Assembly (NCBI GenBank): GCA_000787465.1
Contig: JSYX01000005.1
Span: 1 to 64,000, forward strand
Direction: 5' to 3'
DNA: 64,000 bases
DNA from: Thermomucor indicae-seudaticae
Taxonomy: Eukaryota > Mucoromycota > Mucoromycetes > Mucorales > Lichtheimiaceae
Positions 1 through 64,000 of this stretch are shown in pieces. The position numbers and the translations under genes were made by a program. How positions within the stretch are numbered: position 1 is the stretch's first letter; every line of letters begins with the position of its first letter. The notes beneath the pieces were generated by a model. It was not told the origin of the DNA. It worked only from the letters and a program-made list of their open reading frames with translations, and did not search any database.

Positions 1-720
1 AATGGGTTCGGCTCTCTCTCTCTGATCGCATCAAAAGCGAGTATCTTGTCCATATAGGCAGTGCTCCTTTACCAAGGAATGCAGCAGACATCTCTTCCAC
101 CGACTTTGTTTCTCCTCACGCGGAACTTCGTGAGAAAGCAATGAAAGCGCCAGAGGTTTGTATCGTGCCTGCTTACTCTCATCGTTACAATGGATATTCA
201 TGCGTCTGAAATAGGTCATGAAACAAGTCGACTTTACGCACCTACAAGTCACAGAAGCAGCTAACGAATTCAAGCACGATGATCAGGGTAAGCTCCATGT
301 TTTGTAAACGACTTTTACGTTTGTTCTTATTGGACAATCCTCAAGGAGATGCTCGGTACTGCAAATTATCTGGAATAGCGTACGATCAACCATTTTCAGT
401 GTCATTTGACGTGCGGGAACCAAGCTTGCTTATCTGCAATCTAAAACTGGACGTAAGCTACGAGATTGGGTTTGACGTCGGCCCTATGCTTCAGCAGTAA
501 GTCAGAGTCGGCTACATTTTGGTACATTTCGCTCATTGCTATATCAAGGATACAAAAAGACAATGATATCCTCACATTCTTTCGCCTATTGATCCATTAT
601 GCCAGACTGGATTTCGAGCGCAAACGAGTATTTACTGGATTAAAAGATCGGTTCAAAGATCGGTCAGTGATTATACGAGAAATTGGAGACGACAAACTTG
701 TATTTCGAAGCCAAAGATAG
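1..720 (+). CDS. CENP-P-like inner kinetochore protein, 3' part of gene
   Basis: The 3' end of a spliced gene that begins before the window. I read four exon pieces at about 3-155, 215-287, 346-496 and 549-720 (stop TAG 718-720), with GT-AG introns between them, all joining in frame. The last two exons carry the recognisable part: a beta-rich stretch with 'KLSG' and 'VSFDVRE', then 'DNDILTFFRLL' and 'RKRVFTGLKDRF'. This order matches the C-terminal RWD region of CENP-P as I remember it from vertebrates, where an LSG segment precedes a '(D)L..FFR.LHF....RKRTF..LK' block. CENP-P (Ctf19 family) is a CCAN subunit that partners CENP-O at centromeres. Family assignment is inference from this pattern; the N-terminal coiled coil lies outside the window. 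Confidence 0.5.
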
Positions 721-3700
721 GCAGGCGGGCAAAGAGGCCGGTGATAAGTAGTTGGCTAAGGGCCCCAAAGTAGAGAGCAGGATGATCCCGAGCTTACGTT
801 GATGTGGAGAACGCAGTTGAAAGAGAATGACGCAGGGATCAATATCTGCGAACGTGTGTTACCTGATATACGAATGGAGGCGACGATCATAGACTCATGT
901 ATGCGCACGATGCGCGGACACACACAAAGGTCATAATGGCTAAATGTTTCCTTTTATTTAGGGTCAGATGTCAAGCGAGAAGTGCTTTGTCAGATACCCA
1001 GTAATTTTAAGCGGCTTATGGATACGAAAGGGGTGGAATTGGCTGCCGAGATCATGATGCATGCGGTATTCGGCTTAGACACGGTTTAGCCCGGCAATAC
1101 CGTTAATGTATAATACGTACATTGAGTATGACGTCCAATGAATATGTATATAGATACCTTGACAATTGATTCAGATCCTTCCATGTCGGTACTAATTATA
1201 TCAAACAGTACCATCGTACCTGCTACAACAAAGACTTGTGCCACTCCATAATGTCACTTTGTGCTTCACCTTTGCAACAGTTGCAGCCAGAAATTGCTGT
1301 TCAAGATATAAATATTGGGCTTGAGCTTTCATACTCTTGCTGAGATGAGTCATGAGTTTGGTATGTTTTTTCATGGCATTTTATGCAAGCAATGAGTGAT
1401 AGTTGTAAAAATACATAAAGTCCTCTACTCAACACAATAAGTATACACATAGTCTCTTTGACGTCCTTCTACATAGTGAGCTTTTTTCCGTATATCTTTT
1501 CAAAAAACACATAACAATCATAGGAAAGAAAAAACGCATAGTTTATATTAGACTTTTACGTCAGTCCCAAAGAGTAATCATGCTATATACTTAAAGAGCA
1601 TCCTGTGTTTGCCATGTCATAAGCTCATCTCATATTGTTTGCTGTACGCATGTTCCTTTTCCGAATTTCTATATCCGAGTGATAGAGCGATAGGTCAAGA
1701 CACCCTGCGAACGATGTATAAGACATTTCAGACTTAGCATAGCAGCCTTAGGGGCATCATATTCTTTATTATTATTGTTATCAATAGTCAGTGCTACACA
1801 TTCGGAGCAGTCCATTAAAGAAGACCTCTCACCGTCATCCCGAATGGGAAGTTGATAGGGGCAAATCGCTGCCGAGTTGTAGCACTTGAGGTGGGGGTGA
1901 TCGCAGGATAGCGGATAGCCTTATGCTGCCGAATTGTAAGAAATCGCAGACTATAGTGTCTTTTGTTGTTCCCTGGACCGAAAATGAAAATCAACAAACT
2001 TTGCGCATATTCGAACCTGGTTCCGATCGTGCTTCTTGCTGTTGATTGACTTTTCCACGGCACCCGAAGGCAACAGTTTCTCCGCGGGAATGCACGCCAT
2101 GTGACCATGGAAACAAATGCGTGCTGTCACCTGGACAATTTAATTGTTCCTGTTCGAGCCCCCTGCATTTTAAGATTTCTTGATGAAAGACGCACATAGA
2201 GGCAATGAACGCAATTCGCGGAAAGATCATAAGTCTCGTACCTTCTATTCTGACCCGGTCAATAGACGTAAACCAACAGATACTGGATTAGCATAAGCAA
2301 TATCATAAAAATTGGAAAGATTTGTAGCTTTAGCGACAAATTTCATTTATGCAGCACATAAATAAGTCCAAGCCTTGGTGGCCATTGGAATGCAAGAATG
2401 ACTTAGATGACTCAAGGGGCCATTCGTTGAATATAAAAAGGCACCTTGTTCTGGCACATCTTGTCCCTTTAATCAGATGTCTAGTGGTCTCGCCCTGGCT
2501 GACAGCGATGGGGAAGCATGGGTTATAGGACACTTGGGTTTTGCCCCCTTTGTACTTATCACAATCTCTCCACACTTACTATTTTTATAACTTGGTCTTT
2601 TTGAACCTTTTTATGTTTCGTTTTCCAGTGTCCTATATACTTGTGTGGTCCGCCAGAGCGCGGCTTCGGGCAGCACTGTTATTACGAAAAGTTACTACGG
2701 GTCGGCCATCATGCCATGTATGAAGGTTTTCCCCTATTCATTGCTTTTCTTTCTTTATCACTTTTTATCCCCCATCAACATTCGTTTTCTTCATACTTGC
2801 GCATGCTGGCCTCCCTCTCCTCCTTTAATCCAAAAAAGAAAATGATAATATCTCTATCGCTCTTGTGGTGATAGACTCTTTCAAACTCACTCCGTTATCC
2901 TTAGCATCCCGCGTGAGCCCGGTTGACCCGAAGAAATCGTCAAGCGGAATCGACCAAGTTGCCCGAAGCTCATTCGCAAGAGCCCGAATGAAATTGATCA
3001 ACACATTCCTTAGAAATGCATTGTCTTGTTGTATTCTATTCATAGAGAGAGAATAAAGATGGCATTATACGGACCATTCAATACGACCTGAGTTGAGCTA
3101 CTACAATTGCTCAATACAGCAATATCATACAATAACAAATATACCATCTTTCCTGAGGCGTATTACATAAGTACTGAGTATGAGAACTTGTGGTTTCGAG
3201 AGCAAACAGCTCCTGGGCAACAACGTAGTCCATAGGCTCATGCCCGTCAACAACATTTCCTTGCCCATCTTCCTAAAAAAAATTGTACAGTCATTTTGAG
3301 GTGGTAAAGATGAAAAAGCGCAAGGGAAATGGTGGCAACATATATATATATATATACAGCATGCCAAGATTTGCTTGCGACATGATCTTTTGAAAGAAAA
3401 ATAGATTACGCGACAGCAATTTCTGAAAAAAGCGACATCCATTTTCAACAAGCAGCGACATTTCTTTTTGGAAACACTGTAAATTAAAATTCACGTCTCG
3501 TGTAACGTGCAAGCTCCAGGGAAACAGAACATGAAATTTCCTTTTAAGGGTCCGATCAGAGCGTGCCACGTGTTACAGACAAAAAAGCTTGTAAACACTG
3601 TACCAGGTGGTCCTGAGAAACGTGTTCGGTTCGAACATCCAGAAGCTTTCAAGTGTCGAAATACCGGCAGGAATCCAAAGGGAGCCGTTCGGCCTTCCTT

Positions 3701-3920
3701 TGATGAACTTCCTGCAACTCAATTGTGATCTCCGTTTCCGTCCAATAAGGAAAATCAGGAACGAGGATGCACAGCAAGCTCAGTCAAGATCCTGGTATGC
3801 CCTTGTAACCCGACGTCAGTAAAAACAAGAAGCTCCATTTGAACATTGTCGACCATATCCTCCTTTTCCTTTTCTGCTTTTGTTCTTCTATTCCCTTATA
3901 ATATCCATTCACCTTTTTCA
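721..3920. other. Gene-poor intergenic region
   Basis: About 3.2 kb in which I could not build a gene with coherent exons on either strand. Open frames are short and start and stop without splice support. The sequence is AT-rich with simple runs, for example a (TA)n tract near 3,342-3,356. The right end (about 3,400-3,920) is presumably the promoter of the PC-esterase gene, with a TATA-like 'TTATAATA' about 30 bp before its start codon. A weak coding-like patch on the minus strand at 1,815-2,345 is discussed among rejected items. Confidence 0.5.
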
Positions 3921-5476
3921 ATGTCGGCAAACGCGACTCCGCTGTACCAACGGTTGGTATATGCCAGCGGTGTGGTCGGCATGGTTATGCTCTGGATCCT
4001 CGCTTGGTCATGGCGAGATGAGCCATCGTCCATTCTGGTGTCATCGTCCACTTTCGAAGACGAACTCCGGTCTGATCGCGGAGTATCACTGATAAAAGAC
4101 ATGGACAGCAGCAACATGTGTTCTTTGTCCACGTTTAACGACGGTCAATGGGTCCATCGACCGAAAAAGATAAAACACGCAGACGCGACATCGTTTGAGA
4201 AGGCAGTAGGCTACCATTGCCCGGCTACAAAGTTCCAGCACAGGTGCTATAAGCGAAACAAACACGAGTTGGACCGAAGTAAAAAGATGTAAGCCAGACG
4301 GGGCATACATACATAAAGTCCACTCGGGAATATAACATCTTTTTTCCCCCACACAAGAGTGGATTATGTTTGGGAACCGTCTTGTGCGCAAGTGGCATTT
4401 GACCCGAAAGCCATGGCGGACCATTTGGTGGATCATCGGCTCCTGCTTGTCGGAGACTCCATTACACAGCTCCAGTTTGAAAGCTTGTCTTGCCTGCTGG
4501 GCGAGCACGTCCACGTTTCCAGGGACATGGACACGGCATTAACAGGGGGTGACAGGTCTATCAAAGTCGATCAACTTGTACAAAAGACCGCGGTGGGTAC
4601 TGGATCCATGGCGGCCGTGGCGTACGTAAGGTCTGATTATCTTGTACGTCTCGATGACTTTAAAGTGCTCCAGCCGTTCGAAGAAGAAGGATCGATGTTG
4701 GGCAAAGGTCACAATTTCCCATGGTACGTACCTTCTAAATCCCCGCCCCCTATGTGCGTTTTGTCTGACCTATCCATCCCAATCAGGGCACATTTGATTC
4801 CAAAGTTCGACTACATTGTCATAAACACAGTACGTCAGCTCTTGCTGTCCCCAGTGCGAAAAACCCTGTAGTATTGACTTCTTGTCCTATCTCAGGGACC
4901 ACACTGGCGTTCCAATCTGCGCTGGGGCCCTCACCAATCCCAAGATGAGCTCTTTGAAGCCTACCAAAAGGCGATGGACGCCGTATTCGACCATTTAAAA
5001 GCCTCTGTCAGGCCTCACCAGCGGGTGTGGATTCGAAGCACACCCTTTGGCCACCAGGAATGCCATCAATATTCAGAACCCCAAACATCCGTCGTGAAGC
5101 CCACGGAGGAACCGTACGAATGGAATATGTTTGAACGGTTCGATGCTTATGTCAAGGTACGCTCTCTTCCTCGCAGACACTGTCTATTGGCTTTCTGACT
5201 CTATTGGCTTGAATAGGACTGGATCCTTAAAGAAAAAGACGAGCGGTTCGAGTTCTTTGACGTCTCGTTTACTAATCTGCGGGGAGACGCACACTCTCAA
5301 CCTGACCGCGACTGCTTACATTTCTGTATACCAGGTAAATTACAGTACAGAGATGCACACGTCTGCTTGGGCTCTTTGTAAACCAACGCAATATGAAAGG
5401 TCCTGTGGACGACTGGAACAAGCTCCTATACCATGAAATTGCCAAACTCACGCATACAAACGCTACTATCCTGTAA
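3921..5476 (+). CDS. PC-esterase / trichome-birefringence-like (TBL) family protein
   Basis: Six exons (3921-4288, 4358-4723, 4787-4829, 4896-5156, 5217-5334, 5400-5476) give 410 residues. The start at 3921 is followed by a hydrophobic signal-anchor (about residues 8-32), so a type II Golgi/ER membrane enzyme is likely. The TBL opening 'FNDGQWV' is followed by the GDS motif in 'LLVGDSITQLQ', whose Ser is the expected nucleophile, then 'VINTGPHW', and near the C-terminus 'DRDCLHFCIPG', which supplies the DxxH Asp and His. In plants this family O-acetylates or de-acetylates cell-wall polysaccharides; the fungal substrate is unknown. All introns are GT-AG and 57-69 bp. Family is secure; specific activity is inference. 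Confidence 0.88.
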
Positions 5477-5709
5477 AGCAATACAGTACCCTAATTCCGG
5501 TTCTTTAATAAGTTTGCATTCTCTGTATCATTACTATCCAGCAGCTTAATAAAATAGATGCATTGCAGCCAGAGCTATCTACGATAATGTCGTCGCCGAG
5601 CTGGTCACCAAGGAAAGAATTACTTGGGGAGCAGACAGTTTTAAAGACAGCGTCGTTTAGCCAACCGTGGTTTTTTGCTGTTTTCCTTGCGGAATCGTGG
5701 TCAATCAAT

Positions 5710-6171
5710 ATGCCAGAATACACGCGAGAGGAATTGGACCGCATGCGGATAGCCATGGAAGGTGAATCCGCTTGGGATCGCATGAAGCGTAAATCCAAAG
5801 AAGAGCCACTCGTTCCTGCCGGTAAGTTTCGACCAACGGTTCATTGCAAAGAATAAAACAAACTAACATTGCAGGACAGGTGTTGCATTAACTTGTTTTG
5901 CTCTTGTGGCCGCGACAGTTGGCCTCAAAACAGGCAATCGTGAATATGCCAACAACATGTTTCGACTTCGAGGTGAATTGAATCGCTCATAATGTCTAAT
6001 GCCAATCACTCACTGTTGGCCATTTTACATAAAGTGGCGGCACAGGGATTTACCGTTGCGGCCATGGTTGGCGGATCGCTATACTACTCGTACAAAGAAA
6101 ACCAAAAGAAAGCAGCCGAGCAAAACAATGCTACTCAACAACAACAACCTGAACCATCGACAGTCGCATAG
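5710..6171 (+). CDS. HIG1-domain respiratory supercomplex factor (RCF1-like)
   Basis: Three exons (5710-5821, 5880-5972, 6035-6171) encode 113 residues. The start 'MPEYTREELDRM' precedes 'RKSKEEPLVP', the classical entrance to the HIG_1_N domain, then two hydrophobic helices ('VALTCFALVAATVGL' and 'GFTVAAMVGGSLYYSY'). Between them 'RLRVAAQ' supplies the R-x-R-x3-Q core of the mitochondrial HIG1 motif, with Asn rather than Gln/Ile at its first position. The C-terminus is Gln-rich and polar. Yeast Rcf1/Rcf2 sit in the inner membrane and stabilise complex III-IV supercomplexes. Length fits the short HIG1 type. The gene ends 56 bp from the convergent methyltransferase stop codon. Confidence 0.85.
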
Positions 6172-6227
6172 ACAACGCACACAGATGAGCCGGTTTACAC
6201 ATACAGCATAAACAACTTTTGTCCTTT

Positions 6228-8162
6228 TTATTGTTCTTGGTCATACAGAGGGAGGCGCCATTCAGAAAGGCACTGTCGACGGACAAAGTCTTGATCGAAC
6301 AGGGGCGCACGGTCTCTGCATGAGAAAAAAGGAAATATCAACATCATTTATTCCATTTTTACATTGAAAATCCCATTTGAAACTTACGGTTCAAGGAGAT
6401 GTTGCTCTAACAATTGCAGCGACTGAATTTGATTGGTAGCGAATCTAACGCAACATCGCGCATTAAAAAGATTAAGAGCCACAGTGAGAAAAAAAAAGAC
6501 GGAGAACGAACCTGATATTTCGCATTTTCACATAATCCACAAACGTTTCGTCATTCTCGAATGCGCCTTTGGAAACGAATGCGCCCACCGACTCTGGCGC
6601 CTTTTCCAGATGACTATTGACACGCATTAATGCGCTCACGAGTGCATCCGGCTTATCAAACCGCAGTCCTTTGCAAATAATGTATCGCTCCGAATTGGCT
6701 GGCCGGCTGCTCAATGGCTTCGTGATGCAGATTGTATCGAACACTTGGTACAATAGCCATACCAAGTCGCCAGTGAACTCTTCCAATATATCAAAGAATT
6801 TACACACAAAGGTACCACCTAGGATGTGGAGAACGTGACTCTCCGTCCCACAGAAAAAAAGAAACATCACTGCTTCCCGTCAGTCCATACCTTTCCGTAG
6901 ACACAATAGCATTGTGATAATTTCACACAAGATTAGTCGCCTAGCCAAATGTTCTTGTTGGCCTTCTTTGCCCGTAAAGTCAAATCCCTATTAAAATCTT
7001 TATGAGAGAAAAAAGCTCTCAAGTCTCACGGTAACAAGTATTTATCGTTATTACCCCGTCCGCAACCGCCAGGTCAGTTCCAGTGCCTCTCGTTGCTGTC
7101 CGGATGATCTTTGCAAAATGTCGCATATTTGCCTCTTTATACAGGTCGCCTGATCCCAAACATCAATAAATCCATTCAGACCAATAAATATTAATATACC
7201 TGTTCCGTCGATGCCGTCGATCGCGACAAAGTTAGCAGGCGCATCACGGCGAAACTTTTCGGTATGCCAGTTGACTTCATCGTGCTCTGGGGGCGCTTTC
7301 AGCGTAATACCGTAGCCTTGAGCCACGCCTCCCCAGCTATGGACCCGCCACAAGATGTACTCTAAAAGACGGCAAGTTCAATCCAACCAACTCTGCAACA
7401 AAAGGGCCATCTCTTACCAGAGAAGCCGCCAGGACCACCACAAATGTCAGCAAAGGTCAGAGGCTGTCGTGTGGATGTCACCCATTGGGCCCGCGTAAAC
7501 GGTGCTTCTTTTCTTTGTCATTACCTGTTTGCCTGTATCCGGAATCACCGCAAAAGTAGCATCCAGCGCAGCCAACTTGGTCGCTGCACGATTCATAAAG
7601 ATGGATTTCCCAATGCTTTCAAACGGGTTACTCCGAGCTCTTGCCAGCGTGTATTTCTCACGAGGCACTTGGGTGAATTTTTGCTAAGCTTTTCTGTATC
7701 AGTCACTTGCGCGCTCACTTCAATGGGGGACATGAAGAAAGATTACCCGTAAACCATTGACTTGTTGCACAAGATCCGTCATGCTCCAGAAATCGAGATC
7801 AGTCTATAATTTTCTTTTCCTTGTGAATATTCTATTGATCATTCACGTTTATACATGGCAAACTTGCCTCGGCAGGCCTGACGCCCATCTTGGATATCAA
7901 TGCATCGAGATCAAGTCGTTTATCTGGACTGCACTCGATAAAATCTGTACTGATGCGCATATCAAAAGCGGGCCGTTGCGGTGCTGGTGGTGGTGGCATC
8001 GACGGGAGAGAATGCGGACGTTCCGAAGGTGGCGGAATGCCCGAATCGATCTGTGTTGCGCGGTACTCTGGATCAGCGTCTGCAGAACAGACGGATCAGT
8101 CACGAGCCCCACGTCCTCCCTCCCTGCGATGGTCATTACCAACCTGTGTAGAGATCTTGCAT
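6228..8162 (-). CDS. CMTR1-like mRNA cap 2'-O-ribose methyltransferase (FtsJ fold)
   Basis: About eleven exons on the minus strand encode roughly 430 residues, starting at ATG 8162 after which a short first exon ('MQDLYT') splices to a Pro-rich stretch. The catalytic RrmJ/FtsJ core follows CMTR1: 'ARSNPFESIG..IFMNRAATKLA' (catalytic Lys), the SAM-binding 'FADICGGPGGFSE', 'YGITLKAP', 'IDGTGDLYKEAN', 'DLAVADGGFDF' (catalytic Asp), 'GGTFVCKFFDI' (catalytic Lys) and 'SRPANSERYIICKG' (catalytic Glu). Human CMTR1 methylates the first transcribed nucleotide (cap 1). The G-patch and C-terminal guanylyltransferase-like regions of the 835-residue human enzyme are absent, leaving a compact enzyme. One intron (7804-7867) uses a GC donor (GCAAGT). 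It lies 117 bp from the divergent VMA12 start. Confidence 0.85.
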
Positions 8163-8279
8163 AAGCGGGAAGCTATAGAGAGAAAGGAAAAGAGACGCGG
8201 AGCCCTAAAAGCCAGCCAGCTAGCGCATATGGCAAGGGGGAAAAAAGCTTGATTGAATGAATGAGCTCACTACGGCCTC

Positions 8280-9131
8280 ATGCAACTCACGTTAACAAGA
8301 CAAATACAACAAGTCCTCGAAACAGCACTTTTAGAGAATCCAGACTTTTGCCCGCGGTACAAGGACGAGGCACAGCAGGCCGTCAAGGTTTCGCTGGACG
8401 ACGATTCGACGGTCGGCGTCTCACTTGGACTCCTACGCGAAGTGGTCCTGTTTATGAATCAGCGTCAGCCAGGCATGTCCCCCTTTTGGCTGGCTTCTTT
8501 TTTTATCTTTAGGCATGCGCTTACACTCTCATAGGGCGGTATTGGTTTCATGAACTGGTGCGAGGAAGTGGTGTCTACGTCGAGCCAAAGCCTGAGGAGG
8601 ATCCCGAGGTGTGCTTTCTTACGAAAAGGGCGCGCTTTTTAGGATCTAATGAGGGATCTTGACAGGTGAAAGCAGCAAGAGAAGCACTGCTAGAAAAGTT
8701 TCGGATCGAGCAACAGAACCGAGAGTACGCGGAGATGGTATCGTCGGCTCTGACACCACAAGATCAGTGGATGGCTTTTCGGCCTGGAGAGCTGAAGGAA
8801 GTTCAAACTCATGTCATAACCATCGTAAACATCCTGTTTTCCATGGTCGCAGTCTCGGTGGCAATCTATTTAGGATCCAGGACAATGACCCAAGACATTG
8901 GCATGGTGAGTCTTTAAGCGGCGGTCCACCAATCGTTTTTCGCACTCAACCCCCCCCTCCCACATTTAGAGAGTCCTTTTGTCGCTTGCTGGGGCAATCA
9001 TTATCGGCGCTGTGGAAACTACACTGTACATGAATTATGCAAAGGCAGCACTGTCACCGCCCAACGACAGGAAGAAAGTAAAGAAGAAGAAATTAAAGGC
9101 GATCAAAAACAATAAAGACCAGGGTTCATGA
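8280..9131 (+). CDS. VMA12: V-ATPase assembly factor VMA12 (TMEM199 family)
   Basis: Four exons (8280-8472, 8535-8608, 8666-8905, 8970-9131) give 222 residues. Features of the family are visible in order: an N-terminal soluble region, 'LVRGSGVYVEPKPEEDPE', a helical 'REYAEMVSS', then two hydrophobic segments ('ILFSMVAVSVAIYLG' and 'LLSLAGAIIIGAVE') and a Lys-rich cytosolic tail ('KKVKKKKLK'), consistent with an ER resident protein. Vma12 with Vma22 and Vma21 assembles the V0 sector in the ER. The first intron has a GC donor ('CAG|GCATGT', 8473); no GT donor nearby keeps the frame. The stop is only 30 bp from the convergent PUS10 stop. Confidence 0.82.
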
Positions 9132-9161
9132 CAATGCAACGAATTTACAATGATGGATAAT

Positions 9162-11199
9162 TCAGTTCTTGCTTTTTCTACGCGGTGGCCATTCCAAGTC
9201 AACGTCTATCACGTCCAGTTCGATCAAATCGGCCGCTTGCACGCCAGCTAGTGTAGCCAGATTAGGTAGCGTTCGACCAAGATCACCGTGGACAAATTCC
9301 TTGATGTACGTTCCAGCTTGCGTTGTCATGGTCAGCACGGCAAAATGCTGCTCAGCCGCCGCCGTCCCTACGTTGCGCGGTGTTGCCAATTTGCAAAAAT
9401 GGATTTCCTTTTCACGGATTGCTGCAGATCGTCTAACCTCGCGAACCGGCATAAGAAATCATTGCTTCTTGGATAGTTTGCTGAATATACCTCTGAAATA
9501 CGCGTATGGGTGTATTTTGCTGGATCTTGAATGGACTTGAACCAGCTTGATTCACTCTGTCTAGCATTTCTTGAGTGACCGGCTCTGAAAGCCAGACGAG
9601 AGCTCTGTACATATATCAATATGCTTTCTATTCCTCAATTTTTGACACGTTACCTATAAGTTTTCCGTTTAAACTGCTCGCCTTCCTTGATAATCTTGGT
9701 ATCAGATCTTTTTTGAAATAGAACGTTTTTAGCGTTATATCTTCTCCCACAGTTTCATCCGGCGCATACCCATCTATTAGCGTCAAATCTCTAACTTGCA
9801 CACTCTCCTTTGTTGGTAGATTATTGATTTCCTCCTGCATTTTTAAATAATCTTGCTGCGAAAAGTTGACTGAACGCGGATTAACCAGCTCGCAATAAAA
9901 CGGTCGACCAGTGCCGAGCATTCTGACATTGGCATCCTCTCGACCGGCAGGCACAAGCTTATAATCTATCCAAATTATTACTTAACGCTTCAACTTCCTG
10001 ACGTCTCTCACTTTTGTATGACTGTATACCATCGCTTCGGTAATGTTTTTTCAGCGTTTCCCCAACACATTCAGAAACGCTGGTCTCGGCAAGCTTCTTG
10101 CCGTTAACAGACCATGGCGACTGGCTGACCCCGCGCGAAAACTTTAGGTATCGACCTAGTCAAACAAGACATGAGCGAAATGACGGACACACGACTTGTC
10201 GTTCGTTAGTTACCTCCAAGCAAGATCGAATCATGAACCAGTTGTATTGCCTCTATCGTAGCCGGCTCGGTCTGTACAGCAGGCGGGACGGATGTTAATC
10301 TAACATTGGGGTTTATTATGAAAAAAAAATTGGCAACGCTGGCATCTCTCGTCCTTATACTCACTTTCGTGCCTCTTCGTCAGACAAAGCATTCAGAGCT
10401 TCCGCAATGGTTGTTCTGGAGTCGCCAAAAGTGGATATCTTTCCCTTCCCGCGTGCGCAAGTTAGATTTTGTTGCGTCGGACGGATACATCACTTACTCT
10501 TTTCTGCTTTTTCCGTAATTTAAGCACCGGATTCTTTGCTTGCGTCAAAAAGTGGTGCTCCGTGCTTGTGGGTTCATGCTGCAGAACGATAGTCATTTTC
10601 AGGGCGCCGGAGGCATCCACTTTTAATCCGATTTTGTCCTCCAACTGGTGCGTGGCCATGCTACGAAAGAGGTCCTTTGGATCGCGTGCGCCGCACGAGA
10701 TCTTTAGCTTGTCCTTGACGTAGATCCGCAGTAATCGATCTCGGTGTAGCAGGCTGACGGGTAACGTGCATCCGAGACTGACGCATTTGGATTCATGGCC
10801 TTCGCTATCGAGGCGTGCTTTAATGCTGTCCGAGAACGTTGGCTGGTCGACTAATTGTAACGCGCCGACGCAGGCGGTGCAGACAATGGGAGCTGATCGC
10901 GTTTGAATTCTGTCTTTGAGTAGCTGGACCAACACGCTATCGAGATCCTACAATGGGCATTTAGCGAAATTCATGGAGGACAAAAAAAAAACGAAATGCG
11001 TTGGACACGCAACTGATTCTGGTTCCAGGTAGAGCGAGTTCTTTGGACAGTCGACGAAGCGTAGACAGCATCGAGAGCAGCACTGAGCATTCCACAAGAG
11101 TTCAATTACAGCAAGTGCATTCTCAAACGCATTGGTTGGCCCGAGTCTGGATTCCTCCAGACATGCTCTGACGTCTTTCTCAAGATCGATCTTTGGCAT
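9162..11199 (-). CDS. PUS10: tRNA pseudouridine synthase PUS10
   Basis: Multi-exon minus-strand gene. The first exon has a Cys-rich segment ('CCSRCCLRFVDC') that pairs with a downstream 'CTACVG' to form the N-terminal zinc/THUMP-like module. The catalytic domain shows 'GRYLKFSRGVSQSPW', 'AGREDANVRMLGTGRPF' (the GRxD Asp is the expected nucleophile), 'ELVNPRSV', 'VQVRDLTL', and the C-terminal 'QAGTYIKEFVHGDLGRT' and 'LDVIDVDLEWPP', all hallmark PUS10 blocks. Pus10 makes Psi54/55 in tRNA in archaea and some eukaryotes; it is absent from baker's yeast. ATG 11199 is the first in-frame ATG of exon 1 (exon 1 11199-11014, exon 2 10947-10498). Function assignment is strong. Confidence 0.9.
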
Positions 11200-11591
11200 A
11201 GCGATCTCTTTCCCACAAAGCGATCTCTGCGTTTCCGAGTCCACGGAACGCGCTTTGTTTACTCCGATACACCCACGAACATAACGACTTTGGGATTCTT
11301 TGTGTCGTTGACTGGAAACATTCCTATAGTCCTTAAGTGAATGTAGGCATTGGCGCCGGCTTGCTGCTCATTGAAAGAAAACGCAAGAATGGCAATGATT
11401 TGGCGCATAGAAAAGCATAACAGGTTGCGAAGAATGTCGAGTTGAGCGTCTGTGGAGTTGATCGCTTTATGAGCATAGCTTTACCGTGAAAAGACGCTAT
11501 ATAGAAGAAGATCAAATAGCTACACGGTCTTCCTCGACGTCTCTCAATAACTCTATTTATTCATCAACTGAGCTAATTTCGAAGGAACATA

Positions 11592-11677
11592 CAGTGGTTC
11601 CCCGCTTAATTCACCCCGTCGGGTCCCTTCTCGAAGGTGAAAATGACTGAGGGGTGAATTTAAACGGGGGACCATTG
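11592..11677. mobile_element. Short pogo-like MITE flanked by TA
   Basis: An 86-bp imperfect palindrome. The left arm starts 'CAGTGGTTCCCCGC' and the right arm, read on the opposite strand, starts 'CAATGGTCCCCCGT'; both continue through AATTCACCCC. The element is directly bordered by TA on both sides (11590-11591 and 11678-11679), the target-site duplication of Tc1/mariner/pogo elements, and its CAGTGGT-type ends resemble pogo/Tigger termini. There is no coding capacity. I infer a non-autonomous MITE; an autonomous partner is not in the window. Confidence 0.6.
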
Positions 11678-11779
11678 TATGCTTTCACCGACAAGATGTG
11701 TATAGTGAAAAGTAAAAGAAAGTAATATTCCTTTTTATCAGTGAACCGGTTTTGTACAAGTAGACGAATCGGAGAAATT

Positions 11780-12022
11780 ATGATGGCCTATGTCAAGTTT
11801 CTTCTACCCCTTATTTTTATAGCGTCACTAAGTGTGACTGACTTGAAAGAGCCCACTGCAGCTCTGGTCAATCTGAAATATAAGTCTACACCGATAATTG
11901 AAAAGAAATTAACCTCAAACAGCACCTGCTGGAATTCTTATTGTAAGTTGACAGGTCGAGCAGAGGATGTAGCTCCATATTGCATTGTAAATTTACTTGC
12001 GAGAATCTCTCTCCTTTTCTAA
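11780..12022 (+). CDS. Candidate small secreted peptide (hypothetical)
   Basis: An uninterrupted 80-codon frame beginning 'MMAYVKFLLPLIFIASLSV', a textbook signal-peptide shape (short charged start, long hydrophobic core, small residues before a polar region). The mature part is about 60 residues with three Cys ('TCWNSYC', 'APYC') and a hydrophobic end. It lies alone in a gene-poor interval 100 bp after a MITE. I do not recognise a family, there is no splice or homology support, and a chance frame is possible. Low confidence. Confidence 0.22.
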   Translation: MMAYVKFLLPLIFIASLSVTDLKEPTAALVNLKYKSTPIIEKKLTSNSTCWNSYCKLTGRAEDVAPYCIVNLLARISLLF

Positions 12023-13769
12023 AAAAAACTCGGTTTATGGTCACACTGGCTTTTGTCTAATGCTTGAGAAAGTGGGTCCACTGCATGGACTGCTTCTCTA
12101 CCTCTTCCTCGATTAAAAAAATGCCTCGGTAGTCTGAAGTGCGTGTGTAGCGGGACTCGAATCAATTTCGCCGCTATGGCCTGATTGTAATGTCAAGTGA
12201 AGGAGCCCTCCCCCAAATTTGGACTGCTTGCCAGTGACTCATTTTCTCGCTTTACAAAGGAGTCTGGCCTTGAACGCACCGAAATAGACCCCTCTATAGC
12301 CACAGTAAATATTGTGTACAGTACTATTCCTGCACGTTCAGCTCACATCTGTGATGGTGCGCAATGAATGTACTCAGATTCTTCTATAAGGAAGCAACAG
12401 ACTTCTTTGCAAATTTACCCAGGTCATGTCCCATGTTAAATCACGTATCTGTACTCGAATTTTTATGCTGCTTTTCCACAGAACTTCATGCCTATCATGC
12501 TGACTAGTAATCTCGTAAAATTAAGCAACATGGATACAAAACCGTGTTCACTGTTCTCATGGTGCGTGGAAGCAACTGTCGCGTATCCCAGTACCCATCA
12601 TAGTTCGTAGCCTAATCCAAGTGATTTAAAGTGGGGAAACCAAGACACTGACAATCGGCACTTGATTTGTGTAAAATAAGGGTATTCGTTGATTTTACGC
12701 GCGCAAGAATCGATTTCTTTTGGACTCCCTTTATTTTGTGCTCTCGATCTACGTAAAGCCTTGTTTTCTCAACACTTGCGAAAGTGAACTACCTAGCCAG
12801 TATGTGGGCAGGTATATCTGTCGGTTTCTCGATCAACGTGTTATAAGCAGTTATCTTTATGGGTAACGCAATTAAATCTGCTTTTCGGATATGAGTTGAC
12901 CAAAAAGTCCTTGTACGTTTGACATACAGACACGACATTTTTTCTCTGTGAAAGGAAAAATTTTTCCTGTAGAGTTCATTAAGGACTTTTTATGTCTAAG
13001 AAAAAATATTTATGCATTCCATATGCACTCTCCAGGACATAAACGTTTTGCTTTGGTTTTGTGCTGTCATCGCAATGTTGTCATCAAAGATAACGCTACA
13101 ACCCATAAACATGCGCCCTATGGTGAAATACAAGGCAAATTCAAATCCCGACTTTGATCAAATTTTGCGAAAACTACTCCTGAAATAATTTTTGCCCATT
13201 TTTGACAGCACGCCCTTGAAAATTTTTAGGGTGTTTTCCAGAGAACACCTTTATGGTTTCCTCAGAAATAATTTGCCTGCAAAGAATATGTCAAAGAAAA
13301 TGCTTCCCAGCAAAACTCAAAAGCTCGTGAGTGGTGCGGAGGTTAGAACGGACAGGAGGGGGGGAAATGGCTTGCAGGCTTTGTCAGGAGAGAGAAAAGG
13401 CATTTCCTAATAAAAATATGCAAAATTCGTTCATTCGCTGAAATTTTTGTACAGTCAAACCGTCCATATCACCTAGTCGTACCAGAACTTACACTGAAGA
13501 GAACATCAACTCTACATAAATGGTCATAAAATACGTATGACGAGCTAAAGAAAGTCTATTAAATGCCTTTGAGGGCAACATGTTTAGAATTTGAGTAGCA
13601 AGTGCCGTGAAACTTTAGACATTCCATGTAACTATTATGCTTATGGCACATAACGTCCTTGGATATTCAGCGCATATGCTTCTTGTAAGAAGTCTACATA
13701 TTTTCATTGCCAACGAAGCACGATAACGGTAGAAAACAAAAACGTATTCCAAATTAAACAAAAGGTATT

Positions 13770-15651
13770 TTATGTATCTTTTAATTCTTCTACTATAACT
13801 CTATTAAAGTCGTCCGGATTGTCTAAATACATGTGATGGCCTACAACATGGCAAGTCAGATATTGAAAATTAACTCAATCACGCACAAAATTGGCTATAC
13901 CTCCATCTGGGATGCGTATAACTTTAACAGGAACCTGCATATGCTTCTTTGCCTTTTCTGCCGCTTTATAATCCATCCAATCTAACAAAAAAGGATAAGC
14001 AAACAAGCTTGTGCGCTGTATGAAAAAGCACGTACCATTTTCACCGTACACAAAAATAGTAGGCATTTGTAGTTCAGGGAGACGGTGGATAAGAGGCCTT
14101 CGAGCATAAGCTCCCGGTGCCAAAATTGTCGCTAAGGCATACTCGCCTGATCCTTTAGACGAAGTAATATTGTATCTGCGACGCGTCAAAGTCGGTTAAA
14201 GCAAAGAGCGTATATAGCTCAAACCCCTCTCCCAAATATTTACAGATAATCGTAAAGATCATACTGTTCACCAAGGCTAAGGTGTGCAAACCTTCGCGAA
14301 GTATACCTGTTTACTAGGCTAACATCACTTTGTCAGAAAAGCCTCATACGAAGTATAAGAGAGTTCATGCGCTTTTACCTTGCACCGAACGGGCCGCTTA
14401 AACGCACGATACTCATTGGTGTCACGTTGCGCTCCCATAAGTATCGAGCCCAGTTAGGAATTCGCCTCGCTGGGGGTTGTGGTGGACTAGAGGTTGGCGA
14501 CTGCGGTACTTCTTGCTTCATAGCAGCTTCACCCGACGCCGGATTGGCTTGCATGGCTGCACTTAACTCCGAGGCTTCACTACTCACAACCTGTTGCGGA
14601 GTGGCTCCTTCTTCAGCCGGTTGCGGTCCAAGCTCCGGAGGTCGCTCAGCAATTCCAGCTAAGAAGTATTGCATAAGATTAATGCACAATAGCCGAGCGT
14701 TTTATCATACCTGGCGAGACCAGAATAAGTTTTTCTACACGCTGGGGATATTTAAGCGCATAGCATGTAACAAAGTAACCTCCCATAGAATGACCCATTA
14801 ACGTCATGCTTTCCAGCCCAACGCGCTTTCTCCAGTCTTCCAAAGACTCGACGAAATGGGTCTCCACCTTACGCGCAGAATGTTAGCAAACCGAAGCTAT
14901 ATTAACGCCTTGCAGCTCTCGCATACTTCATCAATGGTTTCATCCCAGGATTGATTTGGTTTTCGGAAAATGGTCCATGTTGGCCTCGAGCTGCGGCCCA
15001 TTCCAAGCCAATCTAGCATGACTGTTAGCTTGCTTTTCCATTGCTGAAATGCAAGAGGCAAAAATTTACCTAAGGCAAAGATGCGCCATCCAGCCATTTG
15101 ACCAAGAGCATAATAATTTCTATCCGTCACGTAATCGTGTGAGGCAGGAGCTATTCTTTGGTCTTCGAATATTCATATAAAGCACAAACCTATAAAAGAA
15201 ACCAAGTCCTAACAACGGTTTAGAGCTTGGTTATATACACCAAAAATACAAACTTGTTTTTTTAGCACTGACCAGCGCCGTAACCATGGCACATGACCAG
15301 ATTCCGCTGCGTCGATTGACGGTCATTTTCGATGACTTCCATTCCACTGTCCTGCTGCAAGACAAACGGAGCACCGGACTCGTTGTTGTTGTTATTATCA
15401 CCCGATCGAAGATAAAGCGTGTTGACGAATCGCTCTTCTTTGACATTCTTCTTTTCCATCGTAGCTGCATCGTCATTCAGCGGAACTTTGACAAGGCTAC
15501 CAACGAGAGGTTTGGCATCTGCATCGGTTGGCGAATCTTCGCTGATGCGATTTAAGAGCCGTGCTTCGGCGATGGCCGATGTACGATCGGATCGTTGCCA
15601 CCAGGTTCGCAAGAAATTTAGACCTGACGTTGGCGGGATGACCGGATCCAT
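13770..15651 (-). CDS. Alpha/beta hydrolase, ABHD4/ABHD5 (CGI-58) family
   Basis: Ten exons sum to 446 codons (445 residues) in frame. Order of motifs: oxyanion region 'MCHGYGAGLGFF', 'LDWLGMGRSSRP', 'FVESLEDWRKR', nucleophile elbow 'LMGHSMGGYF', 'YALKYPQRVEKLILVSP', then a lid containing a long Pro/Ala/Glu-rich insert (about residues 240-300) absent from animal homologues, 'PTIFVYGEN', 'DWMDY', and 'GGHHMYLDNPDDF', which gives the catalytic His and the HX4D acyltransferase motif. Members hydrolyse or acylate lysophospholipids; yeast Ict1 is related. Exon 2 is only 19 nt (15190-15208) yet is needed to complete 'GYGAGLGFFYR'. The start at 15651 is the first convincing ATG; an upstream exon cannot be excluded. 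Confidence 0.85.
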
Positions 15652-16534
15652 TGGGATCAACCGAAAACGAAAGACAGGGGTCCGTAACAACTTCAGAGTA
15701 TTCGTTGATAAGAGCTGCTATGCTTCGATGACGAATGCTACCCATATTTGGATGTAAGGTTTGACTCATGCAAGTCTCCGTTCGGGTCAATCGGGACAGA
15801 TTTCCGCCGATCCCTGCACTGTTTCTCACCATGGATATATCCTTTGGATGTGTGAGAGTATCGCTCTGTCAGACAAATTCTTGCGTTTTCTAGGTCAAGT
15901 ATATCTGTTCTTAAGGCCAAATACCGCAAACTATTCATGAACGTATATGTATACCTACTCGAAGACGAAATATCGTACCTTAGCAAATTGATTTCATTCA
16001 GGAATACCGGAAAAAGAAATCAAGTGCCCGAGCTTAATATCATCAAATACGAACCAAGACCCCGAATATGGACTCGATGGCGCGATTTGATACGATAGAA
16101 CAACGGTTCTCAGCTTGGGGAAGCCATTAATGGCGAACGTCGCGGCTGAGAATGATCACGCCGGAAGCGGAGAATACTTCTTGTTCGATCAACTTCTTCT
16201 AAACTGACTTCTTATATCATATGTTATGTTGGGTAAAATCGACCCATATGCAAACAGAAAACCGTGTGCTTCTCATATACATAAACGTTCAGAATTATGA
16301 CGGTAAACGATTGCCTTTAACGTCAACAGAAAGTAGACAAGTCAGAGAGAGAGAAAGGGATGACCCAGTTTCTCGGCAAAAGCCTTTCACGATCGTCTAT
16401 CTGTATTTTTAGAACTTAGGCTCAGCAGGTTATAAAAAATCACACCACTGTATTGTTGTATTACTCTTCTTTCTTTATATAACAAAGCTGGTTTCCCCCT
16501 TACACTCTTTCTTGTCAACCATAGAATACTTCGA
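15652..16534. other. Divergent intergenic promoter region
   Basis: About 880 bp between the hydrolase start (minus) and the oxidase start (plus), so it should carry both promoters. A TATA box lies close to the oxidase side. Frames inside it are short and have no supported splice partners; I see no gene. Confidence 0.5.
16476..16482 (+). promoter_or_regulatory. TATA box of the copper-radical oxidase gene
   Basis: TATATAA sits 53 bp before the ATG at 16535, followed by a pyrimidine-rich stretch. It is the only such motif near this start and is the expected kind of strong TATA promoter for a regulated secreted oxidase. Confidence 0.5.
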
Positions 16535-18414
16535 ATGAGGTCCCTAGTCTGGTACTCCATTGGTGCCCTGGCATCAGTAATGCTGCTTGGCCTGGGTACC
16601 GAAGCCCAAGACTCGCCATTCCACTTTGCCCAACCGCAAACGTTTTTCTCGCCGTATGCAAAGACTGGAAAAATGGAGCAAATTGGTCGCACCGGGGTTT
16701 CTGCTATGCATGCGGTTCTTTTAAAGTAACATAATTTTGAACATTGCAGTAATGACCTGATGACTAATTTACCGCAATTTCAGTGAGAAGAAAATCCTAA
16801 TCATCGATAAAGGTATGGAAAAAGAAGCAACCTTATCGTTGTCAGCATTTGTGTCGTAACAAAAGGTCATTTGTTATTTGTATAGCTGAATGGAATGAAG
16901 CACAGTTCGACTCGGGACAAAGTGCCTGGTCCGTCGAATACGACATTGAAACCAACACATACCGACTACTGCCCCTGGAAACAAACACTTTCTGCTCTGC
17001 CGGCGGTTTCCTTGGCAACGGCACTTTTATTAGCACCGGTGGCGGTGAAAGACAGGGCAGAACGTGGAAAGCGGATCCGGGCTGGCAGTCGATCCGTCAT
17101 TACAATCCTTGCACGGACGGTACCTGTGAATGGAGCGAATACAAGACCGGACGCATGGTATACAACCGATGGTATCCTACAGCCGAGCAGCTTCCAGAGG
17201 GCGACCTGTTTATTCTTGGCGGATCATTGAAAGGAGCTGCAGTCAATCGAGACGAAATCAATGTGCCGTCTTATGAATTTTGGCCTCCTCGAACAGAAGG
17301 AGTAGTCGATTTCCCGTTCCTCAATGAAACAATGCCATATAACTTGTATGTCTCCTTCTCGATTTTAAAGAACCCATCATGGCTGACTGACTGACTGACT
17401 TCCCGGGGTGCGGGGAACTCGGCTAGATATCCGTTCGTGTTCGTTCTCCCGGACGGTAATCTGTTCATCTTTGCCAACAAGCAATCCATCATTTTCAACT
17501 ACAACGAGAACAAAATCGTGAAACGACTTCCAGACATTCCTGGCGTTCCACGTTCATATCCACTTACGAGCGGTGCAGTGATGCTGCCTCTTGATCCCGC
17601 CAAAAACTACACCGTCGAAATTCTGATCTGCGGTGGCTCGGAGCGGATGAAAAACGACGCCAAAGCCGACGCGACCTGTGGACGCATCAATCTTAGTGAT
17701 GAAAACCCGAAATGGGAAATGGACACCTTTGTGTATCCGCGCCTTATGCCTGACGGCGTCCTTCTTCCAGATGGTACAGTGCTTTGGGTGAATGGCTGCC
17801 AGAGAGGCTGGGCAGGCTACAATGGACGCAACCACGACCCTACGTTTGATCCCGTCCTTTATGATCCTGACCAAAAGCTGGGTCATCGCTGGACGACTGG
17901 GCTGGCAAACACAGACATTGCTCGCATGTACCATTCGGTGGCTCTTACGCTGCCTGACGGACGCGTCTGGATTGCAGGCTCCAATAACGTCTCGCCGCCA
18001 GATATCCTGGCCGAATACCCCACTGAATTCCGTGTTGAATATTTCTCTCCTCCCTATTTGTTCAAGAGTGCAACCCGTCCCTTGATTTCTCATGTCCCTC
18101 GCGTCGTCACTTATGGCCAAACGTTCAATGTCCTGATGAACTTGGGTGATCTTGTACAGGCCAGCAGTGACCCAGAAATCAAGGTAGCCATCTTGAGACC
18201 TGGTTTCAGCACTCACTCTCTGCACATGTCGCAACGCTACGTGATTTTGCGTCACCATGTTGCCGAGGACCTCCAATCTGTCACCCTAGAAGCCCCGCCC
18301 AATGCTAACATCTTCCCTCCTGGCTCTGGTTTCCTCTTTTTAGTCTGTAACGGTATCCCATCCAAGGGAACTGAAATCTTTGTCGAGCGCGATGTTGCTG
18401 ACTTGAAGATTTAA
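16535..18414 (+). CDS. Secreted copper-radical oxidase (glyoxal/galactose oxidase type, AA5)
   Basis: Four exons (16535-16725, 16784-16812, 16886-17345, 17427-18414) give 555 residues. It begins with a signal peptide ('LASVMLLGLGTEAQ'). The glyoxal oxidase N-terminal beta-propeller follows, with the radical-site residues visible: Cys in 'NTFCSAGGF' and Tyr in 'YNRWYPT' (the Cys-Tyr cofactor pair), the axial Tyr-His in 'RMYHSVAL', and the copper His in 'THSLHMSQR' of the C-terminal DUF1929 immunoglobulin-like domain. Such enzymes oxidise aldehydes or alcohols and make hydrogen peroxide outside the cell. The substrate cannot be read from sequence. The C-terminus lacks a GPI signal. Confidence 0.92.
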
Positions 18415-18518
18415 AGTGATTTTTGTCTCAAAATAATAGAATAAAAACCATTATGATAGAAGCTAGCGTATTATAATCATCTAACTTCCCTTTGCCAAGT
18501 CGTAAAGTACCCTCAGTC

Positions 18519-19804
18519 TTACGTATTATCGGTGCCGCTGCTGCGAACACCGCCATCATGAATGATAAATTCACAACCTGACCGAGGAACCAAGGGCGAA
18601 AATTCAACAAAGAGTGCACGCCGAGTCGGCATATTGTCCATCATGGGTGTCCTTGCCAATCGAATCCGTGTGTTGACTGCATTCGACCATGAGGCGCCCA
18701 GAATCGGCTTTTTGATTAATGATGGCCAATACAGACCAAGTGGTATCCTCTGAACACCACCACCGCCAACCAAGTTGAAATCCATCCAGGCCTCTACTAG
18801 CTCGGGAGGTAACGCATTCGGGTTCGACAGATTTGCTGTCAAAGTCAACGGTATGTCCGCAACCTGATTGACAGTCACGATGGCTATGTGATGTTCGTAC
18901 GCCAGCTTCTTGAGTCGAAGTCCTAGCTCGCAAATCTCTGTCATTCTCTCGAATCTGTTTTTGTCCTCGAGTCCTTCGCCACGATACGTCGCGCTGATAG
19001 AGTCAATAACGACAAGGCGAATCTTTTTGTGCCGAGAGAGCAACACGTTGAGGTGATACCCAATGACTCGGTATTGCGTCTCGCGGTCCGTCAGTTGCAT
19101 CGTATGGATAGACGACTTGACCGTGGCAGGATCCATGTCGTACTCTTGACAGAATGGGACGACCATTTGGTTGAGTCGTTTTGTTGGAAACTTGCCTTCA
19201 CTGTGCAAATACGCGGCACCTATTCAGCCTTTTAGTAACCAGTCAGCCCATACACGTCAAAAGATGTTGCGTCCTTACTTCCACCTAAACCACCCTTTTC
19301 TACTGGTCTTTGGACTGCAAGACATAGCTGAAGGCATAACTGTGTTTTTCCTGATGAACTAATAAACGGCAGAACTTTAGCAGCTTTCCTTCATGCTGAT
19401 ACCCTGTTTTTCTTTACCTTTCACCAGTTACTTCAGTTATCGAGCCCAAAGGGATCCCACCACCCAATACTTTATCAATCCCGGGATCGCCAGTACTTAG
19501 TGTCGACAAAGGAGGATCCATCACTACCGACCAGCCTGTCTGATGTCTGCTTTGCCACGAATAGACTTGATTGGCAGCAGCATCCAATAATGTGTTGGCG
19601 TCATTCTCATTGATCGACAGCGCTTTTCTTATTTCCGGGATGGACCGCGTCAGCAGATCTGCAGTAGAATCTAGACCGGCTATAGTAGTGACAACCAGTC
19701 AGTGGGGGAGAGGAACAGTAGCTGTAGAATGCGACAAATGAAATGCAGAAGAAACCTTTTTCAAGCTTCTCGGAGAGACCCAGGCGCGCGGCGGCTTCCT
19801 CCAT
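18519..19804 (-). CDS. RAD51 paralogue (XRCC3/Rad57-like recombinase)
   Basis: Four exons (19804-19756, 19679-19418, 19358-19279, 19219-18519) give 363 residues. After 'GIDKVLGGGIPLGSITEVTG' comes Walker A 'GESSSGKTQ', then 'YLHSEGKFPTKRL', Walker B 'IRLVVIDSIS', and 'IVTVNQV'. The end 'SGCEFIIHDGGV' matches the RAD51 family tail. The position of 'HSEGKFP' after Walker A is typical of XRCC3 and Rad57, which act with RAD51C/Rad55 to load Rad51. The N-terminal HhH-like region is short, as in paralogues. Start ATG 19804 is the first that fits the exon 1 frame. Which of the two orthologues it is needs a tree. Confidence 0.83.
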
Positions 19805-20250
19805 TCCATCGCTTTTGAATGCTGCTTGATTTCTAAGCGTAAAAGCGAAGACAGCTGGATTTCAACCTGGAGAGAAATTCGCGTCTTTGCATACAGGGAC
19901 GAGTTCTATCACATCAAGCAAACGATCAGTTCTCAAGACGGACACTAGCTTTCGTCGCTACAGCAGCAGGATGCTTAAAAGTGTTTAACATGTTACTGGA
20001 AGACCGAGATATTACAATGAAGTAATCAAGGATTATGAGTACGTGCTTCTGTAACTAGAGACGTAGTGTTCCACGGGTACACGCAGTAAACAAACTTCAT
20101 GAATAACAAAAGTCTCGGTAACCACCGTTAAATCCATCTTCCCAAGCAAGCTCAGGCACTCCCAACAATACATACAATATGCGATCATAATACGCTCCAA
20201 GAACAGCTTTAATTAACGACACAGGACAAACCACCAGTAACCTAGTAAAT
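19805..20250. other. Short intergenic region
   Basis: About 445 bp upstream of the RAD51 paralogue start and downstream of the eL31 stop. It should hold the paralogue promoter and the eL31 3' UTR. No coding signal or recognisable regulatory motif was found. Confidence 0.5.
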
Positions 20251-20819
20251 CTACTCATCGTCGACAACGGTCGTCTCCAAGCCTATATACAATGGACAAC
20301 AAAACGTATTAGTAAAAAGGAGTGTTTTTGATACGCTTCACAGATAGGAGAACAAGCCCCCCATGGGGGGATCTCTCTCTCCAACCTCTCGCGTTTTCAA
20401 CCGCCAGAAGTCAATGACTACTGGACGGCGTATAACGAACAAAAGGGGTGCCAAAAATAGTCAAACCCAGGAAGAAAGAAAAGTAGCATACCTTTAAAGC
20501 TGGTGACGGGAACATAGCTGACGTACGAGTAAAGCTTGTGTTTGGCATCTTCGTCATCGTTACGCTTACGAGCAATACGGACACGAATGCGGCGAGGGAC
20601 ATTACGAATACCGCGAGCCCACAGGGCCTTGTTCAATGCAGGATCAATACGAACGTCCTCTGTGCCCATTGCCTTCTGGGCAAACGCCTTGACGGCCTTC
20701 ACGGCAGTTGGGGTGCGTTTTTTGAATGAGCGGCCATGGACGAGCTTGTGCAGATGAATGGTGTACTCGCGGGTGACGACGTCAGAGAGAGTAGAACGCT
20801 TGGTGGTGGTTTTCGACAT
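20251..20819 (-). CDS. RPL31: 60S ribosomal protein eL31
   Basis: Two exons (20819-20492 and 20282-20251) encode 119 residues. The whole protein reads as eL31: '[14 protein letters not shown]', '[12 protein letters not shown]', '[17 protein letters not shown]', '[14 protein letters not shown]', '[15 protein letters not shown]'. eL31 sits near the exit tunnel of the large subunit. The intron (209 bp) is the longest in this part of the window, as often seen in ribosomal protein genes, and it leaves only ten codons in the last exon. Length and sequence are normal. Confidence 0.97.
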
Positions 20820-22664
20820 GATTACTGCTTTTTTGCTGATAGGATGATTAGACCAAACGGATGGATGGATGGACCTGATGGATTAATTTACCTTGGTGTG
20901 GATGGAAGGGAGAGAGATATCGAAGGATTGAACCACGGAGCTTCAAGGACAGCGATCTGGGAATTTTAGGGGCACGCTATGATGAAAGAAGGAAACTTCA
21001 AATGGTAAGGCATACATATCTGAGCGCGCGACAGTTGTAGTGATCTACTGCATACAAGTTCTGCGTGTCATGTTAATGGCGCTTAGAGAGGTCTTCATAG
21101 TCCGGCATATCTACCCAATCATTTACGGTCACTGTCATAATTTCGTTAGACGGTCTCGCGACTCCTTGCCTTTTAAAACGAGTTTTTCATCATGAGAGCT
21201 CTGGTATGACACTTAATTCTACTTAAAATCACTGTATGCAGTGTCATACAGCGTTCATAATTGCAGTAAGTCATCTTCCAATAAGGATTGGGATGTCCTC
21301 GCGGGGTTTATCTCCAGAATTTGGGAAGTGTGCACCGATATTCCTGTGAGTTCTCGCTCCTTCTAATCATCGTTTCTTGTGCATATTTCGAGCGAATCAG
21401 CGCTCATCACGTCTTCTTTTAGCCAAAAAATGATCCTAACGTTTGCGGGGTCTACTGTCTTCCAAGGAAGAAGCAAGTGACATCAAAAAACATATCCACA
21501 CCAAAAGAGAAAGCGATCTGGCTGCGTTAAGCAGCAAGCAAAAATTCCAGGACTGGCGCAGCATAGGTCTGCATTTACTATCTGATCATTGACCATCTTT
21601 CGTGAGAAAAATATGGAACTACAACGTCCTGCCCCCCGGTGCGAAGCTAAAATTGGGCTGATCGGTCCGTCTTAACAGTATTATTCCAACCTGATTTTCC
21701 TGAATGTCTTGTTGTATATATATCCTCCAAACCGAATATAAACGAGGCGCTCTATAGCCAACAACACTGAAAGCTTTTGGATGACACGTGGGATCCAGTT
21801 TTGCCAAGAATCACATGAAACAGACAAGTTGCAATGAAAATTGATGCTGACATCATCAGACCGTATAAAATGGACCACAAAGCAAATTTTTTGCTCCGCT
21901 ACTAGATGTCTGCAATGGACGGGGACATTCATATGCATAGCATTTCGTACCTGGCAACAATGGTCGAAAACTTCGTCTACGAATCTAGGATACTCTAGTT
22001 CCCGTCTAGTGATCATCCTGGATTCATGAAAAGATTTCTGCAATATAAAGTGATTGAAATGTGCGCAAATTATTTTTTTGCAGAAAAAGCAAGACACCCC
22101 TAATTTAAGGAAAGGAGTAAATTTCCCGTTAAAATTTTTCGACGCGCCCCTGATTTTTGTTCATTTCTCTTTTTTTTTTTACCTCACCCCGTTTCTGAAC
22201 AATGGATCAAAATTAAATGCATGCCACTAGTACTTTTGTTTGGTAAACAGCTTTCCATGAGAAAGTATTAAAATTTATAACTTGTGAGCGCAACAAGCCC
22301 AGTGCTTGCGAAACCAGATACTACGTTAGAACAAAAAGCAAAGATGTAAAGTATTTTCTCTAGAACTCGCTCGAAAGTAGAAAATCAATGGTGGACCTTG
22401 TGCATTTAAGGAAATACTAACCCCGTTTCTTCTGGATCGTTTATTTCGCTTGTTTCCTTTACGCGAGTTTTAGCAGCACTGAAGAACCCTGGACATTGTC
22501 CTGCAATACATGGCGCAGCTATACGCTATTCGGTCTAAATCCTATCTGAAAGTGGACTATTACAGACATCGGTGGACCGGAAAGCGCTATACATGTCTTT
22601 GGATAAGGTTATTAGATATAAAGACATCCTTATAAAAAGATCGCATCCAAGATTCCGATCACTA
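20820..22664. other. Gene-poor intergenic region
   Basis: About 1.85 kb, AT-rich, between two minus-strand genes. The part next to 20,820 holds the eL31 promoter. A 138-codon minus frame at 21,681-22,097 and short coding-like patches at 21,280-21,530 have no recognisable motif and no consistent splicing, so they may be remains of old genes or chance. I see no supported gene. Confidence 0.45.
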
Positions 22665-23417
22665 TCACTCGCTCTTTGCCGCCATTTTCTTGACATCTCG
22701 CAGAATCAAACCAGAAAGAATAGCACGGTGTGAATGAATCATGAGCGCAATCGGAATAACAACCCAAAGACCGTTAAAGAACTAAACAGAGAGAGAGAGC
22801 GTTAGGTTTTGCATCGACCGCAAACAGTTTGCGAATTTACCCAAAGATATACGTAGAAATGTAACCAATTGCTTGTATTCAGGTACGGTGAACCCGTGAG
22901 CCACTCGGGGCAAAAGGTCAGCCAGCCACCATAGAGCTCTGCCACCGAAACGACAGTGATCCAATAATGGCGGGCGCTATCATCCTTGGCCAGCAGATAA
23001 AGAATGTAGACGCATAGTGCGCCAACACCGAACACGGTTAGAATCTCGAGGGCAACAATGGTCGGATCAGCGAATCCCCATCGAGCGTCGGCTTTGGCGT
23101 ACTCTTGCCCTATCCATTGCCATGAGTGCACATGTTCAAACACACACAGAGATTGGGGGGAAGCACTCGTTACATAGTAAAGCAAACATATCCGTGCCGG
23201 TGTTGACTGTCCGACCCATGACACTGTGGTAGACAAAGGAACCTTCCAGGATAAAATGGGTCAAGGCATCGAATGCGAACCAGACAAATGACGCGCGATC
23301 GACAAGGCTCGAATGCGACGGTAAAAGTACACGAGAGCCGACATATGCGACTGCAAGTAGACCCGCTACACCGAGCAGCGAGTAAATAGTTACTTGATCA
23401 ATTAATGGAGTGTCCAT
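22665..23417 (-). CDS. EXPERA-domain sterol isomerase, EBP (emopamil-binding protein) type
   Basis: Three exons (23417-23174, 23109-22841, 22781-22665) give 209 residues with several hydrophobic helices. EBP-like blocks: 'DALTHFILEGSFVYH' (the H..E cluster of the active site), 'WQEYAKADARWGFADP' (compare 'WKEYAKGDSR' in animal EBP), 'TVVSVAELYGGWL', 'NWLHFYVYLWFFNGLWVVIP', and a basic ER-type tail ('KKMAAKSE'). EBP is the C8-C7 (delta8-delta7) sterol isomerase of animals and plants. Most fungi use the unrelated ERG2 for this step. The relation to EBP is clear from pattern; enzyme activity is inferred. Confidence 0.85.
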
Positions 23418-24007
23418 TGGCCTGGAAACGTGGGTGTCTTTTTGCGTCAGGTCGCGCCTATTGAAATCCCGTGTGTAACACGCACATCTTGTTGCAGGAA
23501 ACCACGGATTTGGGGAAACAGGCAGAAAAGCCCTCTCCAAAAGCACTATTTGGGCGGCCTTTAACAGGTACTACTTTATTGCTTCCGAGAATTCGCCATC
23601 GAAATGCTATCGTTCCAGATCTTTGGTTGGTAAGAACTCGAATACATAATGTCCGTGGTGTACAAAGTACTGATCTCTGGAAATGTCTCGCTTGCTTGAT
23701 GCCTTTTTCTGCGTCAAATGCTCCTTCTTTGTCCCGAAGGAGTAGTAAGTTTACGCCAAATATCACAAGTCCTCCGTTCATTATATTGAAATAAACAGTG
23801 AATACTTTTTATATTCTTTTTGCGCGAAGATGGCTTTATTCCGACGCAGAGAAGGCCTAACAAGGTATCGCAGACGTTTCTTATGAATCCAGGAAGTCGG
23901 ACTGTGACGGCGTCAATGCGATTTTCTTCCTCTTTACCGACACGCATACTTTCTTTGATCGTCCTGATTACTGACACATACGATATTGTACACAGCAGCG
24001 TCACCCA

Positions 24008-27000
24008 ATGACGGACACATATTCGTCCGCAAACAGCGAGCAAGCTAGTTCGTCATCAGGAATGTCAGAATTTGGCGACGATCCTTCTTGGAATGCTCCG
24101 ATTCAGGAAGGGCAATCTACTACGCATCCGCACAGCAGCTCCACAACGACGGCGGATGACACAGCTTCCGCTCCAAATAACAATCAGCAGGCCGATTCGT
24201 CGTCCTTGAGTTCTGACAAGGATCAACATACCGCAGTGCGCTTTGAGACAATGGTCTTTCGTCCAACCGATCACTTCTCTCCTGCAACTCAAAACGGAAC
24301 TCGAGAGCCAGAACGTATTGAAGTAGGTTCTTTGAATAGCAGACCCAAAGCACTACCCTCCCATATAACTTTGGTTAAAATAGGCCAAAAGGATCTGGCG
24401 AGAAGCTCCAGAGTATGCAGGCATTCCTCTCGGAATTGCGACAGAAGCCTTGCGTCTCGGGAGGGAGCTTGGAGAACATATCAAAACTTATGATCCATAT
24501 CAAGGGAAATTATTTGACGTGGCACCCATCCATTTTACAAGATCCATAGATGCATATTGGCGCCAGGACAAAGGCATTGCCGAGAGATCCGGGAAGTTGC
24601 CCAAAGAACAAATGGTCAAAATGTTGATGATGGCGTTTGCAGTGGGTCACGAAAAGTCCAGACTGTGTAAGTCTCCCCACCTCTTTTGCTTCAACATGGT
24701 TTACTTACCAAAAAGGAAATGCTAGTTTTGTGTACCACTCCGCTAGTAAGACAGTACGCAGAGACTGTCAAAGAAGCATCCGCAAGTATCGACTTGCGTG
24801 ACACTATTCTGCAAGTTCAGATGGTTCCAGGTGAACCATCCCAGAGTCACGTTATGCAATATTGGCCGATGGTGATTGGAGTGCGAACGACGAGTCATAT
24901 TGTTGTCTTGCAAGCTTCCGTGTGGAGAGAGAATAGGGAAACAGTGATAAAAGCGAGCATCGAGCATGTGTACACTCCTGCCAAGTTTTTGCATTCTTGC
25001 CGTCCTATAAACATGGCGATAAACCCATTTTGCCGTCAAGAGTATGCCATGATGGCAGATAACGGTTACCTGGCATTGATCAACTGGGACAGGTAAAATA
25101 TTCTGTGACGTTTTAAATCCTAATTGTTGGCGTTAATAATGAGCGGACCGCGTTTTTTTAGTGGAGAGCTAATAGCTGAAAAGCACACAGGATCACCAGG
25201 GGACAACTGGCGTTCTTGCGCTTTTGGTCCTCATCCTCGTATATTATTTTTCGCCACTCCGGAACGTGTAAACATTCTTGATCTAAGGGTGAGCAAGCAT
25301 TCCTTGTATCATATACAAGTCCTAACTAAATCTTCTTTTTATGGTTTAGCGCGGTAATAATGCACCTCTGCGACCATTGTATATCGCTCCACTGGATAGT
25401 ATGATATTCGCTCTTGCTTCTGCGCAAGATCCTTCGTACGAATGCTGGATTACGACAACGAGAAATATATTGTGCCTGGATATTCGCTGTCCGAATCAAC
25501 CGATTTTTAAGCGGCTTCACCATATGGAGAATGCTCCTCCCACTATGCTCAGCGTGTTGGTGGATAAGGAGGGGCCTGAACGTCGCAGTAAGTGTAGTCT
25601 CTTACTCAGATGGATATTTGCTTATCGGACCCCAAGAGCATTTGGTTGCGTGGTCACGACATACCGAGTTTGCTATTCATCTCGACTATGCATACCCATC
25701 TGGAGTAGTGGTAACAAACACGTGTGTTGACTCTCTTTTTCTTTGCTTAAAGCGTAGCTAAGCACTCTGGGTTTTACTACAGGCCTATTACTGGTGACGT
25801 AGCGACACAGCAACGTTTGGGTCTCGTTAGATATCATACGTTGAAATTCCGGCGGTCATATATTCATCGATTTGGCAAGAGCATTATCCTGCCCATGGAC
25901 GGCTTGGCATTGCTGTTTGGTCGCCAAAACCATGGTGATGACTACCGTAAAAAGCACGGCTTTTTCTGCTTTCGTTATCTTGAAGATGGTCGTGTTTATA
26001 TGTCGTGGTTCGTTCAAGTGGACGACAACAAGGACAAAGGAATAATACATTGGCAAGAACTATCCTTTGGATATCCTTGGCTAGCGGAAGGCGATATGAT
26101 GACAGATCCCGGGCAAGTTGTTATGAAAAACTTCCCTGCATTTGGTTATAAAAGGAAGGAGGTGCTTTTCCATGAGACATCCTCGCTTCTTCACAGAATG
26201 AGTAAGGAAATTGGTGATGACAGAGAAGAGTTCATTGAGAAGAGGAAAGAAAGCATGCTAGCAAATTGGAATCCGGCGAGAATAGCTAAAGGTATCATCA
26301 TATTTTGCAGATTTGCAAGGAAAGAAACTTACTTTTTGTTAGATATATTCTATGATCATATTCCACAACTGGCTCTACGATTTCAATTCCGCGACTGCGA
26401 CGAGGAGGTCCAACGTGAGATTTTGAAGAAGCTAAGGGAGCTTGATCATCCTGCCACAGTGTAAGGCTTGCTTTTGTTGGATGAAGACCGAAAATGGATG
26501 CACTGACTTGCAATCTAGTCGCAATTTATGTGGAGATATACTAGATAGGCGTGGTTACACTATACGGGATATGGATCAGAAAATCAAGGACGACGTATTG
26601 TACGCTGTGCGATTGGAGCATGCCAAAACGATTTTGCCTGATCCAAAAGGAGAATGGCTTGAAAAGATTGTTTCATCGGAGAAGGATGACCAGAAGGGCA
26701 ATGTTTTCCTTCGACATGGATTATCGAGAACTCGGAAGAAGTTGCAGATGCTGATGGCGCGTGATGTGATCGCCAGCGGACTTGTCTATTTCCCCAACAA
26801 GCTTGCTAACGACAAACTACCATACCTTGGTGCTGATATAAACTTGACACCCACTAGCAAATTGCTTGCCAAGGAGTGGACACCTGGAGAACCCCATGTA
26901 CCCGAGCTTTCCGTTTTGCCTCCTGCTACTGCTACCTTGGATGACAGCATTGAGGAATTATTTCCAATGCACGGGAAGAAGCCGCGGGAAGGACGAGAAG

Positions 27001-27260
27001 GACCGTCCAATGATATCAGGCCTGAAGAAGAAGAAGAAGTGGATATTGTGCCCCCTGTGGTCACTTCTTCTTCCCAACCAACACTTGATCTGGATCATTC
27101 TGACCATCAATCTTTACGAGCTACACTGAAAAGAACGGCAGAATCTTCCGTCGACGATGATGATGATATACCAGCTATTGCAACTCAACCGGTTCCTGGA
27201 GCATTTGGAAGCAGGAAAAAGGAGAAGAAGAAGAAGCCTCGAATCAAAGGGTTCAAATAA
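24008..27260 (+). CDS. RNA polymerase I initiation factor RRN6 / TAF1C-like
   Basis: Eight exons (24008-24322, 24384-24666, 24726-25092, 25162-25288, 25350-25721, 25783-26291, 26343-26460, 26519-27260) encode about 940 residues. The N-terminus is Ser/Thr/Asn-rich; a beta-propeller-like middle follows ('HVMQYWPMVIGVRT', 'ALINWDRSGELI', 'WRSCAFGPHPRILFFAT', 'LYIAPLDSM'). The end has the family signature 'QPVPGAFGSRKKEKKKK' and 'GFK', matching the Rrn6/TAF1C tail. Rrn6 belongs to core factor/SL1, which places TBP and Pol I at the rDNA promoter. The exon sum is 3n+1: exon 5 changes frame near 25,585-25,610, discussed as a finding. The stop is 86 bp from the convergent BCAT stop. Confidence 0.78.
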
Positions 27261-27346
27261 GCCCATTTTGTATATTTCTATTAACTCCCGTTGTATATAT
27301 GTGTATATGTAGGAGACAATGTATGATGTATATGATACGAATTGCT

Positions 27347-28804
27347 CTAATTGATGACAACAGACCAAGGATGTTCGACTTCGCCATATTGAATATCCAT
27401 GATAGCATCATTGAATCTCTTGGTGTAAGGACCAGCTTGTGAGTTGGGATCCTTGGGGTCCAGAGGAATTTGGAGGTCTTCACCCAAGTATTCGATGACC
27501 TTGATAGGGCTCACGATGCATGCAGTGCCAGCACCGAACATTTCAAGAACGCGACCAGCCTTGACCGCGTCACGAAGTTGGGGCATCGTGACTTTACCTT
27601 CAGTGACCTTGAATTCATTCCAGGAACGAGCCAGGGAAAGAATCGAGTCGCGGGTGACGCCCGGAAGGATGGCGCCGTCCAGTGGTGGCGTGATGAGTTC
27701 CAGTTCGTTTTGTTCGTTCTTCCACAAGATGAACAAGTTCATGGCGCCGACTTCAGTCAACTGATGGTCGTCTGATGAAATAGTGATGAGTTTGGTGGTT
27801 TTTCTTTCTGACAGATAGACATTACCTCCAAACAACCACAGGTTCTGCTGGTAGCCTTGACGTGCAGCCAGCAATTGGGGCAACAGACCCGGAGCATAGT
27901 TTCCACCAATCTTGGCATCACCGGTACCACGGGGCCAGGCACGCACGTACTCGGTTGTCGCCTTGAGTTTGACGGCAGCAAAGCCAGTCTTGTAATAGGG
28001 ACCGACCGGGCACCCGATCACGAACAGCAAGGCCCTGTCAGACGCTGACACGCCCAAGGATTCTTGGGTGCCGATCATCGTCGGCCGGAGATACAGCGAG
28101 TAGCCACGGCCCTCGGGGATCCATCGTTCGTCCACCTTTAAGTATTCGCTAATGCACTTGATCAACTCGTTGCCATCGAATTGCTTTTCACATCCTCTTG
28201 TTAAAAGCTTGTGTATATTTCGGGGACCACAGAAAAAGATATAGACATACCGGGAGTGCAATACGAGCGGTGGAGCGGTTCATACGAGCCATGTTCATGT
28301 CAGGTCGGAACAGTCGGATCTTGCCTTGCTTGTCCTTGTACGCCTTCATGCCCTCAAAGCACTCGGACGCATAGTGAAACACGAGCGCACTGGGTTCCAG
28401 GACCAGCGGTGCGTAAGGTTTGATCTCGGGTGCTTCCCAGCCCTTTTCCAAGGTCCATTGAGCGGTGATCCTGTTTAAAGGAAAAAAATACCGTCGCATG
28501 TCAGTAAATAATAGTTGCAGAGAGAAGAAATTGTTTCGGTTGTGTACATGTGGTCCGTAAAGGTCCGGCCAAAGACAAGGTCCTTGTTGGCAACCAAGGG
28601 TTTCAAGGTATCCGCCTTGGTAATCCGCAGATCGCTTGCCTACGAACGATTGAATTGTGTCAGGGTCCCCCTTTTCCCAGTAAAGCGAAATAGTGTGGAC
28701 ATTACACGGAATGTGCTAGGCATGGTGCTCTGCCAGCGCCGGGCTGGCGATGCAAGACGTTGGTTGAACCAAGTTGGACGCAAAATGCGTGTAGCGAATG
28801 ACAT
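27347..28804 (-). CDS. BAT1: Mitochondrial branched-chain amino acid aminotransferase
   Basis: Spliced minus-strand gene. The N-terminus from ATG 28804 is a typical mitochondrial presequence (Arg/Ser/Phe-rich, no acidic residues: 'MSFATRILRPTWF', ending near 'RRWQST'). Fold-type IV PLP enzyme motifs follow: 'FGRTFTDHM', 'HYASECFEGMKAYK', 'LFRPDMNMARMNRS', 'LPQFDGNEL', 'EGRGYSLYLRPT', 'DAKIGGNYAPGLLPQ' with the PLP Lys, 'LTEVGAMNLF', 'LPGVTRDSILSLA', 'FGAGTACIVSPI'. The enzyme interconverts Leu, Ile, Val and their keto acids. One intron inside 'LWLFG|DDHQL' is a multiple of three and stop-free, so retention would insert residues rather than truncate. Confidence 0.95.
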
Positions 28805-29093
28805 TCGGGGAGAAGGGTGGGAAGAAAACGTCAAATTGGGAAAAGCGTGAGTAACTTTTTTTTCAGCCAGGCAGGTCGGTCGGGCGGGACTGTTGGCCAT
28901 CTCCACAAACAAATCCATCAACTCGCATTATTATCTATTGCCATTATTAAAAACAGTAGGGGACCAAGTAACAGTTTGGCAGTGGGGCGAGAGGAGGTGG
29001 TGGTGGTTACTAGGGCAAGTTCCATTTTCAACAGTTATCCTTGTTCATATATGATCTCTCTCTTATGTTGTAAGGGTTATCTGGCATGGTGAG

Positions 29094-30201
29094 TCATCCT
29101 GCTTCATGGGCTGGACTTGAAAATTGAGCTTTCGAAGCTTGCGACAATCGACGGATGTGGACCACAGACACGCCGACGGTAAGGATGACAAGGATGATAA
29201 CAGCGAAGCAGGTGAACAGCAAGCTGTATCGGGTCATCTAAGAATACTGTCAATGCACTTGTTTGAATGGGGGAACACACACACAAAGAGAGACAAACCC
29301 GGTAAGGGTCCTGATGGATCGGATGAGCCAAAGCAAACGTCGTCGCACGGAAGGCAAAGTATCCAACCGACAAGGCCGCGCACGCCACGAGCAAGGAGAG
29401 CAACATCGGGAACCTTGCCGCGTACCATAGCATCACAAAGAAGACGGCAGCCACCGCAGCCAACAGCACCGCTTCGAGGACGGTCGAATCATACCGCATC
29501 AGTTCCGACGGCAGCATTTGCATCGCCAGGCTGAATACAAAGTACATGTCGAGCCTGATCAGGGCAGCGAGGGTCTCTGTCGCGGTCGAGCGCCGGAGGG
29601 ACCGATGGATCTGGGTGCAGCACCCGGCCGTGACCAGGAAGCAAACCGCGGTGACGCCCAGCGTGGCGTACTTGAACCGTCTGTCCAGGTCGGATACGAT
29701 CGGGCAGTCGAGTTCGAGCATCCAGGCTGATAAAAGCATGTCCTGGTACACGTTGATGGCCACAAAGATCACCGTCAACAGTCCTGAATGGAAATGGATG
29801 AATAAGCGCGCGTGACGTTCGTTCGTCTGTCTTTTTCTTTTTGAATTACCCAGCAAGACGAATGCGTATAAACTCGTCGTATTGCGTTGCTTTAAGGTAT
29901 CAATGCAGACAAAGAGTTGATAGATCGGGAGTCCGAGGACGAGTCCGCAATAAAGGAGATCGGTTTGTGAGACCGCGATGCTGGTCCGGGTCATGACACA
30001 CGAGCCGGCCAGAGCAACGTGGTCGCGGATCGTGAGTGACTCGAGCACGGCCACGGCAAGCGCTTGGAATGCAGAAACGATCGTGAGCACGCGGCACGCG
30101 TTCGTTTCGGGAGCCACTGGGTAGGCTGAACCAGCGTTTTGTGCTGAACTACTACTACTAGTACACGAGGCTGCGATCCCTTCGTCCTGTTGGTGCCCCA
30201 T
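29094..30201 (-). CDS. Multi-pass membrane protein of unknown function
   Basis: Three exons (30201-29850, 29783-29299, 29237-29094) give 326 residues. The N-terminal 30 residues are polar and Ser-rich. After that I count about seven hydrophobic segments, including 'VLTIVSAFQALAVAVLESL', 'LLYCGLVLGLPIYQLF', 'LLTVIFVAINVYQDMLL', 'ATLGVTAVCFLVTAG', 'AVLLAAVAAVFFVMLWY', 'LLSLLVACAALSVGYFA' and 'LFTCFAVIILVILTVGV'. The third exon was placed by frame: only the acceptor at 29238 gives the last helix and a polar end 'SQASKAQFSSPAHEAG'. I do not recognise a family; a seven-helix topology is compatible with a receptor or a transport-related protein, but nothing specific is seen. Confidence 0.7.
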
Positions 30202-30541
30202 TGGACGGCTGCAAGAAAGGTGTGGTGAAAAAGTGCAAAAGACGATTGCATTGCTATTTATTTATGAGTCGATGTCTAAAAAGGAGAACGCGAGTGATCG
30301 TTTGTATATGATCGCAGTGTTTATTATGAAAGCCAAGACGATATAAAAGACTGTGCACTTGTTTTTTATGAAAAGAAGAAAGGGGGGGTATATTGATGTG
30401 TGTGTGGCAACATGGAGAGAGTGTTACTTTTCTGTTGAGTGTGCAAGATGCTTGTCCGTTGCTGCCGGATCGTCTCGCATGTCGCGTGTTTGAACGCCTT
30501 TCCGGGGGGTGTACAGCAATAACTGTTTCCTGTAGACTATA

Positions 30542-31714
30542 TCATTCCGCCGCGGCTTCTAGATCGATAAGCCTCCCGTCCGCACTGATCGTCAGCCCCA
30601 GCGCTCGCTGGACATCATCCACACGACGACCGCGTGACGACGCCGGTCTCAGGGTTCGAAACGAGAACGTCGTCTTTCTTTTTTTGCTGCGCGATGGCTT
30701 TTCGTTATTGAGAACAATGATATTGGACCGATTGGCTGCTGGTGGTCCACCTGCGATAGGTGGTCCTTGAGGGTGCATTGGAGGCGGCGGCGGAGGCATC
30801 ATACCGCCGGCGGCCAACTCGGCAACGCGCTGCGCAGCCAAGTTAGCTGAACCCTGCTTGTGGCTGAACGAATAGATACATGCTGCCCAATATACCTTTT
30901 TTGCGGTCGTTGAGTAAATGTGTTATTTGGGGACGAGGATCTTTATAACTCACATAGAGAACGATCATGAGAAAGACCGAGATGAGTCCAAACTTGACTT
31001 CGTCCTGCCAAAGTCGATTACAGTTGTAATAATCACCACCTTGATAATCAAACGATGAGGGTGTCCCTCCAGCAGCAGCAGCCGTAGCAGCGACAGTGGA
31101 ATTCAGCTGGTTGGCTGACGAGGAAACGCACCAGTCTTCAAACTGAGACTGTTGCGTAATAAACAGGATCAGGTTGATCAGGCCGTCGACCAGGACTAGG
31201 AAAATCGCGAGCCATGTCGCGTGCGAGAACTGGCGGATGTATTCCCATCTGTTCTGTGTACAGTGAGTAAGTCTCCCTTTTTGCTAGCTAGATAGATAGA
31301 TAGAACGAGTGGTGCTTACTCGAAATAGTGCCAAAAGACCAAGGAGCGAGACAAGGGTCAGTATCAAGTTGACGACGCCAAAGACGATCAAGGGTGGTGT
31401 AGACATGTAGCTATAGAACGCTTTTTTTGTCATTGTCAGTGACTGCAGCAGAGACTGGGATATCTACTACTTACGACTGGCATTCCGAAACGACAAGATT
31501 GCAAAATAAAGTGAAAGACCCTTTATTTCTCTCGTCAATCACTGACTGCGCTCTCTCTAACTGTTATACAGATGGAATGACTTACTGCCCACAACAGGCA
31601 TGAAAATGTGGCACCGACACGTAAATGAATGCATCCGCAGCATTTCCGCAGTGCTTGATAATCGGTATGTACTAACCGATTCTTTACTTGCGGGTTCAAC
31701 CAGTGAAAATCCAT
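30542..31714 (-). CDS. Tetraspan (LAPTM/MTP-like) membrane protein with Pro-rich tail
   Basis: Five exons on the minus strand, about 300 residues. Near the start 'KCCGCIHLRVGATF' resembles the 'CC..CHVRTGT' entrance of LAPTM4/5 lysosomal proteins. Four hydrophobic segments follow, among them 'LIVFGVVNLILTLVSLLGLLAL' and 'AIFLVLVDGLINLILFIT', then a luminal loop with Cys ('EDWCVSS', 'YYNCNRLW') and the last helix 'VKFGLISVFLMIVLYVYWAA'. The cytosolic C-terminus has 'MMPPPPPPMHP', possibly a WW/SH3 ligand, and a basic patch 'SRSKKRKTTF'. LAPTM proteins traffic between Golgi and lysosome. Family assignment is tentative. ATG 31714 is the first in-frame ATG. Confidence 0.65.
31289..31304. repeat. 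(GATA)n microsatellite in an intron
   Basis: Four tandem TAGA/GATA units lie inside an intron of the tetraspan membrane protein gene, close to its 5' splice site. It has no effect on the reading frame. Confidence 0.8.
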
Positions 31715-32148
31715 CAGACGACACAAGAAAGAGAGCAACAAGAGGCGAAGGGGGCGAAAATGAATCTATCTATTGTATTCACTCTTTCTTAAAAATGGCG
31801 AATGTTTTTTGTTGTTGTCCCAGGCGATCCAGATTAGGTAATTTGCCCGGGGCCGATCACATTGCATATCAACACCCAAAATTATAAAGTTTTTTGTTTC
31901 AAGGTTATTCTGACAATTTTTTGCTGGTTCTTTATATTCCCGCGGGTGATATCCGAAACGCCGATGCGTAGTTAAAGTATTGGCTGGTACACCCAATATA
32001 CCGTTGTTTAGGGCAATTTTTTACAGGATATTTGGCAGTGCATGCTGGGTTCGCGGTATGTAGCATAAAGTTCGACAGGGCAGGGAGCTTTTTTATGTAC
32101 ACAGTTCCCCGTCGCGCACAGGGCGGCGAACTAGCTGCAAACTACTCT
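31715..32148. other. Intergenic region upstream of the tetraspan gene
   Basis: About 430 bp between two minus-strand genes, holding the tetraspan promoter and the TAF11 3' UTR. No coding signal is seen. Confidence 0.45.
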
Positions 32149-33124
32149 TTATCGACGAAACAGTTTCCGGCCAAGATCCGCTGTCTTTTCCTTCTTGAGC
32201 TTGTACCGTCGATGCGCTTCGCGTAAATGATCGGGTCTGAGCGCACCCGACTGACCCCACTCTTCCATCACTTCGCGTGCTATAATTATGTACAATGTTG
32301 GTACGGAATGGGGCGGGGGAACTACCACGAGATGATACGTTACCTATTTCGATAATCTCTCCCACGTACACTTTGGTAAAGCCTGCGACGACAATGGCCA
32401 AGGTCTGCGAGCACTGTTGATTCAAGACTTGGCTCACTAGCTGCATCAACTAAAAGTGTTACAAGGTGGGCTGTTATCAAGAGACACGGGACGTACCCTT
32501 CGCACGTTGGTCCGATTGAGCGCAGATCTTCGATAAGCTTCATAGCGTTGCAACTGGTCTTCTGAAAAGTTTTCAAGTAGTATCCTTTGATATTGCAACA
32601 GGTCAGTCTATCTCTCTCTCTTCGTGAACCCTATGTCTGCTGTCTTACTTCATGTCTTCCTTGGCTTGCTCTATTTGCGCCTGTATTTGAGCATCCATAT
32701 CCGTTTCCAAAAGATCTTCCTTGTTCTCATCGTCATCGTCTGCTTCTGGATCCTGCGGATTCTGCGAATCAGCTGCTGCTGTTGCTGGATTATTGCCTGC
32801 TGCTGCTGCTTCATCGGTCTCGTCTCCCACAGCAGCATGCTGCTTGGGTGTGCTGCCTTCGCGATCGGCTTCGACTGATCCTTGCCGTGAAGAAGAAGTA
32901 TGGGCTGGCGTTGAACTACTCTGCCGGCGTGAAGCGTTGGAAGAGGAGGAGGACATTGTGGCTCTTTTTAAAGCGGCCGCGGCAGCTGCTGCGGTTGTCA
33001 TGGGTCGATGGGGTGGACTCGTGGAAGTCATGTTGTGCGGTGGAGAAAACGGGGATGCGCGCGGTCGGCGTGCCGGTGACGGTGGCGACATTGGGTTCGA
33101 CGGTTTGCGTTTGTGGGGTATCAT
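32149..33124 (-). CDS. TAF11: TFIID subunit TAF11
   Basis: Four exons (33124-32649, 32584-32497, 32449-32344, 32279-32149) give 266 residues. The first half is disordered: basic/Pro/Ser-rich, an Ala run, then an acidic stretch ('PEADDDDENKEDL'). The C-terminal half is the TAFII28 histone fold: 'LLENFSEDQLQRYEAYRRSAL', 'VRRLMQLV', 'QTLAIVVAGFTKVYVGEIIE', 'AREVMEEWG', 'GALRPDHLREAHRR'. TAF11 pairs with TAF13 inside TFIID and contacts TBP/TFIIA. Sequence blocks match the human protein closely, so the call is firm. The Ala and acidic runs explain the low complexity on both strands. Confidence 0.94.
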
Positions 33125-33482
33125 TGTTTAATGCAGTGATCAGGAAAAGCAACTTTTTTTTCTAACCCAAAGCTCGGGCCCTTTTTATACGTGACAGAAA
33201 TTCAATGCGCGCTTCTCAAAGTGGCTAAATGCTCAGTATGACCCCCTCATGGTACTTTTTTTGTTTTAAATGTCTTTATTTTTTCTCAACAAGAGTACTG
33301 ATAATTAGATACCATAGCAGCCATTAGCTGCAGGATATAAGCGTCGTTGACCCCTCGGAAAGCACTCATCGAAATAGACAGCTCTCCGTTGTTCGTTCAT
33401 AGGGAGATTGACTTATTTAAGCCCAGAAACAGAAAGTTTTTCCTTTCTCCCTTTTTTCGCTGCCTCTTGTCCTTGCTCAAGA

Positions 33483-34148
33483 ATGCCTGAATCACTGGTA
33501 CTGCGATCCGTCTTCAGCTACATTGCTCTGGAGGGACCGTTGATTGACGAGTACGGCAATCGCGATCGCGGTCGCGTACCCCGACGTCATTTGCGGAACC
33601 GTCTTGCGCGCGACAAGAAAGATCGCTACCATGTGACCGTGATCAATCCGCAAGAAATAACGCAGGCGATCGCAGCGATCGGCTTGGAGGACAGTGCAGG
33701 CAACAAGAAGAAAAAGGTCAAGCTTCTCGGAAAGCACATTAACGCGGAATTCGTGTACGGCGCCGTCGATGGCATACCGCCGCCCGTGGATCTTGGATTG
33801 GCACACGTACAGACCGAGGCCGGACACGAGGCGTACTACCGCGTGCTGCATTGGCCCTTTGGCCAACAAATACGACGGTCTTTGGGACTTCCGCCCACGT
33901 CGTTCCATATCACAGTTGGCTTCGATCCCACGGATGTGCATGGCGTGTACAAGGGCCCAGGGACGCTGTTGTCCTTGAAACACAAGACTTGCACGGATGA
34001 GGAGCTAGAGCATCTAGCCAGGATCGCGCAGGATCATTATGCGGAGGACAGGGTGTTCTTGAAGGCGTTGCTGGGACAGTGCGTGGCTCTGGAGCGCGTC
34101 CGGCTGTTTGCCTCGATCAGTAGACTCTACCTGAAAGGTGAGTCGTGA
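33483..34148 (+). CDS. 2H-phosphoesterase-like protein (two HxTx motifs)
   Basis: A single open frame of 221 residues. Two HxT-type motifs are visible, 'YHVTVINP' near residue 55 and 'FHITVGFDP' near 145, the pair of catalytic histidines that defines the 2H phosphoesterase superfamily (RNA ligase-like, cyclic phosphodiesterases). The spacing of about 90 residues fits the duplicated fold. A basic 'RVPRRHLRNRLARDKK' sits before the first motif. The reported stop is reached inside a good donor sequence ('AAAG|GTGAGT'); splicing to the acceptor at about 34,252 would replace the last two residues with about 50 others, so the true C-terminus is uncertain. Substrate unknown. Confidence 0.72.
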   Translation: MPESLVLRSVFSYIALEGPLIDEYGNRDRGRVPRRHLRNRLARDKKDRYHVTVINPQEITQAIAAIGLEDSAGNKKKKVKLLGKHINAEFVYGAVDGIPPPVDLGLAHVQTEAGHEAYYRVLHWPFGQQIRRSLGLPPTSFHITVGFDPTDVHGVYKGPGTLLSLKHKTCTDEELEHLARIAQDHYAEDRVFLKALLGQCVALERVRLFASISRLYLKGES

Positions 34149-34495
34149 CTGGGCGTATAGGCCTCTTTTTAATATGCGAAAGGAATGGGGGAAGAAAGAG
34201 ACAGAGGAATGACTTATACCCCATTTTTAGTCCTTTTCTATGAATGTCTGCAGAAACTGAAATCCTTACTGTCTGTATTCCATTCCCCGTCAAGTTGTTT
34301 ATTGTAAATAAATATATGGACTTTTTACACTATGTGAATAACAACGGTCGAAACAACCTGAACATTTTGCTGTGTCGCTTAACTACTACGGGTCATTTGA
34401 GGTGATGGTCCCGCGGTTGCGAATATGATTGGCTGCCCGAGCCAATGACCTTTAGCTGAGAGTTTTCTCGTTCTTTCCTTTTAAACCTTTCCACC
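34149..34495. other. Intergenic region upstream of SGT2
   Basis: About 350 bp. It includes a possible alternative last exon of the 2H-phosphoesterase gene (open from about 34,253 to 34,405) and the SGT2 promoter, which has a CCAAT-like 'GCCAATGACC' about 55 bp before the SGT2 start. Confidence 0.4.
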
Positions 34496-35981
34496 ATGGC
34501 ATCCGAAAATAAGAAAGCGCTTGTATTCTCAATTCTCGAGTTTCTTCAGAAATCATGCCAGGATGGAACCATAAGTCCAGATGACACTGAAGGAATTGAA
34601 GGTATGTCCTGGCGTGCTTCAATTGATCACGGAATTAACGCGTGTCGCCAGTGGCCATGCAATGCATTGGTGAAGCCTTTGGTGTCGACCTGAATGATCC
34701 CGCTCAGCAAGAAGCCTACAGCACCAAACCAGCGAACCTTTTGTCCATTTTTGACGTATACCTAAAGACCAAATCCAAGAACAAAGGCCAGGTAAACTTT
34801 TTTTTCACACGTAGAAGTTGATAAGAGAGTATAAGAATGCTGAAGCTCCCTCTGTATGAAAAAAAAAGGCTGCCGCTAGCTCCTCCTCTTCCGCTGCACC
34901 TGCACGTAAGTGTTGATAATTACTCTAAGAAAGAGAGAACGGGACTGACGTGGTTTTCACATTATTAGCGGTAAGGCCAGCCGGACATGATGCGTTTAGG
35001 AAATGCTAGCTGGGCTGATAGATCGATGCTGTAAAATAGAAGGAAGTCTCAGAAGAAGATAAGCAAAAGGCTGAAGAGCTCAAGGCCGCAGGTAACCGCA
35101 AGGTTGCAGAACGAAACTATCCCGAAGCCATCAAGCTTTATACCGAAGCTATTGCACTGAATCCCAACCAGGCCGTGTACTATGCTAACCGGTTTGTGTT
35201 CGATCCATATGATTGCGAGCTGGGGTGTGTGTATACTCAATGCGTTTGCCTGGAAATTTAGTGCTGCTGCCTATAGCCAACAGGGAGATCACGAGAAAGC
35301 TGTCAGCGATGCCAAGCGTGCCATAGAGGTCGATCCACAGTATAGCAAGGGCTACAGTCGATTGGGGTAACGTGCACTCGGAGGGTACAAAGAAAAAAGA
35401 AGAAACCTCACATATCATTCATTCATTCATTATTAGACATGCGTTGTTCTGTCAGGCCAAATACCAAGAAGCGGTAGACGCGTATGAAAAGGGTTTAGAG
35501 TTGGACCCAGAAAATGCGACCATCAAGTCTTCATTGGCCACGGCCAAATCAAAGCTTGGTAGCGTGGACCGTTCAGCGAACGAGGGTAGTGGATCATCAA
35601 CACGTGGCACCGACGGTGCCGGTGGCATGCCAGACCTGAGTGCGTTACTGAATAACCCGGCATTGATGAATATGGCGCAACAAATGATGCAGTCTGGTGC
35701 TTTGGACCAATTGATGAACAATCCAAACATTGCACAAATGTAAGTATCTATCCGTATTGATTGTCTTGTACGGCTCGGTATTGACACATGGAGTGTATAG
35801 GGCACAGCAAATGATGGGTAACGGCGGTGGAGGTCTTGCGGAAATGCTGCGGAATCCAGAATTAATGAATATGTAAGCAGTTTTCCCCATTGTCAATCAA
35901 GGAAGATATATAGCTTCTAACAGGGACTGTAGGGCTCGTCAATTCATGGGAGGAAACAATAACAACCAACGGAACAATTAG
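34496..35981 (+). CDS. SGT2: SGT2/SGTA TPR co-chaperone of the GET pathway
   Basis: Nine exons (34496-34601, 34652-34791, 34869-34905, 34969-34970, 35040-35191, 35262-35366, 35437-35739, 35801-35872, 35933-35981) sum to 322 codons. The N-terminal dimerisation domain ('KALVFSILEFLQ', 'CIGEAFGVDL') binds Get5/Ubl4. Three TPRs follow: 'AEELKAAGNRKVAERNYPEA', 'AAAYSQQGDHEKAVSDAKRA', 'AKYQEAVDAYEKGLELDP'. The C-terminal Met/Gln/Asn-rich part ('MNMAQQMMQSG') binds tail-anchored clients. Sgt2 hands tail-anchored proteins to Get4/5 and Get3. The frame between exons 3 and 5 is restored only by a 2-nt exon (34969-34970) flanked by perfect splice sites; see findings. Confidence 0.92.
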
Positions 35982-36099
35982 GCAATCTTTTTTGCACCTT
36001 TTTTCGTAATTTTTTTCAAGCTAGTGAAATGGTGCTGAGTCATTGAGTTCCCCCCTCTCAGTATGAATAACATTCCTTCTTTCATTACTCTTGATTCTC

Positions 36100-37241
36100 A
36101 TGTCTGTAACATCATCGAGTTCAATATATAAAACACAATTGCAGTTTTACCGTGCTCTTGAAACGGTTCGGCAATTGCCACTTGTTACGAAAAACGGGTT
36201 AGAGCCATCGGCTGCCGACAAATTAAGTCTCTACGCCTTGTATAAACAAGCTTCACAAGGCGACTGTAACATTCCGCGTCCATCGTCACGACAAGTGGTT
36301 GAATATGCGAAATGGTAACTTGCAGCAAGTGAGAGCCGAAAGGGAACATGACTTAAAGCGTTTAATATCATAGGAAGGCATGGGACCGTATGCGGGGCAT
36401 GAGCCCAGTGGAAGCGCAAAAGTTGTACGTAAACGGGATCATTGAACTTCTCGTTGAAGTGTGTATTACAAAGAGAGAGAGCTGATGATGAATGATGAAC
36501 CCATATCTAACCTATCCATCTTTCTAGTTTATCAGTCGATATCCGAATCACGAGCAAAGACCGGCATTTGAAGAGTCTCTAAGCTATCTACAAATGGCCG
36601 ACGACAGCGAGCAGCAACGGGAGACTGCTGCATTGGTGGATTTCGAAAAGGAACAAGACGAGCGTCTGACGCAGATTGATCCGCAGCAGCTTGTTCTTCA
36701 ATCACCACCTCCCTTTTCACTGAACGGGACCAGAAACACGAGTCGGTACGCTCCTCCAGCAGAAACCAGTCCATCCTTGATTACCGCCACCAGCACTACT
36801 ACAACGCAGCAGGATTATTACCCAATGACACCAGAAATATACCCATCATCATCATCTGTCGTAAACAACAAGAAGAACATCTATTATTCGATGCAGCCTG
36901 ATTCCTCTCAGCCAAAGCCGGCGATTGGATCAGAAACTGTACTGGAGAAATTACAGACGGACGTGGCCGCGCTTTCTGAGCAAATCGACCGCTTGCGCCG
37001 TGCAATGACAGAAAAGGAAGCCCGCAGGGGTGGTCGTTGTCGTCGATGGCTGTGGCTGCTGCTGAAGGCTCTATTGAAGCAAATCCTTGTGAACAGTTTT
37101 CTTTTCACGCTCGTGTTTGTGATTCTCTGGTATCGTCGTTCGCCGTATGCAGATGCCATGTTGGCGTACCTGAAACCTCGGATCCAACGAGCCATGCGAC
37201 AAGTTTTGGGTCGTGTGGTCCTATGGCGAGTAACTGTTTGA
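36100..37241 (+). CDS. Tail-anchored acyl-CoA-binding protein (ACBD5/Atg37-like)
   Basis: Three exons (36100-36314, 36374-36458, 36528-37241). The N-terminal ACB domain shows 'FYRALETVRQLP', 'ADKLSLYALYKQASQGDC', 'WKAWDRMRGMSPVEAQKLYV', with the Tyr and Lys that grip the CoA. A disordered Gln/Ser/Thr/Pro-rich middle is followed by a coiled coil ('LEKLQTDVAALSEQIDRLRRAM'-like, about residues 255-280), a basic patch, and a C-terminal hydrophobic segment 'ILVNSFLFTLVFVILWY' with a positively charged end. This is the ACBD5/Atg37 layout of peroxisomal tail-anchored proteins involved in pexophagy and ER contacts. Peroxisomal location is inferred. About 337 residues. Confidence 0.85.
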
Positions 37242-37354
37242 TAAATCAATAAAAAAATCAGGGACATGACTTGGAATTTTATCTTTGCTCCTGATTCATA
37301 TGGGAATATAAAAGGGTGGGGAAAAAAAGATGAGGGAGGTGAAAAAAATAAAGG

Positions 37355-37653
37355 ATGTCAAATTGTCCATCGTATGCCGAGTAAGTAGATTATCCACACA
37401 TACACGCACACACACACACTTTATAGATAGTTCACACTGTTATATATTATGCATATAAAGTTATGCACGAGAATACCATGAGCCCGGAAGCGGTGGTCCT
37501 TTGAACCTGCCTTTTCAGAGACCCATCAAGGCGTGTCGCACGTTTACGAGTGCTGTGATAGATCGAGTCATTGAATCCATTGCGTCTAGAGTATTTATCG
37601 ATCCTTTGCATTGATTTATTGGGGAGGGGAGGCATGCTTACTACTACAGGGAG

Positions 37654-37684
<31 letters not shown>

Positions 37685-39339
37685 GATGGCCAACCTTGAT
37701 CTAGCCCGTCTTTTCACCAACGCATTTCCCAACACGCTCGATACCACCATCGAAGCCACCGCCTGCATCGACGATGCACTGAACCAGACATGCGTGCCTC
37801 TTTCGTTTGTCGTCACGGGCGACATTGACAGTCTCTGGCTGCGGGACTCGGCCAACCAAATGATGCCCTACCAGCCGTTCCTAAACCAAGACCTGAGCCT
37901 GAAGCGTTTGTTCCTGGGCCTCATTTATCTGCAAGCCTATTATATCCGCGACGTGTCGCCCTACGTTGAAGCCTTTAACCGGCCGGTGGATATGGATGCC
38001 TTGTCTGTTGGCCTAGCCGCACCGCAGCCGCAGCCGCAGCAGCTCCTTCAAAAGGTTCCCTCGTTAGCGGCAGACAACAAGTGGGAGCTCGATTCGCTCG
38101 CGTCATTTCTCGGGCTCTCGTACGGGTACTGGAAAGCCACGGGCGACAAGTCGTTTACGCGGTCCGGGGTTTGGATGGACGCCGTGGATAGTGTGCTTCG
38201 GACCATTCAGGAGCAGCAGCAACCCATGTTTGATCCCGCCACAGGTTGGGTTTGTTTCTTTGGGTCTTTAGAGAGAGACTGATTGATTGATTCAATACTG
38301 CACGTTAGGCGCGCCCTTGAAACCGTACTATGTATGGGACCATCCATACTCTGTGAGTCCAGACGAGACCCAGTTTCTCAAGGGCGTCGGCAACCCAGCA
38401 CGGTACACTGGCATGGCCAAGTCCATGTTTCGACCTTCGGACGGCTCGTGCCTGTTTCCTTTCCACGTGCCAGCCAATGCCATGCTCTCCGTCGAACTGG
38501 ACCACCTGGCCGAGTTTTTGTTATCGGATACAGACAAGGCAGCCTTGGCAAGAAACTTGTCCAGCGAAATCAGAAATGGTATATTTCGGTATGCTGTCAA
38601 GGATCACGACGCGTTTGGTAGCGTGTTTGCATGTAAGCGTTTCGTCGTCATCATCCGTGTGTGGATGGGAATAACCGCGAGGGGTTCTCTAGATGAGGTG
38701 GACGGTTATGGTTCGGCCGTGTTTATGGACGACGCCAATGTGCCTTCGCTATTGTCCCTCAGTATGCTGGGCTTCGTGAAGCAGGATGACCCAGTCTATC
38801 AGAATACACGCAACATGGTCTTGTCGCGCGCTGGCAATCCGTATTATTTTGAAGGCCCTAGAGCGGGTGGCATTGCCGGCATCGGTAGTCCTCATGTAAA
38901 AAACAGATATCGCACAATATCTAATCATGGTCCGTGCTGACTTTTTGTGTTCATCTAGGTGAACCTGGGGTATACATGGCCCCTGTCGCTTATTGTTCAG
39001 GTATGTGTCATTCGTCCGCTTCCAATCCACAGAACACTGAATTCTTTGTTTTAGATCATGACCTCTTCGAACGATACCGAAATTCGAGGACTGCTCGATA
39101 TGCTGGTTCGCACGACAGACAATACCGGTTTGATACACGAATCGTTGAACGTGTATAACGATGGTTGGTATATATACAGTCCTTCCTATTGTTTGTTGAA
39201 CACATCAAACCTTTAATCACTGCTATTAGATCGAGAAAAGTATACGCGTTCATGGTTCGCCTGGGCAAACAGCATGTTTGGCAGAGCTATTCTGAAACTG
39301 GCCAATGAGAAACCTCATCTCATTTTCAACAAGACCTGA
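37355..39339 (+). CDS. GH125 family exo-alpha-1,6-mannosidase-like enzyme
   Basis: Eight exons (37355-37380, 37461-37590, 37686-38244, 38309-38632, 38693-38895, 38959-39000, 39055-39163, 39230-39339) sum to 501 codons. Family blocks are clear: 'RPIKACRTFTSAV', 'LARLFTNAFPNTLDTTI', 'FVVTGDIDSLWLRDSA', 'KWELDSLASFL', 'FRPSDGSCLFPFHVPANAM', 'VFMDDANVPSLLSLSMLGF', 'NLGYTWPLSLIVQ', 'YTRSWFAWANSMFG'. GH125 enzymes (DUF1237) are metal-independent alpha-1,6-mannosidases. The first two exons were found because the acceptor at 37685 ends a (TA)n repeat and the upstream exon restores the conserved N-terminus. No signal peptide is visible ('MSNCPSYAD'), unlike many fungal members, suggesting intracellular action. 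Confidence 0.9.
37659..37684. repeat. (TA)13 microsatellite at a 3' splice site
   Basis: Thirteen TA units end directly in the AG acceptor of the second intron of the GH125 gene (G at 37685). The usual pyrimidine tract is replaced by alternating TA. Confidence 0.9.
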
Positions 39340-39400
39340 TCAGTTCGTCCCGGGATAAAGGTATATGTCCAACGGGGGCTTTATTGGTCTTTTTCTCTTT

Positions 39401-40356
<956 letters not shown>

Positions 40357-40500
40357 AACCTGGGGGAAGGGGACGCGCCTGGGAAGTTATAGTCGGGGCG
40401 AAGCCATTCAATTGGGCGGGAAAAAAAGTGACGGGCTTTATTTTTCTTGTAACTTTTTTTTTCTTTCTTCATCCCCCACTTTATTTTTGCGAAACCATTA
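40357..40500. promoter_or_regulatory. Bidirectional promoter between BUD32 and PNO1
   Basis: Only 144 bp separate the two start codons. The interval contains 'CCATTCAATTGGGCGGG' around 40,405-40,421, with an ATTGG (reverse CCAAT) core and an adjacent GC-rich stretch, then a T-rich tract before PNO1. Shared control of the two genes is inference. Confidence 0.55.
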
Positions 40501-41449
40501 TGGCTTCGATTGACACATTGAAAGCACCTTCACTCGTATCCAAAAAGACACAAAAGGAATTGCAAAAGGACAGCGACGGCGATGAGGTCTTGATCGACAC
40601 CAATGCAGTCCCAGAACCAACAACAGAGGATATGGCGGTCGACTCCACCACCACCACCACCGACAGTAAACCCAATTTTGCACCAGCCAGCACTCGTGAA
40701 ACCAAAGTAATACCCTGATTCAAGAAAAAAAACAATGACAGTACTGTTCTAATGTGTCCAAAAAGACGGTTGTTAGAGGTAAACGCAAGATCCCTATTCC
40801 ACCACACCGCATGTCGCCCCTGCGACGGCACTGGCTGGAAATCTATACGCCGTTGGTGGAGCACATGAAACTCCAAGTGCGAATGAACGTGAAAGCCAAA
40901 GCCGTTGAACTGCGGGTAATGTCTCCTTTTTTTGTTGTTGTTACAAGCAGCAGCATCATTTTAATCCGAATGATGATGACCAGACATGCGCTGCAACGGA
41001 CGACAACAGTGCGCTGCAAAAGGGCGCTGAATTCGTACGCGCATTTGCACTCGGCTTCAATGTGGAAGACGCGACGGCACTCCTGCGACTGGACGATATA
41101 TACCTGGATTCATTCGAAATCAAAGACGTAAAGACTTTACGTGGCGATCACTTGTCAAGAGCCATTGGTCGTATCGCCGGTCATGATGGTAGAACCAAGT
41201 TTACGATTGAAAACGCAAGCAAGACAAGAATCGTCCTCGCTGATACGTAAGTTGACTGAATTGTCTCTCTCTTTTCGATCTAAAAGCCTTACTCCATCTT
41301 TTCATCATAGCAAAATCCATATTCTGGGCTCATTTCATAATATCAAGATTGCACGCGATGCAATTGTAAGCCTGATTCTTGGTAGTCCTCCTGGTAAAGT
41401 CTATGCTACGCTTCGCACCATAGCAGCTCGCATGAAGGAGCGCTTCTAG
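40501..41449 (+). CDS. PNO1: PNO1/DIM2, KH-domain ribosome assembly factor
   Basis: Four exons (40501-40706, 40766-40915, 40984-41246, 41311-41449) give 252 residues. After an acidic, Thr-rich N-terminus come '[19 protein letters not shown]', 'HMKLQVRMN', '[16 protein letters not shown]', '[18 protein letters not shown]', '[19 protein letters not shown]', 'KIHILGSF', '[18 protein letters not shown]', 'RMKERF'. This matches Pno1/Dim2 almost block for block, including the KH GxxG-like 'IAGHDG'. Pno1 holds the 3' end of 18S rRNA on pre-40S particles and recruits the nuclease Nob1. Confidence 0.97.
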
Positions 41450-41570
41450 ATTCAAACCTTGCTATACTCTCTCTCTCTATTGTACATGTAAAATGTTCTC
41501 CTTTGCATCGTTTTTATATAATACATCATTTGTCTGTTTTGCTTATTTTTTATTGAAAAGAAACAGTGAC

Positions 41571-43526
41571 TTATTCTTCCATTTTGTCCTTTTGGCCCTG
41601 TATCCAGAACAGTTAAATGATGCGGCCCTTGAACAATGCATGTAAAAGAAAAAACTTACGAAATTGAGGTAATCTAACGTTTCGCATGCTTCATATTCGT
41701 CAATCAAGTCTTGAACCACTTGTCTTGAATCATCAAATTCTTCGAGACCTTCTTCAAACATGGGATGTTTCCGATACTGTTCAAGGAAAGCATTCCGTTT
41801 TCTTAACCTGTCATACTGATCACACGTCCGCTGGAAAAGCTAAATGAACCCCGACCATTGGACCATTTAGAGTGCGTAAGACGTGGTGGGGAGGGGAAAA
41901 TGTAGAAGAGCTGCTTACCGAGGCTATGCTTGTGTGGTTCGCTAGCATCAAGCCACTCACACGATGTGGCGTCTGTACGTAGGGTGATTTCTTGGATAAC
42001 GCGACTTGGATGCTGGCAGGTGCCCAGGGTATAAATTGTGCAAGGCGACGTTCCCGAATGCGCAGCAAGGATTTATGTACATCGGTAGGATCCACTTCTC
42101 CTTGGATAATGTCCAGAACAGAGATATAACAACTTCGCTTGGATGGCACTGTGGAGACCATACGGTTCTTTGGCTGCAATAACCGTCGCATCACATCAAG
42201 CACCGTTGTCTTGCGAATGGTCTTGGCCTGCATTATTCTTTTTGTGTAAGCTATCACACCAAAGATTTGGCTTATATCACTCGAACCTTTTCTACTTGCT
42301 CACTTGAGAATGGCGTATATGCAGTTGTCAGGAAATGGCATCGCGGTGTTGGGATTAAGGAGGATACAATGCCGACCAAGTCATTGTTCATGTAACCAGG
42401 ATAACGTAACGTGGTGGTACTCGCCGACATGACGGTCGACACCTATATTTACAAATGAGAAAGAATGAATAGGGTCGCTCTTTTTTTCCAAGTGGCATAC
42501 CAGTTGATTCGTTTGTTCGAATGTAGGTGTCGCTATATGTAACCTGTCCGTTGCAATGCGTGCCAGTGCAGCATTGTCCAGTACAACCTAATCCAACCGG
42601 GTCAGCTCTCTCTCTCTCTCTCTCTCTCTCTATCCGCCTTTTTGTTGTGGGAATACATACGACGCTATCCGCATTGCATGTAAGTCGTTTGAGCGTCAGC
42701 ATACTGTTGTAGGGCTGAACCACGATATCGGACACCTCTTCCGAGTTGGGAAAAACAGAGTAAGTCTGGATCAGCTTTTTCGGGTATCGATCGTTTAGAC
42801 GTTCCAACAGGAAAGACCCAAGGCCGCTTCCGGTACCACCCGCGATAGAATGAAGCAGCATAAAGCCCTATCTCGCTCTCTCTATATCAGAGAACACACA
42901 CACTGTCTCTTTCAGATAGCTGCGCGCCATTACCTCCAAGGAATCACTTCCATCCGCTTCTCGATCGACCATATCAATAATGTCCTCATAAACCCGCTCG
43001 CCCTGAGAATAACCGTACGCCCAAATGTTGCCCGCGCCACCGCCTTCGTTCGATACCAGAATGTTTTCCGGGTTATACAGATTGGCGTAAGGAGAATCCC
43101 GGATATTGTTGATGACCTAGGAGCGTGTTGATGTGATGTAAAACAAGTGGGTTCTTAGAGGAAGGACGTACCCGTGGTTCGAGATCAAGCAGAATGGCGC
43201 GCGGAATGTAATGTTCGTCATCGGCCTATGGGTTTATTTCAATCCCCCTTCAAAGTTTAAATCCAAGCATACCCTCTGTCGCAACACTTGTCTACACAAA
43301 GACTCACTTGGTAGAAAAAGACGTCCTTCCGATCACCTCCTTCGGTGGCGAAATCCTCAAGGGTGCCGTCGCTGCTAATGCCGTGTTCAGTGCAAATCTG
43401 TCGCCAAAATTCGCTGCCGACTAGTTGACAAGAGTCAGCAATGGAGTGCAGAGATAAGAGAAAAAGGGCTGCATTACTTTGATTGCCACACTGGCCGGCT
43501 TGTAGAGTGATAATTTCGCGTGGCAT
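41571..43526 (-). CDS. TUBG1: Gamma-tubulin
   Basis: Multi-exon minus-strand gene, about 450 residues. '[16 protein letters not shown]' splices to '[15 protein letters not shown]', then 'DRKDVFFYQ', '[15 protein letters not shown]', '[18 protein letters not shown]', the tubulin signature '[15 protein letters not shown]', '[20 protein letters not shown]', 'VVLDNAAL', '[15 protein letters not shown]', '[12 protein letters not shown]' and '[12 protein letters not shown]'. The GTP-binding loops are intact. Gamma-tubulin nucleates microtubules at spindle pole bodies. The last exon is nine codons long. One intron contains a (CT)n repeat. Confidence 0.96.
42606..42630. repeat. (CT)n microsatellite in a gamma-tubulin intron
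   Basis: A CT dinucleotide run of about 25 bp lies within an intron of the gamma-tubulin gene. On the coding strand it reads as GA repeats, so it is not the pyrimidine tract. Confidence 0.85.
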
Positions 43527-43737
43527 GATTGTCAAAGGGGGGAGAAAATGAAAAATCGACCCCGTCACACAGAAATTCGCGTCAAAAAAAATCGTTCTCT
43601 CCTATTCAGATGCGATGCTTTTTTTAGGTATATGGCATTAACAGGAAAAGTATAAAGACAAGAAATTTACAATAAATCAAGGCTCTACAAAATAAAGGGT
43701 GTGGGTGTTTTTTGGAAGAGAGAGGAGACAGGGGAGA

Positions 43738-44875
43738 TTACAGTTTCTTTTCAGTGAGGTTGTGTTGGTAATCATGAAGACGAAGCAAATTGCGCTCGAG
43801 CATGGCCACCGTGACTTTACCCACCGAGGGCACAAAGATGGATGCACGCAACTTGATGTCGTCTTCGAAATTGGCAAACGACGAAAAGTTGATGGCAATC
43901 ACGCCGTCCCGCAGTAAAGAAGTCGGCATCTTGTAATTCGGGCTCGGGACACCGGTGATGACCACGTCGGACTGCGGGACCACGTCTTCGAGTTTCAGGT
44001 CGGTGTCTTCCACCTTGTGTGCTGCGAGTTTGATGCCCGTGCCGCGCGTAAAGATCTGGATGCCGTTAATGTCGACCGAGAAGACCTTGGCGCCGTCGTT
44101 CGAGAGCATGGCGGCTAATGGACGGCCGACGATTTCGCTCCGGTTCACGACGGTAATGGTGCGTCCGTAAAGACGGTTACCATACGGCAGCACCGAATTG
44201 TAGACGCCAATGTATTCGAGAATCTGTTGTTGTTGCAACAATATGAGTGGATCGGGCATATTGGACCGTGCATGGATGACACGTTTGTTACCTTGACAAT
44301 GGCCAAGGGCGTGCAAGGAATAATGCATTTCATGGTCTCGGCTTCGTCCAGATAACGAATGTTGTGGTACACATTGTAAACGAACTTGTGGCAGAGACCT
44401 TCCACATCCTTCAAAACACTGACACAGCTTTGCAAGTACAGATCCTAATCATGGTCAGCAAACGACTCATCAAAAGGAAAGTACAAGTAGTTTTTTTTTT
44501 TACCTGCTTGCCACCAAACACTGGATAATAGACCATGATGCCATTCACCTCTTTCTCTTCGTTGGCCTCTGTAATCTTCTGCTCGAGCTGCTGCTTGTCC
44601 ACTTTTCTCAACTCAAACTCGACTCCGGTTTCGGCACATGTCTTGGCCGTCCATTCCGCATATTTCTTCGCAGCTGGATCTTCGTTGGCCAAAAACCCAA
44701 CCAGCTTGGGCCGGATCTTTCGTTCTTGGATATCCTTCTTGATCTGCTCTCTGTTGGCAGCAGCACTTGTAAAAATCCAGTCCGACCTCTTTTTTGGAAA
44801 CAAAGGTGTTCCGAAATAGTACCTGAACGAAGCAGAGACTGTGGACGCCAGAATGGTCTTGCAAGAAGCAGGCAT
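43738..44875 (-). CDS. MTD1: NAD-dependent methylenetetrahydrofolate dehydrogenase (MTD1)
   Basis: About 330 residues on the minus strand. The N-terminus 'KTILASTVSASF' and 'LVGFLANEDPAAKKYAEWT', 'EVNGIMVYYPVFGGKQ', 'LKDVEGLCHKFVYNVYHNIRYLD', 'IPCTPLAIVK', 'LYGRTITVVNRSEIVGRPLAAML', 'VFSVDINGIQIFTRG', 'DVVITGVPSPNYKMP' and 'VPSVGKVTVAMLERNLLRL' follow yeast Mtd1 closely. The enzyme oxidises 5,10-methylene-THF to methenyl-THF with NAD in the cytosol. An early 57-bp stretch (between 'SASF' and 'AAANREQ') has splice signals, is a multiple of three and is stop-free; the yeast protein suggests it is an intron. Confidence 0.95.
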
Positions 44876-45359
44876 GATAATAATAGACAGTTTTCTGGAA
44901 GAGAAAAAATTGACAAGAAACAAAGATGTGTCTGATGTGGCAGAAGATTGATTCAACTTTGGGTGGCTTTGTTCAAGGTACATTTTCAAGTTCCGTTCGC
45001 ATGGGTCACCACCAGACAACACCTGAGGCGATGAAGAAAGAAATAGCGGTGATACATTCTAGTTCTTCTTTGGTATTTATCCAAATAAGCTTATTTATCG
45101 GTGCTGAAGCTTTGATCAGCGTCCGCGCTATATAACGAACAAAGAAAAGCGATCACTATGTGGTTACATCGATCAATTGCCCATCTTTCATCTGTATCTG
45201 TTACTGGAGACATGATCGTTTATCGAGTACCGCGCTGGCACCGCATCTGGATCACAAATAAATAATATTAGCTGAGGGACCTAATTGACTTTGGAAACAA
45301 GGTACGGCATTGCATAGGATGGTAGCCATGCCGCAGAATGCAAATTCCGATAGGCTCTT
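44876..45359. other. Intergenic region
   Basis: About 480 bp upstream of MTD1. It should contain the MTD1 promoter. I find no coding signal on either strand and no recognisable motif. Confidence 0.45.
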
Positions 45360-45729
45360 TTAAGTATCGATGCATGGACGCCATTGGAAAACGCCATCGA
45401 TTATATATAACACTCTTGACATCGCTTTCATAACTAATCGCTTCCTTTCAAGTTCGGAGTAATGGTGGACACATTGTGTTTTAATTGACCAGATCCCTAT
45501 AGGTTCCTATGACATTTCATAGACACATTACGATTAGCCAGTTTTCGAAAATGAAAGTATGAACATTTCTTCGTACCTGTTTGAATGTGACACAGATGGT
45601 GCAAGGAAGATCCCTTTGCGATAAAATTAGTACATCGATCAAGCATCCCTCTTCCCCTCGATATATATTTTTAGGAATGTCCTTCTGAAAGGGCTTTCCT
45701 GGTGGAGGTGGTGGCAATGGTTTCTCCAT
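45360..45729 (-). CDS. Hypothetical small protein, two exons
   Basis: Exon 1 (45729-45577) starts 'MEKPLPPPPPGKPFQ' and contains 'LPCTICVTFKQ'. A 70-bp intron with GTACGA donor, a 'GGCTAAT' branch-like site and TAG acceptor joins in phase 0 to exon 2 (45506-45360), which is open for 48 codons ('EPIGIWSIK', 'YSELERKRLVMKAMSRV', 'WRPCIDT'). The splice quality and continued open frame support a gene of 99 residues, but I recognise no domain. The Pro run could bind SH3 or WW domains. Moderate to low confidence. Confidence 0.35.
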
Positions 45730-45796
45730 TGTTCTCTCAAAGGCCGCGTGCTCGTGTTACCTTTTCGTGTAACACTAAACATAGCAAGCAGGAGAG

Positions 45797-46121
45797 ATGG
45801 GTTCCGTTCGCTCGATAGTAAGAAGCAAACCGCCCCGTGGATCTGGAAAATTTCAAAAGGTCGCAGAGAATCCAGACTCTATGACGACGAGAATCGTCGA
45901 CCAAGGAGCCAATAGAAAGCATCACGTTGGTGCATACATCAGCAGCTGTCCCAAGCGCCGATTTTCGCCTCGTTACACGAACGAAAAAGTGCCTTAAGCG
46001 AAAGCGGGCGCCTAAAAAGGATCCTGAACCCTCTTTTCCCAAATCTGCAGCATTTCTCCTGGGCACGGGGAAAGAGAAAGAGCAAACACGGCACATGCGT
46101 ACAAACTCGTCCTTGGTCTAG
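45797..46121 (+). CDS. Hypothetical small basic protein
   Basis: A possible two-exon gene: 45797-45817 ('MGSVRSI', followed by a GTAAGA donor) spliced to an acceptor ending at 45905, then open to the stop at 46121. The second exon is basic ('KKCLKRKRAPKKDPEPSFP') and reads like protein, whereas the alternative frame through 45797-45994 is less so. No family is recognised. It is divergent from the hypothetical gene ending at 45729. It could also be a 5' leader of the ZDS transcript, since only 45 bp separate its stop from that start. Confidence 0.25.
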
Positions 46122-46166
46122 AAAACCCATCTTGAGAGAAACAAGCTTTAGCATTACGGGCTGTTA

Positions 46167-48581
46167 ATGTCAGACATTCAATACGTCAAACCGTCCTCTT
46201 TTGACAGATGCCTCTCCAGTAACGGAAACGATGAAAATTTGTTATTCACTTCCTCCCAAAATGAAAACTCGCCACCGTTTGGTAATCAGAATTACGCATT
46301 CACCAATCCGCCCTTGCTCGATTTGACTTTCCCATCACCAAGTCTCGACACAACGGATGACTCAGGCGTTTCTCGGCCGACGGTTCCCACAGAAACGACA
46401 AGCGATCTCGATTCAACCTTGTCAACAGCAGGCTTGAGCCGAACATTCTCTCTTCCTGCTTCCAAGCCTGGAGAAAACGAAGCAACGCGATCTCGGAAAC
46501 GAGTTATCAGTAATCTAAACACAGCCAATACTTCACATTTGTTCTGGCAAGTAATAACGGCTCGGGCAGCGTGAAACACGTGGGACTAAAAAGTGTTTGT
46601 CGTGTCTGCAGGGTCCCTGCCTCTCAGCATCCAGAGATTGCACCTAAAGAATTTGAGAAATTTCTCCAGCAAAATGCTTTAGCCAAACGAGAACGAAATA
46701 GTCTCAGGAGGCGAAGTTCCATCTTGTCTGTTTCTTTTACCGCCAGCGATGCAGAGCAGGAGGAGAAGGAGGAGGAGAAAGACCAGGACAAAGATGGACG
46801 ACAGGCGAGTTTGGATGCTCTGGAAAGGAAACTGGTTTCGGACACAACAGAAGCACACGACGATGACAACAACAACAACAACAATAGTACCGCGCCTGAT
46901 GAAGGCGATCAGGGGTCTGAACGGAAATCGAGGTTAAGGCGAAGCATCAGTTTAGGAATGATGAATGCGGAAGGTAAGTTTTGCGCGTGTGTCGAGGAGA
47001 AACGCAGGAAAACTGTACTTACGCAATCGAATAGAAGACGAAAATCGAGTACCCGACTTTTTAGTTTTCGATCGCAATTCGTCAGCTTTGGATGAGTCGC
47101 CTGTACTTGTACCCAGATCCGATCGAACGTCATTGTTACGACGTGGAGCACGTACAAAGTTCCAACGGAATTCGTCATTTACACCGTCAGGCACAAGGCC
47201 GCCACGAGCAGAACGCATGCGGCATAGTGAATCAATGCCACCACCGTCGATGAACCAAGCTCGCTACGACTTGGCATCGCTGTCCTCTGAAGGCGGAGTG
47301 ACTTTAACAGATAACCCCGTCAAGCATGAAGACCCTGAACCGAAAGCTGCACCGCCGGCACCAGAAATAATTATCGGTGAACAAAAACAAGAGCATGATA
47401 CTAAGGAAGTGCAGTCCTTGGCCATTGCCGACCACTCCACACCTAGTAGTAGTAATAGTAGCAACAACAACAATGTCATACGGCCACCATCACCTTCATT
47501 TACGCCTCCTCCACCCCCTCCAGCACCATCATCACCACCACCTCCTCCACCACCGGAACATACGCATGAATCACGCATACCCGCACCTACCAGCAAAACA
47601 GAAAAGAAATCCTCGTGGTCATGGGGATTCAAACGGTCCAAGTCCGAACAGGTCAGATCGGATCCGGGACGGGCACTGACAGTACCTGATCAACATAACG
47701 ACGCGACACCTCGACCGCGGCCATCCAGCTCTAGCGAAGTTCCCAGTAGTAGTAGCAGCAGCAGCAGTAGCAGGCGATCTGTGTTCTCTTCCTTATTTTC
47801 TCGTAAAAGTTCAAATAAGACGGCACCGGCGGAGACGGGCAACAACACAGCACCTACGCCGCCCAAGGATTTCCAGCTGAACAGGATCAATCAGAATCGT
47901 CTTCCTATACACATCGAACGAGCCATCTATCGACTGTCACACATGAAACTCGCCAATCCACGACGACCACTTCAGGAACAAGTATTAATTTCAAATCTCA
48001 TGTTTTGGTACCTGTCTGTCGTGAGTTCTTCACATCAGTCGCAGGATGGCTCGGATAATCATAATAATAATAATAATAATAATACCAACAACAATAAACC
48101 CCGCATGATGGGTCCTGCTGCTGGTAAACGGGGCAAACGACGACCACCGTCCGGTATCCCCAGCAGTAATAATAAAGCACAACTCAAGGGAGACGACGGG
48201 GTGTCACTGCAACAATACATGGGCAACGGTAAAGATTCTACAGGCTTTGTTGTCCCAGAAAACTATCTACGGCCTCAACAACAAAAGCAGGAAAGTGCGA
48301 CGAAGAACAATGGCGGCGGACGAGGCAACCGACCCCGACGCAGTGTATGTGATTCGGATGAAGACGAAGACGATGATGAAGAAGAAGAAGACAGTGACAG
48401 CAGTAACTCTTCGGATGATGATGATAAGCCCTGTAGGCCTATACGGACAGCACCCGGACGTCAAGCCATGGCAGAGAGGCAACGCGACAAGAAAATGCAT
48501 AATACCCAATCACGAAAAGCAAAAGCAGATGATGATGTACCCTTGTCCATGTATAGAAAATCACGAAGCAATAATAAATAG
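46167..48581 (+). CDS. ZDS1/ZDS2-type PP2A regulator
   Basis: Three exons (46167-46546, 46612-46973, 47035-48581) give 762 residues. The N-terminal Zds block 'LFWVPASQHPEIAPKEFEKFL' crosses exon 1 to 2 over an intron with a GC donor ('CTG|GCAAGT', 46547). Long disordered Ser/Asn/Pro-rich sequence follows (poly-Asn, 'PPPPPPAPSSPPPPPPP'), then the Zds_C domain 'HIERAIYRLSHMKLANPRRPLQEQVLISNLMFWYL'-like at about 560-600 (given here only by its key motifs ERAIYRLSH and LISNLMFWYL), and an acidic patch near the end. Yeast Zds1/2 bind PP2A-Cdc55 and control mitotic exit, polarity and mRNA export. The stop is 18 bp from the convergent PGAP3 stop. Confidence 0.85.
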
Positions 48582-48599
48582 TTTTTCATTCTATCTGCA

Positions 48600-49553
48600 T
48601 TAAGATCGTTTTGAGGTGATTTCGTGGCGGGTATCGAGGAGAACGAAGCGGTACCAAAGAGCCATGAGCGGGATGGTAGCGAGGTGCCATAAGCTGTGGG
48701 CGTCGAGAATGCGTAGGATAGGCGGGAAATCGAGGAGTTCAAGGAACATGGCGGCTGCGGTACCAGCCACCGAGACCAAAGCCAGGTAGGCGTAGTGTCT
48801 GCGGGACGTCTTGCGCACGTATTGAGCGATGGACCAGACCACCCAAAGGAGCAACTGCAGCGAGCCGACGACGACGGAAGCCATCATGTTGTAGCCGTAA
48901 TCAAACCGGACCAGCGAAAGGTACCCGACGTGAGCCAAGAACAGGACCAAGACCACCACCGACAGAGCACGCAGAACCAGGCGATGGCGCAAATAAAAGA
49001 TGCGGATCAAGGCGTAATACAGCGAATACAGGATCAGGAGGCCGGCACTAAAGTAGTCGAGCTTTTCGGTGACGGCCAAGTCGCGTGCATGGAACACGGT
49101 GCTCCAGACCCAAGCGTTGATCCCCACCAGGCTGAACACGAGCATGAACGGTTTCAGAAAGTAGGCATTCGGGATCTCGCGTCGCAGCACATGGAGGTAA
49201 TGATAGTGAACCCATCCGTTGCCAATCGAAAACAGGACCGATGCCGGTTCTTGCATGCCCAAGAACCGGTAGAACGGCCATTTGCCATAGTACTGGTAGA
49301 CCGGCGTGCCCTCGCGAATGGCGCGATCCGTGACGGCATGCATACACGTGTACTGGCAATTCTCCGGGCAATCCCATTGCATGAACCGTAGCGTGAGCGG
49401 CAATGGCGGTTGGCTCGAACATGTGCTGTCAATGCATTGCCGTACGCAACCCAGAAACTCGGGTTGAATGTTGCCCTTGGAGGCATAGGTTACGCCTACT
49501 ACTACGAAGAGCACAAGAAATACAATGACCGCACTGCTTAACACAGCACGCAT
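48600..49553 (-). CDS. PER1: GPI phospholipase PGAP3/PER1
   Basis: An intronless 317-residue gene. A signal peptide ('AVIVFLVLFVVVGVTYAS') is followed by a Cys-rich luminal part ('CVRQCIDSTCSS', 'WDCPENCQYTCM'), 'YYGKWPFYRFLGMQEPASVLFS', and seven or so membrane segments. The CREST-type catalytic residues are present: 'NAWVWSTVFHARD' and 'LDAHSLWHLATIPLM'. Per1/PGAP3 removes the sn-2 acyl chain from GPI anchors in the ER/Golgi during lipid remodelling. Being single-exon it stands out among its intron-rich neighbours. Confidence 0.95.
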   Translation of the reverse strand: MRAVLSSAVIVFLVLFVVVGVTYASKGNIQPEFLGCVRQCIDSTCSSQPPLPLTLRFMQWDCPENCQYTCMHAVTDRAIREGTPVYQYYGKWPFYRFLGMQEPASVLFSIGNGWVHYHYLHVLRREIPNAYFLKPFMLVFSLVGINAWVWSTVFHARDLAVTEKLDYFSAGLLILYSLYYALIRIFYLRHRLVLRALSVVVLVLFLAHVGYLSLVRFDYGYNMMASVVVGSLQLLLWVVWSIAQYVRKTSRRHYAYLALVSVAGTAAAMFLELLDFPPILRILDAHSLWHLATIPLMALWYRFVLLDTRHEITSKRS

Positions 49554-49684
49554 CGTATAGTGTCTGAAGAAGCTGAAACGTTTCTTACAGAACAGTTTTC
49601 TGGCCTGTTATTACAAAATTCCGCTTTCAAAACATAAATGAAGCAATAACAGTAACGGATAGAACTAAAAAGCAAAAAGTTTTT

Positions 49685-51584
49685 TTATTGTAACCGAACA
49701 GGTAGAAAGTTGCCTACAATGACCGTCTAAAGGTGACATCAGTTAAAGTGCACAGCTTTACACCGCCGTATTCACAACTTACCGGAATGTTGTATTTGTC
49801 TCTTCGGATAGTAAAGGAAAAGCAGCAAGATATGACGCTCGTGTTTTCGGGATCAGGGCTCTTCAACAGGCAGGATGTCAGCACAGCCTTCTGACCAGGA
49901 TCAAACGCAATGTTGCCATATTTCTACAGAAAAACCCAAATCAATCAGCACACACTACTCCAGCGGGGAAGGAGAAAAGCTTGTACTGCTTTTCTACTTG
50001 CGAGAGCGACACTCACCTCCCAATAGTTGACAGCAGACTCTTCAGCCATTAACTCGTAGATACAGAGACGTCCCTAATCGCGTCCACGTGGTTAGATGCG
50101 CATGCCCTGAACTGGCTCAGGAGAGCCAAGACACTTGCCTCTCGTAAACTTTCGATGGGTACATTGACAAGCGACGCAAACTCTTTATTGCCCTTGTAGA
50201 TTTCTCCAGTACGACGCCACAGACATGCTGGAATTCCCATGGAGCTAAAGACACGATCATAGTCCTAAAAAAGAAGATTGGTTCGGTACTGTATCCGTAG
50301 CCAATCACATTTCACAAACCCCACATACCAGTAACAGTCTTTCAAAGGCTTCTTCAACCAATATCAAATCAATATCAGTCAATGACTGGGCAACTGACCG
50401 GAACGCCGGTCGAAACGTTCCCATCACATTCAAGATGCGTTGTCGACTTGAAGCTGACATGCTAGAGAAAAAAGGGATCAATATGCCATTGTTTGCTGGC
50501 ACATTTTTATATGCTTACTTGTTGTCCATGTATTTCTGTAATCGCGCATAGCCATTAACGTAATTGTATGGTTTCAGGAATCCTGCTTCGTACTTTGCAT
50601 TGATCACTTCTGTCAGTCGGTCTTCAAGTTTGCCATCGGAAGGGTCAGCAGCGGTAAGGAAGAACTTTTCGGTCGTGTTTACGGCAGGTGTTGAGGCAGC
50701 AGCAGCTACAGCTGCTGCGGGTTGGTTATTGTTACTGTTGTTGTTATTGTTGCTGGTATTGGTATTATTGTTGGGATACATATTCTGCACGTCATTGCCA
50801 TCGCCCAGAGAGTCAAGGAAATTACTAGATTCAGAGTTACACATTTGTTTAATTTCATTTTTTTGGGGGGGCTATCCCGTCGTACCTGATCACTGATATT
50901 TCATTGCCCATATGTTCGCTGGCAAACGTTAATTGTCCTGTGCCCATTTGTCCAAAGAACTGCATAGGTAATCCGCCCAGATTGGTGTTACTGCCCACAC
51001 CTATAAAACTAACGTTGAGTGGACGAGAAAAAAAAAAGAAAAGAAGCATTTTTTTCTTCTTTATAATGTCTTACCGTTTCCTATATTGTTGAGTGACAAG
51101 TAGTTTGCACCCGTCGCGGCAGCAGCGGCGCGGTTTTTGTTGGCCAAACTGGCGCTATGTGACGCACTGGGTTGTTTTGGCTCGTCATGGCAAAGGTGGC
51201 CAATACTTCGTTTTATACATCGCTGACAAGGTCGACCTGAGAATCGATTAGATTGAGCGAGATTCGCAATGATTTTTCTTGTTCAACCCCACCTTCATCG
51301 CACGTCATGTGTGAACGTCGACAGTAGACGCAAGCTTTTCATTGACATCAGCAGACGATTAGCATTGGCCATGTCGGTGACTGTTCAAAAAGGGCATATG
51401 GGGTAGACTCACCATGAGTCACTTTTCGTCGTTTCGGACCCGTTCTTTTCTTTTTGGCGTCCTGTGAAGCGGCAGTATTGGTACTTGACTCAGAAGGTGA
51501 TTCAGCATTGCTTGCTGATGGAGTGGCTGATCCTGGTTTATTACTAGGATTGTCGCTTTCTTGTGGCAAGTTTGTCGTGTCCAT
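49685..51584 (-). CDS. Zn2Cys6 transcription factor of the ERT1/AcuK family
   Basis: Spliced minus-strand gene, roughly 450-470 residues. Exon 1 ends in a basic run ('KKKRTGPKRRKVTH') and splices into 'ACVYCRRSHMTCDE' and then 'GRPCQRCIKRSIGHLCHDEPK', giving C-x2-C-x6-C-x5-C-x2-C-x8-C. The middle has poly-Asn and Ala runs. The C-terminal PAS-like region includes 'KYEAGFLKPYNYVNGYARLQKYM', 'RVFSSMGIPACLWRRTGEIYKGNKEF', and the end 'NIPTVIVGNFLP', all family traits of Ert1/Rds2/AcuK. These factors activate gluconeogenic genes (PCK1, FBP1). The 9-residue-plus linker between zinc ligands 3 and 4 lacks an unusual insertion. Confidence is high for family. Confidence 0.9.
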
Positions 51585-53989
51585 GGCGAGGTCACTCTTT
51601 TTTTTTTAGTGAAAGGGAAATTGTTGCCCCACACTCTCTCTCTTTACTCATTTTTTGTGATCCAGGTTTTTAAATCTCAGACAAACTTTCGACCCAAGTG
51701 CAGCACGCTCCTTCTTGGGTACACTGCATAACGAAACACTTGCTCATGTTGTAAAACAATGATAAATTTGGATTCTCATTCATGGGGTGAGTTGGTAGCG
51801 TTAATGCACTCGATATGGCGGACTTTGTTATCCACATCATCGATGATGGATCACCCAACTGTGCTCCTGAAATTGTAGTATCAAAATGATAGACGATAAA
51901 TAGGCTGCCTCGCAACAGGTTTGTGTTTTGTGTAATATGCCATTGCAAGAATACCATACACAGAGTACTTGACAGATATGAAGTTGGACTGCATCTCAGA
52001 TCGTCGCTGATAATGCAGGACAACATTTATATGGGAGGCGAACTCCGCTGGGTAAGTCTCTCCAGCTTCACATAATGCCTGCTCAAGGGCGAGAGCGCGA
52101 GGATGTCGTAACCAACTGAGGCGATGTGTCCTTCCACCGCGAACAGCATGTCCAGGACGTCTATCCATATTTTATGCGAGACCCACAGTGACCAGTTATG
52201 ACTCACCACGAGCGCCGCCACAACCGTCCACATCGTTTTCCCGGTTACCATGGTCCAATAGCCTCGGGTTATGGCTCATATACTCTGTACTCGCCCAGCT
52301 CCGCTGTCTGAATGAATGGCTGTGTGTTTACGTTTTTTTCGACACTTTTCCTCAGAGTTGTCATAACGTCGTTGTTGGCAGGTCTGTATATCAGTTAGTT
52401 AACTTGTCATCGCGATCCATGTCCGTTAGGTCCGAATAGCCGAACTCGGTCAGGACCCACGGAATGGTTCCGTTGTGGCCAGGAAACGAGTGGTTAACCG
52501 TAACTAGCACGTGCACTTGAGACACGATCTGTTCGCGAATGACCGAATGAATCATGGAATGGGTTTAATGACATCCAACTGTCTCAGTCGAATGGCGCAC
52601 TCTGTTGGAGGAGGAACAATCAGCTAGCGTTTTGTGCATACTTGACGCACTGCACAGTTTCATCTTGCGCGAAAAAATGTTGGTCAGCACGTCATTGCCC
52701 ACCTTTTGCGCTGCCACGCTCTTGGATTGACAAGGAAAGCATGCTTAGGACGAATTGGCACAAGACTCGTCATTGCCGCAATCTGCATTAGCAAAGGGTT
52801 ACTCATCAAACTCTACGTAGTTGACTATTGATGTGCGCCCTTTAAGAGAAGCCAGCTTCTGCAGAGATTTACGCGTCTCTTGGATTACGCAATGGGGCAA
52901 TTCAGTCGACGTTGCTTGCTGGAATGAAGCATCTGCATACGACGGCTTGCGCGATGGTATGCATTTTGTTTGCCAAGAAGGGCCAAATTCACTACTGAAG
53001 CTGCTTAGGCCCTAAATTACTTGTCGACGTGTCGTGCATGTTCAAAGAACACTGCCGTCAAGGCCCAGACTGTTCCAGACAAACGCTGGATTCTTGGAAT
53101 TTGGTACCCTAAACTCGATTAGGTTTAGCCCCTGTGCAAAAAGCCCGTGCCAAAAAATCAACAGGGCAGTTGAAAGGACCGCCCATACCAAATCTGTCTA
53201 GTGTTCCATAACGCATAATACATTGCTCTGTTGACATTTGCGGGTGCAATATCAAGGAAAATCGATGGCATTATATTTGCTCAAGTGAAGAGGAACATTA
53301 AAGCTCATAATACCAATACACATTAAACCGGGCGAATGGCTGCTTGTTCATAGAATCGGATATATACTAGAGCTAAATTGACACAGAGCGTTGACCATCG
53401 AGAACTCCTCTTCGCACATGCTGAAAGATTTGAATGAATTGGCCACCGCCATAAACCACGCCGCACCTGCAGCATGCGGCGGCGGTTGTTTGAGACAAGT
53501 GGGCCCGTTTGTATTCGCAGAGTTTTTGCTCAATTCAATCTCAGGATTGCCATGAGAAACCTGCCTCGATGGAACGACGGGAAGGAGAGAATCCAGATCC
53601 CCCATTGCTGGTTTCCAAAACGATTATTGCTCTTTCTATTGGTGACGGAGTCCATCTGTAGCCAAGACATCCGGAAAAAAGATTTCTGATCCCAGATTAC
53701 TATCGTCAAAGATCACTTTGTCTCTCTCTCTCAAGGCACGGAAGCGCGAGCGAACGATGGAGCTTTGCTCAAGGAAAGAAGCAGAGAGAGAGCAACATTG
53801 AGGATTGCAGTCAATGTTGAGAGTTATAAATAAAGTAACACCAAAAGGGTAATTTGGGAAGGGAGAGAGACCTCTTTGAAAAATTTCTCTTTGGTGGGAT
53901 TCCCGTGTGTGCGCGCGATCCCTGAGTTTCTTATTTTCCCTCCCTTCAGCTCTCCCTTCTTCACTTCTTTATCTCTTTCCCTTCCTTCA
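51585..53989. other. Region with fragmentary coding-like sequence, no intact gene
   Basis: Several minus-strand stretches look like protein but do not join into one frame: about 51,673-52,026 (ending 'CCTWVESLSEI'), 52,027-52,300 ('GHIASVGYDILALSPL'), 52,405-52,560 ('GTIPWVLTEFGYSDL'), 52,745-52,900 ('GRTSIVNYVEFDE' then a stop), 53,115-53,255 and 53,345-53,605. Stops and frame changes separate them. I infer either a decayed gene or a gene with introns I could not resolve; no family was recognised. The right end (53,700-53,989) is the promoter of the sensor gene, with CT-rich tracts. Confidence 0.35.
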
Positions 53990-55213
53990 ATGCGTCTGAC
54001 CGTTCCTTCTACACGGATTCTCGTCACCTTTATCTTATTACTACAGATCGCCACGGTCGCACGGCCTCAGGACGCATCGGGCGCCGGATCATCCGCCGCC
54101 GCTGCTGGTGGTGGTAGTGGTGGTGGTAATAGTGCAGTGCAACAACCAACTACAACTGCAGCTCCTCCTCCACAGACCACCGCTCAGCCAACATCCGAAG
54201 CACCCGCGCCTGCCACTACTACTACCGCTGCTGCTCCAGCTCCTACTACGACGACGGCTGCAGCTCCTCCGGCACAGACTACCAGTCCAGTTGCACAAAC
54301 GACTCCTGCGCAACCTACCACATCACCTACTGATAATAACAATAATAACCAACAACCTACTACAACCACTCCTGCCAACAACAACAACAATAATAACCAG
54401 CAGACACAGAGCAGTGACAAACCCGACGCGGGAAAGAGTAAGAATAATAATAACAACAACAACGGAAAGTCGACTGGATCTGCTTCTTCTCCGTCCGCCA
54501 GTGACGATACATCTTCGTCTGGAGCATCTTCTTCGTCTTCCTCGAGCTCTTCGTCGTCGTCTTCTTCTTCTCAAAGTTCTTCTAGTTCCTCGGGCAACCA
54601 AGACAATGGCAACAACGTCGGTGCGATTGCTGGCGGTGTCGTTGGTGGTATCGGTAAGGAGATAACGCGTGGTTCCGTAGTTTGAAGGGAGTAACTTTAT
54701 CTCATTCATTGTCTTTTGCTAGTGGGTGTGGCGTTTCTTGGTGGTTTCATGACTTGGTTAAACCGTCGTGGTGGTTGCACGCGAAAACGCTACAAGCCTA
54801 ACAAGGCGGATTATCAAGACTTTGGTATGGCTGAATCCGACTTTTCACACCAACCTTCACCAGCCATGGCTGCTGCGGCAGCTACGACTCCTGTGATGAC
54901 GAGTACTTCTCCATCCATGGCCCATAATAATGCGGTGCCTCCATTTAACGAACACGGCAGCAGCAATTATTATCAAGACGAAGACTATTATCATCACTAT
55001 CCTCAGGATCAGCAGCAAGCTTATTATTATCATCATCCTTCTCCCCAACCAGAACATCATCAACCTTATTACGATGGTGGTGCGGCCGGGTATTATCCTC
55101 CTCAACAGCAGGAACAGCTTGGCATGTATGCACCACAGACTCAACCAGGATATTATAAGCCGGATCTGGCGGATCTTGATTCTGAACAGCAAACGCCAAC
55201 ACATCATGGATAA
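53990..55213 (+). CDS. Mucin-like single-pass membrane protein (wall-stress-sensor type)
   Basis: Two exons (53990-54653, 54723-55213) encode 384 residues. A signal peptide ('ILVTFILLLQIATVARPQ') is followed by about 190 residues rich in Thr, Pro, Ala, Asn and Ser, with a run of 15 Ser, as in heavily O-glycosylated stems. A Gly-rich transmembrane segment ('VGAIAGGVVGGIGVGVAFLGGFMTWL'-like; core AGGVVGG and AFLGG) is followed by a basic stop-transfer 'NRRGG' and a His/Tyr/Gln-rich cytosolic tail. The layout matches Mid2/Wsc-type sensors and similar SKG6-type proteins, but there is no WSC cysteine domain. Function is inferred from layout only. Confidence 0.7.
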
Positions 55214-55372
55214 AAAATGTGTATCTTTCTTGTTTTCAAACGTACTATATTACCAATACATAACGTTTATATTTAGATAACGCATTATCAAAACAGGCGG
55301 AAAAGAAATACACAAATAATAACAGTACATGAAAAGAAAAGAAAGGGGTATAGGTGCTAACATGAGTTACAG

Positions 55373-58300
55373 CTAGATATGTTCATCTTCACCTGATATG
55401 GAGGATGGATACAATGAAGAAGAGGATAGAGTCGATGCGCCGTCTCTTTCACTGGGGGCAACCGAACCATCATCTTTAAGAACCCAAGTTAGCCGGGGAC
55501 GATTCATCTTGAGAAGAAAAGTACAACTTACCTGGAGCAGAAACAAATGTGCGCAAGGCATGCTCGACCTCTTTGCCTGTTGCCCAACCCTCTTCATAAT
55601 ATCGGCGCACGTTTTCATATCCAGTCTTGTCCCCTGCGTTGGCCAAGTACAACCAGTAACGTAGCGCCTTTTCCCGGCTCGGCTCCGGCACGCCGATACC
55701 CTGTTCGTAGCATCTCGCTACATGCTCGAGCACGCTGGTATCACCTTCCTCTTGAGCGAGCTGCAGCAGAGTCCGGAAGCCTCGCTCGGGATCGCGCGGG
55801 ACATTGCCCCACCCATTTAATTGATAGAGCGCCACCATGATTTTGGCCGCTGTCAGCTGATCAGCAGCTGCTGCTGCTGGCAAGAACCAGCTGGAATATG
55901 CTTCTCGGTACTGCGCCATCTTGTGCAAGAGCTGACCAATCTGCAACTTGAGCTGTGGGCTGTCGGACAGGGCATGCGCCTTTTTGTAGCATGCCAAGGC
56001 CTTGTCAAGGTCGACGGGGTGGTCCGGATCGTAGCCGTGTTCGTAGTATGAACCTAGCATGACGATCGACTCCTGGTCACCGAGCGCGGCGGCTTTCTCG
56101 AAATATGAAAAGGCATGCTTGTAGTTCTGAACAAGGATAAAGATCGTTTTCTTGTTGTTGGTGGAGGAGTAGTCGTCGCCCTTGTGGCCGCGGTGATAGA
56201 GGTGGCCGAGGGTACGCATCGCCTCTGGAACGGGTGTTGTTGTTTTTGTTGTTGTTGCCGAGGCGGCGGCGGCTCGTTTATAGTCTTCAAATGCGCTCTT
56301 GAGTTTTTGTTCTTGCCAGAGAAGCTTGGCTCGCTCGTAGAGCGCGCGTGGATGGCCTGCGTCTGCGGCTCGAAAGATGTAGGTGCGTGCGACGGCTGGA
56401 CTGGGTTCGAGGCCGGCTAATCCTTGCTGGTGGAACAGGCTGATTTGGTAATACGCTTCCGGGTGCTTTTCAAAATCGACGGCTCGACGGTAGTGTTCCA
56501 GTGCGGCGAAGTCGTCGTTGTCCACGTGGTGGGCCAGTTGTCCGAGCCGATACGTGGCTTCAGCGCATCCAACGCTTTCGCCGCGTCTGTACCATCGTCT
56601 GGCTTCAGCGATTGCGTCGCCGGCTGCCTCGCCGAGAAGAACGAAAGCCTGGCCAAGAACCTTTCTGAGACGCGGATCGTCGTTGCTGAGCTCTTGTTCT
56701 TGCTGCGTTACGATTCTTTTCAATTCATCCAGGCCCGCTTGGCTCTTTCGGTCAATGAGACCCCGGATACGGTAGGAAGCCAGCATGATACGCGAAATGG
56801 GATGACCGGGCTCCTTGTTGAACCACTGAGCAGCTTCGTGATAACGGCCCAGGGTGTCGAAGACTTGGCCAGCGTAGACGGCTGCAAGCGGTTGGCCCTG
56901 GCGGACTGCCAAACCGTAATACAGGATGGCTCTTTCTGGGTTTCGTGGGATGGCCGGCAGATCGCCTGTTTCCTGGAACAAGCCCAGCTGGACGGAAGCC
57001 TGGGCATCGCCCATCTGGGACGCGTTTTCGAGCAGATCCTTGGTTTCGGTGCCGGTCCAGTCTTGATCGAAGCTTTGGTCGCGGTAGAGGAGCATGGCTA
57101 ATTCGCGCTTGCTGCCTGCATGGCCCAACATGTCACCTTGCGTCAACCGATACCGTGCTTCACGATCGTCATTGTTTTGCAACGCCAGGAGACCCAACTC
57201 GTACGATGCTGCACCGTGACCTTGGCCGGCGGCTTCTTCAAGCCATCGCTTGGCTTCTGTCACATTCTTGTCAATTCCTCGACCGTGTAATAGCAGATAA
57301 CCTTTGAATCGCGCAGACAGACCATCAGCGGCCAGCGTATTCATTATTACGTGAGGGGGTCAACACCTTACCAAGACGATAGCGTGCTTCTCTTGCGAGC
57401 GTCATGTTCTCCGCTGACTCTTGATTGCTTTTCATGAGGTCCAGTTGAGGCTCGAGCTGTCGCAGGTACATGAGGGCTTCTGTATCCTTTCCTTGGAGCA
57501 TGCATAGTTTGGCGAGTCGCGAACGCGCTCTTTCTTGTGCCCAGTGGACAGGACTGTGTCTTTTAACGTGTTGAACAGCTTGCTCGTACCATCGCATCGC
57601 CTGCGCTATGTCCTTTGATGTGCCGATACCGAATTCGCAGCAGACACCTGTTTTCGAAAAAAGAAAAGAGAGATGAGTCCACAAAGATGGGACTTGTTAA
57701 TCAGTATTATTCTGGCGTTACCTAGTAATTCTAGAGCATCGATACGTTGATCTCCTGTGGCCTGCTGGATCATCTCGCACAGCGATTTGTACGCGTTGGC
57801 TTTGTTCGGTTCTTCTCCCACGTCGTGTAGTACGGCGAGTCGAATTTTGCATAAACGGGCGTGCCAGCGAAAGGACGGCTGAATGTTTTCTTGCCGTGCC
57901 ACTTGATCGTACTTTGCGAAAGCTCTGTCGCGCAAACCGTTCTGCTCATACATTTCTGCCATCGCCAAGCTTGCCCTAAAAAGTAATTTTGTTCAGTGCA
58001 CTTGCATTGATTTAGGAGACATTCTTCCTTTTTTTTCCTTACCTGGCATAACCGAGGTTTTCCGCAGCTGTGAGACAAGCGAGCGCTTGCGCCAGATCAG
58101 GCTCGACAGCCCATCCTTTCTCGTGATAGCGAGCAAGGGCAAACCATGCTTTTGGGTCTTGCAATTGTTCAGCGGCGAGTTGGAGAAACTGGTACGCCAT
58201 CTGGTAGCGTTCTTCCTGACTCGTCGTGCCGGGTCCATGTCCAGTTTCGTAGGCCATGGCGAGTTCACGCAGCGCAGCGGCGGCATTGTCTTTGCTTGAT

Positions 58301-60694
58301 GTGGTAGCGGCTACGGTCTCGAGCCAATGAAACGCTTCTTTCTCTTCTTCTTGATTGTCAAGCTGGTGCTGCTGCTGTAGTAGTAGCTTACCAAGGCTGA
58401 CCATGGCTTCGGGAAGTCCTTGTTTGGCCGCTTGGCGCCACAGGTTCTTTGCTTCATCCAGGTTGGGCTCTTGGATCGGCGGCAGGCCTTGGCTGTAGTA
58501 GATCGCAAGACAGTGCATGGCGAGCACCACGCCCTGGGCAGTCGCTTTTTGATACCATTCGAACGCACGTACACGGTCCTGGTAGAAGACGCCATCTTGT
58601 TCAAATCCGTTGGATAGCATGTCAGCGACCCGGAATTGGCACGTCTTGTCGCCTCGCTCGGCGGCCTGCAAATAGTAGATAAATGCTTTGGCTGGATTGC
58701 GCGGTAGTATGATGAGGGCATGATTGTCTTGTCGAACGCCGTGACGGTATCCTTCGGCGACGGCGTAACAGGCATCGATCATGTGGTGGTCGTCGGCCAG
58801 TTGGAGGTATTCGCGAAATGCGCGAGCTGGGTCCCGCGGAAAACCCGCCAGGCCGTGCTGACGGTAAAGGGCGATCTTGAATCGAGCCACTTGGCGGTAC
58901 TCTTCGAGCTTGTTTTGGTGCTTGGCGCCAAGGACGGGGTCGACGAGGAGGCAGTGTTGCGAATCGGAAGAGTGTAGTACGCGCTCGAACCATACGCGTG
59001 CCTTGTCGTAGCGCCGCATGCGGTCAAGTAAAAGCGCGAGAGCCATTTGGCCCGGGACGGCGTGAGCCAGTGTGGCGTGTTGAGCGAGGCGTTCGTAGCA
59101 GCGAATGGCTTCGGACAGATCCTTGGCGCAACCGCGACCGGTTTCGTACTGCTTGCCGAGTCGACCATAAGAGGCCACGTGGCCCTGTGCAGCCGCGCTT
59201 TTGAAAAGACGATGGGCCTTGGCTTCATCCTTGGGGACGCCGATACCGTCTGCGTAGAGTGCGCCGAGTTCATGCTGAGCGCGTGCGTAGCCGGCGTTGG
59301 CGGAAATCGTCAGGTGGTGAATGGCTAGCTGAACATTTTGAGGCACGTCCTGGTCGCCGATAAGGTAGGTGATGCCGACCATGTAATGCGTCAAAGCGTC
59401 GCTGGAAGCCGCCGCCGATTCATGGTTTTTTCCGAGTGATTTTTCGTAGTATTCAATGGCACGTCGTCTATCTTTGCGGACAAAGGGTCCACCTTGCTCG
59501 TACAAGGCTGCTAATTTGAAGAGCGCTTCTTTGTCTCCCTAACAAAAACCCAGGGTTAGCTCTTTGTTCTTTCTTTTTTTTTTTTTTTCGTGGGTGGGCC
59601 GCATATACCTGATCTGCGGCTTCCTGCAAGTACTCCAATCCGCATTGTGTAACCTGCTCCACAGAGGTCGCAGCAGCAGCAGCAGCAATGGAGGAGGGTT
59701 TTTTTTCATAAAGCTCTTGAGCATGATCGATCATGAGCGCGCCCAGAACAGCCTTGGCCTTGATATCTTTCTGTTTGACAGCCTCTTGAAGCCAATCGAA
59801 TGCACGGGCCAGGTTCTTGGTTTCGTAGAAGTAGTATTTGCCGACCTGGATCTGAGCTGCGGCACTACCTTTCTTTGCCGCACTGAGGAGGAGCCGGTGG
59901 GCTTTGGCCGAGTCGGTGAAGCCGCACTCGCCCGTGAGCAGCATGTTGGCGGCGCAGTAGAGGGCATGCACCACTTGGTACCGAAGGAGTAGCGTGGATG
60001 GGTGCCGGTGCTGAGTTTGTCGAAGCAATGCATCGCCTTGTTTCGCAGCTTTTCGGTAATATTCGAATGCGATTTGCTTGTTGTTCTTTTGCCGTGGGAC
60101 AAGATTGCGGTGGTAGCATACAGCGAGTGGGTAGTAAGCTTCCACGTGGTTTTCGATGAGAGCCATGCGTTCGAGTTCATTGAACCCTTGCTCAACTGCG
60201 CCTTGGAGGATCAAGGCCTGGGCTGCTAGGACCCGTTTCATGACATCATTATCATCAGGACCTGTTGTTGCCGCAGTCACCTTGTTTGGTGAAGAAGAAA
60301 AGGAGTCGAGTGAAACTGTTGAAGGTGCGGTGAGCGCAGACGATGAAGAGGTGGTGGAAAAGAGGGCGGTGGCAAGCGATGACGATGAATTATTCGATGC
60401 AAAAGACGATAGAGTACTGGTAGCCGGTGCGAATTCGGGAGCGGGTGTACTTGTGTCTCTAGAAGAAGGAAGTGCTCCTTCTGAATGAAAATCGATGGAT
60501 AGACGTCGACGTAGCAGCAGCAGTTGTTCGTTGGGTAATGATTTGTCATCGTCGTTATCTTCTACGAGTGCTACCGGTATCCGGTCATGCCGGATAGGCT
60601 TATTGTTGCTGTTATCATGCGTGTAAGGAGAAATGGGTCGTGCATTGGAATAGCTACTTTTGCGTTGTTTGGGTTTGCTCTGATTGGCACCCAT
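55373..60694 (-). CDS. Giant Sel1-repeat (HCP-like) protein with N-myristoylation motif
   Basis: Six exons (60694-59609, 59538-58043, 57975-57722, 57647-57372, 57301-55532, 55473-55373) sum to 1,661 codons. It begins 'MGANQSK', a good N-myristoylation signal, then about 140 Ser/Thr-rich residues. The rest is almost entirely Sel1-like/TPR alpha-helical repeats, for example 'AQHELGALYADGIGVPKDEAKAHRLF' in part ('ALYADGIGV'), 'LGKQYETGRGCAKD', 'VCCEFGIGTSKDIAQAM', 'YLLLHGRGIDKN', 'CYEQGIGVPEP'. The tail is Ser-rich and acidic ('SGEDEHI'). Sel1 repeats are scaffolds (Hrd3, Skt5/Chs4). The repeat number here, over 30 by my reading, is unusually high. No catalytic domain is seen. Molecular role unknown. 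Confidence 0.85.
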
Positions 60695-61739
60695 GAATGC
60701 AGACAAACACAAACAAAAAGAGGAGTAGCAACCAAAAGAGAGGGAAGAATCTGGGGATCGCCGAGGTGTGTACATATATATATAGAAGGTACACCAATGG
60801 TCGTTTTTTCTCAGAGTCAAATGGGTTGCTGCGTGACAAAGAGACGCTCCTCATTTGATGCCTTGGGCGCTAACTTTATTGTTCATGAACAAGAAATGGA
60901 TGAATGCTACATTGAATCCGACAGTTGTTCATTGTCGTCAGGGACCCTCTTATTATTAGTTATGAATGCCATTTTGCATTATCCCCCCAAAGACCGGGTA
61001 ACGTACCCATATATCGATGAAAAGCTTTCGTAATGCGTTACTTTGTGTCACGTCTCGCACGGTGCCTTGGATTCGCAGCAGAGAAAGGGCAGCGCCGTAG
61101 AACAGGGTACGAGTAACTATCGGGAAAGGGCTCAGCCCCAATATGGGCTACTCGTGCGATGTTGGACGATCCCCATATAGGACTCTTGCAACAAGGAAAG
61201 AAATCCTAGGTGGACCATAAGATGACGCAGCTGCACATGATGAATTCGCGCGCGCGCGCGCGGTCGTTGTCTTTAAATAATCGACCTTTTTCACTGGTCC
61301 TGGCCAGGCACACCAATTTTGGTATAGCAATTCGGTTTGAAATGCAGGTCCATGCATGAATGAGCGCGACACGTGCCGCATGCCGTGACATAAAACTCCC
61401 GGTAATAGAAACGGCATCTCTCTCTTTCTCTCTCGGTCAACTGCAACATTCCATTTCATTTGCCAAGACCAGAGCTGGATGGTCTTGCTTTTTTCGTTCC
61501 ATATGACAAATCTAATTTAATTTATCGTCATTGATAAGCCGGTCAATGACATTCGAGAACCCCAGAAATACAAGTGACAGTTTTGAAACCCAAACATTGA
61601 AACCTAATCTTTTGGCTTGCGCAAGTCGCATGATGCTAAGCTATTTAATGTTTGGAGTTATTATGACTATTAGTTATAAAGTATAAGGGGCGGGGGGCGG
61701 AGGGTATGGATGATACAAATTGTAAAAATGATGAATCTA
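60695..61739. other. Intergenic region
   Basis: About 1 kb between the Sel1-repeat gene start and the kinase stop. It contains (TA)n near 60,774-60,783, a (CG)8 run, and no supported gene. A 103-codon minus frame at 61,148-61,459 has no motif or splice support. Confidence 0.45.
61247..61262. repeat. (CG)8 tract
   Basis: Eight CG units in an intergenic region. Such a run is rare in fungal DNA and could adopt Z-form; no gene overlaps it. Confidence 0.85.
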
Positions 61740-63366
61740 TCATGGAGCGCTTTCCAAAATGGTGTCCAATGTACGAATGACCTGTATTATTCATACCGCA
61801 CGCAAGCGCCAGGTGAATATTGCATATTCACATATCTCTCTCTATCACTTTTTTACTTACCGAGTGGATATCTGCCCTTTCCTTGGGATCTACAACAAGC
61901 ATGGATCGTATCAGGCTTCGAAGATTCTCACTGTACGGGTCTTGTTCAGGAAACTTGTACTGCCCGTTTAAAATGGCAAGTGATATGGATCCACCCATTT
62001 CTTGGGTATTGGCTTCAAAAGGACTCTGTCCATACGCAGTAGCGTATAGCAGACAGCCGAGACTCTATCATGGGCACAAATGAGAATGTCATCACCAACC
62101 TTGAAAAAAAAAAGAAATATTGTTATACCAACCCATATGTCTACTTTTTCGTCTAATTTGGAACCCGGATGTATGTCGTAGAGCTCGGGTGCCCGATAAG
62201 CCATAGTGGAATGCTCAGCTGCTAAGTCCTATTATCCATCGCAAGTAAGTGGGCGATAAACCAAACGAAATCCTTGGCGTGAGATGGCGCTTTACCTCCT
62301 GCAATAAAGCATCCTGCCTCGTCTTTATGGTAATGCGTGCTCTTGTGATTGAACCAAAATCTGTTAGAATAGGCGTTTCACCGTCATCTGCAATCAGTAT
62401 ATTGCTTGGCTTCAGATCACGATGGGCTAAGAAAAAAAGATAATAAAGCCGTTGAACAGATAGATAGAGAGTGGGGGTGGGACTTACGACTTACCATAAG
62501 GTACCAATGTCCCTTCTTCCTCTTCTTCTTCTTCTTGTTGTTGCACATGATAGTAGTTGGATGAAGTTGGCATCATGATCGGTTCAGGAGACGACGTGAA
62601 TAAACGACGCTGGGCATCCAGAGACGCGTTGACTTGTTCAATCTCAGGGTTCTTCTTCGGAACCCGGGGTAACCGAAAAGAGTGCAGAGCACGGACCGCA
62701 TAACAGATTTTACGAAAGAATCGTAGCAAGTCTTGTTCCGGAAAATGGGCCTTATTCAGATTGTTTGCGTTGATGCTGTCCTGCAGGTTACCGCGCTACA
62801 TGCATCCAATAAGCGAACATAGGCCACTTTTATCTTTTTGCATGATCTAATAATACCTTGTAATAAGGTAAAAAGATGTAGACTGTCTTGGCGCCCCCTT
62901 TATCGGTAGTAATGCTGGTATTCTACCCCCCCCCCAATGATTGAGCGTTCTGTCTGTATGGTTCACACTTGTAATAAAAAGAGAAACTCACGAGCACTCT
63001 GACAATGTTCTCGTGTTGAAACATGCGGTACATTTCAATCTCTCGCATGGCGTCGGCAACCGCTTCCTGGTCGCCTGGAGGGCACTGAATCTTTTTTAAT
63101 GCATAAAGGCGACCGGTCGGTACATCCTGGACCAAGTAGACAAACGCAAATCCACTGCCAGAAGAAAATTATACTTTCAGATCTTTTTCTTTTGCCACTC
63201 TCATGGGGGCCCATGGAGCCGATGCGGAAATTTTTTTGGACTTTTACCCTTCTCCCAAGAGTCGAATGACTTTAAACGTCCTTTTGTTGATTTGTAGGGT
63301 GGGGTTAGGAAAACAACATGATGTTACTGCATAGAGGGTATCCCGGAGACTGGAAGCCAAGGACAT
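61740..63366 (-). CDS. Serine/threonine kinase of the STK16/Env7 (NAK) family
   Basis: Spliced minus-strand gene starting at ATG 63366. The N-terminus has adjacent Cys ('VTSCCFPNP'), a likely palmitoylation site as in Env7, then 'INKRTFKVIRLLGEGGFAFVYLV' in two exons (Gly loop GEGGFAFV), 'LYALKKIQC' with the ATP Lys, 'EIEMYRMFQHENIVRVL', 'FFRKICYAVRALHSF', the catalytic 'AHRDLKPSNILI', 'ILTDFGSI', 'AYRAPELYD', 'DEKVDIWSLGCLLYA', 'VDPKERADIHSVI'. An insert of about 55 residues with poly-Glu sits directly before the catalytic loop. STK16/Env7 kinases act at Golgi/vacuole membranes. Family call is strong. Confidence 0.9.
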
Positions 63367-63922
63367 GATAATCTAAAGGGGAACCGAAAGGGCCCACGGT
63401 TGCACAAAAAAAGGGCGCCGATGATGACTTGGCGTGACGATTGTGTCCGGATCGGGAATGTGCGTTTCTATGGCTACAGATTACATGGCCCCTATTTTTT
63501 CTGTCATTTTTTTCCACAAAGACGGCTGGCTTTAGGTGGAGCGCGCGCACGCGCGCCGTTTTATTCGTTAGACTTGTTCTGAGTTTTCGGGCAGTAAAAG
63601 GAAAAGTACAATGCAAGGAGACTCTTTTTTTTGCGGAGACGATATAAGTAAGGGTGAACGAAAGAGAAAAAGGGATAAAGAGAGTGTGTCCGTTTTCTTT
63701 AACGCGAGGGACAGTAATATCGCCAGACGAACCCCCCCCCCTGCGGCAACGGAGTAAGTTTTTATTCGCTCTCAACGTTTAAATAACGTAATCGATAGGA
63801 TTCAAGCCTAAACTGTATATATTTGAATAGAGATGCGTCTTGTGAAAAGTAACACTCTTTTTAATTAATAATTTTATCCCAACTTTTTTGTTTTCTTTTT
63901 CTTCTTTATGATCGTTTAAAAG
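63367..63922. other. Intergenic region
   Basis: About 555 bp that should contain the promoters of the kinase (minus) and of the gene that may start at 63,923 (plus). Purine-rich tracts and a C-run (63,732-63,740) are present. No gene is seen. Confidence 0.4.
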
Positions 63923-64000
63923 ATGCTTTTTCTGCGTCGACGCAAGAAAGAGCCAAAGTCTGTATCGGCTTCCCTCAGTAGCCCTGAACATGTGGGTTTC
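63923..64000 (+). CDS. Possible 5' end of a gene leaving the window
   Basis: An ATG at 63,923 opens a frame to the end of the window: 'MLFLRRRKKEPKSVS' and then 'SSPEHVGF'. A basic N-terminus followed by a '..P.HVGF' string is reminiscent of a CRIB/PBD motif of small Cdc42/Rac effectors, but the match is partial. Only 26 codons are visible, so this is a suggestion. Confidence 0.3.
   Translation, partial: MLFLRRRKKEPKSVSASLSSPEHVGF

What the first reader, a model, noticed from the sequence alone, without database searches (positions are those of the whole stretch)
34906..35039. A 2-nucleotide exon appears necessary for SGT2
Exon 3 of SGT2 ends in phase 1 at a GTAAGT donor (34906) and the TPR-encoding exon beginning 'KEVSEEDK' starts in phase 0 after the acceptor at 35039. 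Removing the whole 134-bp interval breaks the frame. Inside it, a perfect acceptor (ATTATTAG, ending 34968) is followed by CG and then a perfect donor (GTAAGG, 34971). Using both gives introns of 63 and 69 bp, both typical here, and a 2-nt exon CG that completes a Pro codon ('APAP|KEV'); the nine exons then total exactly 322 codons. Exons this small are extremely rare, and a recursive-splicing site is an alternative explanation.
Basis: partly seen in the sequence, partly recalled or inferred. Interest (0 to 1): 0.75.

Follow-up and report, generated by a model that had tools for sequence, protein, structure and literature searches.

The report
Two-letter exon in fungal SGT2
A fungal gene for SGT2, a helper protein that guides membrane proteins to their place, is predicted to contain an exon only two DNA letters long, which would have to be spliced in for the full protein to be read correctly, making it one of the smallest exons proposed so far.

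Summary
Exon 3 of SGT2 ends in phase 1 at 34905, the TPR exon starts in phase 0 at 35040, and the 134-nt gap holds AG|CG|GTAAGG. A rough splice model trained on 250,655 nt of this genome, with no protein evidence and no exon-length limit, chose the 2-nt exon unaided. With SGT2 left out of training it was best of 1201 in-frame routes. The best route lacking this exon is 11.1 nats lower, and the best lacking its acceptor 13.3 nats lower. Of 192 modelled introns none is 120-150 nt and 149 are 55-75 nt, like the proposed 63 and 69. None of 4000 shuffles and none of 4000 noncoding fills scored as well. A Umbelopsis ramanniana protein, from another order, appears to carry the same two-base gap, judged from its out-of-frame linker. 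No RNA data or orthologous DNA were reachable, so inclusion is unproven. The nearest rivals are a stwintron-like route to a weak acceptor (35046) and joint skipping of exons 3 and 4. One-nucleotide exons are known in plants and Fusarium, so this is a new member of a known kind, possibly deeply conserved.

The parts
34496..34601 (+). SGT2 exon 1 (start codon at 34496)
   Evidence: translation and homology; SGTA_dimer domain residues 5-70
34652..34791 (+). SGT2 exon 2, ends in phase 0 (GGC CAG|GTAAAC)
34869..34905 (+). SGT2 exon 3, 37 nt, Ala/Ser/Pro linker, ends in phase 1 (GCA C)
34906..34968 (+). upstream intron, 63 nt, GTAAGT...ATTATTAG, branch-point-like GACTGAC with its A 20 nt before the end; total score at the 93.6th percentile of this genome's modelled introns
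34969..34970 (+). predicted 2-nt exon CG; completes codon C|CG (Pro95)
34971..35039 (+). downstream intron, 69 nt, GTAAGG...AAAATAG, branch-point-like GGCTGAT with its A 21 nt before the end; total score at the 73.8th percentile
35040..35191 (+). SGT2 exon 5 (KEVSEEDK...), starts in phase 0; first TPR exon
35045..35046 (+). rival acceptor (GGAAG|TCT); joined to donor 34906 it keeps the frame without CG (141 nt removed) but scores below all modelled acceptors (0.0 percentile)
35262..35366 (+). SGT2 exon 6
   Evidence: homologs share NRAAA across the junction
35437..35739 (+). SGT2 exon 7
35801..35872 (+). SGT2 exon 8
35933..35981 (+). SGT2 exon 9, with stop codon

Best explanation
The 134-nt gap between exon 3 and the TPR exon of this SGT2 gene most likely consists of two ordinary introns of 63 and 69 nt flanking a predicted constitutive 2-nt exon, CG (34969-34970), which would complete a proline codon (C|CG) and restore the reading frame. 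Both flanking introns carry a donor, branch-point-like site, acceptor and length typical of this genome (shown). An exon of 2 nt cannot hold both splicing complexes at once (general knowledge), so the introns are inferred to be recognised one by one (intron definition). Upstream-first removal is the likelier order, because joining C to CG raises the score of the downstream donor from the 61st to the 82nd percentile (computed; the order itself is inferred). Skipping CG or retaining either intron puts a stop codon soon after the linker and leaves a piece of 97-107 residues that holds the dimerisation domain but no TPR, so inclusion would be needed for the TPR and C-terminal parts.
For: Exact sequence and phases. 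A gene finder trained on 250,655 nt of own genome with no exon-length limit chose the 2-nt exon unaided in both training settings. With SGT2 left out of training, 192 modelled introns: 149 are 55-75 nt, 0 are 120-150 nt, 5 are 130 nt or longer. The 2-nt-exon route is best of 1201 in-frame routes (up to 3 introns of 40-250 nt, weak sites dropped), posterior 0.954. The second to fourth routes use the same exon with a neighbouring acceptor or donor. The best route without the CG exon scores 3.75 against 14.86 (11.1 nats lower: a 7-nt exon 34969-34975 with a GC donor), and the best without acceptor 34968 scores 1.58 (13.3 nats lower). 0 of 4000 shuffles and 0 of 4000 noncoding fills reach the score. 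The gene looks single copy: 6 of 33 own-genome matches are this locus (83-97% identity), the other 27 are 22-53% identical TPR-like stretches. U. ramanniana P0017 has an annotated linker QPLPSLLLPPLH|KEVSEDDKK; 11 of its 12 residues (L, P, H, Q, R) can have codons that begin with C, and the only windows with 10 or more of 12 among 59,901 windows of 176 proteins are three overlapping ones in P0017. Read one base earlier, 10 of 11 codons can be, and 5 of 11 must be, A, S, P or T, with one base left before KEV. Joining window exon 3 directly to exon 5 gives the same kind of peptide, LPLAPPLPLHLH|KEVSEEDK. Two Umbelopsis-like JGI proteins have Pro just before KEV (P0013 and P0016, AKPKEV).
Against: No RNA evidence was reachable. 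No orthologous genomic DNA was found, so conservation of the exon itself is inferred from protein models. The model carries no penalty for tiny exons; with an explicit prior of 1e-5 the odds over joint skipping fall to about 6 to 1. The same model also called tiny exons that I do not believe: a 1-nt exon at 37315 in the first version and a 4-nt exon in L019 in the second. In SGT2 itself it misplaced the exon 5/6 junction and missed exon 9. The genome-wide pattern GTAAGT-N40..70-YAG-NN-GTAAG is not enriched: 10 matches on both strands against 25 for the reversed control. Nine of 17 Mucorales and Umbelopsis models show no disturbed linker, and whether they have this exon is unknown.
Confidence: 0.88

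Rival explanations
1. Stwintron-like or single-intron removal: everything from 34906 to 35046 is removed, either as one 141-nt intron or by first taking out 34971-35039 and then an external 72-nt intron ending at AAG|TCT; nothing of CG is kept and the linker reads AAPA-LSEEDK.
For: Keeps the frame. After removal of the downstream intron the external intron would have a typical length of 72 nt. Stwintrons are established in fungi (PMC5639578, passages).
Against: The acceptor scores at the 0.0 percentile in the single-intron form and the 1.1 percentile in the two-step form, and it lies behind earlier AG dinucleotides. Scores are 15.7 nats (single intron) and 6.5 nats (two-step) below the 2-nt exon. 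It replaces P-K-E-V by L, whereas relatives mostly keep an acidic residue and V, I or L before SEED-like letters.
Confidence: 0.05
2. Joint skipping: exon 3 and CG are not exons, and one 248-nt intron (34792-35039) is removed, giving KNKGQ-KEVSEEDK.
For: In frame, 308 residues; the best route that does not use acceptor 34968.
Against: 13.3 nats lower. A 248-nt intron would exceed the longest modelled intron (235 nt, where 250 was the limit set). Undisturbed orthologs mostly keep an A/S/P-rich linker at this place. Possible as a minor isoform.
Confidence: 0.03
3. Assembly error or pseudogene: an indel in exon 3 or exon 5, or a real frameshift, makes the 134-nt gap look out of frame, and it is one intron.
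For: Draft assemblies can hold indels; exon 3 has simple TCCTCC-like sequence. No reads were available to check.
Against: A 134-nt intron would itself be odd (0 of 192 modelled introns are 120-150 nt), and the internal AG-CG-GTAAGG with two fitting branch-point-like sites would be a coincidence (0 of 8000 controls). The rest of the gene is open and conserved.
Confidence: 0.03

Closest known systems
1-nt exon of Fusarium CYP621A P450 genes (PMC12940212, whole text read)
   Same: Fungal gene; phase clash between neighbouring exons solved by an ultra-small exon inside a gap about twice the usual intron length (139 nt there, 134 nt here); transcript models of the orthologs wrong at the joint, all but one there.
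   Different: 1 nt rather than 2 nt; an Ascomycota P450 of unknown function; supported there by 18 SRA reads, by 24 aligned sequences and by an intronless relative, none of which was available here.
1-nt exons of plant APC11 and VPS55 (PMC4674806, first of three parts read; PMC8831610, passages)
   Same: Frame-restoring ultra-small exon between two regular introns, missed by annotation.
   Different: Plants; 1 nt; shown there by cDNA, RNA-seq or RT-PCR, and for APC11 by reporter constructs.
Stwintrons (spliceosomal twin introns; PMC5639578, passages)
   Same: Fungal double intron in one gap that needs two consecutive splicing steps.
   Different: In a stwintron the internal intron splits a splice element of the external one and nothing is kept; here two complete introns lie two bases apart and the two bases are kept.
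Recursive splicing / ratchet points (search listing only; definition recalled)
   Same: Acceptor and donor almost touch.
   Different: A ratchet point has AG|GT with nothing between; here CG lies between and is needed for the frame.

Membership tests
ultra-small (1-3 nt) constitutive exon | complete acceptor upstream and complete donor downstream, with fitting branch points and intron lengths | tested here: met
   both introns at the 93.6th and 73.8th percentile of modelled introns; lengths 63 and 69
ultra-small (1-3 nt) constitutive exon | reading frame fails without it | tested here: met
   stop after 101 residues if CG alone is skipped; other in-frame routes exist but score at least 11.1 nats lower as genomic parses
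ultra-small (1-3 nt) constitutive exon | present in mature mRNA | not testable with these tools
   no RNA data; a 16-base string across the spliced junction does not occur in the genome, so no exact retrocopy
ultra-small (1-3 nt) constitutive exon | conserved in orthologs | tested here: inconclusive
   protein-level inference for U. ramanniana only; no orthologous DNA found
stwintron | internal intron interrupts donor, branch point or acceptor of an external intron and the whole complex is removed in frame | tested here: inconclusive
   removal of exactly 134 nt is out of frame; an acceptor-side form to 35046 is possible but 6.5 nats worse; a donor-split form would have to make a GT across the joint, which reads C|CGGT (sequence)
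recursive splicing ratchet point | acceptor and donor directly juxtaposed (AG|GT), no retained bases (recalled definition) | tested here: not met
   two bases CG lie between AG and GT and are needed for the frame
SGT2/SGTA co-chaperone | SGTA dimerisation domain plus TPR repeats plus a Met/Asn/Gln-rich C-terminal part | tested here: met
   PF16546 residues 5-70 and several TPR models above cut-off; 9llv_A, SGT2, residues 5-314; C-terminal NNPALMNMAQQMMQSG stretch conserved

The most novel reading that the evidence does not exclude
A two-nucleotide exon in SGT2 is shared across Mucorales and Umbelopsidales, is missed by many gene models, and acts as an on/off gate for the GET-pathway co-chaperone: splicing it in yields the full protein, while skipping it yields an isolated dimerisation domain (101 residues) that could sequester Get5.
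Probability: 0.2. Interest if true: 0.75.

Novelty: new member of a known kind. Interest (0 to 1): 0.55.

Why it matters
If transcripts confirm it, this adds a 2-nt case to the 1-nt exon known from Fusarium, in a conserved co-chaperone gene rather than a rarely expressed P450. It would set a strict test for how two introns that nearly touch are both recognised, and it would help explain why several SGT2 models in related fungi look wrong at the same place. RNA-seq of the fungus can settle it if reads are mapped with the junction supplied.

Tried and rejected
Recursive zero-length ratchet: rejected because the frame would stay broken. GC donors in exon 3: in frame but low-scoring. Paralog or retrocopy as proof of the spliced junction: none found. 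Genome-wide search for more 2-nt exons by pattern: no enrichment (10 against 25 in the reversed control). The first version of the gene finder merged SGT2 with the genes downstream and called a 1-nt exon at 37315; I retuned penalties, after which that call was gone and the 2-nt exon of SGT2 remained. A 4-nt exon called in L019 was rejected as a likely misparse of a gene whose N-terminus looks like a Zn2Cys6 regulator (recalled). Reading the retained-intron-like peptides of Phascolomyces, Apophysomyces, Spinellus and Pilobolus back to DNA was tried by hand and gave no firm answer. In one search the control for codons forced to A, S, P or T was uninformative (P0017 has only 5 of 11 forced, and 0 of 7658 windows had 10 or more); the control replaced it. 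The frame label printed for the stwintron routes is faulty; frames are taken.

Literature: searches were. Within the listings I saw (30 of 725 papers, 15 of 7,192, all 16, none) no 2-nt exon in a fungal gene came up; the single hit for '2 nt exon' is an HLA-F paper, not opened. The library holds open-licence papers only. [quoted passage not shown] 16, Volfovsky 2003, not held). PMC8042270 and PMC11121469 were looked at by passages only; [quoted passage not shown] pombe.

Full report
What is there. The window lies on contig C5 of a 24.77-Mb, 735-contig assembly. The gene at 34496-35981 encodes SGT2: PF16546 SGTA_dimer at residues 5-70, TPR repeats from about residue 100, and a PDB match to SGT2 over residues 5-314 (9llv_A). 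The closest protein found is from Zychaea mexicana, Mucorales, Lichtheimiaceae, at 79% identity, so the organism is likely one of the Mucorales. In the own genome 6 of 33 matches are exons of this locus (83-97% identity) and the other 27 are TPR-like stretches at 22-53%, so the gene looks single copy in the assembly.

The phase clash. Exons 1, 2 and 3 read 34496-34601, 34652-34791 and 34869-34905; exon 5 starts at 35040. Exon 3 ends with one spare base, C; exon 5 starts at a codon boundary, AAG GAA GTC. Between them lie GTAAGT...ATTATTAG (34906-34968), CG (34969-34970) and GTAAGG...AAAATAG (34971-35039). With CG the nine exons give 966 nt, 321 residues and a stop. Without CG translation stops after 101 residues; retention of the upstream intron gives 97, of the downstream intron 107. 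Leaving out exon 3 and CG together (39 nt) keeps the frame with 308 residues.

Is it more than chance. I built a simple gene finder and trained it on the window plus 19 loci of the same genome, 250,655 nt in all, with no protein evidence and no lower limit on exon length (loci, where 19 of 20 requested stretches existed). In its last round, among the 56 genes scoring above 20, it had 199 introns (median 63 nt) and 148 internal exons, of which two were shorter than 19 nt: the 2-nt exon here and a 4-nt exon in L019 that I judge a misparse. The first version also chose the 2-nt exon, but it merged neighbouring genes and called a 1-nt exon at 37315 that vanished on retuning. With SGT2 left out of training there are 192 introns: 149 are 55-75 nt, 0 are 120-150 nt and 5 are 130 nt or longer. 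The upstream micro-intron has a total signal score at the 93.6th percentile and the downstream one at the 73.8th, with branch-point-like GACTGAC and GGCTGAT 20 and 21 nt before their ends.

Routes compared. I listed in-frame routes from exon 2 to the TPR exon with up to 3 introns of 40-250 nt, GT or penalised GC donors, and very weak sites dropped: 1201 routes. The 2-nt exon is first at 14.86 (posterior 0.954). The second (11.82), third and fourth use the same CG exon with a neighbouring site. The best route without it scores 3.75 (11.1 nats lower) and is itself a tiny exon, 7 nt, with a GC donor. The best route that avoids acceptor 34968 is joint skipping of exons 3 and 4, at 1.58 (13.3 nats lower). 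The in-frame acceptor 35046 scores -0.79 (15.7 nats lower). Without the branch-point term, the length term or both, the 2-nt exon stays ahead of joint skipping and of the 35046 route; only these three were rescored. With a prior of 1e-5 against such an exon the odds over joint skipping are still about 6 to 1. Filling the inner gap with dinucleotide shuffles (4000) or noncoding DNA of this genome (4000), with the gap's first 6 and last 32 bases kept, never gave as good a frame-restoring small exon. The model is my own and rough: it misplaced the exon 5/6 junction of SGT2 (35224/35277, where homologs support 35191/35262) and missed exon 9; neither touches the routes compared.

Relatives. Protein models were, from the best 120 rows of each of three searches. 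In 17 NCBI-named Mucorales and Umbelopsis models, 8 have four or more of F, I, L, M, V, W, Y, C in the linker (P0005, P0007, P0009, P0015, P0017, P0020, P0022, P0024), against 2 of 28 NCBI Mortierellomycotina models (Fisher p 0.003). The threshold was chosen after seeing the rows. Left out of the 17: P0019, P0021 (which is disturbed too) and the non-NCBI rows P0010, P0011, P0013, P0016. Left out of the 28: P0044 (JGI) and P0056 (not parsed). Order membership of most rows is recalled from their names. This is suggestive only: models can fail here for other reasons, and nine of the 17 pass this test.

The clearest relative is Umbelopsis ramanniana P0017 (order Umbelopsidales): its linker reads QPLPSLLLPPLH directly before KEVSEDDKK. 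Eleven of these 12 residues are L, P, H or Q, whose codons begin with C (for Leu, four of its six codons), and no other protein of 176 has a stretch with 10 or more of 12 residues from L, P, H, Q, R. Read one base earlier, 10 of 11 codons can be, and 5 of 11 must be, A, S, P or T, the kind of linker seen in clean orthologs, with one base left over before KEV. Joining exon 3 of the window directly to exon 5 gives LPLAPPLPLHLH|KEVSEEDK, the same kind of peptide. So U. ramanniana likely has the same two-base gap at the same codon; this is inference from protein letters. The Umbelopsis-like JGI proteins P0013 and P0016, each a full ORF on contigs of at most 2455 and 2515 nt and so probably transcripts, have Pro before KEV, as C|CG gives here.

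How it works. Two introns that almost touch cannot be recognised across a 2-nt exon; this is inference from general knowledge of splice-site binding. Each is therefore inferred to be recognised as an intron unit. If the upstream intron leaves first, the downstream donor changes from GCG|GTAAGG to CCG|GTAAGG and rises from the 61st to the 82nd percentile, which favours that order. Skipping CG or keeping either intron stops translation after 97-107 residues, past the dimerisation domain and before the TPR. A shortened protein of that kind could compete for Get5, but that is speculation; the role of the Sgt2 N-terminal domain in Get5 binding is recalled (search listing only).

Compared with what is known. 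[quoted passage not shown] Stwintrons (PMC5639578, passages) are the other known way for a fungal gap to hold two introns, but they keep nothing; the two-step form possible here needs a poor acceptor (1.1 percentile) and is 6.5 nats worse. The string pattern is not enriched in the genome (10 against 25 in the reversed control), so there is no sign that this is a common device of the genome.

Verdict. It is a new member of a known kind. RNA evidence is the missing piece.

Noticed in passing
P0005, P0007, P0009, P0015, P0017, P0020, P0022, P0024: Database models of SGT2 from related fungi show intron-like or out-of-frame peptides at the same linker; these annotations probably need correcting.
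   Followed up: partly
window 35192-35261: The exon 5/6 intron has a weak GTTTGT donor (16th percentile) and the lowest total score of the gene's introns (4.3 percentile), although homologs support it.
   Followed up: no
G000:C304:16523-16587 (minus strand): Another GTAAGT...ACAG-CG-GTAAG arrangement with the same two bases CG between acceptor and donor; coding context not examined.
   Followed up: no
L019, minus strand, about positions 140-920: A gene whose N-terminus looks like a Zn2Cys6 regulator (recalled) was parsed with a 4-nt exon by the model; probably a misparse, true structure not worked out.
   Followed up: partly
window 34859-34868: The intron before exon 3 ends in a run of nine A followed by G, an unusual acceptor context; exon 3 (37 nt) is itself small, so exons 3 and 4 together form a 39-nt in-frame block that could be skipped as one.
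   Followed up: partly
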